Shown in pieces: positions 1 through 49,143 of a DNA stretch of 49,143 nt. The stretch's first letter is position 1; each line of letters begins with the position of its first letter. The DNA is from a virus: positions 1 through 49,143 of IMG/VR virus record IMGVR_UViG_3300035698_015048; one strand, 5' to 3'. A program made the position numbers and the translations under genes. Under the pieces are notes generated by a model. The model was not told where the DNA came from, did not search any database, and saw nothing but the letters and a program-made list of their open reading frames with translations.

Positions 1-1
1 C

Positions 2-118
2 TGCTTCGCGCTGCATATCATCCCAGGTAAGGCGATTGTCTCGACCAATCCGGATTCGGTAGATATCAAAGATGGGAAGTTGGTTGGTGTGACGTGGGGC
101 ACCATTGACGAGAAGTAG
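2..118 (+). CDS. 3' end of an unidentified protein (partial)
   Basis: An open frame enters from the left edge and ends at a TAG at 116-118, giving the last 38 residues (ending GVTWGTIDEK). Its codons are GC-richer than those of the phage genes that follow, and in this it resembles the island at 14.2-15.7 kb. No domain can be named from so short a piece. The promoter that follows starts immediately after the stop, so this gene ends a transcription unit or is read through. Confidence 0.55.
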   Translation, partial: CFALHIIPGKAIVSTNPDSVDIKDGKLVGVTWGTIDEK

Positions 119-147
119 TTTACAAAATCTGAGTTTAAAATTATAAT
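119..147 (+). promoter_or_regulatory. Sigma70-type promoter
   Basis: TTTACA at 119-124 and TATAAT at 142-147 are separated by exactly 17 bases. The -35 differs from consensus at one position. The start would fall near 153-155, at the beginning of the structured leader at 151-242. It would drive the membrane protein and metabolic genes downstream. Confidence 0.7.
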
Positions 148-150
148 TCC

Positions 151-242
151 TGTGTTGCTCGTCGTGGGGGCAACACAATCGAACTCATCTACTCCGTAAA
201 GGGGCCTTCCTAGCGACCGACCACGACCCGGTTGCTAGGGGC
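151..242 (+). ncRNA. Structured leader with two potentially kissing hairpins
   Basis: Hairpin 1 pairs 151-158 with 170-177 (8 bp) and has an 11-base loop at 159-169. Hairpin 2 pairs 209-218 with 230-239 (one G-U), extends by 204-206 with 240-242 across a TT bulge, and has an 11-base loop at 219-229. Bases 161-167 (GTCGTGG) of the first loop are perfectly complementary to 221-227 (CCACGAC) of the second, each flanked by two unpaired loop bases. A small stem 192-195/201-204 lies between. The 3' arm of hairpin 2 contains AGGGG, the only Shine-Dalgarno-like sequence for the ATG at 248. It may be a translational control element; it matches no RNA class I recognise. Confidence 0.6.
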
Positions 243-262
243 ATTTTATGAAAGGAACATAC

Positions 263-616
263 ATGAGCTTTTGGGAAAAAATTAAGTATCTAATTGTTGG
301 ATTCTACAAGCATTTCACTATTACTATATTTACTAATTTGTGGCTATTTTTTACCTTTGCCACGATTAGTCAGCTTGGAAGAAATGAAAAGTTTTTGGAA
401 TATTTTGATGATATTAGCACAGAACATATCAGAACAGGAAAATTAGTAATAAGAAAGGTTACTGATGGATATGACGTGTATGAATTGACTGATGACAACA
501 TTGAGAAACTGGTTAAACGAAACGAATGGGAAATTGATCCTGACTTCTTAGATTTAATGCGCAGCTTTTTTATGGTATGTGCTAAAGTCAGAAAAGAGAT
601 TGAAAAAAATGTCTGA
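263..616 (+). CDS. Small membrane protein of unknown function
   Basis: The product is 117 residues if it starts at the ATG at 263, which has AAAGGA seven bases upstream. An in-frame ATG at 248 would add five residues, but its ribosome site is buried in the leader hairpin. Residues about 10-35 form one hydrophobic segment, so the protein is probably an inner-membrane protein with a charged C-terminal domain. It is the first gene behind the structured leader. The next small frame starts inside its last codons. No family is recognised. Confidence 0.7.
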   Translation: MSFWEKIKYLIVGFYKHFTITIFTNLWLFFTFATISQLGRNEKFLEYFDDISTEHIRTGKLVIRKVTDGYDVYELTDDNIEKLVKRNEWEIDPDFLDLMRSFFMVCAKVRKEIEKNV

Positions 617-749
617 TTGGTGGAGTATAGATCCAGAAACCATTGAACTGATAAAAGGAATAAAAAAGAAAAAAGGAAGAAAGAAAAAAGAGGAAAAAGA
701 TGACGAAGATAAATTATCTAAGAGGGAACGCGATAGAACCGATAGGTGA
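609..749 (+). CDS. Small highly charged protein
   Basis: This frame encodes 46 residues: MSDWWSIDPE, then a lysine-rich stretch and a mixed-charge tail. Its ATG overlaps the stop of the preceding gene, and it overlaps the macro-domain gene by 50 bases in another frame. The overlap at its start suggests coupled translation. The low-complexity lysine/glutamate composition could also be a by-product of the purine-rich leader of the next gene, so it is only a candidate. Confidence 0.4.
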   Translation: MSDWWSIDPETIELIKGIKKKKGRKKKEEKDDEDKLSKRERDRTDR

Positions 750-1194
750 AGGGAAAAAGATAATATGTCACATTTGCAATAACGTAAATAAATTTGGAGC
801 AGGTTTTGCTTTAGCAGTTAGAAGAAAGTGGCCAAAAGTTGCTAAAGAATATTTTAATTGGTTTGAAACGAAAGAAAGCGAATTATTCGGTAGATTCCAA
901 TTAGGTAATATGCAACATGTACCAGTAAGCGATGATACTTGGATTTCAAATATGATAGCTCAACATGGTATCAGAAATAAAAACAATTTACCTCCAATTA
1001 GATACGACGCGCTTGATACTTGCTTATTTGAGGTATATAAATTTTCTTCAGTTCACAACTGTTCTGTACATATGCCAAGAATTGGATGTGGACTAGCTGG
1101 TGGTGAGTGGAGTAAAATAGAACCATTAATTCAAAAAAACATTTGTAACAGAGGAGTGGAGGTATTCGTATATGACTTTGAAGGCCGTGAATAA
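700..1194 (+). CDS. Macro domain protein (ADP-ribose binding or processing)
   Basis: The 164-residue protein is a single macro domain. The N-terminal strand is followed by HICNNVNKFGAGFALAVRRKWP, the ADP-ribose-binding pattern of the Appr-1"-p-phosphatase/TARG1 type. Near the C terminus, MPRIGCGLAGGEW supplies the glycine-rich phosphate loop. Such enzymes bind or hydrolyse ADP-ribose derivatives or remove ADP-ribose from macromolecules. The start has a GAGGAAAAAG ribosome site. The gene overlaps the NAD-dependent ligase gene by 23 bases, so both are translated together. A role in recycling ADP-ribose or countering ADP-ribosylating or NAD-consuming host defence is inference. Confidence 0.85.
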   Translation: MTKINYLRGNAIEPIGEGKKIICHICNNVNKFGAGFALAVRRKWPKVAKEYFNWFETKESELFGRFQLGNMQHVPVSDDTWISNMIAQHGIRNKNNLPPIRYDALDTCLFEVYKFSSVHNCSVHMPRIGCGLAGGEWSKIEPLIQKNICNRGVEVFVYDFEGRE

Positions 1195-3100
1195 AAAGGA
1201 AAAGATCAAAAAACTGGAATCTGAGATTAAACGCCATATCGAATTGTATGAGCAAGGTATACCAGAAATTGAAGATGCAGAATATGACGGATTAATTATA
1301 GGGTTAAAAATTCTTGATCCTCAGAATAGTGTATTCAATATCATCGGACATAAAGCAAATGATGCAGATGTCAAGCATACAACACCAATGTTATCTTTTG
1401 AAAAGGTACACACCGTTGAAGATTGTACCAAATGGATCAAAAAGAAACAGAAACGATTTATTGCTACACCTAAAATTGATGGATTTTCTGTCGATTTAAT
1501 GTACAAAGATGGCAAACTAAACCAGATTAGTTCAAGAGGCAATGGTGAATTTGGTAAAGACTATACCCATTTCATCAATCACTTGTCAGATACGTTTGTA
1601 ACAGAACTTCCCATTGAAATGTCCTGTCATGTTAGAGGTGAAGCCAATGTAAGTAGCAAAAATTTCGATATCCTCAATAGTAAGGAATGGAACGATTTCT
1701 CAAATAGACGTAACGCTTGTCCTGGGATTTTCGGCAGAAAAAATAGTAATTTAGAAGATGCATTCTATGTTGACTTCTTTGCTTATAATATTTTGTTTGA
1801 CGGATTCGAAACTAAACATGAGAAAATGAAATATTTGGAAAGTCTTGGGTTTAAAACTGTGGATTACACAGAAGTTACCGAACCAACCCAATCAGACATT
1901 AAACCTATTATCAAAAAATGGACTGATGAAAGAGACGACTTGGATTATATGATTGATGGTATTGTATTTGAGATTGATGACCTTGCCATACAGAAGAGTC
2001 TTGGTGCAACTGATCATCACCCTAGATACGCTGTTGCTTATAAATTCCAGAGTGAGTCTGCGACAACTACACTCAAAGACATAGAGTGGAAAACCAGCAG
2101 GTTGGGTTCTGTTAAGGGTAAGGCTATTTTAGAGCCAGTAAACATTGGAAATGTAACAGTTCAGAGAGCAACGGTGCATAACGCAGACTTTGTCATGGGA
2201 TATCGAGATGGCATTATGACTGAACCTCCTCTAGCTTTGGGTTCATCTATCATTATTAGTCGAAGTGGAGATGTTATTCCTAAAATTGAAAAAGTTATTG
2301 ATACTTTTGGAAATAATATACCATATCTTCCGATGCAATGCCCCTCATGTCAGACTAAACTAGTTAAGAATGGACCTGATCTGTTTTGTTCTAATGAGGA
2401 TTGTCCTGCCAGAACTTTTAGATCTATTCTTCATTTTGTACAAACATTAGAGATCGAAGATTTGAGCGATAAGCGATTGGAAGAGCTTGGTATTGAAAGT
2501 GTCTCAGAATTGTTCCAGCTATCCTCAGATGACATCAAGGTCAGAATGGACAGATGTGGGGATAAGCTGGCTGACAAGTTGTACAAGAATATTCAGGACA
2601 AAATCAAAGTTCCTTTTGCAACTTTTCTACGATCTTTAAATGTTAAGGGATTAGGAAAAACTGTCAGTAAAAAATTGGCAAAACATTACAATTCTTTGAA
2701 CTCTTTTATTGATGATGCAATAAATGGTAACGCTCCTCTGATAGAAGGTATTGGTCCAGTGATCTGGAAAAATATAGAGGTTGCTTTTGTTTCTGAAGGA
2801 AAATCAGAAACAGCTTTTGGTCTTTTAGATGTTGGAGTAGAAATTTTTCATGAAGAAAAAAAAGAAGTTACAGATGGTTCTATTCAAGGGAAAACTTTCG
2901 TAATTACTGGTACTCTTTCTAAGCCCAGAAAAGATTTTGCACAGATCATCGAAAACAATGGTGGAGTAGTATCTGGATCTATTAGTAAGAAAACCGATTA
3001 CTTGCTGGCTGGTGAATCAGCAGGGTCTAAATTGACTAAAGCTGAAAAACTTGAAGTAAAGATCTTGACAGAGGAAGAATTTCAGGCTATAATAAAATAA
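1172..3100 (+). CDS. ligA: NAD-dependent DNA ligase
   Basis: The 642-residue product has the full LigA layout. The adenylation motif KIDG places the nucleophilic lysine at residue 101. An OB fold follows, then a four-cysteine zinc finger (Cys390, 393, 406, 411), helix-hairpin-helix repeats (about 430-555) and a C-terminal BRCT domain (about 573-642, starting GKTFVITGTL). It seals nicks in DNA using NAD, in replication and repair. It is slightly shorter than typical bacterial LigA (about 670). The start overlaps the macro gene; no better start is seen downstream. Most phages carry an ATP-type ligase, so the complete bacterial form with BRCT is notable. Confidence 0.95.
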   Translation: MTLKAVNKKEKIKKLESEIKRHIELYEQGIPEIEDAEYDGLIIGLKILDPQNSVFNIIGHKANDADVKHTTPMLSFEKVHTVEDCTKWIKKKQKRFIATPKIDGFSVDLMYKDGKLNQISSRGNGEFGKDYTHFINHLSDTFVTELPIEMSCHVRGEANVSSKNFDILNSKEWNDFSNRRNACPGIFGRKNSNLEDAFYVDFFAYNILFDGFETKHEKMKYLESLGFKTVDYTEVTEPTQSDIKPIIKKWTDERDDLDYMIDGIVFEIDDLAIQKSLGATDHHPRYAVAYKFQSESATTTLKDIEWKTSRLGSVKGKAILEPVNIGNVTVQRATVHNADFVMGYRDGIMTEPPLALGSSIIISRSGDVIPKIEKVIDTFGNNIPYLPMQCPSCQTKLVKNGPDLFCSNEDCPARTFRSILHFVQTLEIEDLSDKRLEELGIESVSELFQLSSDDIKVRMDRCGDKLADKLYKNIQDKIKVPFATFLRSLNVKGLGKTVSKKLAKHYNSLNSFIDDAINGNAPLIEGIGPVIWKNIEVAFVSEGKSETAFGLLDVGVEIFHEEKKEVTDGSIQGKTFVITGTLSKPRKDFAQIIENNGGVVSGSISKKTDYLLAGESAGSKLTKAEKLEVKILTEEEFQAIIK

Positions 3101-3108
3101 GGAGGTAG

Positions 3109-3408
3109 ATGATGGGCATTGAATACCAAGTAATGTTTTTTGAGGATTTTGATTGGAACCACAAAAATAAATCAAAAAAGGAATATATTGCCGATTTCAG
3201 TGAAGCTATTCCACATGCTGAATTGGTTGGTAAATGGTATGGTTGGTTAATTTTTGATATTGACAAAACACATGTTTGCGGTAGCGAGTTCAAAGATAAG
3301 CTGAAACAAGCAGGATTTGTTTTTGATCTGGCCTTTTATGTTGATCATCAAAATCCAGTTCCAAAACAATTATGCGAGGGGGAAAATGAAGGAAACAGAA
3401 GTTGCTAG
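3109..3408 (+). CDS. Hypothetical protein
   Basis: This 99-residue soluble protein follows the ligase gene at 8 bases, with a strong AAGGAGG ribosome site before a double ATG (3109 or 3112). It contains many aromatic and acidic residues and no membrane segment. The sequence HAELVGKWYGWLIFDIDKTHV may be a core strand-helix unit, but I cannot assign a family. The last 23 bases overlap the nuclease gene. Confidence 0.7.
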   Translation: MMGIEYQVMFFEDFDWNHKNKSKKEYIADFSEAIPHAELVGKWYGWLIFDIDKTHVCGSEFKDKLKQAGFVFDLAFYVDHQNPVPKQLCEGENEGNRSC

Positions 3409-4045
3409 CATAGTTGTAAAGTATTTAAGAAGCAATGGATGGGAAGTATATCAGGAAGTTGTCGTAGGTAAAGACGCCTGTGATATTGTGGCTGTGAATG
3501 CAGATGGTGATACGTGGTGTATCGAAGCGAAAGTTTCTTTTACGATAAGCGTAATCAGGCAAGCCTACAAATGGAGAAACTATGCAGATTTTTATAGTGT
3601 TGCGGTTCCTCCTATTAAGCTTAAACGATTCAATAGAGATCGTGATTTTGCAGAGAAGATATGTAAGCACTTCGGAGTTGGAATAATATACGCTAAAGGT
3701 GGATGTTCATTTGTTTCTGGCGAATCATTTACTGATAAAAGGCATGATATCAAGGATCATCTCAGAGAAGAACAAAAAGATTTTTGTGAAGCAGGTTCAG
3801 CAAAGGGCGGACAGTTCACAGAATATAAAGGTTCAATCACAAAGATAAAAGCGTTAATGAATGACAATCCTGAGAAGTGGTATACGATCAAAGAGATAGT
3901 TGAAGTTTTAGGTAGCTTGCATTATCGTACAAAAAATTCAGCATTACAGACCCTAAGAGAAAGGCTAAGGATTGCCGAGAAGAAATGGTGTAAAGCAAAG
4001 TTTGAGAAAGGTAAATACATGTTTAAGGTGAGAGATAATGAATAA
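3386..4045 (+). CDS. PD-(D/E)XK nuclease-like protein with C-terminal winged-helix region
   Basis: The protein is 219 residues from the ATG at 3386, which follows GAGGGGG. Residues about 5-50 show the restriction-endonuclease-like core: an N-terminal helix, then GKDACDIVAV with Asp33, and the CIEAKV strand with Glu47 and Lys49. These match the D...ExK catalytic signature. The C-terminal third (about 150-215) looks like a small winged-helix domain (EKWYTIKEIVEVLGSL). This may be a DNA-processing or repair nuclease; the exact substrate is unknown. Its stop overlaps the start of the NadR-like gene. Confidence 0.75.
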   Translation: MKETEVASIVVKYLRSNGWEVYQEVVVGKDACDIVAVNADGDTWCIEAKVSFTISVIRQAYKWRNYADFYSVAVPPIKLKRFNRDRDFAEKICKHFGVGIIYAKGGCSFVSGESFTDKRHDIKDHLREEQKDFCEAGSAKGGQFTEYKGSITKIKALMNDNPEKWYTIKEIVEVLGSLHYRTKNSALQTLRERLRIAEKKWCKAKFEKGKYMFKVRDNE

Positions 4046-4610
4046 AGTAAAAAAGTTTGGTTTTATTGGTCCACCATCTAGTCGTAAGTCAACACTGGCA
4101 AGAGCAGTATCCGCAAAGTTGAAGGCTAACAAAGTTGATGCGGAATATGTCCCTGAATATGCAACACATTTTATTAGAGAATTTTCTCCAATAGTTGATA
4201 TTGGTGAACAATATTTTGTAACCGATAAGCAAATAGAGTTTGAAAATAGAATTAAAAAAGTTGATTGTTTGATTTCTGATTCTCCTCTTTTGCTTGGGTG
4301 GATCTATTCTGCACTTTTTTATCGTGACCTAGAACCGAAACATAAAGAGATGTATTACAATCTCATGAATAAGATTGCTAAGAATGCATATTATACTAAG
4401 CTGTTTGTGTTGCCACCTAGAGAGAATCCAGATCCAAGTCCTGCCAGAGATGGGAGAACAATGGATGCTGAAACACAGAATAAAGTGTATACATTAAGTA
4501 AATCGTTATGTGAATTGTTGCAGATCGAATATGTTGAGGTTGATAATTCAGATACTGAGGCTAGTGCAATATTAGTTACTGATATTATTATGAAAAGTTT
4601 GGGAGATTAA
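4038..4610 (+). CDS. NadR/Ttd14-like P-loop kinase (AAA_28 type)
   Basis: The 190-residue protein begins with FIGPPSSRKSTLARAV, a P-loop of the NadR-like nucleoside kinase family, followed by EYVPEYATHFIREF and LISDSPLLLGWIYS, both typical of that family. Members phosphorylate nicotinamide riboside or related nucleosides, but phage members are poorly characterised. The invariant glycine before the P-loop lysine is replaced by Arg16 (GPPSSRKS), which could weaken ATP binding. It sits between a nuclease and a dNMP kinase gene and overlaps the former by 8 bases. Substrate assignment is uncertain. Confidence 0.75.
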   Translation: MNKVKKFGFIGPPSSRKSTLARAVSAKLKANKVDAEYVPEYATHFIREFSPIVDIGEQYFVTDKQIEFENRIKKVDCLISDSPLLLGWIYSALFYRDLEPKHKEMYYNLMNKIAKNAYYTKLFVLPPRENPDPSPARDGRTMDAETQNKVYTLSKSLCELLQIEYVEVDNSDTEASAILVTDIIMKSLGD

Positions 4611-4611
4611 T

Positions 4612-5262
4612 ATGAGAACTATCATCGGAATTAGTGGTAAGAAACAAAGCGGTAAAGACACAATGGGATCTATCCTTGTCGAGAATTTCGGATTCAAGAA
4701 AATTGCCTTTGCTGATAAGATAAAAGAATTAGCATCTGATCTTTTCGATGTGCATATTCCAGAGGTGCATGGCCCTATCCACGATGAGAAACGAGGAGTT
4801 CTAAAAGACATTGGAGAACTTCTACGAAAAATCGATGACAATATATGGAATAATCAAGTTGCCAAAAAGATTATAAAATGGAAATCTGATAATATTGTTG
4901 TCACTGATATTCGCAGAAAAAATGAAATAGAATTCTTGAAAAGATTTGAAGATGACCATACTCGTGTATTAATCTTGAGATTGCTAAGGAACAGTGAGTC
5001 CAGATCCGATTCACACGTAACAGAGAGAGACTTAGATAATTATCCAGTAAGCAAGTATGATATCATATGGAACAATAGCAAGGGAAGTTTCGAAGATTAC
5101 AAAGTAGAAATCAATACAAGGTTTTCAAATATTATGAGGCCACTTTGCATTCATTGTGAAAGAGTTGTTGACAGATCGGATACTTCGAGCTATAATATAT
5201 TAGAGAAAGACGAATACATTCATTACGAGTGTTCGTTGCAAATTTTAAACGGAGGATTCTAA
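4612..5262 (+). CDS. Deoxynucleoside monophosphate kinase
   Basis: The 216-residue product starts with IIGISGKKQSGKDT, the P-loop of T4 gene 1-like dNMP kinases, followed by FADKIKELA and a VVTDIRRKNEIEFLK segment typical of the family. It phosphorylates deoxynucleoside monophosphates to diphosphates, which supplies DNA synthesis, and may act on modified nucleotides. The last 35 residues add a CIHCERVV plus HYEC pattern that looks like a small zinc site not needed for the kinase. It lies 1 base after the previous stop and 0 bases before the next start. Confidence 0.88.
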   Translation: MRTIIGISGKKQSGKDTMGSILVENFGFKKIAFADKIKELASDLFDVHIPEVHGPIHDEKRGVLKDIGELLRKIDDNIWNNQVAKKIIKWKSDNIVVTDIRRKNEIEFLKRFEDDHTRVLILRLLRNSESRSDSHVTERDLDNYPVSKYDIIWNNSKGSFEDYKVEINTRFSNIMRPLCIHCERVVDRSDTSSYNILEKDEYIHYECSLQILNGGF

Positions 5263-5559
5263 ATGTTCTTTGAGGTGTTGCAAGTTTTAGGTGCGTTACT
5301 GCTTTTCTTCTCCTACTTCCCGCAAATTTTGCAGGTTAAGAGGACAAAGAGAACACAGGACATTAGCTTTAACTTTCTTCGCCTCTTATTTACAAGTAAT
5401 TGTATATTTGTGATATATTCGTTGTATCTCATTATAACGAAAGACACAGGATACTCTTTAGTCGTAACTAATCTTTTGGTAACGTTTTCTCTTGGATATC
5501 TTATGTTGACAGTCATCAAGGAGAGAGTACATGAAAAGCGAAAAACAATTACGAAATGA
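5263..5559 (+). CDS. SemiSWEET/PQ-loop membrane protein
   Basis: This 98-residue protein has three hydrophobic segments (about 5-23, 41-60, 66-85). The first carries SYFPQILQ, the proline-glutamine signature of PQ-loop and SemiSWEET transporters, followed by a basic loop KRTKRTQDIS. Bacterial SemiSWEETs are about 85-100 residues, have three helices and move sugars as dimers. Length and topology agree. The start directly follows the dNMP kinase stop and uses GGAGG. A sugar transporter homologue in a lytic-type phage operon is unusual; the substrate is unknown. Confidence 0.75.
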   Translation: MFFEVLQVLGALLLFFSYFPQILQVKRTKRTQDISFNFLRLLFTSNCIFVIYSLYLIITKDTGYSLVVTNLLVTFSLGYLMLTVIKERVHEKRKTITK

Positions 5560-5719
5560 AATTGATGGATTAGTAGATCTGAATTACTCTATCAGCAAAA
5601 GCGCAAAAATGATGGACTATGCACATGATACCGAAACAAGCGAAAAGGTAGAAGAGATTCATGAAAATAATATTAGGATTAAAATATTGAAATGGGTATT
5701 GGAGAAAAGTGATGATTGA
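5531..5719 (+). CDS. Small hypothetical helical protein
   Basis: The 62-residue product is soluble and mostly helical by composition, rich in lysine and glutamate, with no recognised domain. Its start overlaps the PQ-loop gene by 29 bases and is preceded by GGAGAGAG. Its stop overlaps the next start in an ATGATTGA arrangement, pointing to coupled translation. Confidence 0.65.
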   Translation: MKSEKQLRNEIDGLVDLNYSISKSAKMMDYAHDTETSEKVEEIHENNIRIKILKWVLEKSDD

Positions 5720-6209
5720 AAAGATTCGTAAAACAAGAGAATACTTAGATTACATAGAAGAACATTACAATAATGTCCAAAAGGCTTGGAAACTGGTTCA
5801 AGAAAAATGTAAAGATATGAGATTTATTTTCGATGATTATGTCTTCAAAACTTTGGATATTGAAATAAAAGATCATGATGGTAGCAAATTATCAATGGAA
5901 GAATTTGTACCATATAGAGAATTTTTCTATCCAATAGATGAAACAGAAAAAGAAAATGCTGAATTTGATCTGGCATGGAACAATCACAAATTAGAAAATC
6001 CGCATCATTGGCAAACTTGGACCAAATACCCTAGAGTAGATTACATAGAAATAGATCTTGTTCATAACCTAGTTGATTGGATTGCAATGGGATTGAAATT
6101 TGGTGACACTGCTAAAAGTTATTACGAAAATAACAAAGAAAAGATAACTCTTCCTGAATGGGCTATTAATATGATGTACGAAATTTTTGATAGAATTTAT
6201 TCGGGTTAA
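5712..6209 (+). CDS. Hypothetical protein
   Basis: This is a 165-residue soluble protein rich in aromatic and acidic residues. I chose the ATG at 5712, with GGAG seven bases upstream, over the GTG just before it. The stretch YPRVDYIEIDLVHNLVDWIAMG may be a strand followed by an amphipathic helix. No family is recognised and there is no signal peptide. Confidence 0.7.
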   Translation: MIEKIRKTREYLDYIEEHYNNVQKAWKLVQEKCKDMRFIFDDYVFKTLDIEIKDHDGSKLSMEEFVPYREFFYPIDETEKENAEFDLAWNNHKLENPHHWQTWTKYPRVDYIEIDLVHNLVDWIAMGLKFGDTAKSYYENNKEKITLPEWAINMMYEIFDRIYSG

Positions 6210-6211
6210 TA

Positions 6212-6475
6212 ATGACTCCTAACATACTTACATTTGATGATCCAAAAGAAAGTGGTTGGTATATAACTTTCGCAGTTATTGATAGAGATAGAGAAAAATT
6301 ATCTAGATCAAAAACTTATAAAACTTTCGACAGCATACTTTCAAGAATTGAACCAAAAATGTTATATTGGCATGATGATGAGTATTGGCTTTTCGGATAT
6401 GATCATTACGATTATCTCCGAATGATGGAGCCTTTAAGTATAGATATTGAAAGAACATTTGGGATAGGTGAATAA
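6212..6475 (+). CDS. Hypothetical protein
   Basis: The product has 87 residues, many aromatic (WYITFAVIDRDREKL; WHDDEYWLFGYDHYDYL). It lies two bases after the previous gene, and its TAA overlaps the ATG of the transglycosylase gene. No clear ribosome site is visible, so translation is probably coupled. Function unknown. Confidence 0.65.
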   Translation: MTPNILTFDDPKESGWYITFAVIDRDREKLSRSKTYKTFDSILSRIEPKMLYWHDDEYWLFGYDHYDYLRMMEPLSIDIERTFGIGE

Positions 6476-7275
6476 TGATAACAAAAGAAAAAAAAGACGG
6501 AATAAAAAAAAGTCTCCACAAAACTTGGAGAGTGATGTTCCGTTGGCTATCTCATAATAAAAAAATAGATAATGCTGCAATTTTCTTGATCGAGAATGCT
6601 ACATTGATTGCAGTGGCTTTACTTTTCATCTTTGCCGTGTTCTTAGGTATGGAAACTAATCATATTAATCGTATGCTAAAAAACAGCAAAGCAAAAAATG
6701 AAATATTGATTTCGAATAATGTAGAATTAGCTGCCAATAACAATGGATTGGTAGAAAGAAAAGAAGAGCTTCTGAAAAAAATTGAGGTACTAAAAGCTAG
6801 CAACAGGAATCTTAACTTTATTCAGGGTTGCAATAAAAATGCTAAGTACATTAGAGTTGCTTCCAATGAATTCGGAGTAGATAAACATCTCATAAACTCT
6901 ATAGTCTGGTGTGAATCTAGGTTCAATCCATTTGCGAAAAGCAACGCAGGAGCTATGGGAATGATGCAGTTGATGCCTCAGACTGCGGCAGTATCATGTA
7001 GATCTATTTTTATCATAGGTGGAGAGTTTGATCCAGAATTGATTTGGCATCCATTGTTCAATATTCGGGCAGGAACAAAGTACATAAGTGGAAAGATTCA
7101 AGAATACAAAACACTAGACGAAGCTTTGGCCTCCTATAATGCTGGAAGCGGAAATCTAAGGAAAGCAAAAAAACTTGGAGGAGAAAATTACAGACCATAT
7201 TTGCCATTAGAAACTAAGTTGTATATTGACAAAGTTAAAAGATTCCAAAAGCTATCAAAGGAGTACTTCGAATGA
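6475..7275 (+). CDS. Membrane-anchored lytic transglycosylase (SLT domain)
   Basis: The 266-residue protein has a basic N terminus, one transmembrane segment (about 34-58), a coiled-coil linker (about 65-112) and a C-terminal SLT/lysozyme-like domain. The motif WCESRFNPFAKSNAGAMGMMQLMP carries the catalytic glutamate at residue 147, and ASYNAGSGNL completes the family signature. It cleaves the glycan strands of peptidoglycan. An N-terminal anchor of this kind fits a signal-anchor endolysin released at lysis, though a virion or entry role is possible. It lies far from the holin gene at 24.9 kb. Confidence 0.88.
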   Translation: MITKEKKDGIKKSLHKTWRVMFRWLSHNKKIDNAAIFLIENATLIAVALLFIFAVFLGMETNHINRMLKNSKAKNEILISNNVELAANNNGLVERKEELLKKIEVLKASNRNLNFIQGCNKNAKYIRVASNEFGVDKHLINSIVWCESRFNPFAKSNAGAMGMMQLMPQTAAVSCRSIFIIGGEFDPELIWHPLFNIRAGTKYISGKIQEYKTLDEALASYNAGSGNLRKAKKLGGENYRPYLPLETKLYIDKVKRFQKLSKEYFE

Positions 7276-7493
7276 ACCAACTAGATGAAAAAGCGTATCG
7301 AATTAACACTGATGCTGAGAAATTTTAAAATCATTGGAACTTGAAAAAATGAGACGCAGAACTAAGTATTCGTTATCTATATCGAAAATTAACAATAAAG
7401 TCAAATTTACCTTGAATGTTTCTTAAAAATCGGTTATTTATATAATGGCGGAATGAACACATCATAAGGGATTACCAGAAGTGAATAGAAGAA
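7276..7493 (+). other. Intergenic stretch with GTTATTTAT motif
   Basis: Only tiny frames are present (7272-7328, 18 residues, overlapping the previous stop; 7349-7426, 25 residues), neither with a convincing ribosome site. At 7433-7451 lies GTTATTTATATAATGGCGG, which resembles the GTTAAWTAT motif found before several other genes. It also contains a TATAAT at 7441-7446 without a good -35. It is a candidate promoter for the gene at 7494. Confidence 0.4.
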
Positions 7494-7694
7494 ATGGAAA
7501 AGAAAAGAAAAGAATTAAGAGATGCAATATGTCATATTGCTCGATCAAACTTTCCAGGAGCTTCTCTGTCGTTCATGAAGAAGAGTCTAAAAAATGCGGG
7601 ATATATAGAGGAGATAATTGATTCTGAAATAGCGTATATGGTAAGTGAAAACTTCCTTTGGATCGGTATAGACCAAAGAATATGTATCAGATAA
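7494..7694 (+). CDS. Small winged-helix-like protein
   Basis: The 66-residue product begins with a lysine-rich stretch and contains LRDAICHIARSNFPGASLSF followed by MKKSLKNAGY and a terminal hairpin (LWIGIDQRICIR). This helix-helix-wing order would suit a small DNA-binding protein, but the similarity is only structural intuition. The upstream purine tract provides a weak ribosome site. The next strong promoter begins three bases after its stop. Confidence 0.55.
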   Translation: MEKKRKELRDAICHIARSNFPGASLSFMKKSLKNAGYIEEIIDSEIAYMVSENFLWIGIDQRICIR

Positions 7695-7697
7695 TAC

Positions 7698-7726
7698 TTG
7701 ACAAAATGACAAATTTTAGCTATAAT
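7698..7726 (+). promoter_or_regulatory. Consensus sigma70 promoter
   Basis: TTGACA at 7698-7703 and TATAAT at 7721-7726 are both perfect and separated by 17 bases. Transcription would begin near 7733, at the base of the leader hairpins upstream of the gene at 7870. An early promoter using host RNA polymerase is the obvious reading. Confidence 0.88.
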
Positions 7727-7734
7727 ACAATAGG

Positions 7735-7832
7735 ACAACACTTTGCCTGTGATGCACAGCTTAGTATTGTTACGCCTGAACGTGGTACTTCTGGCTAATC
7801 AACTATTACCAAAATAATAGTTCTGATTAGCC
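7735..7832 (+). ncRNA. Structured leader, attenuator-like
   Basis: The transcript from the 7698 promoter starts with a hairpin (7735-7742 with 7763-7770, one mismatch, enclosing 7747-7751/7755-7759). Further on, 7793-7808 pairs with 7815-7832 as a 16-bp stem with a two-base bulge. The 3' end of that stem (7829-7832) is also part of the terminator stem at 7829-7845, so the two cannot form together. This mutually exclusive arrangement between promoter and gene is what attenuators look like. No known riboswitch class is recognised. It could equally be a stand-alone small RNA ending at the terminator. Confidence 0.6.
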
Positions 7833-7853
7833 GCGATAAGCGGCTTTAATTTT
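7829..7853 (+). terminator. Intrinsic terminator in the leader
   Basis: A 6-bp GC-rich stem (7829-7834 with 7840-7845, AGCCGC/GCGGCT) has a five-base loop and is followed by TTAATTTT. It lies 17 bases before the ATG at 7870, so it would control read-through into that gene. Confidence 0.65.
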
Positions 7854-7869
7854 GCCAAGGAAAAGGAAT

Positions 7870-8427
7870 ATGAAAGAAAAAACAGAAGAACAAAGTACTA
7901 AAGAGTTGATGGATAAAATATACAAAGAGTCATTAATCGACAAGTTTGAGAATAAAATTATTAGCAAACTTTCTGAAAAATGGAAAAATATGTATTACAC
8001 TATTCGAAGATTCGTTGTGGGAGTATCAGAGTTACCAAGAAATGTGATGCATCTAGTACAAACAATTTTTAGAGGATATTCAGACTTCGATACTTGGAAC
8101 ATGACCAGTCATCTCTCTAAGTTGATATTGAAAAGATTGAAAGCGTTTAAAAAGCTAGAAAAAAGTGGCATTCCATGTATGGTATCTGAAGAAGGCGAAC
8201 CTTGGGAAAATGGCGTTGAACGATGGGAAGAAATTATAGATAAAATGATTTGGTCGTTTGAATATGATTGTGGAAACAGAGTTTTCAATGAAAAATATAA
8301 GTATGTCATATACGATGAAGACGGCAGTATACAAGATTTCGACAAGGAACTAGAAGATAAATTAGAGAAAAGATATCATGAAGGACTAGAATTATTTGCA
8401 AAATATTTTGATGCTCTTTGGGATTGA
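7870..8427 (+). CDS. Hypothetical protein
   Basis: The product has 185 residues from the ATG at 7870, with AAGGAAAAGG upstream. A TTG 18 bases earlier is in frame but lies in the terminator tail. The N-terminal 45 residues are charged and helical. The middle segment WKNMYYTIRRFVVGVSELP and the repeated pattern of tryptophans suggest a compact alpha-helical fold. No family is recognised. It is the only gene between the attenuator-like leader and the tRNA-Ala. Confidence 0.65.
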   Translation: MKEKTEEQSTKELMDKIYKESLIDKFENKIISKLSEKWKNMYYTIRRFVVGVSELPRNVMHLVQTIFRGYSDFDTWNMTSHLSKLILKRLKAFKKLEKSGIPCMVSEEGEPWENGVERWEEIIDKMIWSFEYDCGNRVFNEKYKYVIYDEDGSIQDFDKELEDKLEKRYHEGLELFAKYFDALWD

Positions 8428-8444
8428 TAACATAATAAAATAGT

Positions 8445-8520
8445 GGGGGATTAGCTCAGATGGGAGAGCGCCTGCCTTGCACGTAGGTTGTCATCGGTTC
8501 GATCCCGATATTCTCCACCA
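8445..8520 (+). tRNA. tRNA-Ala(TGC)
   Basis: A complete cloverleaf: acceptor GGGGGAT/ATTCTCC, D-stem GCTC/GAGC, anticodon loop CTTGCAC (anticodon TGC), T-arm ATCGG-TTCGATC-CCGAT, discriminator A and encoded CCA. Confidence 0.95.
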
Positions 8521-8549
8521 CATAAAATATAGAAAGGGTATGGGACTAA

Positions 8550-8762
8550 ATGAAAGATTTTGCTATAAGTATAAAATCGCATTGTAAAACTAATCATGGT
8601 GAATCGTACAATAAGTATACAGGTGAAATGGTACTTGATGTAAAATTGTGTAAATGTATTTTTCGGCGCACAAAAGCGTTTCAAGACGGTAAAGAATACA
8701 ATTTAATCCATTGCGGAATAGCTGGAAATCCTTTGATTTGGGAGTTAAACCCTCATGGATAG
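8550..8762 (+). CDS. Hypothetical protein
   Basis: The 70-residue product has several cysteines and histidines (HCKTNHGES, KLCKCIFRR, IHCGIAG) that could bind a metal. It begins 29 bases after the tRNA-Ala with an AAGGG upstream, and its end overlaps the next start by eight bases. No family is recognised. Confidence 0.6.
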   Translation: MKDFAISIKSHCKTNHGESYNKYTGEMVLDVKLCKCIFRRTKAFQDGKEYNLIHCGIAGNPLIWELNPHG

Positions 8763-9021
8763 AGGCGAGAGAAGACGCAGATCAGAAGCGAAGTTTGAAC
8801 AGAGAAAGAAGTCACGAAAAGAATCTTGGGACGGTTGGTTCACAGGCAATTCAGAAAAGAGTATGAAGTGGTTGAAAAATACACCACATCCATGCAATTG
8901 TACAATGTGTCAGAATCCTAGAAGAACTGGATGGGGAGACAAGCATACAGTACAAGAAAGAAAAGCCGGGGAAAGTTTTGAGTGCCAATTAGAAGATTTA
9001 GATGAAGGAGATCAAATGTAA
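8755..9021 (+). CDS. Small CxC..C-type protein often seen near phage tRNA/RNA genes
   Basis: The 88-residue protein is very basic at its N terminus and contains WLKNTPHPCNCTMCQNPRR followed by TVQERKA. This short pattern (PCxCxMCxNPRR...QERxA) recurs in small conserved proteins of unknown function that I associate with RNA-related neighbourhoods. The three cysteines likely hold a metal. Its start overlaps the previous stop by 8 bases, and it lies between tRNA genes. The family resemblance is from memory, not a search. Confidence 0.65.
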   Translation: MDRGERRRRSEAKFEQRKKSRKESWDGWFTGNSEKSMKWLKNTPHPCNCTMCQNPRRTGWGDKHTVQERKAGESFECQLEDLDEGDQM

Positions 9022-9067
9022 GTAGCACAGTCCACGTATTTTAATAAAATACAGAAGGAGTGTGTCT

Positions 9068-9241
9068 ATGAACCGAAAACAATTGATCGAAGAACTGGGA
9101 GAAGCAACTTATTTGCTATACAAAAAAATCGTTATTGAAGGGCGTAACAAGTATAACAGAGAAGTGGTTGATGCGACTAGACAAGTAAAAAAGTTGCAAC
9201 AAGAGATATTTGAAATAGAAATGAGTGGGGTGGTCATATAG
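9068..9241 (+). CDS. Small helical protein whose end overlaps a tRNA
   Basis: A 57-residue frame has a strong GAAGGAG seven bases before its ATG. The product is a charged, probably coiled helix (MNRKQLIEELGEATYLLYKK...). Its last five codons, including the TAG at 9239-9241, lie inside the 5' end of tRNA-Glu, so the processing of that tRNA would cut this messenger. Function unknown. Confidence 0.65.
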   Translation: MNRKQLIEELGEATYLLYKKIVIEGRNKYNREVVDATRQVKKLQQEIFEIEMSGVVI

Positions 9242-9302
9242 TGGACTAATATACCGGGTTTTCATCTCGGCAACCGGAGTTCAATTCTCCGTCATCCTAC
9301 CA
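9227..9302 (+). tRNA. tRNA-Glu(TTC)
   Basis: The acceptor GGGGTGG/TCATCCT pairs with three G-U wobbles. The D-stem is ATAT/ATAT, the anticodon loop TTTTCAT (anticodon TTC), the T-arm CGGAG-TTCAATT-CTCCG, and the CCA is encoded. Its 5' end overlaps the preceding coding frame. Confidence 0.85.
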
Positions 9303-9312
9303 AAAATTAAAT

Positions 9313-9386
9313 AGAGGATTAGTGTAGTGATAACACGAATGGATTTGGCTCATTAATCAGGAGTTTAATTCTTCTATCCTCTACCA
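9313..9386 (+). tRNA. tRNA-Gln(TTG)
   Basis: A perfect acceptor AGAGGAT/ATCCTCT, D-stem GTGT/ACAC, anticodon loop ATTTGGC (anticodon TTG), T-arm AGGAG-TTTAATT-CTTCT, discriminator A and encoded CCA. Confidence 0.9.
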
Positions 9387-9424
9387 AGTAAAATAAAATA
9401 TCTGGGAGTAAGGGAGATTAAATT

Positions 9425-10339
9425 ATGTGTGGTTATTGCGAACCAACTGAAGAACAAGTACGCAAAATTGAAAAGCTTAAAAATGCCACGGTTAAGCAAT
9501 GGGTTTCAAATATAAAAGAAAATATACCTGATGCGAAAATGTTCATAGAAGTTGTATCTGGCGGATGTGATAGACATGCATGTCAACATAAATGCTTAGG
9601 ATTCACTGGAGAGAAGCCAAAACACATAATGTCTGAAAGTGAACTTACTAATGCGTTGAAGTTTGCAGGTATGCTTGATCTTAAACCAATCCTATATGGA
9701 ATGGGAGATCCATCAAAGTTTAATTGGAAATCTTGGCTAAAGAAGCGTGCAGAGAAATGGGAACCAATAGGAGGGGTAATAAATCTTGATGTTGAATCAG
9801 CATGTATTTTGGCATCTGATTTTATTGACTTTGAAACCCATGTCAACATCGTTCCCTGGACTGTTGATGAAGTAATTTCTGTGAATCGCTTTATCGCAGA
9901 AAACCAGTGGTTAAGGCGTGACATTTCAGTTCAAATCCCAGTTCAAAATGATGTCCCATGGCTTAGAATGGCAGAGATATATATGTTTAGTAAATGTTCT
10001 GTCGAATTTAATTCCTTAATGCCATCAAGTGACAATAGATACATATCTGCTAAGGAATTCAATGAAACTTTGCAAAAAATAGGTATCAAAACAGAAGCAA
10101 AAGGATACAAACTAAAATCTGGATTTAAACCAGTCATTGAAACATGCAAAAGTGTCAAAGATGGATACAAGGTTAAGATGCGAAGATGTTTTCATTCAGA
10201 AACTCGTATTGAATTATCGGTGACTGAAAAATTCATGGAAAAAAATGACACAAGATTGGCAAAAAAGTTAAGTGATTTTTCGATATCAAAAACCGACTGT
10301 AATAATTGTAGTGATATCGCATGGTATTACAAATATTAA
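9425..10339 (+). CDS. Possible radical-SAM-like iron-sulfur protein (divergent)
   Basis: The 304-residue protein opens with a cysteine pair (MCGYCEP). It then has a strand followed by GGCDRHACQHKCLGF, a cysteine triplet spaced C-x4-C-x3-C where radical SAM enzymes usually have C-x3-C-x2-C. After it come alternating helices and strands (LKPILYGMGDPS, GVINLDVES, HVNIVPW) like a partial TIM barrel. A late DCNNCSD motif may be an auxiliary cluster site. If correct, it would be an Fe-S enzyme acting on RNA, peptide or nucleotide. The unusual spacing makes this tentative. GGGAG lies before the ATG; it sits inside the tRNA cluster. Confidence 0.55.
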   Translation: MCGYCEPTEEQVRKIEKLKNATVKQWVSNIKENIPDAKMFIEVVSGGCDRHACQHKCLGFTGEKPKHIMSESELTNALKFAGMLDLKPILYGMGDPSKFNWKSWLKKRAEKWEPIGGVINLDVESACILASDFIDFETHVNIVPWTVDEVISVNRFIAENQWLRRDISVQIPVQNDVPWLRMAEIYMFSKCSVEFNSLMPSSDNRYISAKEFNETLQKIGIKTEAKGYKLKSGFKPVIETCKSVKDGYKVKMRRCFHSETRIELSVTEKFMEKNDTRLAKKLSDFSISKTDCNNCSDIAWYYKY

Positions 10340-10364
10340 ATAAGTTGGCAATAGGGAGTAATAA

Positions 10365-10502
10365 ATGTCAGAAATAAGAGGACTGGGAATAAAAACAGGA
10401 ATAATTGATGATGACCCATTTGCTTCGATGAGCGAAGAAGAAATAGAAGAAATGTTAGAAGCATTATCTCCTATGGCCAATAAAGAAGAAGAAAACGATT
10501 GA
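10365..10502 (+). CDS. Small acidic protein
   Basis: A 45-residue acidic protein (MSEIRGLGIKTGIIDDDPFA..., ending EEEND) is preceded by AGGGAG. The C-terminal half is a glutamate-rich helix. Its TGA overlaps the -35 box of the next promoter. No family recognised; small acidic phage proteins can be inhibitors or DNA mimics, but nothing here proves it. Confidence 0.55.
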   Translation: MSEIRGLGIKTGIIDDDPFASMSEEEIEEMLEALSPMANKEEEND

Positions 10503-10527
10503 CAAGTAGCTCGGAATGAGCTATAAT
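10499..10527 (+). promoter_or_regulatory. Consensus sigma70 promoter of the tRNA cluster
   Basis: TTGACA at 10499-10504 and TATAAT at 10522-10527 are perfect and 17 bases apart. Transcription would begin near 10534 and read the structured segment at 10545-10613 and tRNA-Thr. Confidence 0.88.
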
Positions 10528-10544
10528 ACAGTATATTACACGGT

Positions 10545-10613
10545 GGGCTTGGCGTGTTCTTAGTTTTTGCCTGGTGTTAGTAAGGTATACATGAAAGCAT
10601 CGGAACCAAGCCC
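10545..10613 (+). ncRNA. Putative small structured RNA upstream of tRNA-Thr
   Basis: GGGCTTGG at 10545-10552 is perfectly complementary to CCAAGCCC at 10606-10613, closing a 53-base interior. There is no coding frame with a ribosome site and no terminator before the tRNA at 10630. The segment begins about 11 bases after the predicted start of transcription. It could be a leader removed by tRNA processing or a stable small RNA. It matches no RNA class I recognise. Confidence 0.45.
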
Positions 10614-10629
10614 TATTAAAAGAATAAGT

Positions 10630-10705
10630 GCCTTCTTAGCTCAGTTGGTAGAGCTGTAGTTTTGTAAACTTCAGGCCGACAGTTCAATCCTGTCAGAAGG
10701 CTCCA
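10630..10705 (+). tRNA. tRNA-Thr(TGT)
   Basis: Acceptor GCCTTCT/AGAAGGC, D-stem GCTC/GAGC, anticodon loop TTTGTAA (anticodon TGT), T-arm GACAG-TTCAATC-CTGTC, discriminator T and encoded CCA. The anticodon stem GTAGT/ACTTC has one U-U mismatch. Confidence 0.9.
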
Positions 10706-10746
10706 TTATGTGGTTTTTATGCACCGGGTTTTCCACTTAAAAAAAC

Positions 10747-10755
10747 TGGTATAAT
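10747..10755 (+). promoter_or_regulatory. Extended -10 promoter
   Basis: TGGTATAAT contains a perfect TATAAT (10750-10755) with the extended -10 TG one base upstream. The -35 region (about 10727-10736) is poor. It would start transcription just before the tRNA-Leu remnant and the tRNAs downstream. Confidence 0.6.
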
Positions 10756-10764
10756 AGAAATTGA

Positions 10765-10807
10765 GCGGGAGTAGCCGAATGGCATAGGCGTCTGATTTAG
10801 GATCAGA
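10765..10807 (+). pseudogene. 5' half of a class II tRNA-Leu(TAG), 3' half missing
   Basis: The sequence starts like tRNA-Leu: GCGGGAG, TA, D-stem GCC/GGC with a GG-containing loop, and a perfect anticodon stem TCTGA/TCAGA around TTTAGGA (anticodon TAG). After that no T-arm and no acceptor partner (CTCCCGC) appear before the next tRNA 70 bases on. It therefore cannot fold as a tRNA. It looks like a decayed gene, or a deliberate half-tRNA. Confidence 0.7.
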
Positions 10808-10876
10808 AATTTGGAGTTTCAAAAAGCAATATATGCGATATAGTTAAAAGAAGAAGTTGGAAACATATATAGAAAT

Positions 10877-10952
10877 AGCCCAGTACCCCAATGGCAGAGG
10901 GAGCGGTCTTAGAAACCGTAAAGTAAGAGTTCAAATCTCTTCTGGGCTACCA
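10877..10952 (+). tRNA. tRNA with TAG anticodon, class I shape, identity uncertain
   Basis: A complete 76-base cloverleaf: acceptor AGCCCAG/CTGGGCT, short D-stem CCC/GGG, anticodon stem GCGGT/ACCGT with loop CTTAGAA (anticodon TAG, reads CUA leucine codons), a five-base variable loop AAAGT, T-arm AAGAG-TTCAAAT-CTCTT, discriminator A and encoded CCA. Bacterial tRNA-Leu has a long variable arm; this one does not, so charging with leucine is not assured. Confidence 0.82.
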
Positions 10953-10973
10953 AATAAATATTATGGCGTCGTA

Positions 10974-11054
10974 GACGACTAAAGTAGATCGGTTGAGCCG
11001 TAAACCCAAAGGGCGAAAGCCTCCGAGTGGGTGTGATTCCCTCAGGCGTCACCA
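10974..11054 (+). tRNA. Degenerate tRNA-like element ending in CCA
   Basis: The 3' end resembles a tRNA: a T-arm-like stem around GTGTGATT with a bulge, then AGGCGTC, discriminator A and CCA. GACGACT at 10974-10980 could pair with AGGCGTC with one mismatch. I cannot find a convincing anticodon arm. The middle contains a GGC-GAAA-GCC hairpin (11012-11021). It is either a tRNA too diverged for me to fold or a remnant. Confidence 0.3.
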
Positions 11055-11067
11055 GAATTAAATAAAT

Positions 11068-11155
11068 GGAAGGGTGGCTGAGTCTGATTTAAGGCGGCGG
11101 TCTTGAAAATCGCAGGATGAAAGTTCCCTGGGTTTAAATCCCAGTCCTTCCTCCA
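11068..11155 (+). tRNA. tRNA-Ser(TGA)
   Basis: A class II tRNA: acceptor GGAAGGG/TCCTTCC, anticodon loop CTTGAAA (anticodon TGA), long variable arm, T-arm CTGGG-TTTAAAT-CCCAG, encoded CCA. It is 88 bases long. Confidence 0.9.
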
Positions 11156-11170
11156 ATAATAAAATAGCGT

Positions 11171-11257
11171 AGAAGGGTGACAGAGTGATAATGTGCTGGG
11201 TTGCTAACTCAAGGCCGTCCATTGGATGCGTAGGTTTGATCCCTACTCCTTCTGCCA
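11171..11257 (+). tRNA. tRNA-Ser(GCT)
   Basis: A class II tRNA: acceptor AGAAGGG/TCCTTCT, anticodon loop TTGCTAA (anticodon GCT), variable arm with GTCC/GGAT stem, T-arm GTAGG-TTTGATC-CCTAC, discriminator G and encoded CCA. Confidence 0.88.
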
Positions 11258-11268
11258 AAAAATATTGT

Positions 11269-11344
11269 TCCAGGGTAACATAACTGGTTATGTAGCGGAT
11301 TGTTAATCCGAAGATTGTAGGATCGTACCCTACCCCTGGAGCCA
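11269..11344 (+). tRNA. tRNA-Asn(GTT)
   Basis: Acceptor TCCAGGG/CCCTGGA, D-stem ACAT/ATGT, anticodon loop TTGTTAA (anticodon GTT), T-arm GTAGG-ATCGTAC-CCTAC, discriminator G and encoded CCA. Confidence 0.92.
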
Positions 11345-11369
11345 CTTTTAGAATTAAATGGTGAAAATC

Positions 11370-11537
11370 ATGGAATATAAAAATACCAACAGAGAAAAGA
11401 AATTAGTTGCTAAAAAGAAGAAGTTTTGGTGTATGTGTTGTGATGCTCAACTAGTTACTGAAAGCGTTAAGTGTCCTAATTGTTCATACATTAATGGTTC
11501 TAAACGTTGTAAGACAGGATTAAGAAAAGGCGCTTAA
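11370..11537 (+). CDS. Small zinc-ribbon protein
   Basis: The 55-residue basic protein has CMCC and, 17 residues later, CPNC, a compact zinc ribbon. The ATG at 11370 has GGTGA upstream; an earlier in-frame ATG at 11358 would add four residues. It follows the tRNA-Asn by 25 bases. Role unknown; such ribbons often bind nucleic acid or partner proteins. Confidence 0.6.
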   Translation: MEYKNTNREKKLVAKKKKFWCMCCDAQLVTESVKCPNCSYINGSKRCKTGLRKGA

Positions 11538-11652
11538 CATGGATAGAAGGATATAGAGATTAATACTACATTGTACTTGTGTTTATATTTTTAGTTCCGT
11601 TAGGAATTAAAATGCACGAAAAATACAACGCTAAGAAAGGAGGTCTAGTAAC

Positions 11653-11799
11653 GTGGATAAAATAAAAAGAAACGGATTGCTCGACACACTCAGAGTGCTA
11701 ATTGAAGTAAAACGTACGCTTGGTTTCTCACAAGATATTTATGACGAGAATGAAAAGCGAATCAAAGAAGCTCTGAACGACTTGAAGATGGTGGATTAA
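11653..11799 (+). CDS. Small helical protein with GTG start
   Basis: The 48-residue product starts with GTG at 11653 behind a perfect AAAGGAGGT eight bases upstream. It is a charged helix (LLDTLRVLIEVKRTLGFSQDIY...). A 28-residue frame with a hydrophobic N terminus (GTG 11579 to 11665) precedes and overlaps it but lacks a ribosome site. The stop is followed directly by a long perfect hairpin. Function unknown. Confidence 0.6.
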   Translation: MDKIKRNGLLDTLRVLIEVKRTLGFSQDIYDENEKRIKEALNDLKMVD

Positions 11800-11804
11800 T
11801 TGAC

Positions 11805-11838
11805 AGAGTGGGGCATCTATCTTCAGATGCCCCACTCT
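11805..11838 (+). other. Perfect 14-bp hairpin
   Basis: AGAGTGGGGCATCT at 11805-11818 is perfectly complementary to 11825-11838 with a six-base loop. No T-run follows, so it is not a standard intrinsic terminator. It fills the gap between two genes, ending 14 bases before the next ATG. It may protect the 3' end of the upstream messenger, slow read-through or serve as a protein or processing site. Confidence 0.75.
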
Positions 11839-11851
11839 CTAAGGATTAGAC

Positions 11852-12121
11852 ATGGATACTTTTAGAAGGTTGACTAATGTATCAGTTGGAGTAGGTGGAT
11901 GGAAGTGTCGTTGCTGTGGACCAAAACCAGAAGATAAGGCTCAGTATCGTAGAATGGGTGGAGCTAGAATGAAAGCAGATCTTATCCGTGAAGTTGATGA
12001 GTATGAGAAATATATGGCTGATCTTGAAAGAGATGAGTATGAGATGAGTGAATTAGAGATGTATGATAACGAAGATTATTATTGCTTGTTTTACGGCGAA
12101 AATTTTGAAGAAAACAATTAG
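11852..12121 (+). CDS. Hypothetical acidic protein with cysteine motif
   Basis: The 89-residue protein has a short N-terminal KCRCCGPKP motif followed by an acidic helix and tail (ERDEYEMSELEMYDNED). The start has AAGGAT upstream and follows the 14-bp hairpin. Three cysteines alone are not enough to claim a zinc site. No family recognised. Confidence 0.6.
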   Translation: MDTFRRLTNVSVGVGGWKCRCCGPKPEDKAQYRRMGGARMKADLIREVDEYEKYMADLERDEYEMSELEMYDNEDYYCLFYGENFEENN

Positions 12122-12137
12122 ATAAAAGGAGAATGTT

Positions 12138-12377
12138 ATGCTCAGTTTAAAAGAAATGGTTAAAGACAATAAGAAAGCAAGGTTTGTCTATTTTAGAGAC
12201 AACGAACTATTCTACAAAACTGAGGATGATTTTCTTTTTTCTGTTCCGGTAAGCGATGTTGGCAAAGGTACATTTAATGCGGAAGAGAAAGCTATTCTGA
12301 TGATGAGATATATCAGGAAGCAAATGGATTCTATCAAGAAAGAAGAAGAGTTAAGGAAACAAAACACTTTGAGTTAG
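12138..12377 (+). CDS. Hypothetical protein
   Basis: A 79-residue product with AAAGGAG before its ATG. The first half has alternating strands (ARFVYFRDNELFYKT, DFLFSVPVSDVG), the second half is a charged helix. It resembles a small single-domain alpha-beta protein but no family is recognised. A tRNA-Asp remnant follows. Confidence 0.6.
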   Translation: MLSLKEMVKDNKKARFVYFRDNELFYKTEDDFLFSVPVSDVGKGTFNAEEKAILMMRYIRKQMDSIKKEEELRKQNTLS

Positions 12378-12388
12378 CTTGGAATGCA

Positions 12389-12474
12389 ATCCTTGCGCAA
12401 CAAGGATCGTCTGGCTTAAAGCGCCGCCCTGTCACGGCGGAGATCATTGGTTCAAATCCAAGTACCCCCTGCCA
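12389..12474 (+). pseudogene. tRNA-Asp(GTC) remnant with disrupted acceptor
   Basis: The anticodon arm is intact (CCGCC-CTGTCAC-GGCGG, anticodon GTC), as are the T-loop TTCAAAT, the aspartate discriminator G and the CCA at 12472-12474. The T-stem carries an extra G. The 3' acceptor ACCCCCT has no AGGGGGT partner. Instead the 5' region CAAGGAT (12401-12407) pairs perfectly with ATCCTTG (12389-12395). The gene is probably dead as a tRNA. Confidence 0.7.
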
Positions 12475-12496
12475 TGACAAAGGAAAGGTAAATGAT

Positions 12497-12715
12497 ATGG
12501 ATGAAAAACTTATAAAAGCAATTTTCTCAGCAGGATTTAGATGTGGATACAGAAATGGGAGTGATAATGCTACTTCCTATGAATGGGGATGTGGAAATTC
12601 TGAACCAGATAATGCAAATGAATCTTGGGAAAAAGATGTACAATATTACATGGATACAGAAACAAGTCTAAAGTTAGATATTGATGATCCGGATAGTTGG
12701 GAAGATATTCCATGA
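12497..12715 (+). CDS. Hypothetical acidic protein
   Basis: The 72-residue product is acidic, with a helical start (LIKAIFSAGFRCGYRNG) and a tail ending DIDDPDSWEDIP. GGAAAGG precedes the ATG. Small acidic proteins with this type of helix plus tail are common in phage accessory regions; no family recognised. Confidence 0.6.
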   Translation: MDEKLIKAIFSAGFRCGYRNGSDNATSYEWGCGNSEPDNANESWEKDVQYYMDTETSLKLDIDDPDSWEDIP

Positions 12716-12728
12716 AAAGGAGAAAACT

Positions 12729-12872
12729 ATAAACCTAGCAGAGTACGAAAAAGAGTTGAGAGAATGTCAATTTGTTTCTCCGCGAAAAAAATATAATCCT
12801 ATCCAAAAGGTTATCAGAGCAATTAAGCTCAGATACAAGTTGATAAAACGTAAGAAACGTGTTATAAAATAA
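12729..12872 (+). CDS. Small basic protein, possible ATA start
   Basis: The frame encodes a lysine/arginine-rich tail (VIRAIKLRYKLIKRKKRVIK). A strong AAAAGGAG (12715-12722) lies six bases before an in-frame ATA at 12729, with no ATG, GTG or TTG nearby. The alternative is the ATG at 12684 inside the previous gene, which lacks a ribosome site and would add 15 residues. From ATA the product has 47 residues. It may bind nucleic acid through its basic end; function unknown. Confidence 0.5.
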   Translation: MNLAEYEKELRECQFVSPRKKYNPIQKVIRAIKLRYKLIKRKKRVIK

Positions 12873-12887
12873 GTGAGGAGTGAAGGA

Positions 12888-13052
12888 ATGGCTGCAAAGA
12901 TTTCAGGGGAAAAGGGTAATCAAATTTATCATTGTCCTAAGTGTGGTAAGGAAGCTAAAAAAACCAAGTTTTTCAAAAGTGGAAAAGGTATAATGGCTTA
13001 TGATTGTAGTAAATGTGGTATCATCGGAAACAGTGGAAATAAACTAGATTAA
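12888..13052 (+). CDS. Small zinc-ribbon protein
   Basis: The 54-residue protein has two CxxC knuckles, CPKCG and CSKCG, 24 residues apart, around a lysine-rich hairpin. It is a classic minimal zinc ribbon. GAAGGA precedes the ATG and the next gene starts ten bases after the stop with its own AAGGAG. A nucleic-acid or translation-related role is possible. Confidence 0.65.
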   Translation: MAAKISGEKGNQIYHCPKCGKEAKKTKFFKSGKGIMAYDCSKCGIIGNSGNKLD

Positions 13053-13062
13053 GGAGAAAAGT

Positions 13063-13383
13063 ATGTCAGAAGTGAAGGACGCAAAACGAAAAGAAGTGAT
13101 CGAGTATTTCAGATCCAAGGACTGCGTTGAAAGTGATTCAGGGGCAAAAGGGGTAACATTTAAAACCAAAATTGAAAAAATTAAAGGTTCAGAGAGAGAA
13201 ATGGCACGAATCTCTATTATGACAAAATCTGGATTGAATTATGTAGCTGACAAAGTAATTATCAAGGACTGGCATGCCGAATTGCACAGTGACGATACTT
13301 CTATTTTGGTAGGTCTTGATGAGATTACTCAGTACGCAGTAAAAGAAACCATGACTAAATCTGGTCTTGTGTTACCTAAATGA
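13063..13383 (+). CDS. Hypothetical protein
   Basis: The product has 106 residues, is soluble, and appears to be alpha-beta with a basic central part (KTKIEKIKGSEREMARISIM). AAGGAGAAA precedes the ATG. Its stop overlaps the next gene's ATG in ATGA, so the two are coupled. No family recognised. Confidence 0.65.
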   Translation: MSEVKDAKRKEVIEYFRSKDCVESDSGAKGVTFKTKIEKIKGSEREMARISIMTKSGLNYVADKVIIKDWHAELHSDDTSILVGLDEITQYAVKETMTKSGLVLPK

Positions 13384-13670
13384 GTGAAACCGAAAAACTA
13401 AAACAAGAAGTAGAAACAGTTTCCAATATGGAATCAAGTGTTATTAAGATTAATCAGGGAATACCGACGCCAAAATTGGATATTAATTCTGATCAGCATG
13501 CCATGATTAGGTTGGATTTTAAATCTGATAATACTTCTTCTCGCAAAAAAATATTGTCTATCAAAATTGAAAAAGATTTATGGGATAACTCCCTGTCAAA
13601 ATGGGAAAAGATTGTACTACGTATCGTATTTCAATTCTTTCCAGGTTTTGAATTAATTATTGTTGAGTAG
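13380..13670 (+). CDS. Hypothetical protein
   Basis: The 96-residue product starts in an ATGA overlap with the gene before and is followed by a terminator 21 bases on, so it ends an operon. The C-terminal half is hydrophobic (KIVLRIVFQFFPGFELIIVE) but short for a membrane helix with flanking charges. No family recognised. Confidence 0.6.
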   Translation: MSETEKLKQEVETVSNMESSVIKINQGIPTPKLDINSDQHAMIRLDFKSDNTSSRKKILSIKIEKDLWDNSLSKWEKIVLRIVFQFFPGFELIIVE

Positions 13671-13691
13671 TCTATATTTGATATGTTTATT

Positions 13692-13722
13692 TGGGTCATT
13701 TTTACGATGGCCCATTTTTTTT
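13692..13722 (+). terminator. Intrinsic terminator
   Basis: An 8-bp stem (13692-13699 with 13707-13714, one G-U pair) with a seven-base loop is followed by eight Ts. It closes the small-protein operon before the promoter at 13735. Confidence 0.88.
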
Positions 13723-13734
13723 AAATAAAAACAC

Positions 13735-13763
13735 TTGACAAACACTCCGATTTAAGCTACAAT
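13735..13763 (+). promoter_or_regulatory. Sigma70-type promoter
   Basis: TTGACA (13735-13740) and TACAAT (13758-13763) are separated by 17 bases. The start would fall near 13770, only about ten bases before the ATG at 13780, so the leader is very short. Confidence 0.8.
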
Positions 13764-13779
13764 AAAGCAGAGGAATAAA

Positions 13780-14033
13780 ATGCTAGAAGTTACACAGTGT
13801 ACGGAACATGCTTTAATCGATTTGTTGAACGTGGAAATTTTAAGGTCAACACTTTAAAAGAAGAGGTAGTTCTAAAACATAAAATGATTGACATGGCCAA
13901 CTCAGGATTCCCATCCATTCCTAGCATGGGCAAAGGGAGAGTACTTCATTGCTACGAGTATGAAGGGTTTAAATTTATGGTAAGACCATTAAATAGAGAA
14001 GAAGCAGTAATAATAACGGTGGTGAAGGAGTAG
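13780..14033 (+). pseudogene. Small gene split by a -1 frameshift
   Basis: The ATG at 13780 has AGAGGA upstream but its frame ends at 13858 after 25 residues (MLEVTQCTEHALIDLL...). The overlapping frame continues to 14033 with CFNRFVERGNFK... and has only a weak GTG start at 13797. Joining them at CTTTAAT (13811-13817) gives TEHAL-NRFVERG, the N-terminal pattern of a small phage family I recall (HAxxRFxERxG, about 85 residues, ending in a TV strand). Either one base was lost in the T/A run, or a ribosome shifts -1 there. Function of the family is unknown. Confidence 0.5.
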
Positions 14034-14035
14034 TA

Positions 14036-14197
14036 ATGGAAACTTTGATTCAATGTAAAATTTGTGGGGATTGGATAGAATATAATTGCGTGGATTATTC
14101 AGATTTAGAGAATTGGCAACCAGATCCTGATATAATTCCTGGAACAATTTATGTAATCGAACATATGATTTGCCCGGATTGCGTAGAAAGTGATTAG
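14036..14197 (+). CDS. Small zinc-ribbon protein
   Basis: The 53-residue acidic protein has CKICGDW near its start and CPDC near its end, a split zinc ribbon with 38 residues between the pairs. GAAGGAGTAGTA precedes the ATG. It lies directly before the GC-rich island, and its composition is still that of the phage backbone. Function unknown. Confidence 0.6.
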   Translation: METLIQCKICGDWIEYNCVDYSDLENWQPDPDIIPGTIYVIEHMICPDCVESD

Positions 14198-14199
14198 AA

Positions 14200-14634
14200 A
14201 TGAATGATTGGGCTGATAAACTTGACGATATTGTCCACGATTTTAGTCTGTTATGTGACGATTTACACGGGCCTGGAACTGAAATAGAGGAGCAGGAATG
14301 TTTGAGGCTTAACCATGACCTTTCCGCCCTGGCTTCCGAGATCCGGGCCAACGCAGGAGAGGTAGAGACTCTCTGGACGATAATCAAGGCCGAAGTGAAG
14401 AAAACAGATCCCGAATGGGTGGGCGAACATTGTAAGCGGTGTGGCCGTGCGATCTATACCGTTTGGGGCACCGACCCAGAAACATGGGCCGACGTGGTGG
14501 GGGAAGAAATATGCCTTTGCCTCGACTGTTTTGCAAAAATAGCTAGCGAGAAGGGGATATGCGTGCCGTCCCAATATGTAACTCTTGACTTGCCATTGCT
14601 GCCAATTAATCCAAGGACAACCGAAAATGACTGA
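14200..14634 (+). CDS. Paralogous island protein 1, with zinc ribbon
   Basis: The 144-residue protein starts MNDWADKLDDIV and contains DLSALASEIRANAGEV, a segment shared with the gene at 15332. The second half has HCKRCGRAIYTVW and CLCLDCFAKIA, a four-cysteine zinc ribbon. The gene turns GC-rich after about 65 bases, unlike its left neighbours. It overlaps the next start by eight bases. The N-terminal helix-bundle unit seems to be a module fused to different C-terminal domains in this island. Confidence 0.6.
   Translation: MNDWADKLDDIVHDFSLLCDDLHGPGTEIEEQECLRLNHDLSALASEIRANAGEVETLWTIIKAEVKKTDPEWVGEHCKRCGRAIYTVWGTDPETWADVVGEEICLCLDCFAKIASEKGICVPSQYVTLDLPLLPINPRTTEND
14325..14342 (+). repeat. 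18-bp direct repeat, copy 1
   Basis: CGCCCTGGCTTCCGAGAT here is identical to 15436-15453. Both encode the ALASEI/ALASEIR segment of the paralogous island proteins and mark a recent duplication or shared origin. Confidence 0.85.
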
Positions 14635-15040
14635 ATCACTGGCGGCGAGGGTTGGGAAGGTAGTTGATAAATTCCAACGAGCCCTTGACGAATTTTACCC
14701 AGACGACATTGACGAAGAATACCACGGCGAGGTTAGTTGCTGGTCGTCTGTGCTGACTGAACTCCGCGCAATAGCCCAGGAGCTTCGCGGGGTTGGGTGG
14801 GTGAAGGTTGAGGATGGGTGTGCGATGCCGGAGGACTCACGAACTGTCCAAATTGCATTCACGAACTTGGGAGAAGATAGGCACATTGTTACCCAAGGAT
14901 ACTATTCTTCCAAAATGGGGTGATTTAACGAGATAGGAGCCCCTTTCATGGATGCCGAGAGGTTCGGTTCGGAGAGGGAAACCTTAACCCACTGGCGCGA
15001 ACTCCCCGAACCACCGGAAAGCGAGGCGGGAGATGATTGA
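14627..15040 (+). pseudogene. DUF551-like gene interrupted by an in-frame TGA
   Basis: The frame from ATG 14627 reads an N-terminal helical part, then GWVKVEDGCAMPEDSRTVQIAF, the start of a DUF551 domain (usually WIxVxDRLPExxxxVL). It stops at TGA 14921-14923. The same frame continues without a further stop to 15040 and encodes THWRELPEPPE, the invariant end of DUF551 (THWxPLPEPP). A single TGG-to-TGA change would explain it; read-through is possible. The ATG at 14948 could restart the tail. DUF551 proteins are common in phages; function unknown. Confidence 0.72.
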
Positions 15041-15335
15041 GCTTAAAAATTGCCCTTTCTGTGGTATGCCGTTTCACTCAGAAAGCAGCGACGGTTACAC
15101 GCTCTACAAATGCGGACTTGAATACAACAACGCTCTGGGGATTTCCAGATACGACAACTCGGCTTGTGAGAAAATCAAGGCGCTACAAAAAAAACTGGAA
15201 GAACTCAGAAAGCGCGGGGAAAGGGTGCTGGCTTTGAAGATTGTCGAGGGGTGCATAGCTGATGCGTCTTACAATTTGGGATGCAAGGACACAATACAAG
15301 AATGCCAGCACATACTGAGAGGGGAGAAACCATGA
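15033..15335 (+). CDS. Lar-like zinc finger protein
   Basis: The 100-residue protein begins MIELKNCPFCGMPFHSES, with a second cysteine (YKCGL) 20 residues on. This is the pattern of the Lar restriction-alleviation family and similar phage CPFCG proteins. A coiled-coil helix (KIKALQKKLEELRKRGERV) follows. Lar of the Rac prophage relieves type I restriction; most relatives are untested. It overlaps the DUF551 tail by eight bases and the next gene by four, in the GC-rich island. Confidence 0.6.
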   Translation: MIELKNCPFCGMPFHSESSDGYTLYKCGLEYNNALGISRYDNSACEKIKALQKKLEELRKRGERVLALKIVEGCIADASYNLGCKDTIQECQHILRGEKP

Positions 15336-15646
15336 ACGATTGGGCTAATAGGTTGGATGAGATAGGAGACTTGGTACAGACACAGCAAAACCTAATCAAA
15401 AATCCGATCATCGTCGAAGCAGAGAAGCGACTCCGCGCCCTGGCTTCCGAGATTCGCACCCTGGCCAAGCCTGCCGTGTGGACCAAGGATGTGCCCGGTG
15501 TTGAGGGCTGGTATGAAGTTATTTACAAGGACGTGGGGGATACGTCGTTTCGAGATGCGTATTATTGGGATGGTGCTTGCTGGTGTTACAATTCGGCGTG
15601 TGAGGTAGCCGAAGATTTGGAAGTGATTGGCATTGTGAGGTTTTGA
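15332..15646 (+). CDS. Paralogous island protein 2
   Basis: The 104-residue product starts MNDWANRLDEIGDLV and contains RLRALASEIRTLAK, matching the gene at 14200. Its C-terminal half differs: VWTKDVPGVEGWYEVIYKD and AYYWDGACW, a short tryptophan-rich beta domain like those attached to DUF551-type modules. The ATG overlaps the previous stop (ATGA). A 14-codon frame (15646-15690) links it by overlaps to the lipoprotein gene. Role unknown. Confidence 0.65.
   Translation: MNDWANRLDEIGDLVQTQQNLIKNPIIVEAEKRLRALASEIRTLAKPAVWTKDVPGVEGWYEVIYKDVGDTSFRDAYYWDGACWCYNSACEVAEDLEVIGIVRF
15436..15453 (+). repeat. 18-bp direct repeat, copy 2
   Basis: Identical to 14325-14342, inside the matching segment of the second paralogous island gene. 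Confidence 0.85.
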
Positions 15647-15686
15647 TGCCTGGACCTTTCGACCTGGAACCGAAAGGAAAAGATGA

Positions 15687-15995
15687 ATGAAAATATTAAT
15701 CGTGTTATTTATTTTATTAGGAATAATGGGATGTAATTCGCGTTCTTACCATCAAAAGTCAGATCATAACCCAGGTCCATTTATAGTATCTGAAATAGAC
15801 TTCGGCAAGGTAATATCTTATGAACAATTGCCTAACTGGTGGCAAAGCTATACAAATATAACAACTGCTGAGGGTTCTTTTAGAATTGCAGGTATGCGCA
15901 TCATAACCACCGGAACCCCTGTAATGTTACGTACATATGATAATGGCGTACAAAATGTTAATGTTGGTGATATTGGATGGATGCGTGTTCAATGA
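15687..15995 (+). CDS. Lipoprotein
   Basis: The 102-residue product begins MKILIVLFILLGIMGCNSRS, a short signal peptide with lipobox GIMGC, so Cys16 would be lipidated. The mature part is small and probably beta-rich (GSFRIAGMRIITTGTPVML). AAAGGAAAAG precedes the ATG. Phage lipoproteins can act in superinfection exclusion or, with an inner-membrane partner, as outer-membrane spanins. Neither can be chosen here; there is no adjacent inner-membrane spanin. Confidence 0.75.
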   Translation: MKILIVLFILLGIMGCNSRSYHQKSDHNPGPFIVSEIDFGKVISYEQLPNWWQSYTNITTAEGSFRIAGMRIITTGTPVMLRTYDNGVQNVNVGDIGWMRVQ

Positions 15996-16053
15996 ATAAT
16001 TTATCCAATTTGAAACTGTTAGATCCTCGAATTTAAAAGAGAAAAGAGACAAA

Positions 16054-16611
16054 TTGACAACACAATACGAAGAAAAACTAGTAAACAAATTGAACACAAT
16101 CGCTTCAATTAGGACTAATATGTTAATTAGGCAAATCCCTTCTTTAGCTAGGCACAGAGAAGATATAATTGGTGATGCGTGGATAATGATCATGAAGTTC
16201 ATTAAAAATTATGATCCAGAAAAATCATCTGTAACTACTTTCATTTCTGAAGGTCTTAGGAAATTTCTATATCACAAAATAATGACGAAATATATCAAGA
16301 AAACAAAAAAAGAGATTCAGATGTTGGATGATAGTTTATTTTACGTAAGTGACGATAGACAAATGAATGACATATTAGAAGTGGAGACATTGATCGATTT
16401 ACAAAATAATTTAAAAGATGAAAACGCACTAATAATGAAATTGTACCTAGGTTTAGGTTGTCAAAAACACAAATACAAAGAGATTGAAAGAGGATACGGA
16501 CATCTCATTGGAGAAGGTAAAGTGAAAGAAAGTTCCAGAAGAATAGTCCACAACCTTAAGAAATCAAAAAGAAAAATGAGAGAAGTGACAATAAATGAAA
16601 CGAGTCACTGA
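16054..16611 (+). CDS. Sigma-70-like factor 1
   Basis: The 185-residue protein starts with TTG behind AAGAGAAAAGAGA. Residues about 30-85 (REDIIGDAWIMIMKFIKNYDPEKSSVTTFISEGLRKFL) match sigma region 2, and about 130-180 (DENALIMKLYLGLG...YKEIERGYG...SSRRIVHNLKKSKRKM) match region 4 with a helix-turn-helix. There is no region 1 or 3, so it is ECF-sized. It probably redirects RNA polymerase to phage promoters. It overlaps the next gene by 17 bases. A second such factor is at 23688. Confidence 0.7.
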   Translation: MTTQYEEKLVNKLNTIASIRTNMLIRQIPSLARHREDIIGDAWIMIMKFIKNYDPEKSSVTTFISEGLRKFLYHKIMTKYIKKTKKEIQMLDDSLFYVSDDRQMNDILEVETLIDLQNNLKDENALIMKLYLGLGCQKHKYKEIERGYGHLIGEGKVKESSRRIVHNLKKSKRKMREVTINETSH

Positions 16612-16960
16612 AGTTAAGACTGGTAGTTACAGAGGAGAACTTCCCTTTGGAACGAAGCTATCCTTTAAAATAGATGGGACAAGGCTTATAGTCCCAAAAG
16701 ATGGATATGAGATGTTTATAACTAAAGATGTGACCGGATTCAAGACAAATGACATAATAATGAAAAGAACTTATCTTGTTAAGTCAGGTAAAGATGAGAG
16801 CAAATTTACCATCATAGGATCTAAATTCAAAAAAGAGATTAAAATGTACGATGCGATTATTGATAGAAAAGAAAGTAAAGATGAAGAGAAAGAAGTGAAA
16901 GAAGAAGCAAAAAAAGAAGAAAAGAAAGACGAAACAAATGAACAACTAGAACTAATTTAA
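16595..16960 (+). CDS. Hypothetical protein with charged tail
   Basis: The 121-residue product has a beta-rich N-terminal domain (LPFGTKLSFKIDGTRLIVP; YEMFITKDVTGF) and a low-complexity lysine/glutamate tail ending EQLELI. It is translated from an ATG inside the sigma-like gene. The ending resembles short peptide motifs by which phage proteins bind clamps or polymerases, but this is speculation. Confidence 0.6.
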   Translation: MKRVTEVKTGSYRGELPFGTKLSFKIDGTRLIVPKDGYEMFITKDVTGFKTNDIIMKRTYLVKSGKDESKFTIIGSKFKKEIKMYDAIIDRKESKDEEKEVKEEAKKEEKKDETNEQLELI

Positions 16961-17030
16961 ATAGTAATAGTTCCCACTAATTTTCGCCTAGTTTTATTTT
17001 AAAAGCTGGGCATATTTTTTTGCGCATACA

Positions 17031-17050
17031 GTTAAATATCTATATGGGAG
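17031..17050 (+). promoter_or_regulatory. GTTAAATAT motif upstream of the phosphatase gene
   Basis: GTTAAATATCTATATGGGAG lies eight bases before the ATG at 17058, preceded by a run of seven Ts. The same GTTAAWTAT core recurs at 23617, 30281 and 36185, always before a gene. Candidate phage-specific promoter. Confidence 0.45.
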
Positions 17051-17057
17051 ATAATGA

Positions 17058-17765
17058 ATGAAACCAATAATTGCAATATCAGATATACATGGAGAATATA
17101 ACAAACTTTTAGAGCTTTTGGAGCTTGTAAAATATGATAAAGAAATGCATAGACTTGTTTTTTTGGGCGATTATGTGGATCGTGGACCGGATAGTAGATT
17201 AGTCGTAAACAAGGTAATAGAATTAGTTAGAGATGGTGCTATAGCATTACGAGGAAATCATGAAGCACTTTTCATGAACGCATTCCTGGATAATGACTAT
17301 TTTAACACTACCAATTTCTTAAATAATGGCGGTGACAAAACAATGGAATCATATGGAGTAGAACAACTCAATGATGTACCTCATATAACGGATTTAGTTT
17401 CTCACCTGAACTTTATTAAGGGATTGCCATATTTTCATCAAATAGATAACTACAGATTTGTCCATGGAGGCGTAGACACTAAGTTGCCATGGGAAGAACA
17501 AGATGGTGATGATTGTACTTGGATTAGGAAGAAGTTTTATGGACTCAATAATTGGGATGGTAAGCTTCCTGGCGATCCATCGTCCCATATGTACATACAT
17601 GGTCATACCCCAACTTTCTTCGAAGCAGAGGACAGAACAGGGGAGTTTTCAGACAAGGTAGATGCTATAGTCACTGACTACAGAATTAATATTGATTGTG
17701 GAGTAGCATATAATGGAAGATTATGTGCGTTAATGTTGCCTGATATGAGGTTCTTTTACGTTTAA
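17058..17765 (+). CDS. Metallophosphatase of the PPP family
   Basis: The 235-residue protein has all PPP signatures: SDIHGEY (Asp9, His11), GDYVDRG (37-43) and GNHE (66-69), with later histidines in FVHGG and HGHTP. It is the size of lambda PP and bis-(5'-nucleosyl)-tetraphosphatase-like enzymes. It removes phosphate from proteins or small molecules with two metal ions. GGGAGATAATGA precedes the start, and the TAATG at its end couples it to the sulfotransferase-like gene. Confidence 0.92.
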   Translation: MKPIIAISDIHGEYNKLLELLELVKYDKEMHRLVFLGDYVDRGPDSRLVVNKVIELVRDGAIALRGNHEALFMNAFLDNDYFNTTNFLNNGGDKTMESYGVEQLNDVPHITDLVSHLNFIKGLPYFHQIDNYRFVHGGVDTKLPWEEQDGDDCTWIRKKFYGLNNWDGKLPGDPSSHMYIHGHTPTFFEAEDRTGEFSDKVDAIVTDYRINIDCGVAYNGRLCALMLPDMRFFYV

Positions 17766-18217
17766 TGCGAAAAAATATATACATAGTAACTGGTATGCCA
17801 AATTCAGGAATAGATAAAATGGTCAGGATTCTTGACATATCTGGACTCGATGTATCAAATAATGCTCATAATACATATAATTTTGAAGGTCAGGAAAAAA
17901 GGGTGATAAAGCTAGTATCCAACCTTTTATTCCAACTTCCTCAAAAATACAATTATAAAATAATTTTCATGGAAAGCGATATAGAGAGCTGTGTTGGTTT
18001 TGTCGAAAAAGATAAAGACATAATTGTTGATAATCTCTCTAAACATTTGGGAAGGATATCTAAATTTTTCCTTAATTCAGATAACGTAGAAATAGTAATA
18101 ATAAGCTACGAATCACTACTTAAAAATCCTGGATCAGAATTACAGGTATTAAATGGTTTTTTTCATAAAAAACTTGACTTCAAAAAAGCAATAAAACAAG
18201 AATTCAAAAATAAATAA
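17765..18217 (+). CDS. Sulfotransferase-like P-loop protein
   Basis: The 150-residue product starts IYIVTGMPNSGIDKMVRIL, where sulfotransferases have the PAPS-binding loop (GMPRSGT). It ends with VEIVIISYESLLKNPGSELQVL, the strand-helix typical of the same fold. It is shorter than usual (200-300), so the central part is reduced. The key arginine and threonine of the loop are replaced (PNSGI), so activity is uncertain. It is coupled to the phosphatase gene and followed by a terminator. Confidence 0.6.
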   Translation: MRKNIYIVTGMPNSGIDKMVRILDISGLDVSNNAHNTYNFEGQEKRVIKLVSNLLFQLPQKYNYKIIFMESDIESCVGFVEKDKDIIVDNLSKHLGRISKFFLNSDNVEIVIISYESLLKNPGSELQVLNGFFHKKLDFKKAIKQEFKNK

Positions 18218-18262
18218 ATACTGAATTTTAAATAAACATATATAAATTTTAACACAAGAATT

Positions 18263-18289
18263 AGGGGCGTTTTCACGTCCCTTATTTTT
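18263..18289 (+). terminator. Intrinsic terminator
   Basis: A 7-bp stem (18263-18269 with 18276-18282, one G-U) with a six-base loop, followed by TATTTTTG. It ends the phosphatase unit. Confidence 0.85.
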
Positions 18290-18605
18290 GCTCTAAAACT
18301 ATGTTTTCTTAATTTACTAACAATAATAATTACTATTAGAGGCGAAACTTACCATTTTTTTAACTAGATGTAAGTAGCTTTAAAACAAGGAAATATTAAC
18401 TTTTGTTCAGAAAGTTGAAATTTTTCTGGGAAAAAGTGAGACTTTCTTGCATCTATGTAAGTAAGAGTATAATAAAAGACATATAAGAATGACTCTTAAA
18501 TATATGCTTATGCTCTGAAAGAGCAATAAGCGAAAGCGAAGCTTTCAACTAAGTATAGTTAATATAGTATAGCTATTCTTATAAGAATCAATAAAGGAGT
18601 TTTCA
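18290..18605 (+). promoter_or_regulatory. Noncoding region with promoter and multi-hairpin leader
   Basis: No coding frame is visible over about 315 bases. A TATAAT at 18468-18473 with TTGCAT at 18447-18452 (15-base spacing) is a plausible promoter. The leader then contains hairpin 18506-18531 (GCTTAT-GCTCT around GAA, with one bulged A), hairpin 18532-18546 (GAAAGC-GAA-GCTTTC), an AACTA/TAGTT inverted repeat and the perfect palindrome ATTCTTATAAGAAT (18575-18588). AAAGGAG follows before the ATG at 18606. The row of hairpins suggests post-transcriptional control; no known class recognised. Confidence 0.55.
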
Positions 18606-18821
18606 ATGAGTAAAAATGATTTGTGGATTTTTAAAATAGACTTTTGGAAAAGTGAAGATGATTTCGACGCGAAACAAATCCCTGCAATTGAATTGTACTG
18701 TTCTCCTTATAATGACATTACAATTGCATTAAGTGAATTTAGAGAAGAGATGACAAATAGAGATATAAGTGTTTTTTGTGTTGCTTCGATGGAATTAATT
18801 GGAAAAGGAATAGTAAAATGA
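18606..18821 (+). CDS. Hypothetical protein
   Basis: A 71-residue acidic protein with AAAGGAG before its ATG, the first gene of an operon with the small heat-shock protein. It reads as alternating strands and one helix (DLWIFKIDFWKSEDDF; ITIALSEFREEM). No family recognised. It overlaps the next gene by four bases. Confidence 0.65.
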   Translation: MSKNDLWIFKIDFWKSEDDFDAKQIPAIELYCSPYNDITIALSEFREEMTNRDISVFCVASMELIGKGIVK

Positions 18822-19231
18822 CAACAAATTTAGAAGTTAAATATGGACCTGGTGTAATAGGCGATAATTTTTCGGTAGAACCTGGAAATATTTCATTAGG
18901 AACATCACAGTCATGTTATCTTCCTTGGCCACCACATACATATAATTATGGGACTGTTTCTAGAATTATGAGTGACAAAGTTGTTGAGGGTGTAAGAATT
19001 GTCGAAATTGAAGTTCCTGGCTCAACCTGTGATGACGTAGAGGTTACATATGATAAGGATAAAGGCAATATTAATGTTGTAGCCAATGGAAAGCTACATA
19101 TTAATGAAACTATCCGACAACCTAACACATCTAAGAAAATTAACGCATCAGTAATTAACGGAGTTTTGACACTCGATATCGAACTTAAAGATAGTGGGAT
19201 TAAAAACATTGAAGTGAAAGAAGGCGTATGA
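18818..19231 (+). CDS. Small heat-shock protein (Hsp20/alpha-crystallin type)
   Basis: The 137-residue product, starting at the ATG at 18818 in an ATGA overlap, has the alpha-crystallin pattern: RIVEIEVPGSTCDDVEVTYD, INVVANGKL, a linking loop, and INASVINGVLTLDIEL, corresponding to the A-x-x-x-n-G-V-L strand. The C-terminal IxI tail motif is not evident (IKNIEV is the nearest). Such chaperones hold unfolding proteins. Cyanophages and some large phages carry them; here it could protect or help assemble virion proteins. Confidence 0.82.
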   Translation: MTTNLEVKYGPGVIGDNFSVEPGNISLGTSQSCYLPWPPHTYNYGTVSRIMSDKVVEGVRIVEIEVPGSTCDDVEVTYDKDKGNINVVANGKLHINETIRQPNTSKKINASVINGVLTLDIELKDSGIKNIEVKEGV

Positions 19232-19413
19232 TGAGTGATATTAAAACGAAAGCAGTTATTAAACGTTACAGCGGGAAAAAGGACAACTTGGATGTAGTGT
19301 TTACATTTCAGAGAACTACTGATTTATTGGCTATTGTGGGCGACAATTGTGGTGACGTAATCACTGTTGGCTTGCAAGAATTAGAATCACCTCTGGATTC
19401 TGACGAAAAATAG
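19228..19413 (+). CDS. Hypothetical protein
   Basis: The 61-residue product begins in an overlap with the Hsp20 stop. It looks beta-rich (NLDVVFTFQRTTDLLAIVGD) with an acidic tail. No family recognised. It belongs to a compact operon with paralogous small proteins next to it. Confidence 0.6.
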   Translation: MMSDIKTKAVIKRYSGKKDNLDVVFTFQRTTDLLAIVGDNCGDVITVGLQELESPLDSDEK

Positions 19414-19415
19414 AA

Positions 19416-19598
19416 ATGAAACATATCACTCCAATAGAAGATAATGATCTAGTAATTTTTTCTGTGGATAATTTGTCTTTTATGGTTGATTCTGAAGATG
19501 GTAAGATAGGACATTATTTTGGCGGTTCTGGTTGGGCATCTTTTGGTGTTAACCCAGAAAACATAAAAAGAATAATTCAAAATGTGACTGGGTCGTAA
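19416..19598 (+). CDS. Paralogous small protein A
   Basis: The 60-residue product contains VIFSVDNLSFMVDSEDGKIGHYFGGSG and ends NPENIKRIIQ. The next gene carries the same unit (FSVxxxSFxxDSEDGKIGxxxxGSG...KRVI), so these are tandem duplicates. It starts two bases after the previous stop; no strong ribosome site. Function unknown; the glycine-rich beta pattern suggests a small barrel. Confidence 0.65.
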   Translation: MKHITPIEDNDLVIFSVDNLSFMVDSEDGKIGHYFGGSGWASFGVNPENIKRIIQNVTGS

Positions 19599-19946
19599 AT
19601 GAATTTCTTAGATTATTTTAAACATGATTATTATCACAATTATTTTGGCAAGGATAAATATTCAGATTATGATTTTTCCACATCAAAAAACGTTCTCAAT
19701 TCTACTGAAGAAGAAAGAACTTTTGATTTACATCTAAAATTTATGAGTATGATTGAACTTGTTTCAGAAGAAGTTGAAGATGTAAAAATTAAAGATATAG
19801 AAAAAATTGATATTATCTTTTCTGTTGGTGAAAATAGTTTTATTTCTGATTCAGAAGACGGAAAAATAGGGACAGTTTATATGGGTTCTGGTGGTCCTGG
19901 AATTTTTCAAATAGATCCCAGTAAAGTAAAAAGGGTAATTTATTAA
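19599..19946 (+). CDS. Paralogous small protein B
   Basis: The 115-residue protein has a C-terminal 50 residues matching protein A (IIFSVGENSFISDSEDGKIG...GSG...DPSKVKRVIY) plus an N-terminal aromatic-rich extension (MNFLDYFKHDYYHNYFGKD). It starts directly at the stop of gene A, and its own stop overlaps the ATG of the resolvase gene. Function unknown. Confidence 0.65.
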   Translation: MNFLDYFKHDYYHNYFGKDKYSDYDFSTSKNVLNSTEEERTFDLHLKFMSMIELVSEEVEDVKIKDIEKIDIIFSVGENSFISDSEDGKIGTVYMGSGGPGIFQIDPSKVKRVIY

Positions 19947-20560
19947 TGAATTTTGTCGGCATAGATATGGCCCTCAATAGTACTGCGATCAGTAAAAGCG
20001 AGATTACCTGTAAAGCAGATTTTGTGTTTATTGACTCTTCGAAATTACGCGCATATCCGAGGATCATAAACAATGTTGAACACATAAGCAATTTCTTGAA
20101 GGGTTATGACGTAAGTGATACGTTAGTTGCTGTTGAGGGCTATGCCTTTGCTGGTAGTGGTAGAGGATTAGATATAGCTGAAAACGGAGGATGCATTAGG
20201 CGCATGGTTTGGGAAGTAGGATTTACTTTAATGGTTATTTCACCTCCTTCACTTAAAAAATATGTCACAGGGTTCGGTGGCGCAGATAAAAATGACATGT
20301 TGGATGTAGCGGTTGATAGTTTTAATTTCAATCCAATTTTCCTTGAGGGTTACAAAAAAACAGATGACATAGTTGATTCGTACCTTATCGGTAATGCTGC
20401 CAAACACATCTATTTAGGAAACGAATCAGAGATAAAATTTGATATATTCAAACAGGAAGAATCAGTATTCAATTTTATAGAAGCTTTACATAATAAAACA
20501 TACGGCAAAAAGAAAAAGAAAAAGAAAAGAAAGAAAAAAGATGAAAAAATTAATAGTTGA
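19946..20560 (+). CDS. RuvC-like Holliday-junction resolvase
   Basis: The 204-residue protein has the RNase H-fold of RuvC-type resolvases: FVGIDMAL with Asp7, VAVEGYAFA with Glu64, PSLKKYVTGFGGADKNDM and DDIVDSYLI with the last catalytic aspartates (about 141 and 144). It resembles the short RuvC homologues of phages. It would cut branched DNA, for example before packaging. The C terminus is an unusual lysine tract (about twelve basic residues in fourteen) that may hold DNA. Confidence 0.8.
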   Translation: MNFVGIDMALNSTAISKSEITCKADFVFIDSSKLRAYPRIINNVEHISNFLKGYDVSDTLVAVEGYAFAGSGRGLDIAENGGCIRRMVWEVGFTLMVISPPSLKKYVTGFGGADKNDMLDVAVDSFNFNPIFLEGYKKTDDIVDSYLIGNAAKHIYLGNESEIKFDIFKQEESVFNFIEALHNKTYGKKKKKKKRKKKDEKINS

Positions 20561-20777
20561 TGGAACTCCATATTGGTACAGAATTGAAAATGCTGCAAAA
20601 TTAACTCTTGGCGTATTTTATCGTGAAGATAAAAAGGACAAATCATATCATGTTGTTAATTTAATTTTTAAGGATTCAGAAGTTACGGAAGGTCATGTCG
20701 AGTATTTTTTCAAAACCAAAGAAGTTCAAGAGAAAGTAAACGCCGGAATAAAGGCGATTCGTTTTGGACAGGAATGA
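20541..20777 (+). CDS. Hypothetical protein
   Basis: A 78-residue product whose ATG lies within the lysine tract of the resolvase gene. It seems alpha-beta (TPYWYRIENAAKLTLGVFY; YHVVNLIFKDSEV). No family recognised. The purine-rich tract AAAGAAAAAAG upstream doubles as its ribosome site. Confidence 0.6.
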   Translation: MKKLIVDGTPYWYRIENAAKLTLGVFYREDKKDKSYHVVNLIFKDSEVTEGHVEYFFKTKEVQEKVNAGIKAIRFGQE

Positions 20778-20781
20778 TCCA

Positions 20782-21036
20782 ATGTACTTTAGCTTTGAGT
20801 TGGATCGATATAAAGATCCACATACTTATGCTTACTTCCATGTTTTAAAGACTCTCTATGGAGATGGTTTTGATTTGGAAAGTTTAATTGTTAAATCTGG
20901 GATATTTCACATTTTCGACACACTAAAAGAAGCTGGAACGGTAAATAGCTCAGAAATACTTGACAACATTGATCAGTACATTGGAGATGGCTTTGACGTT
21001 AGTACAGAATATTATGATAGATATGGATATAATTGA
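20782..21036 (+). CDS. Hypothetical protein
   Basis: The 84-residue acidic protein starts at the ATG at 20782, with AGGA eight bases upstream; a TTG further upstream would overlap the previous gene. It is rich in aspartate and tyrosine and largely helical. No family recognised. It precedes the glycosyltransferase genes by 18 bases. Confidence 0.6.
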   Translation: MYFSFELDRYKDPHTYAYFHVLKTLYGDGFDLESLIVKSGIFHIFDTLKEAGTVNSSEILDNIDQYIGDGFDVSTEYYDRYGYN

Positions 21037-21054
21037 TCTAATTAGGAGAAGTAG

Positions 21055-22812
21055 ATGAAGATTTCAGTTTTGATGCCAATATTTAGTTTTGGAGCTAAGA
21101 ATAGTTTAATGTCTACCTTTGCTTCGATAGCTAAGGAATTGCAAGGAATTCAGGCAGAGATTTTAGTAGCAGATAATGTAACATTTCAGGATGAGGATAA
21201 AAAGTTCTTAAAAGAACTTGAACAAAATAATATTATAACGATATATCCCTGGAGTGGGAAGTTTCGTCCAGCTAAAATCCTTAACTTTTTAGCACAAAAA
21301 GCCAAAGGTGAATACCTTTATTTCACCCATGCAGATTCTACTATATCGGATGATTTCTTCTCTAAAATGTTCGAATCTATTAAAAATTATGAGAATCCGT
21401 TAGGTGTTATTGGTCCAAATGTGGACGATATTAATGGTGCCTCCAAATATGGTATTTTCATGAATGAAAAATATGAACCAGCACCAATAGGGTCTTGTCC
21501 TAAAGGTGTTATCAGTGTTGATGCTGTTCCTTGGAATGGAATGATGATAAGAGCAGATCTATTCAAAGAGGTTGACGGTTTTGACGAATCGTATATTCAG
21601 AAATATTTTGACGTAGATTTGTGTCTGAGACTCAAAGAAAAGGGATTAGAAGTTGGAGTTTATTCCCAAATTAAGATAATTCATGTAGGATTTTGGAAGT
21701 TAAGAGAAAAGAGAAGTTATGCGCTACAAGATTACAAGAACTTTTTGCGTAAACATAACTCAATAGAAATTGATCATTCTTTTGAAGAGAGAATTTTAAT
21801 TGTAAAATTGATGACTATGGGTGATTGTATATGTGCAATTCCTGCAATTAAAAAAGTAAGAGAAGAAAACCCAGACGCAATTATAGACTTGTTAACTACA
21901 GACGTTTATAAAGAAATCTTCCAGAATTTTGATTTTTACGATAATTTGTATAGCGTTCCTGGAATGAATAAAGAAAAATACAATAAAAGAATGCCAGAAT
22001 ACAATTTCTACGATACGGTCACATCAATTGCCATTAATTCGAAATCTTATGATAGGGTTTTGGAATTGAACGCTTTAGATCATCCAGGAGAGTACAAAAG
22101 AACTGGGATGAGTCTTGTTGAATATTATGCTATGTGTGCAGATGTTACACTAAATAAAGAAGATTTAAAGCCAGAGATGAGATGGACTAAAAGCGATGAA
22201 GATTTTGTAGATACTTTTCTTGACTCATATAGATTCAGAGATAAGATTGCAATTCACATGAATGCAGGATGGGATCTGAAAAACTGGGGAAAGAAAAATT
22301 ATGAAGAACTTATTAAGTTGTTGAAGAATGGTTTAGAAGATCCGGTGTTTTTCGTCCTTGGAAATACAGATGATATAAGTGGAGAATCAATCGTTAATGT
22401 AGCTGACATATTTTCTTTTAATCAATTTGCATATTTTCTTAAGAACATGAATTGCTTAGTAGGGCCAGATTCAGGGTTTAGACATATCGCCTCTACGGTG
22501 GATTGTCCAAGTGTAGGGATATTTGGTTGTGCTAATCCTGCTGTAGCATTTTCTTATTCTAAATATAGTATTGATATTTTGCCTGGTTCTGGATGTGAAA
22601 CTCCTTGTTTAATGACGACATGCGAGAAGTATGGTCCTGGTAAGAGTTGTACGCCTAATGTTAATCCTGAAATAGTTAGACAGTTAGTACTTTTTATTAT
22701 TGCAAATCACAGAGAATTTACGGGAGTCAAGAATTTAATGATAGATCAACATCCCGCAAATGTGAAATTCGATGATTGGGAATGGAAATTTTATAAGGAA
22801 ATTAAACGATGA
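21055..22812 (+). CDS. Fused GT2-GT9 glycosyltransferase
   Basis: The 585-residue protein joins two enzymes. Residues 1 to about 225 are a GT-A glycosyltransferase (family 2): KISVLMPIF start, YLYFTHADST with the metal-binding acid motif, and VPWNGMMIRADLF...GFDESY. From about 246 (RILIVKLMTMGDCICAIPAIKKV) to 560 it is a GT-B enzyme of the heptosyltransferase-like family 9, including AIHMNAGW and VGPDSGFRHIASTVDCPSVGIFG. It likely adds two sugars in sequence to one acceptor: host glycan, virion protein or modified DNA. AGGAGAAGTAG precedes the ATG; it overlaps the next gene by four bases. Confidence 0.88.
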   Translation: MKISVLMPIFSFGAKNSLMSTFASIAKELQGIQAEILVADNVTFQDEDKKFLKELEQNNIITIYPWSGKFRPAKILNFLAQKAKGEYLYFTHADSTISDDFFSKMFESIKNYENPLGVIGPNVDDINGASKYGIFMNEKYEPAPIGSCPKGVISVDAVPWNGMMIRADLFKEVDGFDESYIQKYFDVDLCLRLKEKGLEVGVYSQIKIIHVGFWKLREKRSYALQDYKNFLRKHNSIEIDHSFEERILIVKLMTMGDCICAIPAIKKVREENPDAIIDLLTTDVYKEIFQNFDFYDNLYSVPGMNKEKYNKRMPEYNFYDTVTSIAINSKSYDRVLELNALDHPGEYKRTGMSLVEYYAMCADVTLNKEDLKPEMRWTKSDEDFVDTFLDSYRFRDKIAIHMNAGWDLKNWGKKNYEELIKLLKNGLEDPVFFVLGNTDDISGESIVNVADIFSFNQFAYFLKNMNCLVGPDSGFRHIASTVDCPSVGIFGCANPAVAFSYSKYSIDILPGSGCETPCLMTTCEKYGPGKSCTPNVNPEIVRQLVLFIIANHREFTGVKNLMIDQHPANVKFDDWEWKFYKEIKR

Positions 22813-23600
22813 ACTTGGAAAAATTCGCACTAAATAGAGATTTTATTAATTATGATGATGTAGACAATGGAGATATTGGGGTGGTAATTTCTTGTTATAA
22901 TCAGGAAAATACTGTTCCTTTTACCATTCATTCCTTACAAAAAGATGGATTTACAGATATAGTTGTTGCTGATGACGCTTCTACGGATGGGAGTGTTGAG
23001 GCAGCTAAAAAAATGGGAGTTAAGGTTTTAGTCAATAATTGCAAGAGTAGTAACTTTAACGCGGCTAAGATGTGCAATGTTGGTATTAAAAATATTGAAT
23101 CTGAATATGTAATGTTTATTGATGCGGATTGTTTCGTAGCTCCAGGACTGAGAGATATGGCATTAAGTTCTATAGATAGAATGCATATGCTTTCATTTGG
23201 AGTGAGAAGAATCAATGATCCAAGAGATTTAAATAAATGGGAACCATCTGGAAGAGAAAAATGGTTCGGATCTCCACATGCCTGGGATTGGATTTGGAGA
23301 GTTGGTATGGTAGTACCAAAAAGTGACCTTATGAAGATTCATGGATTTGATGAGAATTTTATTTGGTATGGAGCGGCAGAATCAGACATTGTAAGAAGAT
23401 TAGTGTATAATGGATATGTGAATGCGAAACAAATGCCAGATTCTCATATTTACCACATTGAACACAAGAAGTTCAGGCATCTGGAAAACAATAAAGATGC
23501 TGATACATCTGAAGGAAATATTTATTTTAACTCTAAAAATCCCGGTGTTGCTGTAGCGAATGTAAATAGGGAATGGGGCGTAGGTTATGATAAAGTATGA
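22809..23600 (+). CDS. Family 2 glycosyltransferase
   Basis: The 263-residue protein has GDIGVVISCYNQE, DIVVADDASTDGS and YVMFIDADC, the nucleotide-sugar and metal-binding elements of GT2. A C-terminal WGAAESD-type segment (GFDENFIWYGAAESDIVRRLVYNG) is like galactosyltransferase C-terminal domains. Its start overlaps the GT2-GT9 stop (ATGA), so both act in one pathway. The acceptor is unknown. Confidence 0.88.
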   Translation: MNLEKFALNRDFINYDDVDNGDIGVVISCYNQENTVPFTIHSLQKDGFTDIVVADDASTDGSVEAAKKMGVKVLVNNCKSSNFNAAKMCNVGIKNIESEYVMFIDADCFVAPGLRDMALSSIDRMHMLSFGVRRINDPRDLNKWEPSGREKWFGSPHAWDWIWRVGMVVPKSDLMKIHGFDENFIWYGAAESDIVRRLVYNGYVNAKQMPDSHIYHIEHKKFRHLENNKDADTSEGNIYFNSKNPGVAVANVNREWGVGYDKV

Positions 23601-23616
23601 TTTTTTCACGATAATA

Positions 23617-23635
23617 GTTAATTATTAATGTTAGG
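23617..23635 (+). promoter_or_regulatory. GTTAATTAT motif upstream of the second sigma-like gene
   Basis: GTTAATTATTAATGTTAGG lies after a run of six Ts, about 50 bases before the ATG at 23688. It shares its core with the motifs at 17031, 30281 and 36185. Candidate phage promoter that would start the packaging and head operon. Confidence 0.45.
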
Positions 23636-23687
23636 ACTATATTTTTTTTGTTACTTTTCCGAATATAGTTTATAAAGGATTTATAGA

Positions 23688-24254
23688 ATGATGAAATTCG
23701 ATAAAGAGCTTTGTTCTGATGCTGTTAGATCTATGGTTGAGATAGTCAGCACAAAAGCCAGCAGATTCAAGAACAAAATAGAAAGAGAAGAGTTAATACA
23801 AGAATCGTATGTGATATTATGTAATAATAAAGACATGATCATTAATCGATTCAATTCTAATGTATTGGCCTTTTGCAGATATGGATTAAAGAAGCATTTA
23901 TTGAATTATATCAGAAAAGAGAAAAAAGATCTAAGTTTTATTACATGTTCAATTAATGGATCAGAAATAAATCAATCAGATGTCGAGGGAATAATTTGGA
24001 ACAAAGGCGTATTCTCTGACATGATGTTAAAAATAGATTTACACGATTCGTTGACAATGGATAAAATATCTAAAAATTTAAAACCAATTGAAGAAAAATT
24101 CCTGATTTTGCATTATGTTAATGGATATAATTGCAGAGAAACTGCCAAGATAATTGGTGTAGTTCCACAAAGGCTCACCAAAGTAAAGAAAGATACCCTA
24201 GAAAAAATAAGAAAGGTTTTCCAAAAAGATGAGTCAAAAGAGAATGAAGTTTAA
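23688..24254 (+). CDS. Sigma-70-like factor 2
   Basis: The 188-residue protein has a region 2-like part (KIEREELIQESYVILCNNKDMI...FCRYGLKKHLLNYIRKEKK) and a clear region 4 helix-turn-helix (LKPIEEKFLILHYVNGYNCRETAKIIGVVPQRLTKVKKDTLEKIRK). Its size and layout match ECF-type sigma factors. Its place at the head of the packaging and virion gene block suggests it controls late transcription. Its sequence differs from that of the factor at 16054, so they may recognise different promoters. Confidence 0.75.
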   Translation: MMKFDKELCSDAVRSMVEIVSTKASRFKNKIEREELIQESYVILCNNKDMIINRFNSNVLAFCRYGLKKHLLNYIRKEKKDLSFITCSINGSEINQSDVEGIIWNKGVFSDMMLKIDLHDSLTMDKISKNLKPIEEKFLILHYVNGYNCRETAKIIGVVPQRLTKVKKDTLEKIRKVFQKDESKENEV

Positions 24255-24921
24255 TCCAGATGGAACACCTATTGTAGAGGTTGTCGAAGAGGTTTCCGAG
24301 AAAAAGGTTGAAATAAAAAGAAAAGGCAGACCAAAAGGAAGCAAAAATAAGAATCCAGTATCCACAATTAATAGTCGCACAAAATATAGTCAGACAGAAC
24401 AAGTAGATGATTTATCTGGATTGGATGAGAATAGCTTAAGTCATTTAGCGTTTGTTAAAGATATGTTCGGTCCAACTGGGAAAAAGAAATTTAAATACTA
24501 TGTCGATCAATATATTGGACATTTGGACGCATATGTACTAGATAAAGCCTCAGATAGAAATGATTTGCATCTATCCATTATGGAATTGATAAATCAAATC
24601 GATTTATACGAGAAAAAAATGAAAGACCCAGATCTGGATATATCGAAACCGTATTCAGAATCTGTGGCTAGATATAATAGTCTTAAAAAGAATCTTGCAA
24701 CTTCAAGGGTTGACAGGATTAAAATGGGAAAAGAAGAATCTGACTATAATTTCGCAACCATGATTAAGGATTTTAGAGCAGAGAGAAGAAAAGAACTTAT
24801 GGAAAGAAATGAAGGATTTTTAAAAGATGAGCTTGCAGAATCTGATAAGAAAGCGAAACGAGACAAGAATTTAATAGTTGAATCAGGTCTAGATAAGAAG
24901 ATAGCCAAAAAAGCAAAATAA
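24229..24921 (+). CDS. Putative small terminase subunit or DNA-binding packaging protein
   Basis: The 230-residue basic protein has an AT-hook-like KRKGRPKGSKNKN at about 30-43, followed by a helical region with a long coiled coil and a lysine-rich end. Small terminase subunits bind DNA and precede the large subunit; here only holin and one membrane protein genes lie between. No classic small-terminase signature is visible, so the call rests on position, basic charge and helical content. It overlaps the sigma-like gene by 26 bases. Confidence 0.5.
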   Translation: MSQKRMKFNPDGTPIVEVVEEVSEKKVEIKRKGRPKGSKNKNPVSTINSRTKYSQTEQVDDLSGLDENSLSHLAFVKDMFGPTGKKKFKYYVDQYIGHLDAYVLDKASDRNDLHLSIMELINQIDLYEKKMKDPDLDISKPYSESVARYNSLKKNLATSRVDRIKMGKEESDYNFATMIKDFRAERRKELMERNEGFLKDELAESDKKAKRDKNLIVESGLDKKIAKKAK

Positions 24922-24938
24922 ACGTAGAAGTTGGAGCA

Positions 24939-25367
24939 ATGTTAAAGAGTTTAGATATCAGTGGTGCGTTTCATTTATTGTCAATATTTTTAGTTTCTTT
25001 ATTCGGAAGCTTTGATTTGGTAATAGTATATCTTTTTGTGTCTATCGTTTTAGAATCGATATCCGTAATAGTCAAGTACGTTAAGACAGATCCCTCTGGA
25101 TTTAGCTTTAAGAAATTTATTTCAGGCTATTTTTGGAAGGTTGTAGTTTATGGTATTTTGGTTATTTCAGCTAATATTCTTGATCGTGTGATAGGTTTTG
25201 GTGATACTTCAATGAGAAACAATGTATGTGTTCTTTTGATATGCTTGGACTTTGTAAATATATTAACAAATGTAGGTAAAGCAGGATTCAAGAAGGAAGT
25301 TTCTCTTATTAAAGGTCTATTCAAAAATGCGAAAAATTTATTTAAGGATTACAAAGATGGTGATTAA
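24939..25367 (+). CDS. Holin (phage holin family 4-like)
   Basis: The 142-residue protein has about four hydrophobic segments and ends with a basic amphipathic tail. RNNVCVLLICLDFVNILTNVGKAG matches the conserved C-terminal part of holin family 4 (usually ending NExxSIxENxxxxG). It would open the inner membrane to time lysis. GGAG is only two bases from the ATG. The transglycosylase at 6475 is the only lysin in the window. Confidence 0.7.
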   Translation: MLKSLDISGAFHLLSIFLVSLFGSFDLVIVYLFVSIVLESISVIVKYVKTDPSGFSFKKFISGYFWKVVVYGILVISANILDRVIGFGDTSMRNNVCVLLICLDFVNILTNVGKAGFKKEVSLIKGLFKNAKNLFKDYKDGD

Positions 25368-26061
25368 CGCAAGAACTAGGGTTATTGCTCTTATAGCCTT
25401 GATTACAATGGCATCAATAGGTATACCTCATGTTTTCGATAACGGTCCAGAACGCATAGTTGCGATGGTGCTGTTGGGAGTACTCTCATTTTTATTGATA
25501 AACAAATTCCTATATGGGCCAATTAATAAAATAGCTAAGATGATAGACAATAGGTCTAACAATATTTTTGAACGAAATTATCAAATAAAAAAGATCAGCT
25601 TTGACCAAATGGATCAACTCGTAGTTTCTGTTAACGGGTTGATTTCTAATTTTATAGGCATGGATACCTACAAATCGATACAGATGATACACTATTATTC
25701 CATGATGACCTCCCCTAAAATAGTTAGCAACATAATGATAATTACTAAAACCAGCAATTATTCGAATGAATTAGATGTAGTTAATTGCAAAAAAGACATA
25801 AAAAACATAATCAAAATAATCAGAGAAAAGATATATAAGAGAAATGAAGTATTAGTTGCTTCTTGGATATTGGATATTTGCAGAAAAATAGAAGACAATA
25901 TGATGAATAGTTTCTCAACTGAGATCAGTAATTATATGGTCACAAGCGATAAAACGAATGATGAAAAAAAATTGCACCTTACAAAGAAATTAGAATTTTA
26001 TGTCAAGGAATACTATATTAGAGTCAATGAGGAAATAAAAAGACACTTCGATGCTAATTAA
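25357..26061 (+). CDS. Membrane protein of unknown function
   Basis: The 234-residue product starts at the ATG at 25357, 11 bases inside the holin gene. Two transmembrane segments (about 8-25 and 35-52) are followed by a long soluble helical domain rich in lysine and isoleucine. Its place between holin and terminase would suit a lysis regulator such as an antiholin or inner-membrane spanin, but no sequence feature proves it. It overlaps the terminase start by 11 bases. Confidence 0.6.
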   Translation: MVINARTRVIALIALITMASIGIPHVFDNGPERIVAMVLLGVLSFLLINKFLYGPINKIAKMIDNRSNNIFERNYQIKKISFDQMDQLVVSVNGLISNFIGMDTYKSIQMIHYYSMMTSPKIVSNIMIITKTSNYSNELDVVNCKKDIKNIIKIIREKIYKRNEVLVASWILDICRKIEDNMMNSFSTEISNYMVTSDKTNDEKKLHLTKKLEFYVKEYYIRVNEEIKRHFDAN

Positions 26062-28612
26062 ATCTCAAGAACCAACAGACATAGAAATAAAAGAATATTT
26101 TGAATGGTATGAGAATAGGCCAGTAGATGTAATCTATGATATTCTAGGTCAAACGTTATGGTGGGGTCAAAGACAGGTTGTCAGGAATTCATTTAGTGCT
26201 AGAAATCTTATGCTTATTTGGAATCGTGGATCTGGAAAAACTTTTATGGATGCACTAATAGCCGTAACAAGGGCAATAATGTTACCAGGTGAAAGAATAG
26301 TTTGCTCCTCATCAAGTTTTAGACAGTCTAAATTTATTTTCCAAGAAGTGGAAAAGATGCATGCAAATTCTGTTAATCTTCAACAGTGTTGTTCCTCTGA
26401 TCCGAGTAGGATGCCTGAAAATTGTATTCTGAAATTCAAGAATGGCTCCGTTATTTATGCAGTTCCATTGGGAGATGGCTGTTTAAGTGGGGATACACTT
26501 GTTACTTATGGTGATAGAATTGCAGATATGGATGATATAGGAAAAACAGTTTGGGGAAATGGAAAATTTAGAAAAACTGATGAACATTATTATAATGGAT
26601 TCAAAAAAACAAAGATAGTCAAAACTGGAAAAAAATATTCATTTGAATCAACTTTAAACCATAAAATGAAAATTTTAAGAGGAAATGGTATAAAATGGGT
26701 TAGAGCAGATGAGATGGTTATTGGTGATAAAATTTTAATAGACATAACAGAGAGATGGCATGAAGGTAATTTTGAATGTACAGAAGATCAGGCTTATGCG
26801 CTTGGGATGTGCCTAGATCATAAATGTATTCCAAAAACTATAATGTCTTCTTCTAAAAAGAATATGGCATCTTGCATAAGTGGAATTTTTGATTCCGATG
26901 GTACTTTACAGGTGAGCAACAGAAAAGGCGGAACAGCAATTTCTATCTCCTTAACAAGTACTAGCACGAAACTGGTTAAGCAGGTTCAGTTTATTTTGTT
27001 GCATTTTGGAATTGTTTCCACTTTGGTAAGTAGACAGAGAAGCGGGAAAAACTATGAATGTCATGATTTGATAATAACTGGTAAAAATGTTGAAAAATTT
27101 CACGAGAAAATAGGGTTTAAATTAAAAAGAAAATACGACAAAATTGAACAGGCTTTAAAGCTAAAAATAAGAGACAAATCGTATGTAGATGATATAAAAG
27201 AAACAGCAAATAAAGACATTTTTTATGATGAAATAGTTTCGATTGAAGATGGAGAATGTCATACTTATGATATGCATGTTCCAAGTGGACATGAATATTG
27301 TGCAAATGGATTTTTTAGCCATAATTCAAAGATTCGTGGCCTTAGAGCGGATACACTAATCGTTGATGAAGCTGCATTTGTTCCTGAGAATATTATTAAT
27401 GACGTTCTGTTGCCTACCATGAGTACTTCCAAGAACCCGATGGAAAATGTAGAACGCAAAAAAATGATTAAAAGAATGAAGTCAGAAGGCTTAGACACTA
27501 CCGAAATAGAGGAATTGGATGGACAAAGATGTACTATATTCTCTTCTACTGCATATTTTAGATTTAATCATTTATTTAAAACGTATAGTGATTGGAAGGG
27601 TAGACAAGAAGATGGAGATAGTAGATATAGAGTACATTCATTTAATTTCTTAGATCCACCAGAGGGCTTCTTGGATTTAGAAGAAATTGAGAAACAGATG
27701 GACAATCAGACTGAAATTAAGTTCATGATGGAAAATCTCAGTCTCTTTCCTAAAGATTCAAATAATTTCTATCCTGCTTCCCTTATAAATAAAATCAAAT
27801 CAAAAAACTGTAAAGTTATGTTGAAAGGGACAGAAAAAGGTATATATATCATAGGGGTTGACCCGGCCCGTTCCTCAGATAACTGCACAATTGCAGTATT
27901 CAAAGTGGAAGGTAGAGTTAAAAAACTAGTATTCTTGAAAGCTTTCAACAATAAGAGTTTCCCCTATGTAGCTGCTTATCTTAGAATGATGGTTGCTTTT
28001 TTTGATCCGGAAACTTTATCCATCGATAAGGGAGCTGGTGGTGGTGGAATGGCCCTTTTTGATGAGTTGAATCGTGAGGTTACTCATGACGATTTGGATA
28101 GAATGGTTGGAGAAGACAAGGGAGATATAGACCTTTCCGTGATAAAGCATTACGGACCAATTAGTGAAATAGAAGATACACCAAGTTCAGATTCATTGGT
28201 AAGCAATGCCAATAAATCAAAAAAGAGAATAATACAACTAGTTAACTTTACTCCTGAATGGATCAGTTCTGCTAATTTCTCTTTGAAATCTTCTATGACC
28301 AGCGAACAACCAACAGTCTTAATCCCTGAAATATTGGATGATAGCTGTTATGAAGACGATATGAACGCTAGTAAATACGACGATACTCTAGAAGAAATAC
28401 ATGAATTAGAGTCAGAACTTCAGAATATACAATTGAAGCAGAGTCGTGGTGGTAATTCGTTGCAGTTCGTGGCAGAAAATAGAGGAATTAAACGAGATAG
28501 ATATACTGCGTTTCTTATAGGTGCGCAAGCGTGTATGGAATATATTAAATTATCCGACAACAAGGAAGAGGCAGTTAAAACAGCTTCTCTAGCCGATGGT
28601 TGGTGGATGTAA
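26051..28612 (+). CDS. Terminase large subunit containing an intein
   Basis: The 853-codon gene encodes a DNA-packaging motor of 571 residues after removal of a 282-residue intein. The ATPase domain has a Walker A-like WNRGSGKT (57-64), Walker B LIVDEA (436-441 in the precursor) and a coupling SSTA motif. The nuclease domain starts with IYIIGVDPARSSDN, where Asp604 is the first metal ligand. The intein sits between GDG and SKIRG, just before Walker B. The motor translocates DNA into the prohead and cuts it. It is preceded by a membrane protein gene and followed by the portal gene. Confidence 0.93.
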   Translation: MLIKSQEPTDIEIKEYFEWYENRPVDVIYDILGQTLWWGQRQVVRNSFSARNLMLIWNRGSGKTFMDALIAVTRAIMLPGERIVCSSSSFRQSKFIFQEVEKMHANSVNLQQCCSSDPSRMPENCILKFKNGSVIYAVPLGDGCLSGDTLVTYGDRIADMDDIGKTVWGNGKFRKTDEHYYNGFKKTKIVKTGKKYSFESTLNHKMKILRGNGIKWVRADEMVIGDKILIDITERWHEGNFECTEDQAYALGMCLDHKCIPKTIMSSSKKNMASCISGIFDSDGTLQVSNRKGGTAISISLTSTSTKLVKQVQFILLHFGIVSTLVSRQRSGKNYECHDLIITGKNVEKFHEKIGFKLKRKYDKIEQALKLKIRDKSYVDDIKETANKDIFYDEIVSIEDGECHTYDMHVPSGHEYCANGFFSHNSKIRGLRADTLIVDEAAFVPENIINDVLLPTMSTSKNPMENVERKKMIKRMKSEGLDTTEIEELDGQRCTIFSSTAYFRFNHLFKTYSDWKGRQEDGDSRYRVHSFNFLDPPEGFLDLEEIEKQMDNQTEIKFMMENLSLFPKDSNNFYPASLINKIKSKNCKVMLKGTEKGIYIIGVDPARSSDNCTIAVFKVEGRVKKLVFLKAFNNKSFPYVAAYLRMMVAFFDPETLSIDKGAGGGGMALFDELNREVTHDDLDRMVGEDKGDIDLSVIKHYGPISEIEDTPSSDSLVSNANKSKKRIIQLVNFTPEWISSANFSLKSSMTSEQPTVLIPEILDDSCYEDDMNASKYDDTLEEIHELESELQNIQLKQSRGGNSLQFVAENRGIKRDRYTAFLIGAQACMEYIKLSDNKEEAVKTASLADGWWM
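26480..27325 (+). mobile_element. Intein with reduced LAGLIDADG endonuclease domain
   Basis: The element covers precursor residues 144-425. It begins with Cys1 (CLSGDTLVTYGD), has block B STLNHKMKI with its Thr-x-x-His, and ends with block F/G ECHTYDMHVPSGHEYCANGFFSHN followed by Ser+1, all needed for protein splicing. The second LAGLIDADG motif is clear (CISGIFDSDGTL, about 275-286). The first is cut short (YALGMCLDHK) and runs at once into the segment normally found just before the second motif. Most of the first endonuclease half therefore seems deleted; splicing should be intact and homing probably lost. Confidence 0.9.
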
Positions 28613-28624
28613 TAGGAGACGAAA

Positions 28625-30247
28625 ATGGCAGAAGAAAGAAAAATGGTTTTAATGGACGTAAAGGATGTTGGTGCCGGTAAAAAGAGAGCCACCATTGGAT
28701 GGTCATCTGCTCAGGCTGTAAATATTGCAGATAATGTAGTTCAAAGGGATTCTTTGGAAACTTATCTAAAAAGTAATAAACTTGAACCAACAAAAGATCC
28801 GCAAAAGGCTATAGTTAAATGCTACGAGTATTACGATAATCAAGATATATTTGGAGCATATGTTGAAACTTTGATGGATTTTTCTATGTTAAAAATAGAG
28901 AACAGATCAAAGAACAAGAAAATTAAAAAGTTCTATGATGAATGGGTTAAAAAATCCAACGTAGAACATGCTATGAAATTAATGATGTTGAATTATTATA
29001 TCTCAAGTAACGCTCACTCCTATGAGAAAACTATAAATTTGAAAAAAGGCGAAGATCTAAAAGATATTCCAGATGTTGATTCGTATGAGTCTTCTTCTAG
29101 TAAAGTAATGGAAGCTTTGGCTGCTAAAAAGGATAAGAAAAAGGGAGACGGTGAAATACCAATTTCCTTCACTGTTTTAAATCCTATGCAGATAACTGTT
29201 GAGGGATTGATTTTTAATAATAAAACTGTGTTAACCCTTGCTGTATCTGATAAATTAAAAGAGTTTGTAGAAAAGGCTCAAGAAAGTAAAGATTTAAAAC
29301 CTTTATTGGAGGGTATCGATCCAGAAATTCTGAAAAGTATTAAAGCTGGTGGGAATATTATTCTTAATCCTAAAAAAACCAGAAGTTTGTATTGCAGGAA
29401 ACAGGATTTCCAAGAATACGCTATGCCATATTCCGTTAAGGCGTTCCCTTATTATACTTTGCTAGAAATTTTGCGCAGAATGGATATCAGTACTGCTTCT
29501 GGATTCATTAACCAGTTAGTTACTGTGACAATTGGTAATGATGATTATCCTGCTACTAATGCTCAATTAAAAAAAGTAGCAGAACTATTCGGAAATCCTT
29601 CTAAATCTCTAGCTATGATTTATAACCATACTTTGCAAGTGAAATTTCATAGACCTGAAATTCAAGTGCTTGGTGACGAGAAATATATCCCTGCTATAAA
29701 CGGAATTAAAAGAGCTTTGAGACTTCCATTGTTTTTGATTGATGGAACTGGTTCTAATTATGCTACTGCTGTAGTTGCCTCGAAACCTATTGTTGCCAGA
29801 ATTAAACAGGCAATGAATGATTTAAAAGAGCAATGGCTTATCCCTATTTATAAAAGAATAGCTGATGCTATGGGATTTGATGAATATCCAGATCCTTATT
29901 TCGGTGAAAATGTTCTTGAAGATGAAAAAACAAAGATTGCTATTATGTCAGCGTTGCGTGACAGAGGACTAGTTTCTGCTAAGACTTCCATGGAGAAATA
30001 TGCAGGGTTGAATAGTGAGCAAGAAATTGCAAACCTGACAGATGAAAAAGAATTAGTTGTTCAAGGAATAATTGGCGATCCTACATCTCCTTATCAGTCC
30101 AATTACAGAGACGAAACCGAAAGCAAAGAGGATGAAGAAGGAAATAAAAAGGGGAAAAAAAAGGTAAATAATGGAAGGCCAACAGATAATTTGACCGACT
30201 ATCCAGATGACAGAGAAGATGCTCCACCGCAGGGTGAAGAGAGCTAA
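28625..30247 (+). CDS. Portal protein
   Basis: The 540-residue protein directly follows the terminase gene, as portals do. It has an acid-rich start, a helical stem region, a central mixed part (SFTVLNPMQITVEGL) and LPLFLIDGTGSNYATAVVASKPIVARIKQAM, typical of the portal clip/stem segment before a charged, low-complexity tail (ESKEDEEGNKKGKKK...). It forms the dodecameric ring for DNA passage. GGAGACGAAA precedes the ATG. Confidence 0.82.
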   Translation: MAEERKMVLMDVKDVGAGKKRATIGWSSAQAVNIADNVVQRDSLETYLKSNKLEPTKDPQKAIVKCYEYYDNQDIFGAYVETLMDFSMLKIENRSKNKKIKKFYDEWVKKSNVEHAMKLMMLNYYISSNAHSYEKTINLKKGEDLKDIPDVDSYESSSSKVMEALAAKKDKKKGDGEIPISFTVLNPMQITVEGLIFNNKTVLTLAVSDKLKEFVEKAQESKDLKPLLEGIDPEILKSIKAGGNIILNPKKTRSLYCRKQDFQEYAMPYSVKAFPYYTLLEILRRMDISTASGFINQLVTVTIGNDDYPATNAQLKKVAELFGNPSKSLAMIYNHTLQVKFHRPEIQVLGDEKYIPAINGIKRALRLPLFLIDGTGSNYATAVVASKPIVARIKQAMNDLKEQWLIPIYKRIADAMGFDEYPDPYFGENVLEDEKTKIAIMSALRDRGLVSAKTSMEKYAGLNSEQEIANLTDEKELVVQGIIGDPTSPYQSNYRDETESKEDEEGNKKGKKKVNNGRPTDNLTDYPDDREDAPPQGEES

Positions 30248-30280
30248 GTACCAAAAAAGTTTAACTTTTTTTGATAATTG

Positions 30281-30298
30281 GTTAAATATGAGTAGAGG
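30281..30298 (+). promoter_or_regulatory. GTTAAATAT motif before the protease-scaffold gene
   Basis: GTTAAATATGAGTAGAGG follows a run of seven Ts and lies 44 bases before the ATG at 30342. It shares its core and the T-run with 17031. Candidate phage promoter for the head genes. Confidence 0.45.
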
Positions 30299-30341
30299 CA
30301 TATGTATTTGATATCATGCCAAAATTCGTGAGGTTTATTAG

Positions 30342-32882
30342 ATGATTACCGAACAAAATTATAATAGCGCAACTATTCAAGCTAAAATGTTAAGCAATTT
30401 TGGCGATCATGATTATCTATCTGCTATTGCATCTACTAATAAGCAAAAAGATTTGCTTTATATTAAATTCCTCCTAGCTAGTTCCGGTGACAATAAAAAC
30501 TGGGACGTATTTTTGCCAAGAGAAATGCTTAAAGCATGGAAAACCCCTAGAGACAAGCACATTAATTGGGGCCATGATCACGAAACAATTATTGGACATA
30601 TTACCAATAGTGTATTGACAATTAACGATATAGTTTATACTGAGAGTGAAATCGAAGATTTACTAGCATCGGATGAACTTCCCAAGGGAAGATATGATAT
30701 TTATTGTTCAGGCGTAATCTACAAAAGAGCTTGCCCACTTTACACCATAAAAATTATCGAATCTCAAGATAGTGAACGTGGAGAATCTGAATATTTGTCA
30801 GTTTCCATGGAAAACTTGTTTAAAGAATGGTATTACAAAATCGGTGATAAGATTTATGACAAATCTCATAAAGATGAATTTGAGCCTCTTAGAGAACGTA
30901 GAGCGTTGATGGACGGAGAAGAAATTTTTAGATATTTCAAAAATTTCATCTTTAGTGGATGTGGCGTAGTTGATGATCCAGCAGGAAACACAAGTGAAAT
31001 ACTTTCAGTTGCTGGAAAATTAGCAAGTCAAATATCCGAGACAGAGTTGAATAGTTATAAAGATATAACTAGGATTCCTGATGTATGTTCTGACATTGAA
31101 TTATGTTTCAATCATGTATTGAGCAGTAAATTCTCCTCTAGCTTTAAAAGTGAAGAACTACAAGCTATTGCGTCAGAAATGAAAAGCAGGGGTTTATTGA
31201 ATAAAATTTCTGGTGGTTATCCATTTTTAGCTACTGGCAAAAATGATGAAAGTTACAAGGTTCTTCTGGACAAAGTAAGCTTTGACGAAGATGTTTATGT
31301 GGCTTTCGCGGAAAACCAGAATTTAAATAGAGTTTATAAGATTTACGGTACTTCTATGGCTAACTTTGGTGTAGAAAATTTGATGGAGATGGTGACTGGC
31401 TCTGACCCTGATAAATTGGAAACATCGAAGGCAAAACTTAAAGTCAAGCGAATTCTTGAAAAAGACGACGAAATAGAACTAGACGCAATTACAATTAAAT
31501 TTGTGTCCGACTCTGATGAGAGTCTAAATGTTGTCTCTGGAAAAGCTGAAGTACAGGGAAGTGAGGATGTGAAGCAATCAGTCCTTAGTTTCTTAGACGA
31601 TTCTGACGTTGGGGGCAATGTTCAGGAAGAATCTACGGAACAACAATCAGAAGGCAAGGACAATCTTGAAAACTCTGAAAGCTCTGAAAGAGAGGAGACA
31701 AACGGAATGGCTAATAAAGAATTAAAATTAGTAGAGGAAACTGTGGAAACTGAGATTATCGAAGCAGAAGCAGAAACCGAAACTGAAGTAGCCGAAACAG
31801 TGTCTACATCTGACCAGGGCGATTCTAGTGATGAAAGTGAAAGTTCTGAAACACAGGTTGAAGAGGTTGCTAAAACTGAAGAGACTGTAGAAGATGAAGC
31901 GGTGGAAACCGAAGCTGAAACTACTGAAACTGAAGAAGAAGGAGCCAAGGAATCTGAAGCTGCTAAAGAAACTGAAGAAGCTGCTAAAGAAACTGCTGAA
32001 GAGGTAGTTGAAGAAGTAGTTGAAGAAGTGACAGAAGTCGTTGAAGAAACCGAAAAACCGGAAGAATCCGAAGCAGAAGTTATTATTATTGAAGACATTT
32101 CTGAACCAGTTGTTACCAACGCCGAATCTGACGTTGATTCTGCATCTGAGTCAGAAAATGAATCTGAAAATAAAAAAAGTTCTCAAGTAGTTGTGGAAAC
32201 AGAAAAAGAAGTAGAAATCTCTATCAAAGAGAAAGAGAAGTCTACTTTAGATGAAACCAACCTTAGCTACTGGAAGGACAAATACACTTCTCTATTGAAT
32301 GAAACTAATATGGTTAAGGCGCAAGCCTCGACTCAGTCTCGTTTAGGAGAAATGGCGTCTTTAGGATTCAATTTCACACCTGAAAGACAAGAAACTTTAA
32401 CAAAGAAATTTTTGGACATGGACGATGAGATGTACCAAGACTATGCAAATGAGCTATTAGAAGCAAGAGTATGTGGTGAGATGCCTGAAGAGGTTACCGC
32501 TGCTGTCGCATCTATTCAAGGGAAACATGATGATTGGTCACAATCTAAAGTTACTTTTGAAGCTTGGAAGCAATTCTATGGTGCTGCTGCATCTGCTGCG
32601 AAGGAAGAGGATAAGAGTCTCATTCTTGGATTTGTGGACACGCTGAGAAGCTTGAAAACTAAAAATCCTGATGCTGATTTCGAAATGCTCGTTACTGCTG
32701 CTGTAGATGGCAAAGAAAAAGTCGAAACTGAACGTGATCCTGAAAAAGCACTAGAAGAGTCCGAAGCAACTGTTGACCGGGCTATTGAAGCTCTTCAAGA
32801 AGTTGAAGAAGTAGAAAAACCTTCGATGAATGTCGGAGGAAAGCTAGAGGGTGAGAACCCTTATAGCGTTATTTGGAAATAA
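30342..32882 (+). CDS. Prohead protease fused to scaffold
   Basis: The 846-residue protein has an N-terminal protease-like domain (about 1-230) with HINWGHDHETIIGHI, a histidine segment typical of prohead proteases, and YLSVSMENLF as a possible serine strand. A long acidic low-complexity part (about 425-630, glutamate- and threonine-rich) follows. The C-terminal 190 residues are helical and scaffold-like (SYWKDKYTSLLNETN...LGEMASLGFNFTPERQETL). It would guide capsid assembly and then cut the scaffold. An internal start may give a separate scaffold. It precedes decoration and capsid genes. Confidence 0.75.
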   Translation: MITEQNYNSATIQAKMLSNFGDHDYLSAIASTNKQKDLLYIKFLLASSGDNKNWDVFLPREMLKAWKTPRDKHINWGHDHETIIGHITNSVLTINDIVYTESEIEDLLASDELPKGRYDIYCSGVIYKRACPLYTIKIIESQDSERGESEYLSVSMENLFKEWYYKIGDKIYDKSHKDEFEPLRERRALMDGEEIFRYFKNFIFSGCGVVDDPAGNTSEILSVAGKLASQISETELNSYKDITRIPDVCSDIELCFNHVLSSKFSSSFKSEELQAIASEMKSRGLLNKISGGYPFLATGKNDESYKVLLDKVSFDEDVYVAFAENQNLNRVYKIYGTSMANFGVENLMEMVTGSDPDKLETSKAKLKVKRILEKDDEIELDAITIKFVSDSDESLNVVSGKAEVQGSEDVKQSVLSFLDDSDVGGNVQEESTEQQSEGKDNLENSESSEREETNGMANKELKLVEETVETEIIEAEAETETEVAETVSTSDQGDSSDESESSETQVEEVAKTEETVEDEAVETEAETTETEEEGAKESEAAKETEEAAKETAEEVVEEVVEEVTEVVEETEKPEESEAEVIIIEDISEPVVTNAESDVDSASESENESENKKSSQVVVETEKEVEISIKEKEKSTLDETNLSYWKDKYTSLLNETNMVKAQASTQSRLGEMASLGFNFTPERQETLTKKFLDMDDEMYQDYANELLEARVCGEMPEEVTAAVASIQGKHDDWSQSKVTFEAWKQFYGAAASAAKEEDKSLILGFVDTLRSLKTKNPDADFEMLVTAAVDGKEKVETERDPEKALEESEATVDRAIEALQEVEEVEKPSMNVGGKLEGENPYSVIWK
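31707..32882 (+). CDS. Nested scaffold from an internal in-frame start
   Basis: An ATG at 31707 (Met456 of the large protein) has GAGGAG nine bases upstream, one of the better ribosome sites in the region. It would produce the 391-residue acidic-plus-helical C-terminal part alone. This is the arrangement of protease and nested scaffold in lambda (C and Nu3) and others. The sequence supports the start; production of both forms is inference. Confidence 0.55.
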   Translation: MANKELKLVEETVETEIIEAEAETETEVAETVSTSDQGDSSDESESSETQVEEVAKTEETVEDEAVETEAETTETEEEGAKESEAAKETEEAAKETAEEVVEEVVEEVTEVVEETEKPEESEAEVIIIEDISEPVVTNAESDVDSASESENESENKKSSQVVVETEKEVEISIKEKEKSTLDETNLSYWKDKYTSLLNETNMVKAQASTQSRLGEMASLGFNFTPERQETLTKKFLDMDDEMYQDYANELLEARVCGEMPEEVTAAVASIQGKHDDWSQSKVTFEAWKQFYGAAASAAKEEDKSLILGFVDTLRSLKTKNPDADFEMLVTAAVDGKEKVETERDPEKALEESEATVDRAIEALQEVEEVEKPSMNVGGKLEGENPYSVIWK

Positions 32883-32894
32883 GGAGGATATAGA

Positions 32895-33350
32895 ATGTCC
32901 ATTAAACCTCGTCAAGAAATTGACATTAACGTTTTTAACGTTATTGCAACTACGGGGCTGAAGGGTCAAGTCGTAAAGCAATCTGCAACTGATAATACTG
33001 TAGAACTCGCCACTAGTGGTGAAGGTCATGGTCTATTGTCACAAGATGTTTATGATTTCGATTCGGCATACCGTGATGGATACCGTGATCTCTCAACTAC
33101 TGATGCAAATATTAGTGATGAAGTAGGGATTTATATGGGTCCAGGCCAATACGAAACTAATATTTTCGTGGGAACTGCTACTGCTGGAGATTTGCTTTAT
33201 GCGAATTCATCCGGTTATTTAGAAGCAATCACCCCTCAAACAACTGACAATCCTATTGCCCGTTGCTACGAAGGCGGAGTTGCTGATGCTGCTGGCGATT
33301 CGAACACCGTGTTTATCGGTATCGACTTGCTTCCAGTAATCCAAGCTTAA
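32895..33350 (+). CDS. Head decoration protein (putative)
   Basis: The 151-residue protein lies between scaffold and major capsid genes, with a very strong AAGGAGG. It is beta-rich with many small residues (TATAGDLLYANSSGYLEAITPQTTDNPIARCYEG), the pattern of head decoration or capsid-stabilising proteins that bind the outer capsid. GDLLYAN...G.L resembles lambda D-type barrels. The call rests on position and composition. Confidence 0.7.
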   Translation: MSIKPRQEIDINVFNVIATTGLKGQVVKQSATDNTVELATSGEGHGLLSQDVYDFDSAYRDGYRDLSTTDANISDEVGIYMGPGQYETNIFVGTATAGDLLYANSSGYLEAITPQTTDNPIARCYEGGVADAAGDSNTVFIGIDLLPVIQA

Positions 33351-33365
33351 GAGAGGAGATAGACA

Positions 33366-34241
33366 ATGTTAGAAAATATTAATGAACTAGAACAAGCTCA
33401 AGCTTCGGCTTTTGCGAAGTCTATCGAATCAAAAGAAGAACGTGAGGCATTTGCAGCTACGTTTGAAGACCCTATTCAAGCTGAAGCAGATCCTATGTCT
33501 TCTGTACGTAAAATCTTTGATGTTGTAAAACTCAAAGAAGGTAGTCAATCCTCATTTCCGTTGGACATGGGAGACGTTGAAGCCTGGTACTTGCCACATA
33601 TCGGTGGTGTGCCTCAGAACTTCGTAGAAGGTGAAGAACTATTCGTTCCTACCTTTACTATTGCGACTAGTGCTGAGTGGAAGCTTCAATATGCCAGAGA
33701 TGGTCGTATCGATGTTATCAAACGCGCCAAAGAAAAAATGGCAAATGCTATTGTAGAAAAAGAAGAGTTGTCTGGTTGGGTCGTAATCGCTGCCGCAGCT
33801 ACTGCTGATCGCACCGTTGCTTCCTCAGAGACTACTCTTACCAAAACTTTGCTTAACAGCATGTTCGTTAAAATGAGTGGAGGAGTGGATTCCAATGGTC
33901 TTCGCATCGACTCAATCTTTATGAACCCTGATAGTTTTGGCGACATTCGTAACTGGACTGACACAATGCTTGATGACGTGACTCGTCGTGAAGTATGGGT
34001 CAATGGCGGAATGATGAAAATCTGGAACGCTACCATTTATGAATTGAACACCTTGGACGATAATGAAGTATACGGTTTTGACACTAGAATCTTTGGTGTT
34101 ATGCCTGTACGTCAGAAGTTGGTTACTAGGGACAAACCTAGTTCCATCGAAAAAATCCGTCAAGGAATTCTTGCCTGGGAAGAAGTTGGCTTTGCTGCTT
34201 TGGATACCCGTGGCGTCGTAAAAGGTACTATTAATCGATAA
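33366..34241 (+). CDS. Major capsid protein (HK97 fold, putative)
   Basis: The 291-residue protein has strong codon usage and AGAGGAGATAG before its ATG, and it is followed by the strongest terminator of the window. The N-terminal helix-rich arm (about 1-55) may be partly removed by the protease. Later segments (LRIDSIFMNPDSFGDIRNWTD; IYELNTLDDNEVYGFDTRIFGVMPVRQKL) have the order expected of the A- and P-domains of HK97-type capsid proteins. Confidence 0.8.
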   Translation: MLENINELEQAQASAFAKSIESKEEREAFAATFEDPIQAEADPMSSVRKIFDVVKLKEGSQSSFPLDMGDVEAWYLPHIGGVPQNFVEGEELFVPTFTIATSAEWKLQYARDGRIDVIKRAKEKMANAIVEKEELSGWVVIAAAATADRTVASSETTLTKTLLNSMFVKMSGGVDSNGLRIDSIFMNPDSFGDIRNWTDTMLDDVTRREVWVNGGMMKIWNATIYELNTLDDNEVYGFDTRIFGVMPVRQKLVTRDKPSSIEKIRQGILAWEEVGFAALDTRGVVKGTINR

Positions 34242-34266
34242 GTCGGTTAATTACTAGCCCTTAACC

Positions 34267-34297
34267 AAGGGGGAGGGTTTCCCTCCCCCTTGTTTTT
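34267..34297 (+). terminator. Strong intrinsic terminator after the capsid gene
   Basis: An 11-bp GC-rich perfect stem (34267-34277 with 34281-34291), a three-base loop and GTTTTT. It limits capsid-level transcription to the upstream genes. Confidence 0.95.
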
Positions 34298-34315
34298 CTT
34301 TATATAACAGGAGAT

Positions 34316-34507
34316 TTGCACGCAGTTATTAACACTAATAATGCGGGTAGTTGTATTGTATATGATGGTGTAGATGCAGGAGGGACTGTTATGGCCGCAA
34401 TAGATTTAGCCAAAGTGCTAGGCGCACTAGAATTCAATGCGCCATTTAGTGTTGGATTAACAGTAGTTTCTCTTGGTGCTTCTGTCATTACTGTTACATA
34501 CGAATAA
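34316..34507 (+). CDS. Small virion-associated beta protein with TTG start
   Basis: The frame encodes SCIVYDGVDAGGTVMAAIDL and EFNAPFSVGLTVVSLGASVITVTYE, the ending of a small conserved phage family I recall near head genes (YDxxxxxGxxIAxID...GLxVVxxGxxxxTVxY). The TTG at 34316 has AGGAG only two bases upstream, which is too close. The ATG at 34391 has CAGGAGGG in a good position but would remove half the domain. The N terminus appears short compared with the family I recall. Confidence 0.55.
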   Translation: MHAVINTNNAGSCIVYDGVDAGGTVMAAIDLAKVLGALEFNAPFSVGLTVVSLGASVITVTYE

Positions 34508-34535
34508 AATATACTTGATGATTTGCTATATTTGC

Positions 34536-34550
34536 GTTATATAATATATA
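34536..34550 (+). promoter_or_regulatory. GTTATATAA motif
   Basis: GTTATATAATATATA lies one base before the ATG at 34552 and contains TATAAT (34540-34545); TTGATG at 34515-34520 is 19 bases upstream, a poor spacing. It is a weak relative of the GTTAAWTAT motif. Confidence 0.3.
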
Positions 34551-34551
34551 G

Positions 34552-35004
34552 ATGAGTGTAATAAAAGCCATAAATTTAGGTCCGGAACGTTTGTACGGAT
34601 CATTTAAATTACCCTATGGTAAACATGAGGTAATAATTCCTAGTCATGTCGCAAAAGAATTTAAAGAAAATCTTATGTCTGACAGAGATAAAGGCTTCAT
34701 AAAAATAAGCGGAATAATCTCATTAGTTGATGACACAGATACTCCTGAGAATTTTTTCGGCATAAAAGATAACGATTTTAGATTGTATTTGAAAAAGATA
34801 CGAATGGACAATCTTAGAAGAATAAACTTTAAAGTTGTGTGCGATATGGTAAGTAAAGGATATTTCGATGATTTGGAAATACTAAAAGAAATTTACATGT
34901 ATTTCAATTCAAAGATACTTAGATCAGAAATAAAGGAAAGGGTTGAGCTTTTAGCTCTAGAAATTGAAAATGAAAAGAAAATTGAAGGTATTAATAGCGA
35001 CTGA
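34552..35004 (+). CDS. Hypothetical protein
   Basis: The 150-residue protein starts with a beta part (LYGSFKLPYGKHEVIIPSHVAKEF) and ends with a helical region. No good ribosome site is visible; transcription might begin just upstream, giving an almost leaderless message. It lies between capsid and glycosyltransferase genes. The start of the next gene is 35 bases inside it. No family recognised; a head-associated role is possible. Confidence 0.6.
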   Translation: MSVIKAINLGPERLYGSFKLPYGKHEVIIPSHVAKEFKENLMSDRDKGFIKISGIISLVDDTDTPENFFGIKDNDFRLYLKKIRMDNLRRINFKVVCDMVSKGYFDDLEILKEIYMYFNSKILRSEIKERVELLALEIENEKKIEGINSD

Positions 35005-36166
35005 TTCTCCTAAGTTAACTACAGGTTTTGGCAGAGTTGGAAGAGAGATCACAAAGACATTGGACGATACTGGACTGTTTGAGATTGAGGCCATTGCCTG
35101 GTTTCATCCAAGAGATAAAGATGGTAACCCTATTCCCTTCAAATACCATCATAAATTACATTTCACAGACCCTAGAGATACAGCAGATAATTACGCTGAC
35201 AAGACTAGTGAAAAAATAATTAGAGAATTTGGTCCAGACATTGTTTTCACTTTAGGTGATATTCCATGGATGATTGAATGGGCGGCACGAAACAGACGTA
35301 TCTGTGGATATGAGTGGATTAGTTATTTTCCGATAGATGGGGCACCATTTGATTTAGAGAATAGACAGTTATTAAAGGCAATGGATCTTCCAGTTACATT
35401 TACGAAATTTGGAATTGATGAGATTGCAAAAGTTGATGACAGAGTTGTAGTTGAGGAAATTCCTCATGGTGTGGACACTGAGGTTTTCAAGCCCTTAAAC
35501 CCAGTGGATGTTGCAAGGTACGGAAGGACAGCCTTCCCGAATTTTGACGACATTTTTATTGTGGGTACTCTTGGGCGTAACAATCCAAGGAAACAGTACC
35601 CAATAATTTTTGAAGCTTTCAAGGAATTCTCAAGAGATAAAGATGATGCATTTCTTTATTGTCATTTAGCTGAAAACGATACTGGATTAGGCCACAAAAT
35701 GAAAGGCTTGATCGAGAGAAATAATTTAGTTGGAAAAGTGATGACTCCTCAAATAAGCGTATGTCAGGGAGTTCCTGATGATACGTTAAATCACGTAATT
35801 AATTGCTGCGATGTTGGTTTATTTCCATATAGTAGAGAAGGTTGGGGATTGGGCATTTCTGAATTCATGGCATGTGGCAAACCAGTACTGTTTACTGATT
35901 ATGCTTCTGCGCCTTGTTTCGCTAAAGACGGAGGAATTCCTCTCAAAGTCAAAGCGTATAACACTGGAATACATCAGAATTTAAAAGATGCGATATGTGA
36001 TGTAGACTTTATTGTCGAATCATTAAACAAATTGTATTATAATCCTAGCCTTAGAGAGAAGTATGGCAAAGCAGGACATTCCAAGATTCAAGATTATTCG
36101 TGGAACAAGGTAAATGCTAAGTGGAGAGAAATATTTGTTAAAATGCATGAAAAGGCAAATATGTGA
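34970..36166 (+). CDS. Family 4 glycosyltransferase
   Basis: The 398-residue protein is a GT-B enzyme: an N-terminal domain opening LKVLIATDSPKLTTGFGRVGREI, IPHGVDTEVFKP at the hinge, then FIVGTLGRNNPRKQYPIIFEAF and SREGWGLGISEFMACGKPVLFTDYAS, the GT4 E-x7-E donor-binding signature. It transfers a sugar from an activated donor. I chose the ATG at 34970; a TTG two codons earlier is possible. It is embedded among head genes and overlaps the previous gene, so it may modify a virion protein or be a later insertion. Confidence 0.9.
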   Translation: MKRKLKVLIATDSPKLTTGFGRVGREITKTLDDTGLFEIEAIAWFHPRDKDGNPIPFKYHHKLHFTDPRDTADNYADKTSEKIIREFGPDIVFTLGDIPWMIEWAARNRRICGYEWISYFPIDGAPFDLENRQLLKAMDLPVTFTKFGIDEIAKVDDRVVVEEIPHGVDTEVFKPLNPVDVARYGRTAFPNFDDIFIVGTLGRNNPRKQYPIIFEAFKEFSRDKDDAFLYCHLAENDTGLGHKMKGLIERNNLVGKVMTPQISVCQGVPDDTLNHVINCCDVGLFPYSREGWGLGISEFMACGKPVLFTDYASAPCFAKDGGIPLKVKAYNTGIHQNLKDAICDVDFIVESLNKLYYNPSLREKYGKAGHSKIQDYSWNKVNAKWREIFVKMHEKANM

Positions 36167-36184
36167 TATATTTTTCGGTAAAAA

Positions 36185-36203
36185 GTTAATTATTATTAGA
36201 GGG
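36185..36203 (+). promoter_or_regulatory. GTTAATTAT motif before connector genes
   Basis: GTTAATTATTATTAGAGGG, preceded by a run of five Ts, ends eight bases before the ATG at 36211. The AGAGGG may also serve as the ribosome site. Same core as at 23617. Confidence 0.45.
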
Positions 36204-36210
36204 TTTATAC

Positions 36211-36849
36211 ATGGCACAGACAAGTTATACAAAAGCACAGACAATAGAGGCTACTCGCAGATACAGTTCCGATACTGAGCGAGATGAGAGAACAGTTGTT
36301 ATCGGTGATGGTATTACTGTGTCTTATGAAGTTGACAATTATCCATGTAATATGATCTCGTATTCGGTGTACGTAGCAGGTACGCTCCAAGTAGAAGATA
36401 CTAGCTACACTATGAGTCCAGAAGGATTAGTAGATTTTATCGTAGGAAATATCCCATCTGCTGGAGATGAAATAGAAATTCGTTATGCGCATACTATTTA
36501 CACCGATGATAAAGTTTGGAATTTCATTAAAGGGGCAATTCCCCTTGTTAATATGTGGTGTCCTGCCTACGGTACTCAAGTAAATGATGCAGGTACAGAT
36601 TTCGAAAGTAATCCCACTGTCAATGGTGGAGAACTTTATGCGATGCAAGCCGCAATTTATATGACTGAGGATAGCAAAGATCCTATTGGTGGAACTGATG
36701 GAATTATGATTGAGCATGGAGACGAAAAGGTAGATACAAAAACTGCTGCAATATCCAAACGTGAAAAAGTAAAAGACCTTCAGACAAGATTAAACCAACT
36801 CCTGACAAATTGTCGAATGGGCAATGGTCAGCCGTACATGCGAGTGTAA
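36211..36849 (+). CDS. Head-tail connector protein (putative)
   Basis: The 212-residue protein begins after AGAGGG. The first half is a small beta domain (RTVVIGDGITVSYEVDNYP...SYSVYVAGTLQVEDTSYTM...EIEIRYAH), the second is helical with a long C-terminal helix (KREKVKDLQTRLNQLL). Position between capsid and tail tube and size fit a head completion or adaptor protein. The assignment is by synteny. Confidence 0.6.
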   Translation: MAQTSYTKAQTIEATRRYSSDTERDERTVVIGDGITVSYEVDNYPCNMISYSVYVAGTLQVEDTSYTMSPEGLVDFIVGNIPSAGDEIEIRYAHTIYTDDKVWNFIKGAIPLVNMWCPAYGTQVNDAGTDFESNPTVNGGELYAMQAAIYMTEDSKDPIGGTDGIMIEHGDEKVDTKTAAISKREKVKDLQTRLNQLLTNCRMGNGQPYMRV

Positions 36850-36850
36850 C

Positions 36851-37351
36851 ATGGCAAAATTTATGTCAACAAGGACTCTTAATGCTTATAAGAAAGCTAA
36901 GGAGCAACTCAGAGAAGATCTTGGATATATCGCTTATTTAGTGAATGAGAACATTACATCTCAATGTCCTAACTGTTATTTTGACAGAAAAACCGGGAGA
37001 AGTAGTGAAGTATACAACGCTGAGGCAGATGTTCCAGGTCCAACACCTTTTACCAATGGGAAATGCCCGGTTTGTAAGGGTGCAGGAGTATTGACAACTA
37101 CCTCTAAAAGAGGCATCAAGTGTACATATATTTGGATTAAAAAAGGTGATAGGTCTTTTGCCCCAGAAGGCGAGATTGACCATGATATATGCAGACTTAG
37201 AGCACCAAGGGGATATATAGATTTATTCAGAAATGCTGACTACATTGAAGTGGATGAAATAAAAACTGAAATATTTAAGCTACCAATTCCAGTAAGCTTT
37301 GGCAGACCTAAACAAATGTCAATGCAGATAATTCTGAAAAGAAGTGACTAA
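36851..37351 (+). CDS. Head-tail joining protein with zinc-ribbon motif (putative)
   Basis: The 166-residue protein starts one base after the previous stop. It contains CPNCYFDRKTG and, about 30 residues on, CPVCKGAG, a four-cysteine zinc site. Such cysteine pairs are found in head-closure or stopper-like proteins of several long-tailed phages. The rest is beta-rich. The stop overlaps the next ATG (TAATG). Function assigned by position only. Confidence 0.6.
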   Translation: MAKFMSTRTLNAYKKAKEQLREDLGYIAYLVNENITSQCPNCYFDRKTGRSSEVYNAEADVPGPTPFTNGKCPVCKGAGVLTTTSKRGIKCTYIWIKKGDRSFAPEGEIDHDICRLRAPRGYIDLFRNADYIEVDEIKTEIFKLPIPVSFGRPKQMSMQIILKRSD

Positions 37352-37974
37352 TGAAACTGAGATTCAAGGAATACATCAGTAAACTAAAGAAAATTCAAAA
37401 TGTTTTACCACATAATGTGAATAAGGCAGTCGTTGAAATTAAAGATGTTTTTTCTTACCATTTGGTTAACGCTACGTTTTGGAATCCAGCGGCTACATAT
37501 GTTAGTCCTAGTTGGAGAGCCGGAACACCATACACTTTAATAGATAGTGGTGCGTTAAAAAGTGCCATGAGAAAGTCTTTTAGATATAGAAAATCTGGAG
37601 AATTTCTTACTGGATTTTTTATCAATGCAGAAACCATGGATCAATTAAATGTTCAAGAATCAAATACAATGGGTGAATCAAGTAATACTTTTCCTTATTG
37701 GAGGAATTTTGAATACGGTGCTTCTGGATCTAGATGGACAGGATTTAAGTTTACTTATGATAATTTAAATCTTGCTAGAGGACACATGACATTTGCTGGT
37801 GGATCAAGTAGCTACAAATATCCAGGGATAAAGCCAGTGCAAATGTTTGCGAGAACACAAGCAGGTTTAAAAGGTAGAAGAGATTGGTATAGAAGCAAAT
37901 TAGTTAATGCAGTTAAAGCCACAGCAAAGAAAAAAACTTATAGTGGATCTAAACTTTTTGAAAGTGCTACATAA
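37351..37974 (+). CDS. Neck or minor tail protein (HK97 gp10-like, putative)
   Basis: The 207-residue basic protein has an N-terminal helix, WNPAATYVSPSWRAGTPYTLIDSGALKSAMRKSFRYR and a C-terminal basic helix. HK97 gp10-like tail-completion proteins share a G-x-L-xx-S-xx segment after the first helix, here DSGALKSAM. Placement between the joining protein and the next tail gene agrees. Coupled to its neighbour by TAATG. Confidence 0.6.
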   Translation: MKLRFKEYISKLKKIQNVLPHNVNKAVVEIKDVFSYHLVNATFWNPAATYVSPSWRAGTPYTLIDSGALKSAMRKSFRYRKSGEFLTGFFINAETMDQLNVQESNTMGESSNTFPYWRNFEYGASGSRWTGFKFTYDNLNLARGHMTFAGGSSSYKYPGIKPVQMFARTQAGLKGRRDWYRSKLVNAVKATAKKKTYSGSKLFESAT

Positions 37975-37976
37975 CA

Positions 37977-38696
37977 ATGAATAGAAATCGTAGAATAATC
38001 AACAGTTTACATTATTACATAAAAAATTACGTTTTATACGATAATGGTTATATATTAGTAGAGACTGGGAAAACTCTGACTCAAGATAGTGAACATCCCC
38101 TGATTTATACTTCAGGAGACATCAATTGGACATATAGAGAATTAGCGAGTTATCCCATAGTTGTATATGACAATGCAGTAGAAGTTAATTCTTCTACTTA
38201 TATTATAGATTTTGAAGAGGGACAGATCGCTTTTGATTCTGTTCCAACTGGTACGGTAACTGCTGATTATAGGCATGACACGTACAACGTAGACACGTAT
38301 AATAGAGAGGATGTAATTGATAGGAACGATTTACCGTTCATTTTAATTGATTACATGACGACTCAACCCGCGCAAGGGATGCAAATTGGCGGTGGAGATT
38401 TAAGACCTTTCAACTATGCGATTTATGTATTAGAAAATTCAGATCCTGAAGCTCAGGATGTTTGTGATATTATAACAGAGAATTTCAGGTGGTCTTGTCC
38501 AGTTTATACGTTTGAAGACGGTTTTCCGATTTTGTATGACGGAACATTAAACCCTGATTGGGATGAACAGAACGCTTACTCTAATCATGCTGTGATTAAT
38601 GAGCCAACGACTAGTCCCGCAAGGATTTCAAATCCTTCGAAGAAAGAGAAACATAAGTATCAAATCTTGATGGAAATTGTAGATCGAGATTATTAA
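37977..38696 (+). CDS. Tail terminator-like protein (putative)
   Basis: The 239-residue acidic protein precedes the tail tube gene, the usual place of the tail terminator. The first third is a beta domain (PIVVYDNAVEVNSSTYIIDFEEGQIAFDS), like the one in the connector gene at 36211. The second has FILIDYMTTQPAQGMQIGGG...YAIYVLENSDPEAQDVCDII, like the alpha-beta terminator fold. No direct family recognised. Confidence 0.5.
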   Translation: MNRNRRIINSLHYYIKNYVLYDNGYILVETGKTLTQDSEHPLIYTSGDINWTYRELASYPIVVYDNAVEVNSSTYIIDFEEGQIAFDSVPTGTVTADYRHDTYNVDTYNREDVIDRNDLPFILIDYMTTQPAQGMQIGGGDLRPFNYAIYVLENSDPEAQDVCDIITENFRWSCPVYTFEDGFPILYDGTLNPDWDEQNAYSNHAVINEPTTSPARISNPSKKEKHKYQILMEIVDRDY

Positions 38697-38771
38697 TCGG
38701 TGTTTTAATTGTTGTTTGCCCCCAAATGACAATAGTTAGCCAGTGAAAAAAATAGGAGGTATAAACAGGAC

Positions 38772-40382
38772 ATGCCTACATTAGAAAATAGGAATATTTA
38801 CCCAGGCGAATCTTTGTTTGGTGATGATTATGTCCTGCGTAGAGTACAAACCTTCGGTTCAAGTACTTCTTTCAATAACGAAGACGTTTTCGAAATTGGT
38901 AATGCAGATGTTGTGGAAGCTGTGGATGATGTTCCAGCCGTATCAATTACCTGCGATACTAATGACTATGCTTCTTTGCATAATTTAGCGGTCTTTTCCA
39001 ATAAAGATCCACTTACTGCAAATTATGTTAGTGTTATTAGTTTTCAAAACGCTCTAGTCGATATCTATGCTCCGGTTATCCGTGAAGTATATTATGGATT
39101 AGAAAATGATGAAGTTGCAGCGGTTACCGCCGCTAATGGTGAATCACCAATTTTCCGTACCCAGTATCTTTCTGACTGTGCTGTAAACAGCATTGCGGCA
39201 ACTTACACAACGGGTGGAAATGCAACTGAAAACTTCGCTTTGGAAGGTGACTCTAAAGTTTGGTTCTTTAATAGTGGTAGTAACGTAGTTTCGGTTACAG
39301 GTGATGCAGCGGAAGTAATTCCTGCTGGAGAAGCTGGACCTTATTATGGATATTACTATGATGGAAAGACTACCAAAGGTGGAGTATTAGCTCCTGACGC
39401 GACACAGCGTAACAATGGCTCTTGGGCCTTGCGTGTGGCTGTTGATGAGAGCAATTTAGGTACTTACGTCGAATACGAAGAGCAAACAGTGTTAGCTAAT
39501 CTAACAACTGGACAATACTACGCTGATTCATCAGGTGTCTACATGAGTAGTGCCGCAGTTGTCTCTGGTAATGATGTTCAGACTAGATACATTGCTCCGA
39601 GTGGTGGAGAGTACTTTAGCAAGGACAATGATAGTTTAGCTGCGATGCGTCAAGGTCAAGCAGAACTGTATATTTTCGATTCAACTGCGGATCGTAAGAT
39701 ACAACTTGATCCAGATGGTATTTATGGTGCTTCTGGAACTCCTTTCTGGAGAGTTCAGAGTGCAACCGTAACCGTACCATTGGCTCGTGAGCAGTTGCCA
39801 GAGCTAGGTCATATTAGACCTTATGCTCGCCCTTTAACATTCCCGGTTCCTGTAACTGTTTCTATCGAATCTACGGATCACGATTTAGAAATGGCACAGA
39901 GATTGACTGACAAAGAGGGTGACTCCGAAGTCGAAATCGGCTTGGATGACTTTTTGAAAGACAAAAACTTGGTTGTTAAACTTTATCGCTATACAGACGA
40001 AGAACGTGCAGAAATTGCTAGTTTAATTCAGAGAAATGATGCCACAATAACTAATCCTTATTTGACAGTTTCTTCTGGTATTGCTCCAGCTTCTACTAAC
40101 TTCTACGGTGATTCACCAGCTTCTGGCCTTACTTATAAGGGTAGACAAGTGAATACTCAGGATCTGTATCCGAATAAAGTAGTAATCGTTAAAAAACTTA
40201 TTCCAAGCTCAGAAGCTCAAAATATGAGTGTTGGCTCTAATGCAACACAAAACTTTGACTTCCGCGCCGATAATGCGTATTGGGTTCTCGGACCCGCCGC
40301 TGAAGGCATCTCTACTGCTGGAGTGTATACTCCAACTACTACAGAAGATATTTTCGAGCCTTACGATTACGCACAGATTTAA
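38772..40382 (+). CDS. Major tail tube protein (putative)
   Basis: The 536-residue protein has strong codon bias, AGGAGG upstream and its own terminator, as expected for an abundant structural protein. FEIGNADVVEAVDDVPAVSITCD near the start is typical of tail-tube barrels, and SATVTVPLAREQLPELGHI continues in the second half. Two related units (NATENFALEGDSKVWFF near residue 150, NATQNFDFRADNAYWVL near 490) suggest an internal duplication. It is larger than usual tube proteins (about 200-260). A sheath role is not supported. Confidence 0.65.
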   Translation: MPTLENRNIYPGESLFGDDYVLRRVQTFGSSTSFNNEDVFEIGNADVVEAVDDVPAVSITCDTNDYASLHNLAVFSNKDPLTANYVSVISFQNALVDIYAPVIREVYYGLENDEVAAVTAANGESPIFRTQYLSDCAVNSIAATYTTGGNATENFALEGDSKVWFFNSGSNVVSVTGDAAEVIPAGEAGPYYGYYYDGKTTKGGVLAPDATQRNNGSWALRVAVDESNLGTYVEYEEQTVLANLTTGQYYADSSGVYMSSAAVVSGNDVQTRYIAPSGGEYFSKDNDSLAAMRQGQAELYIFDSTADRKIQLDPDGIYGASGTPFWRVQSATVTVPLAREQLPELGHIRPYARPLTFPVPVTVSIESTDHDLEMAQRLTDKEGDSEVEIGLDDFLKDKNLVVKLYRYTDEERAEIASLIQRNDATITNPYLTVSSGIAPASTNFYGDSPASGLTYKGRQVNTQDLYPNKVVIVKKLIPSSEAQNMSVGSNATQNFDFRADNAYWVLGPAAEGISTAGVYTPTTTEDIFEPYDYAQI

Positions 40383-40391
40383 TCTGCTATG

Positions 40392-40425
40392 AGGTTTGCC
40401 CTAGAAGTCTAGGGCAGACCTTTTT
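40392..40425 (+). terminator. Intrinsic terminator after the tube gene
   Basis: A 12-bp stem (40392-40403 with 40410-40421, one G-U), a six-base loop and a T-run. It reduces transcription of the chaperone and tape-measure genes. Confidence 0.92.
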
Positions 40426-40475
40426 AAAATTGAATAAAAGTAAAGTCGTGCTTCATGCACAGAAAAGGTATTGTT

Positions 40476-40778
40476 ATGAGTTACAAAGGTAAAGAACCTC
40501 ACAAAGACAGCAAAATTTCCCCCAGAGAATCAAGATCAAAAATGGATTACATGGTGAAAACCTTGTTTAAACGATTATTCAGAGAAACCTTAGAGTTTAC
40601 TGAAATGGGTACGTTTGAGCATAAGGGACAGTTCGATCTATTTAAAAAGGCATTTCTACGTTTTGGAAACGATAAGATTAGGGACTTCGAAGAGAAGTTT
40701 GTAGATTATAAAGTTGAATATGTGGAAACCAGTGAAGACCTTATGATTTTCAGAGTTAAAAACGGAGGCAAGGGATAA
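40476..40778 (+). CDS. Tail assembly chaperone 1 (putative)
   Basis: The 100-residue charged protein starts at ATG 40476, with AAAAGG upstream; an ATG at 40455 would add seven residues. It is mostly helical (MDYMVKTLFKRLFRETLEF). It lies between the tube and tape-measure genes, where tail chaperones are found. Its stop overlaps the ATG of the next gene (TAATG). The usual -1 slippery heptamer is not evident. Confidence 0.55.
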   Translation: MSYKGKEPHKDSKISPRESRSKMDYMVKTLFKRLFRETLEFTEMGTFEHKGQFDLFKKAFLRFGNDKIRDFEEKFVDYKVEYVETSEDLMIFRVKNGGKG

Positions 40779-41512
40779 TGACTACGCTAAAAGAAAATGA
40801 AGAATACCGTGATATCGAAATCGAAGAGAAAAAATTTAGGCTGATTAAACCTACTGTAGAAGATATTAGACAAGCAGATTTTCAATATAGTAAAGCATTG
40901 AATGAATCTGTGGGAGAAATGAAGACCTGGGGCCAGATGAAAATTGCTTTGGAAAAAGCTGATATTTGGACAGAGAAAGATGATGCCGAACTTGAGGCAT
41001 TGCAGGTAGGAATTAAAGAAAAAGTACAAGATCTTGAAAGCAATTCAACTCTAACTAATGAAGACAAGATGGATATTAAAGAATATTTGGATGCTACTCG
41101 TTGGCTGTATAACGCCAAGAATGAAGCATTATATTCTTATTTGTCACATACTTGTGAATCAAAAGCTGATGAGGCTAAGATCTTTTTTTTGATGCATCGA
41201 ATCGTAAGAAAAGCTGAAAATGTAAATCAGAGACAATGGGACAAGTTTAAAGACTTGATGGACAGCACTGATAGTATTTTGGCCGTATCGTTGGTTAAGC
41301 CAGTTATGATGTTTTTGAATGGTTTGCCAGAAGATTTGTCAGAGCTATATCCTGAGAACAAGTTAAAAATTGATAGTTTGGAAGAAGTATTGGAAGAATC
41401 TGTAGCTAAAACCGAACCGAAGAAAAGGCCGGGAAGACCAAAAGGTAAGGCTACGAAGAAGTTAGTAAGTAAAAAATCAGTAAAATCAGTAAAAACCGTT
41501 GAAAAAGTGTAA
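40778..41512 (+). CDS. Tail assembly chaperone 2 (putative)
   Basis: The 244-residue protein starts with a small beta part (YRDIEIEEKKFRLIKPTVEDIRQAD) and is then helical, resembling T4-like and T5-like tail chaperones of this position. The C-terminal 35 residues are a basic, AT-hook-like tail (KKRPGRPKGKATKK then lysine/valine repeats), odd for a chaperone and similar to the basic motif in the gene at 24229. It is coupled to the preceding gene. Confidence 0.6.
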   Translation: MTTLKENEEYRDIEIEEKKFRLIKPTVEDIRQADFQYSKALNESVGEMKTWGQMKIALEKADIWTEKDDAELEALQVGIKEKVQDLESNSTLTNEDKMDIKEYLDATRWLYNAKNEALYSYLSHTCESKADEAKIFFLMHRIVRKAENVNQRQWDKFKDLMDSTDSILAVSLVKPVMMFLNGLPEDLSELYPENKLKIDSLEEVLEESVAKTEPKKRPGRPKGKATKKLVSKKSVKSVKTVEKV

Positions 41513-41556
41513 CTTAGAAGCTATTTTGGGGTAATTATATTATAGGAAAGGGAATA

Positions 41557-41603
41557 GGAGATTTTGAATAGCTGATATTTTAGCTGTTGAATCTCCTTTT
41601 TTC
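41557..41603 (+). terminator. Intrinsic terminator or attenuating hairpin
   Basis: AGGAGATT (41557-41564) pairs with AATCTCCT (41590-41597), with AGCT/AGCT inside, followed by a T-run. The hairpin lies right before the ATG at 41604/41619. Confidence 0.75.
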
Positions 41604-41618
41604 ATGGAACGGAACGGA

Positions 41619-42635
41619 ATGGAACAAAAAAGCACAATAAACGAAATATCAATGAATAGAAGAATTGTAGAATACAGAGATGAATTCTACTATGTTTCTA
41701 CTCCATCTATGGCATTACTTGAGAAATCAGACAGTATCTACAAAAAAAAGGTACGTGAATTCATGGATGAAGGAATTAGATCAGAAGAAGAGTTGGCTCA
41801 GATAATGAGGGACGATGGTTCTTTCACAGAAAAAGAAGAAGAGAGATGCGAAAAGCTTACGAAAAGCATTGACAGGCTAAAAGAATTGGTCAAGAAATTG
41901 GGCAATACTCGTAACTCAGAAAAATATCGGGAACAATATAAGAAAAGAATAGAAGAGAATTCTGAAGAGTTATTTAAATTGCAAAGTGTTAAGCACAATT
42001 TTTTGTCTATATCTGCTGAGTCTCAAGCTAGCACTTATAGGATGCAATTCCTCTTACCATATTGTGTATTTGATATTGATGACCAAAGACTATGGAAGGC
42101 TCATAGAGAGTTTAATGACGAATCTGATGCTGATCTAGTCTCAACTCTTTTTAATTCATTCATCTCTTTCTATAGTGATCAGAATGAGTGCGAGATAAGA
42201 ACCATGTCAAAAGATTCTGAATGGAGAACGATGTGGAGGACAGCGATAAAAACCGGGATGGAAATATTTGCTACACGAATTTCAGAGTGTACAAATTCTC
42301 AGATTAGTTTAGCTGTTTGGTCACAGTTTTATGACAATGTTTATGAGAGGCATGATTGCCCTCCAGATTATATAATTGAGGATGATGATTTGTTAGATAA
42401 ATGGCTAGAAGATCAAAGTGAAAAAGATTCGAAAGATAAGTCACAATCATTTGGTGAATCATCCAGCGGAAAAGATGCATATTCTCATCAAGATGTAATG
42501 ATATTTAGAAAGAAAGAATATCACTTCGAAGAATTTGCAGATAAACAACAGATTAGAGATTTTAACGAAGCCAACGAAGAATTGGGCATTGAAGTTAAAA
42601 AAGATATTATGACAGGCGAAATTGTAGAGGAATAA
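41619..42635 (+). CDS. Hypothetical tail-region protein with coiled coil
   Basis: The 338-residue protein is charged, with a coiled coil around residues 65-125 (KLTKSIDRLKELVKKLG...) and an acidic tail. It directly precedes the tape measure, at the place where many phages have a second chaperone or a minor tail protein. I chose the ATG at 41619, behind GGAACGGA; an ATG at 41604 lies within the terminator's T-run. No family recognised. Confidence 0.6.
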   Translation: MEQKSTINEISMNRRIVEYRDEFYYVSTPSMALLEKSDSIYKKKVREFMDEGIRSEEELAQIMRDDGSFTEKEEERCEKLTKSIDRLKELVKKLGNTRNSEKYREQYKKRIEENSEELFKLQSVKHNFLSISAESQASTYRMQFLLPYCVFDIDDQRLWKAHREFNDESDADLVSTLFNSFISFYSDQNECEIRTMSKDSEWRTMWRTAIKTGMEIFATRISECTNSQISLAVWSQFYDNVYERHDCPPDYIIEDDDLLDKWLEDQSEKDSKDKSQSFGESSSGKDAYSHQDVMIFRKKEYHFEEFADKQQIRDFNEANEELGIEVKKDIMTGEIVEE

Positions 42636-42638
42636 GTT

Positions 42639-45600
42639 ATGCCAGACAATGTAATACTAGGTTTTGAATTAGCGGGTTTTTCTGGAAACAAAAAAATAAC
42701 TTTGGATCAGGCTAACGCTGAAATCCAGAAGTTAATCAATAAAGCCAGAGAATTCGAAGCAACTTTCGGCAGAGCTATGACCAGAGGTCAAGCTGGTGCG
42801 TCTAGTGGTGTTGCAGGAATGTCTCAACCTGGTTTATCCGGAAGTGGGTCTGGCGCTTTTATGAGAACTGGCGAGACTGTTATTGCTAAAAGTAGATCGT
42901 TAAATAAAGAAGCAGCACAAGAGGATAAAGACGAACAGAAGAGATATGTAAGACGTCATATGGAAGCTATCAAAAAGGTAGCAAAAGAAGAAAGAGATGC
43001 CGCAAAAGAGAAGGAAAAAGAACTTAAAAGACTTAGAAGTTTAGACAAAATGGTGTCAGATGACGAAATAAAAAATGCGATAAATCTTCGAAAAGTAAAA
43101 GAAAAAGAACTTAAAAGATTGAGAGATCTTGATAAGAAGATGGCAGATGATCAAATGAAAAATGCCAAGAATGAAAGGGCAAGATTAGAAAAAGCAGGTA
43201 GAAGTAGAAGAAAACTTGCTAACGCTCATCGTGGCATGATCAATCAAATGGTCAAAGATAATAAACGTGGAGAAGTCAGTTTTAACACTGTACTTTCCCG
43301 TGTTGTTAAATGGGGCGGAGCTATTTCTATTATCATGGGTGTAGAACGTGCGTTAAAAAGCATGTTCAGTACCATGATGGATGTTGAACAGGGATTTATT
43401 GAAATAGAACGTGTTTCCGATCCTTTGTTTTTTAGTATGCAGGAAACTATTAAAAATACTAAGATTGTAGCTAAAGAATACGCTGTCAGCATTATGGATG
43501 CTCAATCCGCTATTAAATTATTTATTCAACAGGGCTTTTCAATGAATGATTCGTTGGACTTGGCGAGAGCTTCGCTTGCCGCAGTGAACATTTCAGAGTT
43601 GAATGCAATGGCTTCTACTGAGGCTTTGACCGCTGCCATCATTCAATTTAATAAACCAGCAGAGGAAGCTATGAACATTGTGTCTGCATGGTCGAATGTT
43701 GCTGACACTACTGCTATTGACGTGTCTCATATGGCAGACGCTGTTAAAAAGTCTGGTGCTGCCGCTAAATCAGCCGGGGTATCTTTTAATGAATTGAATG
43801 GTATGGTTGCTGTTGTTGGTTCTGCGACTAGAAAATCTGGACAACAAATTGGTACTGCGTTGCGACGTATCTTTAGAAATATCGCAGCAGATAAAAAATC
43901 TTTACAAGCGTTCGTTGATTTAGGGGTACACGTAAGAACAATAACTGGTGAAACCAGAGATATGACTGATATGCTTGGTGATTTAAATAAAGTTTGGGGC
44001 AAGTTCTCCAGTGATCAGAAAAAAACTTTTGCAATTAAAACAGGTAAGAGATTCTTTAATGAAATGCTTATTCTCATGGATAATTATGATGATGCATTAA
44101 TCGCTACAGAATCTTCAATCAATTCATTTGGTGTGGCAACTGTTAAAAATGAAAAAACATTAGGAAGCATCAACAAACAAGTGCAAGCCTTAAAGACTGA
44201 ATTTCAAGGCTTATCGGTATCTGTTGGAGACTCTGGAATATTGGAAGTTATGCGTGGTGCCGTTGTAGCTATCAAGATAGTAATAAAACAGTTAGAGTCA
44301 ATACCTAAGATGGCTAAAGTGGGAGTTATCGCTTTGGCTGGATTAGCTACTGCATTCGCCGCTCTTTCCGGTGCTATGGGATTTTTAACTCTTGGGAATG
44401 TTAATTTAGCCAAAACTTTAACTACGAAGTATAGATTGTGGAAATTGAACAATTTAGAGATGGCAAAAAATTTAACAATAAGCTTAAAAAACAAAAGTGC
44501 CATAAAAGCTATTGCTACCGAATTGGGATTGGAAAGAAAGCAAGTAGTAGAATTAATTAAAGAAAGACAGAGACTTAATGCAGTAAGGCAATCTAGACAA
44601 ACTACATTGTCTGGTGAAAAACCTGGAGCTAGCGCAAAATGGCAAGGAAGAGCCATGGCTGGTGCAGGAGTAGGAGTAGGAATAGGTATAGCGGGATCTA
44701 TTATCGGAGGAGCTATGTTATCTAAAGATAAAGATAGTATGGCAGGAACTGCTATATCAGGCATGTCTGGATCTTTAGCTGCTGCTGCTGGTATTTTTAT
44801 GATGATGCCAGGTTTGATAGGAGGCGTTGTTGCTGCTTTGATTACTTTGGGTGGTGTTTTTGGAGCTCTTTTTCAAATGCAAGAGAAAAAAAGAAAAATA
44901 GCCCTGGCCGCTATGGAAGCGTACAAAAAAGAGGCAGATCTTTCTAGGCTTAAAGTAAGTGGATTAAGAGTATCCTATCTTCAATTGAGCAAGGAAATGG
45001 AAAAAGAAGGTCCACTTAGAAATCTGAAAAAAATAAAAGATTTAACAAAAAAAATAACTGAGATCTCTCCAGAACTTATTGAGGGATTTGACAGAATGGG
45101 CAATCCTATATTGGTTGCTGCTAAAAATATGGATTTATTAAAGACAAAAATAGATGAAGCGATTTCAAAACTTGGAGATCTTGGTACGCAAAGTGCGAGA
45201 GCATTTTTCTTCAAACAAGAAGAGGCTAAAAAACCTACAGGTGGTCCTGATTTTTTCGGGACTGCACATAAAAATAGAACTTTAAGCAAAACTACAACGA
45301 AGTTGAATATGTCAACTGGGATAATGAATAGATTTAATTCTCCCTTGCGAGAGTCTGGCTTTGACTTCTCTGACGAAGCGACTTATTTTAGAAAATTATT
45401 AGAAGAAATCGAAAAATTTAGCACAAAAATTAATGCAGAACTTGATAAACCAGATAACTTCAGTAAAGAGCGCATTAAAATGCGTAACGAACAAAACGTA
45501 GTACTCATGGATTCAAAAAAAGAAATAAATGATCAACTATCGAAAATGAAGGAACAAGCCGAAATAGAAGGAAGGGTAGGACTAAGAGGCAAATTTGGAG

Positions 45601-48600
45601 ACAAGTTGTCAGAATCATTTGGAACCGGAGTGTTGGACCCAGACAGGCTCAAGAAAACAATCTCTAATTTAGGGGGAACTTATGGAAGTCAAGCCGGAGC
45701 TTCAGAATTTGCCAAAATAATGATTTCAGAATTAGGAAAAGATATAGATAAAGCGTGGTCAGAAGGCCTTATTTCTCTTATTAGTAATGATTTCTCGAAA
45801 TCAATTGTTGACGGATTAGGAGATGATGTTAAGAAAGCGTTTAATTCTGGAGGAGGAATTGACGTAAATGAATTTAAAAATTCTAAGGTTCTGCAACAAT
45901 TACGGGATGGTATAGTTGGCGGAACTATGTTCGTTGTTGCGGATGCAAAAAATACGATACAAAGAAGACTTATTTCTGTTGGGAAAAAAGATGGTGAGTT
46001 ACAATTTTACGACAGTGTATTAGGGAGCATAGTTGGAGAAAAGGGATTGCTTCTTAAAAAGGGACAGATGGTTAAAGTTATAGCTGATCTTGCCGCGACA
46101 AAAGATTCTGAAGAAGGACTGCCAGGTGATTCAGACGGTGGTGGAAAAGGCGACAGAATAAAATATGATAGATTAGAAACTTTTATTCCACAATTGATGG
46201 AACATAATAAAAGATTGTTCAGTATTCAAAGCAGACATTTGAGTGATATGCAAAAACTTACCGATGAGTCTCCGTTTTCTGCCAAAGCAATTGAAAGAGA
46301 ATCAAGAGAATTAGCCAAAGCTTTAAATATGAGAGAAAAGATTTTGGGTGGTGCCGATAAATCGCTTGTAGGAAAATTTAAAGATATAAAAGAAGGTAAA
46401 GGCAGTGGTGCTAAAAAAAGTGCTTTGGCAGGTAGATTTTTAGAGTTTCAAGGACAAAAAAATAGAGTCACCTCTATGGCTACGTTAGAATTCATGCAAG
46501 ATGAGTTCGTGGCTGAAGTGGCGAAGGGGAGAGCAGGGATAAAAGCATTAGAAGGAAAAAAAGATTCGGAAGGAAAACCTATAAAAGGTGTTCCTGCACT
46601 TTTAGAAGCCGCCAAAAAAGAATTAAATAGTCTGATTAAGTTGCAAACCAAACTTTCAGACATGACCTTGGAAGTTGAGAAATCTTTAAAAACAACATTA
46701 AAAGCACAACATGCCTTTGATGCTGCTATACTGAAGAGTTCCACATCAATGGCCGAGTTAGTATTTGGAACTAATAGAATGAAAGTTTCGTTATCAGAAG
46801 CTTTGGGGATATTGAAGGAAGACTCTGGAGCGTTAAACGCTTTTTCTGGACTTATCTCTGCTTTGCCTGGGATGACAGGTAGAAGCGTTGATGTAGCCAT
46901 TGCGCAATTTAGCAATTTAAGAGATCAAATAAACCTACTAAGTACTGGACCCGAAGACGGAGGAGTGCTTCAGAGGCTTCTATTCATAAAAGGCCCAAAA
47001 ACTGAATCTGCTGTTAAAGAAGCTTTGGGAGATTCATTGCAAGCGATTAGAAAAGGACTTGCAGATGAAGGTCTTAAATTTTCTGACTTATTCAAGAATG
47101 GTTCCATCAGTGACGACCATATGAAGAACCTATTGCTTAAGGCTAGAAAAATTGGCGTAGGACAATTGACCGAAATGGCTAATTCTTTGAAGTCTATATT
47201 TGCTTTTGTCTCTGGTCAAGTGTCAAACATGGCTAAAGGAAAAGACCCTGTTACTGGTATGCCACTTGCTGACTCAGTAGATCTCAAGAAGATGATGGGT
47301 GGCTTCGGACAGTTTGGAGATTTTGCTCAAGCGTCTCTTGATAAGGAAATATTGAGTCCGTTCATTGCGATAAATTCTGAATTACAGAAGTCTACACATG
47401 AATTTGACATCTGGGATAATAAGCTTCAAACTCTTGGCAGCTTAGTATCTAAAATGCATAGTGCCGTGATAAATCTGAAAACAGCAAATCAAAAAATAGT
47501 GAATGATGTATTATCTCGCTATGGAACGAGCCTTGATGAAATACAGAAAAAAACTGTAGAGTTACAAAGAAGGTTTGAAACTATAAGTGACATAAAATCT
47601 GGTATAACTGGTGCGGGTAGAGAAGGGTCTATTGAGTTAGGAATAGAACGTACCGTACTTGAAAGACAATACAATAGGTCCATAGCGGAAACAGTAGATA
47701 AAGCGGCTGGACTTTCGCCTGAGATGGAGCAGTTCAAAAGAATTTCTGAGGAAGTCACGACTAAAATGCGTGAAGCAATGGACCAAACTCAGATAGGGAG
47801 ACATATTAATCAGTTAATAGATTCGTTGAATTCACTTTCTATGGGTTTAGGCACTCTTAATACCCTATTGGGCGGGTCTGGAACTCCTAACGCTATTGGT
47901 TCGTCTGCCAATTCCGGGCTGGCGAATAAACCTTATTTTGATGAAAAATCATCTAAAACGCTTTTTGGTGATAGTTCTCCATTCCATGATATGAAGAAAA
48001 AGACAGGTCTTTCATTAGGGAATAGTAATCTTTTGAAGACTATTGAGAATTATAATGCGACCAAAAAAGCCGAAGGAAACAAGAAGTCAACAGCACCCAT
48101 TGATGTTGATTATTCAAAGCTTATATCAGATGCAAAAGCTGCACAAGAAGTATATAATAAAGATTCAGCAGATAACGATACTGAAACAGCAGTATTCGAA
48201 CTAAATAAAGGCATGACAAAATTATATTCTTCAACTGCCGCTTGGTCGATGACAATGTCAGAAGCAGGAATTGCAATGAAATTTAATCAATCTGCTATTT
48301 CTAATCTTGACACAGCCATTGGTAAATTAACAGCGGCCTATGCAATTAACGGTAAACAGGCCAATTTAGATCAAATAGAAGTTCTTCAAAAGATAAGAGA
48401 AGAATATGAACAGAATATTCTAGTCCTTAATATCTACAAGGCTGGGGTAGATTCTGTGGCCTCTGCTGTAACTGGATTTAGCTTTGCTATGGGTGATGCA
48501 ATGGTGGAACATGAAAATAAAATGTTGGAATTACAACATGATAGAATTGAATTGCAACGTGACTTGGCAGATGCCCAAGCGTCTGGAGCAGACGAATCTG

Positions 48601-49143
48601 AATTAGCTAAAATAAGATATGATATCGAAGGCATTAACATTGAATTGAATAAACTCAAAGACCCATTTGAAATGGTTGGAAGAAAAGTTGCTTCAGATAT
48701 TGGTGGAGCTTTTCAATCTGTGATTGACGAACAGACCAAGGGTGGATTATCTGATCTTATGAATAGATTTTCTCCGGTTAAAATTGGTCCTCAATCAGTT
48801 GGAGATAAAATAACTGATACGTTAATGAATAACGCTCAAAAAATCGGCGAAGAAATGGCTACGGGTTTTAAGGGCGGAGTTAACGGAATTGGTGGAACTA
48901 CCGCTGGAGCAGGATCATTAGCCAGTATGGTAGCAGATAGAGCTTCTTCCGGGAATATGGAACAAGGACTTACTCCTGCTGAAATACAGGCAATCGGAAA
49001 TCTGGTTGGTTCTGCTGGTCAATTTGGCGGAATAGCTGCAAATGCTTTAGGAGCCAATGTTCAAGTTGGCGGAAAAATGGCGCAGGCAGGAACTGGTATC
49101 GGACAAGGTGTGGGCGGCATTCTTGGAACTATTATTGGTGGAC
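42639..49143 (+). CDS. Tape measure protein (partial, runs off the window)
   Basis: The frame is open for at least 2,168 codons from the ATG at 42639 (GAGGAA upstream). A coiled coil with a tandem 29-residue repeat is near residues 125-180. It is followed by the TP901-type core (AVKKSGAAAKSAGVSFNELNGMVAVVG and RRIFRNIAADKKSLQAF, about 365-430), hydrophobic segments around 555-590 and 690-745, and long helical stretches. A glycine-rich hydrophobic region closes the visible part. It sets tail length and probably helps DNA cross the membrane. The 3' end lies outside. Confidence 0.93.
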   Translation, partial: MPDNVILGFELAGFSGNKKITLDQANAEIQKLINKAREFEATFGRAMTRGQAGASSGVAGMSQPGLSGSGSGAFMRTGETVIAKSRSLNKEAAQEDKDEQKRYVRRHMEAIKKVAKEERDAAKEKEKELKRLRSLDKMVSDDEIKNAINLRKVKEKELKRLRDLDKKMADDQMKNAKNERARLEKAGRSRRKLANAHRGMINQMVKDNKRGEVSFNTVLSRVVKWGGAISIIMGVERALKSMFSTMMDVEQGFIEIERVSDPLFFSMQETIKNTKIVAKEYAVSIMDAQSAIKLFIQQGFSMNDSLDLARASLAAVNISELNAMASTEALTAAIIQFNKPAEEAMNIVSAWSNVADTTAIDVSHMADAVKKSGAAAKSAGVSFNELNGMVAVVGSATRKSGQQIGTALRRIFRNIAADKKSLQAFVDLGVHVRTITGETRDMTDMLGDLNKVWGKFSSDQKKTFAIKTGKRFFNEMLILMDNYDDALIATESSINSFGVATVKNEKTLGSINKQVQALKTEFQGLSVSVGDSGILEVMRGAVVAIKIVIKQLESIPKMAKVGVIALAGLATAFAALSGAMGFLTLGNVNLAKTLTTKYRLWKLNNLEMAKNLTISLKNKSAIKAIATELGLERKQVVELIKERQRLNAVRQSRQTTLSGEKPGASAKWQGRAMAGAGVGVGIGIAGSIIGGAMLSKDKDSMAGTAISGMSGSLAAAAGIFMMMPGLIGGVVAALITLGGVFGALFQMQEKKRKIALAAMEAYKKEADLSRLKVSGLRVSYLQLSKEMEKEGPLRNLKKIKDLTKKITEISPELIEGFDRMGNPILVAAKNMDLLKTKIDEAISKLGDLGTQSARAFFFKQEEAKKPTGGPDFFGTAHKNRTLSKTTTKLNMSTGIMNRFNSPLRESGFDFSDEATYFRKLLEEIEKFSTKINAELDKPDNFSKERIKMRNEQNVVLMDSKKEINDQLSKMKEQAEIEGRVGLRGKFGDKLSESFGTGVLDPDRLKKTISNLGGTYGSQAGASEFAKIMISELGKDIDKAWSEGLISLISNDFSKSIVDGLGDDVKKAFNSGGGIDVNEFKNSKVLQQLRDGIVGGTMFVVADAKNTIQRRLISVGKKDGELQFYDSVLGSIVGEKGLLLKKGQMVKVIADLAATKDSEEGLPGDSDGGGKGDRIKYDRLETFIPQLMEHNKRLFSIQSRHLSDMQKLTDESPFSAKAIERESRELAKALNMREKILGGADKSLVGKFKDIKEGKGSGAKKSALAGRFLEFQGQKNRVTSMATLEFMQDEFVAEVAKGRAGIKALEGKKDSEGKPIKGVPALLEAAKKELNSLIKLQTKLSDMTLEVEKSLKTTLKAQHAFDAAILKSSTSMAELVFGTNRMKVSLSEALGILKEDSGALNAFSGLISALPGMTGRSVDVAIAQFSNLRDQINLLSTGPEDGGVLQRLLFIKGPKTESAVKEALGDSLQAIRKGLADEGLKFSDLFKNGSISDDHMKNLLLKARKIGVGQLTEMANSLKSIFAFVSGQVSNMAKGKDPVTGMPLADSVDLKKMMGGFGQFGDFAQASLDKEILSPFIAINSELQKSTHEFDIWDNKLQTLGSLVSKMHSAVINLKTANQKIVNDVLSRYGTSLDEIQKKTVELQRRFETISDIKSGITGAGREGSIELGIERTVLERQYNRSIAETVDKAAGLSPEMEQFKRISEEVTTKMREAMDQTQIGRHINQLIDSLNSLSMGLGTLNTLLGGSGTPNAIGSSANSGLANKPYFDEKSSKTLFGDSSPFHDMKKKTGLSLGNSNLLKTIENYNATKKAEGNKKSTAPIDVDYSKLISDAKAAQEVYNKDSADNDTETAVFELNKGMTKLYSSTAAWSMTMSEAGIAMKFNQSAISNLDTAIGKLTAAYAINGKQANLDQIEVLQKIREEYEQNILVLNIYKAGVDSVASAVTGFSFAMGDAMVEHENKMLELQHDRIELQRDLADAQASGADESELAKIRYDIEGINIELNKLKDPFEMVGRKVASDIGGAFQSVIDEQTKGGLSDLMNRFSPVKIGPQSVGDKITDTLMNNAQKIGEEMATGFKGGVNGIGGTTAGAGSLASMVADRASSGNMEQGLTPAEIQAIGNLVGSAGQFGGIAANALGANVQVGGKMAQAGTGIGQGVGGILGTIIGG
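43014..43166 (+). repeat. Tandem coiled-coil repeat in the tape measure gene
   Basis: Two units with period 87 bases begin at 43014 and 43101 and both start GAAAAAGAACTTAAAAGA. They encode EKELKRLR(S/D)LDK...DD(E/Q)(I/M)KNA. Confidence 0.8.

Follow-up and report, generated by a model that had tools for sequence, protein, structure and literature searches.

A putative GC-rich mRNA leader with two complementary hairpin loops upstream of an apparent orphan gene in a phage sequence

Between the stop codon of an upstream gene (position 118) and a gene for a 117-residue protein starting at 263, the phage sequence studied here carries two GC-rich hairpins whose loops are perfectly complementary over seven bases, and the region is plausibly a leader RNA with an intramolecular kissing loop. 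The window, i.e. the whole stretch of DNA that was analysed, comprises positions 1 to 49,143 (49,143 bases) of IMG/VR virus record IMGVR_UViG_3300035698_015048. It is AT-rich (GC content ~35%) and carries nearly all of its sizeable genes on the plus strand. The capsid protein has its nearest counterparts in jumbo phages, among them Bacillus phage G (31% identity), and for this reason the record is probably a piece of a larger phage genome. The upstream gene (2-118) has no family or phage match, and the product of the downstream gene (263-616), which has an apparent N-terminal hydrophobic stretch, appears from its sequence to be an orphan protein. The leader has a GC content of 60%, compared with 31% in the adjoining gene; apart from the gene block at 14-15.5 kb, the window has just one other GC peak, which lies among the tRNA genes. 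Sequence and statistics support the hairpins, the loop complementarity and the GC enrichment, while the odds that the loops actually dock are judged to be about even. The features of the region are collected in Table 1.

Table 1. Features of the putative leader and its flanking genes (positions in the window).
Feature	Position	Strand	Description	Basis
Upstream gene, 3' end	2..118	+	Cut by contig start; ends ...GKLVGVTWGTIDEK*	Open frame, TAG at 116-118
Promoter-like element	119..147	+	TTTACA-N17-TATAAT, 11/12 to consensus	Consensus match
Hairpin 1	151..177	+	10 pairs, loop GUCGUGG 161-167, -14.5 kcal/mol	Predicted fold
Loop 1 kissing partner (putative)	161..167	+	GUCGUGG	Complementarity, shuffles
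Linker	178..203	+	26 bases	Predicted fold
Hairpin 2	204..242	+	Pairs 204-206/240-242 and 209-219/229-239, -21.8 kcal/mol	Predicted fold
Loop 2 kissing partner (putative)	221..227	+	CCACGAC	Complementarity, shuffles
Shine-Dalgarno for ATG 263	250..257	+	GAAAGGAA, 5-base spacing	Anti-Shine-Dalgarno duplex -5.9 kcal/mol
Downstream gene	263..616	+	117 aa (122 aa if from ATG 248)	Open reading frame

The original prediction placed hairpins at 151-177 and 204-242, and both are found at these coordinates, as is the perfect seven-base Watson-Crick complementarity that it described between 161-167 (GUCGUGG) and 221-227 (CCACGAC). Its loops of 11 bases each did not survive folding: the minimum-energy structure closes C160-G168, U159.G169 and G219-C229, leaving loops of seven and nine bases, and the larger loops are an alternative drawing with fewer pairs. 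The loop of hairpin 2 is thus ACCACGACC at 220-228, and its stem includes AGGGG at 237-241. The duplex between the two loops has a calculated energy of -10.5 to -13.2 kcal/mol.

The leader fold has a z-score of -4.0, a value matched by none of 200 shuffles. Shuffling the letters of the loops gives a complementary run of at least seven bases between them with a probability of 0.03, and letters at genome composition give one with a probability of 0.002; two folded loops complementary over at least seven bases arose in one of 20,000 dinucleotide shuffles of 151-262, and no other neighbouring large-loop hairpins in the 49 kb, on either strand, share more than four complementary bases. With a window-wide correction for ~900 non-overlapping stretches of leader size on two strands, the chance of one such loop match is estimated at roughly 5%. 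The structural observation is confirmed and is better than chance. That two strong hairpins merely happen to carry complementary GC-rich loops, spotted by reading the whole window, is an unlikely explanation; it draws on the P value of 0.03 obtained when only the G/C-rich letters of the loops are shuffled, on the window-wide estimate and on the absence of conservation support (searches of IMG/VR, the GTDB genomes and the GenBank phages turned up no relatives), but it has to contend with the central position of the complementary register in both loops, with the uniqueness of the pair in 49 kb and with its rarity in the local null.

A tertiary-folded RNA rather than chance pairing had been proposed for this region. 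The statistics uphold a structured leader with a plausible intramolecular kissing loop; evolution adds no support because the homologue search came up empty. No relatives of the protein encoded at 263 were found in the IMG/VR viral contigs or in the GTDB genomes, and the GenBank phages gave sub-threshold matches only. Homologues were also sought for the ligase, capsid, macro-domain protein and terminase: the capsid scan returned one 9.8-kb relative at 40%, the macro-domain scan ten contigs and the terminase scan none. The leader was missing from all eleven viral records reached via the capsid and macro-domain scans, the best match to the 263 reading frame among them being one marginal stretch (E = 0.001), and an Rfam search of 1-400 gave no family at E <= 10. 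This lack of relatives is not counted against the structure, given the orphan status of the phage in the collections searched. Loop-motif scans of IMG/VR yielded 20 and 4 matches, none with both hairpins, and these were rejected as leader relatives; the first scan's matches come from contigs of high GC content (59-72%) and are read as chance matches. A hidden coding frame at 139-210 in the leader, which has neither a start codon nor a family match, was likewise discarded. An assembly error at the leader may also be considered, because it begins 150 bases from the contig end.

The promoter said to lie directly upstream, TTTACA-N17-TATAAT, is present at 119-147. Chance alone should produce about 1.2 sites of this quality on the window's plus strand, and the element is without the GCTATAAT context of the window's five other strong plus-strand promoters; it is favoured because it is placed right after a stop codon. 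The RNA is predicted to start at about G152/G154. A start at 153-155 had been thought liable to trim the outermost pairs of hairpin 1. The hairpin is fully formed in the ensemble (P = 1.0) for an RNA starting at G152 or G154; its probability falls to 0.92 with a start at 155 and to 0.77 with one at 156, and a start at 158 abolishes it. The inverted repeats might instead constitute a DNA operator, the palindrome over the predicted start binding a repressor. In keeping with this, TGTGTTGC-N11-GCAACACA is a perfect 8-base dyad at +1 and the half-site GCAACACA occurs six times in the window versus 1.1 expected, a count that none of 100 shuffles reaches. However, the window holds no second palindromic copy, even with three mismatches, the four other half-sites being single; the G.U pair of hairpin 2 (215-233) is a mismatch in a DNA palindrome; and the complementarity between the two hairpins is left unexplained, so that we regard an operator as quite unlikely. 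The 8-mer GCAACACA/TGTGTTGC, located at 151-177, 4161, 4406, 18777 and 40242, is possibly a protein-binding half-site in its own right, a candidate suggested by its recurrence.

Control of ATG 248 through burial of its AGGGG in hairpin 2, as originally envisaged, agrees with the fold in so far as 237-241 are paired; this burial need not matter because ATG 263 has an equally strong Shine-Dalgarno sequence, GAAAGGAA (-5.9 versus -5.6 kcal/mol for AGGGG), which falls outside the hairpin. A second pairing had been overlooked in the original prediction. Linker bases 179-201 are predicted to pair with 244-274, over the Shine-Dalgarno sequence and AUG at 263, with UCC 193-195 opposite GGA 254-256 and CUCAU 184-188 opposite AUGAG 263-267. 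For the ribosome-binding site (RBS), the calculated accessibility averages 0.49 +/- 0.09 when the linker is shuffled, compared with 0.18 for the real one (P 0.01); under a wider RBS definition, the real linker gives 0.32-0.35 versus 0.49-0.53 (P 0.03-0.04). This test is one of two, and its outcome varies with the positions chosen. The energy gained by the pairing (~-5.9 kcal/mol) is no better than with shuffled linkers (P 0.62), and an accessibility of 0.35 is inside the range of the window's other genes (0.16-0.81). When the linker is forced open, the accessibility of GGA/AUG rises to ~0.5. Folding calculations thus hint, weakly, that the linker may hide the 263 ribosome site.

These elements can be assembled into a translation switch controlled by loop docking, with a logic like that of the guanidine-II riboswitch and without its ACGR loops, which we put forward as our preferred reading, albeit a tentative one that falls short of being probable. 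The mRNA of the gene at 263 would carry 151-262 as a structured 5' leader, and the RNA from ~G152/G154 would fold into two GC-rich hairpins joined by the 26-base linker. Seven Watson-Crick pairs would dock loop 1 (GUCGUGG) onto loop 2 (CCACGAC); the linker would then span the docked stems and be kept off the ribosome site, leaving AAGGA and AUG at 263 free (ON). In the undocked RNA, the linker would pair with the Shine-Dalgarno sequence and AUG at 263 and reduce translation (OFF). The balance might be shifted by magnesium, temperature or a protein, or by nothing at all, in which case the leader would be a constitutive setting. Geometry suggests that the two states exclude each other. With 179-201 paired to 244-274, ~35 pairs, a distance of roughly 100 A, would separate hairpin 1 from loop 2, and with about four free bases the hairpin could not contact it; with the loops docked, the 26-base linker would have to bridge ~70 A, and at most the innermost pairs 196-201/244-249 could form. 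An RNA with docked loops could therefore not have its 263 site covered, and vice versa, which predicts that docking is the ON state. On paper, the loop duplex (-10.5 kcal/mol, loop-strain costs excluded) outweighs the linker pairing (-5.9 kcal/mol). The linker-RBS pairing is a prediction of the folding model; docking in vivo, mutual exclusion and the direction of control are what we infer from the arrangement as a whole. Several points go against the switch: the searches yielded no homologue in which the loops might covary, the promoter is a single 11/12 match that is unlike the other strong promoters, the leader lies at a contig end, and a start at 156 or later would count against it because hairpin 1 would be weakened or lost.

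Simpler roles for the hairpins were also weighed; among the ordinary alternatives to the switch, stabilizing hairpins, an operator palindrome and coincidence are all regarded as credible. The hairpins could be stabilizers of the 5' end or spacers, protecting against RNases and keeping the 263 site clear with no switching, and the loop complementarity would then merely rigidify the leader or do nothing. Such a role, which we consider doubtful, is in line with the position of hairpin 1 at the predicted 5' end, with hairpin 2 stopping just before the Shine-Dalgarno sequence, with the ordinary energy of the linker pairing and with the occurrence of another strong hairpin, free of a T-run, just before a Shine-Dalgarno sequence at 11805-11838; by itself, however, it does not predict seven complementary loop bases, seen in one of 20,000 shuffles. 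Hairpin 2, with its strong GC stem followed by ATTTTATG (five T in eight), might also serve as an intrinsic terminator or attenuator, acting on the upstream gene or on the leader itself. Yet six to eight T in eight is the rule at most of the phage's clear terminators, the T-run here is short as well as interrupted, and the loop exceeds the typical length; we consider termination very unlikely.

The switch reading calls for comparison with known kissing-loop RNAs. The guanidine-II riboswitch consists of two GC-rich hairpins separated by a linker of 7-40 bases, with a possible anti-Shine-Dalgarno sequence, and its loop-loop contact has been proposed to free the ribosome site (PMC7544219, PMC9094411, PMC9300104). 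The leader resembles it in its two GC-rich hairpins and in its 26-base linker, which is within the 7-40 base range (PMC7544219), and its linker could play the anti-Shine-Dalgarno part through UCC:GGA and CUCAU:AUGAG, at the P values given above (0.01-0.04 for accessibility, 0.62 for energy). The contact differs, being two C-G pairs in tetraloops in guanidine-II and a predicted seven Watson-Crick pairs between loops of seven and nine bases in the leader. Loop 1, GUCGUGG, is without ACGR, while loop 2, ACCACGACC, has ACGA but within a nine-base loop, and the Rfam model of guanidine-II (mini-ykkC) has no match at E <= 10 in 1-400. Because loop 1 has no ACGR and Rfam gives no match, the leader, judged by its sequence, is not a member of the guanidine-II family. 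No guanidine-related gene is apparent, and there is no reason to assume a ligand for the leader.

A kissing contact of two hairpin loops in an mRNA leader, as proposed here, also occurs in purine riboswitch aptamers, but the present RNA is without a closing P1 helix or three-way junction and has no Rfam match to them. In the ColE1 RNAI/RNAII system, seven-base loops pair fully with complementary loops. Those RNAs are antisense partners acting in trans, whereas the leader loops belong to the same RNA and strand and are not antisense to each other beyond the loops. The phi29 pRNA, a separate packaging RNA, is another phage RNA in which two hairpin loops complement each other (PMC7357161). Its molecules contact one another on the packaging motor through four pairs, whereas the leader would form seven within an mRNA, lies directly upstream of a coding gene and has no Rfam match. 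Loop pairing between leader molecules, giving RNA dimers or chains as in pRNA, is conceivable in that two distinct complementary loops on one RNA allow head-to-tail assembly (pRNA review, PMC7357161). We consider it extremely unlikely: the 26-base linker readily permits an intramolecular contact, which should be favoured at cellular concentrations, and a packaging role for an mRNA leader is unsupported by this analysis.

Most known cases of mRNA leaders controlled by kissing loops are ligand riboswitches, for which it has been debated whether the loops dock at all in the full-length RNA (PMC7544219, PMC9300104). The leader is a single orphan sequence, at present a candidate, and matters only if docking is shown; it would then allow a clean test of whether docking can switch translation without obvious need of a ligand. 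It seems decidedly improbable that phage translational switches of a new class are represented here, in which an intramolecular kissing loop of seven pairs, not a small ligand pocket, draws the linker away from the start region and docking, set by ions, temperature or a protein, turns the gene on.

Several other features of the window were recorded. Five near-perfect sigma-70 promoters on the plus strand, at 3065, 5168, 7698, 10499 and 13735, share a GCTATAAT/GCTACAAT context. That at 7698 is a perfect TTGACA-N17-TATAAT followed by a folded, largely non-coding stretch (7698-7850, plus strand; z = -3.4) that ends in a terminator at 7829-7845. This stretch is a candidate for a phage small RNA of ~115 bases and has no Rfam counterpart; pairing of the leader with this candidate at 7733 has P ~0.05. 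The window's strongest hairpin, of 14 pairs and without a T-run, lies at 11805-11838 (plus strand), directly before a Shine-Dalgarno sequence and start codon. Among the tRNA genes, all on the plus strand, 11171-11254 is recognized as a tRNA by Rfam (41 bits) and missed by ARAGORN, and 10973-11056 is a GC-rich tRNA-like stretch between tRNA genes with a CACCA end that neither ARAGORN nor Rfam recognizes. A 5' part resembling tRNA-Leu without its 3' half (10765-10830) and a tRNA 3' part with a GTC anticodon stem (12412-12462; 27 bits, below the Rfam cut-off) are apparently truncated or rearranged tRNA genes. The block of small genes at 14200-15650 (plus strand) has ~47% GC versus 35% for the genome, two of its genes share an N-terminal MNDWA and an ALASEIR motif, and it is likely to be an acquired cassette. 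The large terminase gene (26051-28612, plus strand) is split by an intein that includes a LAGLIDADG endonuclease domain.
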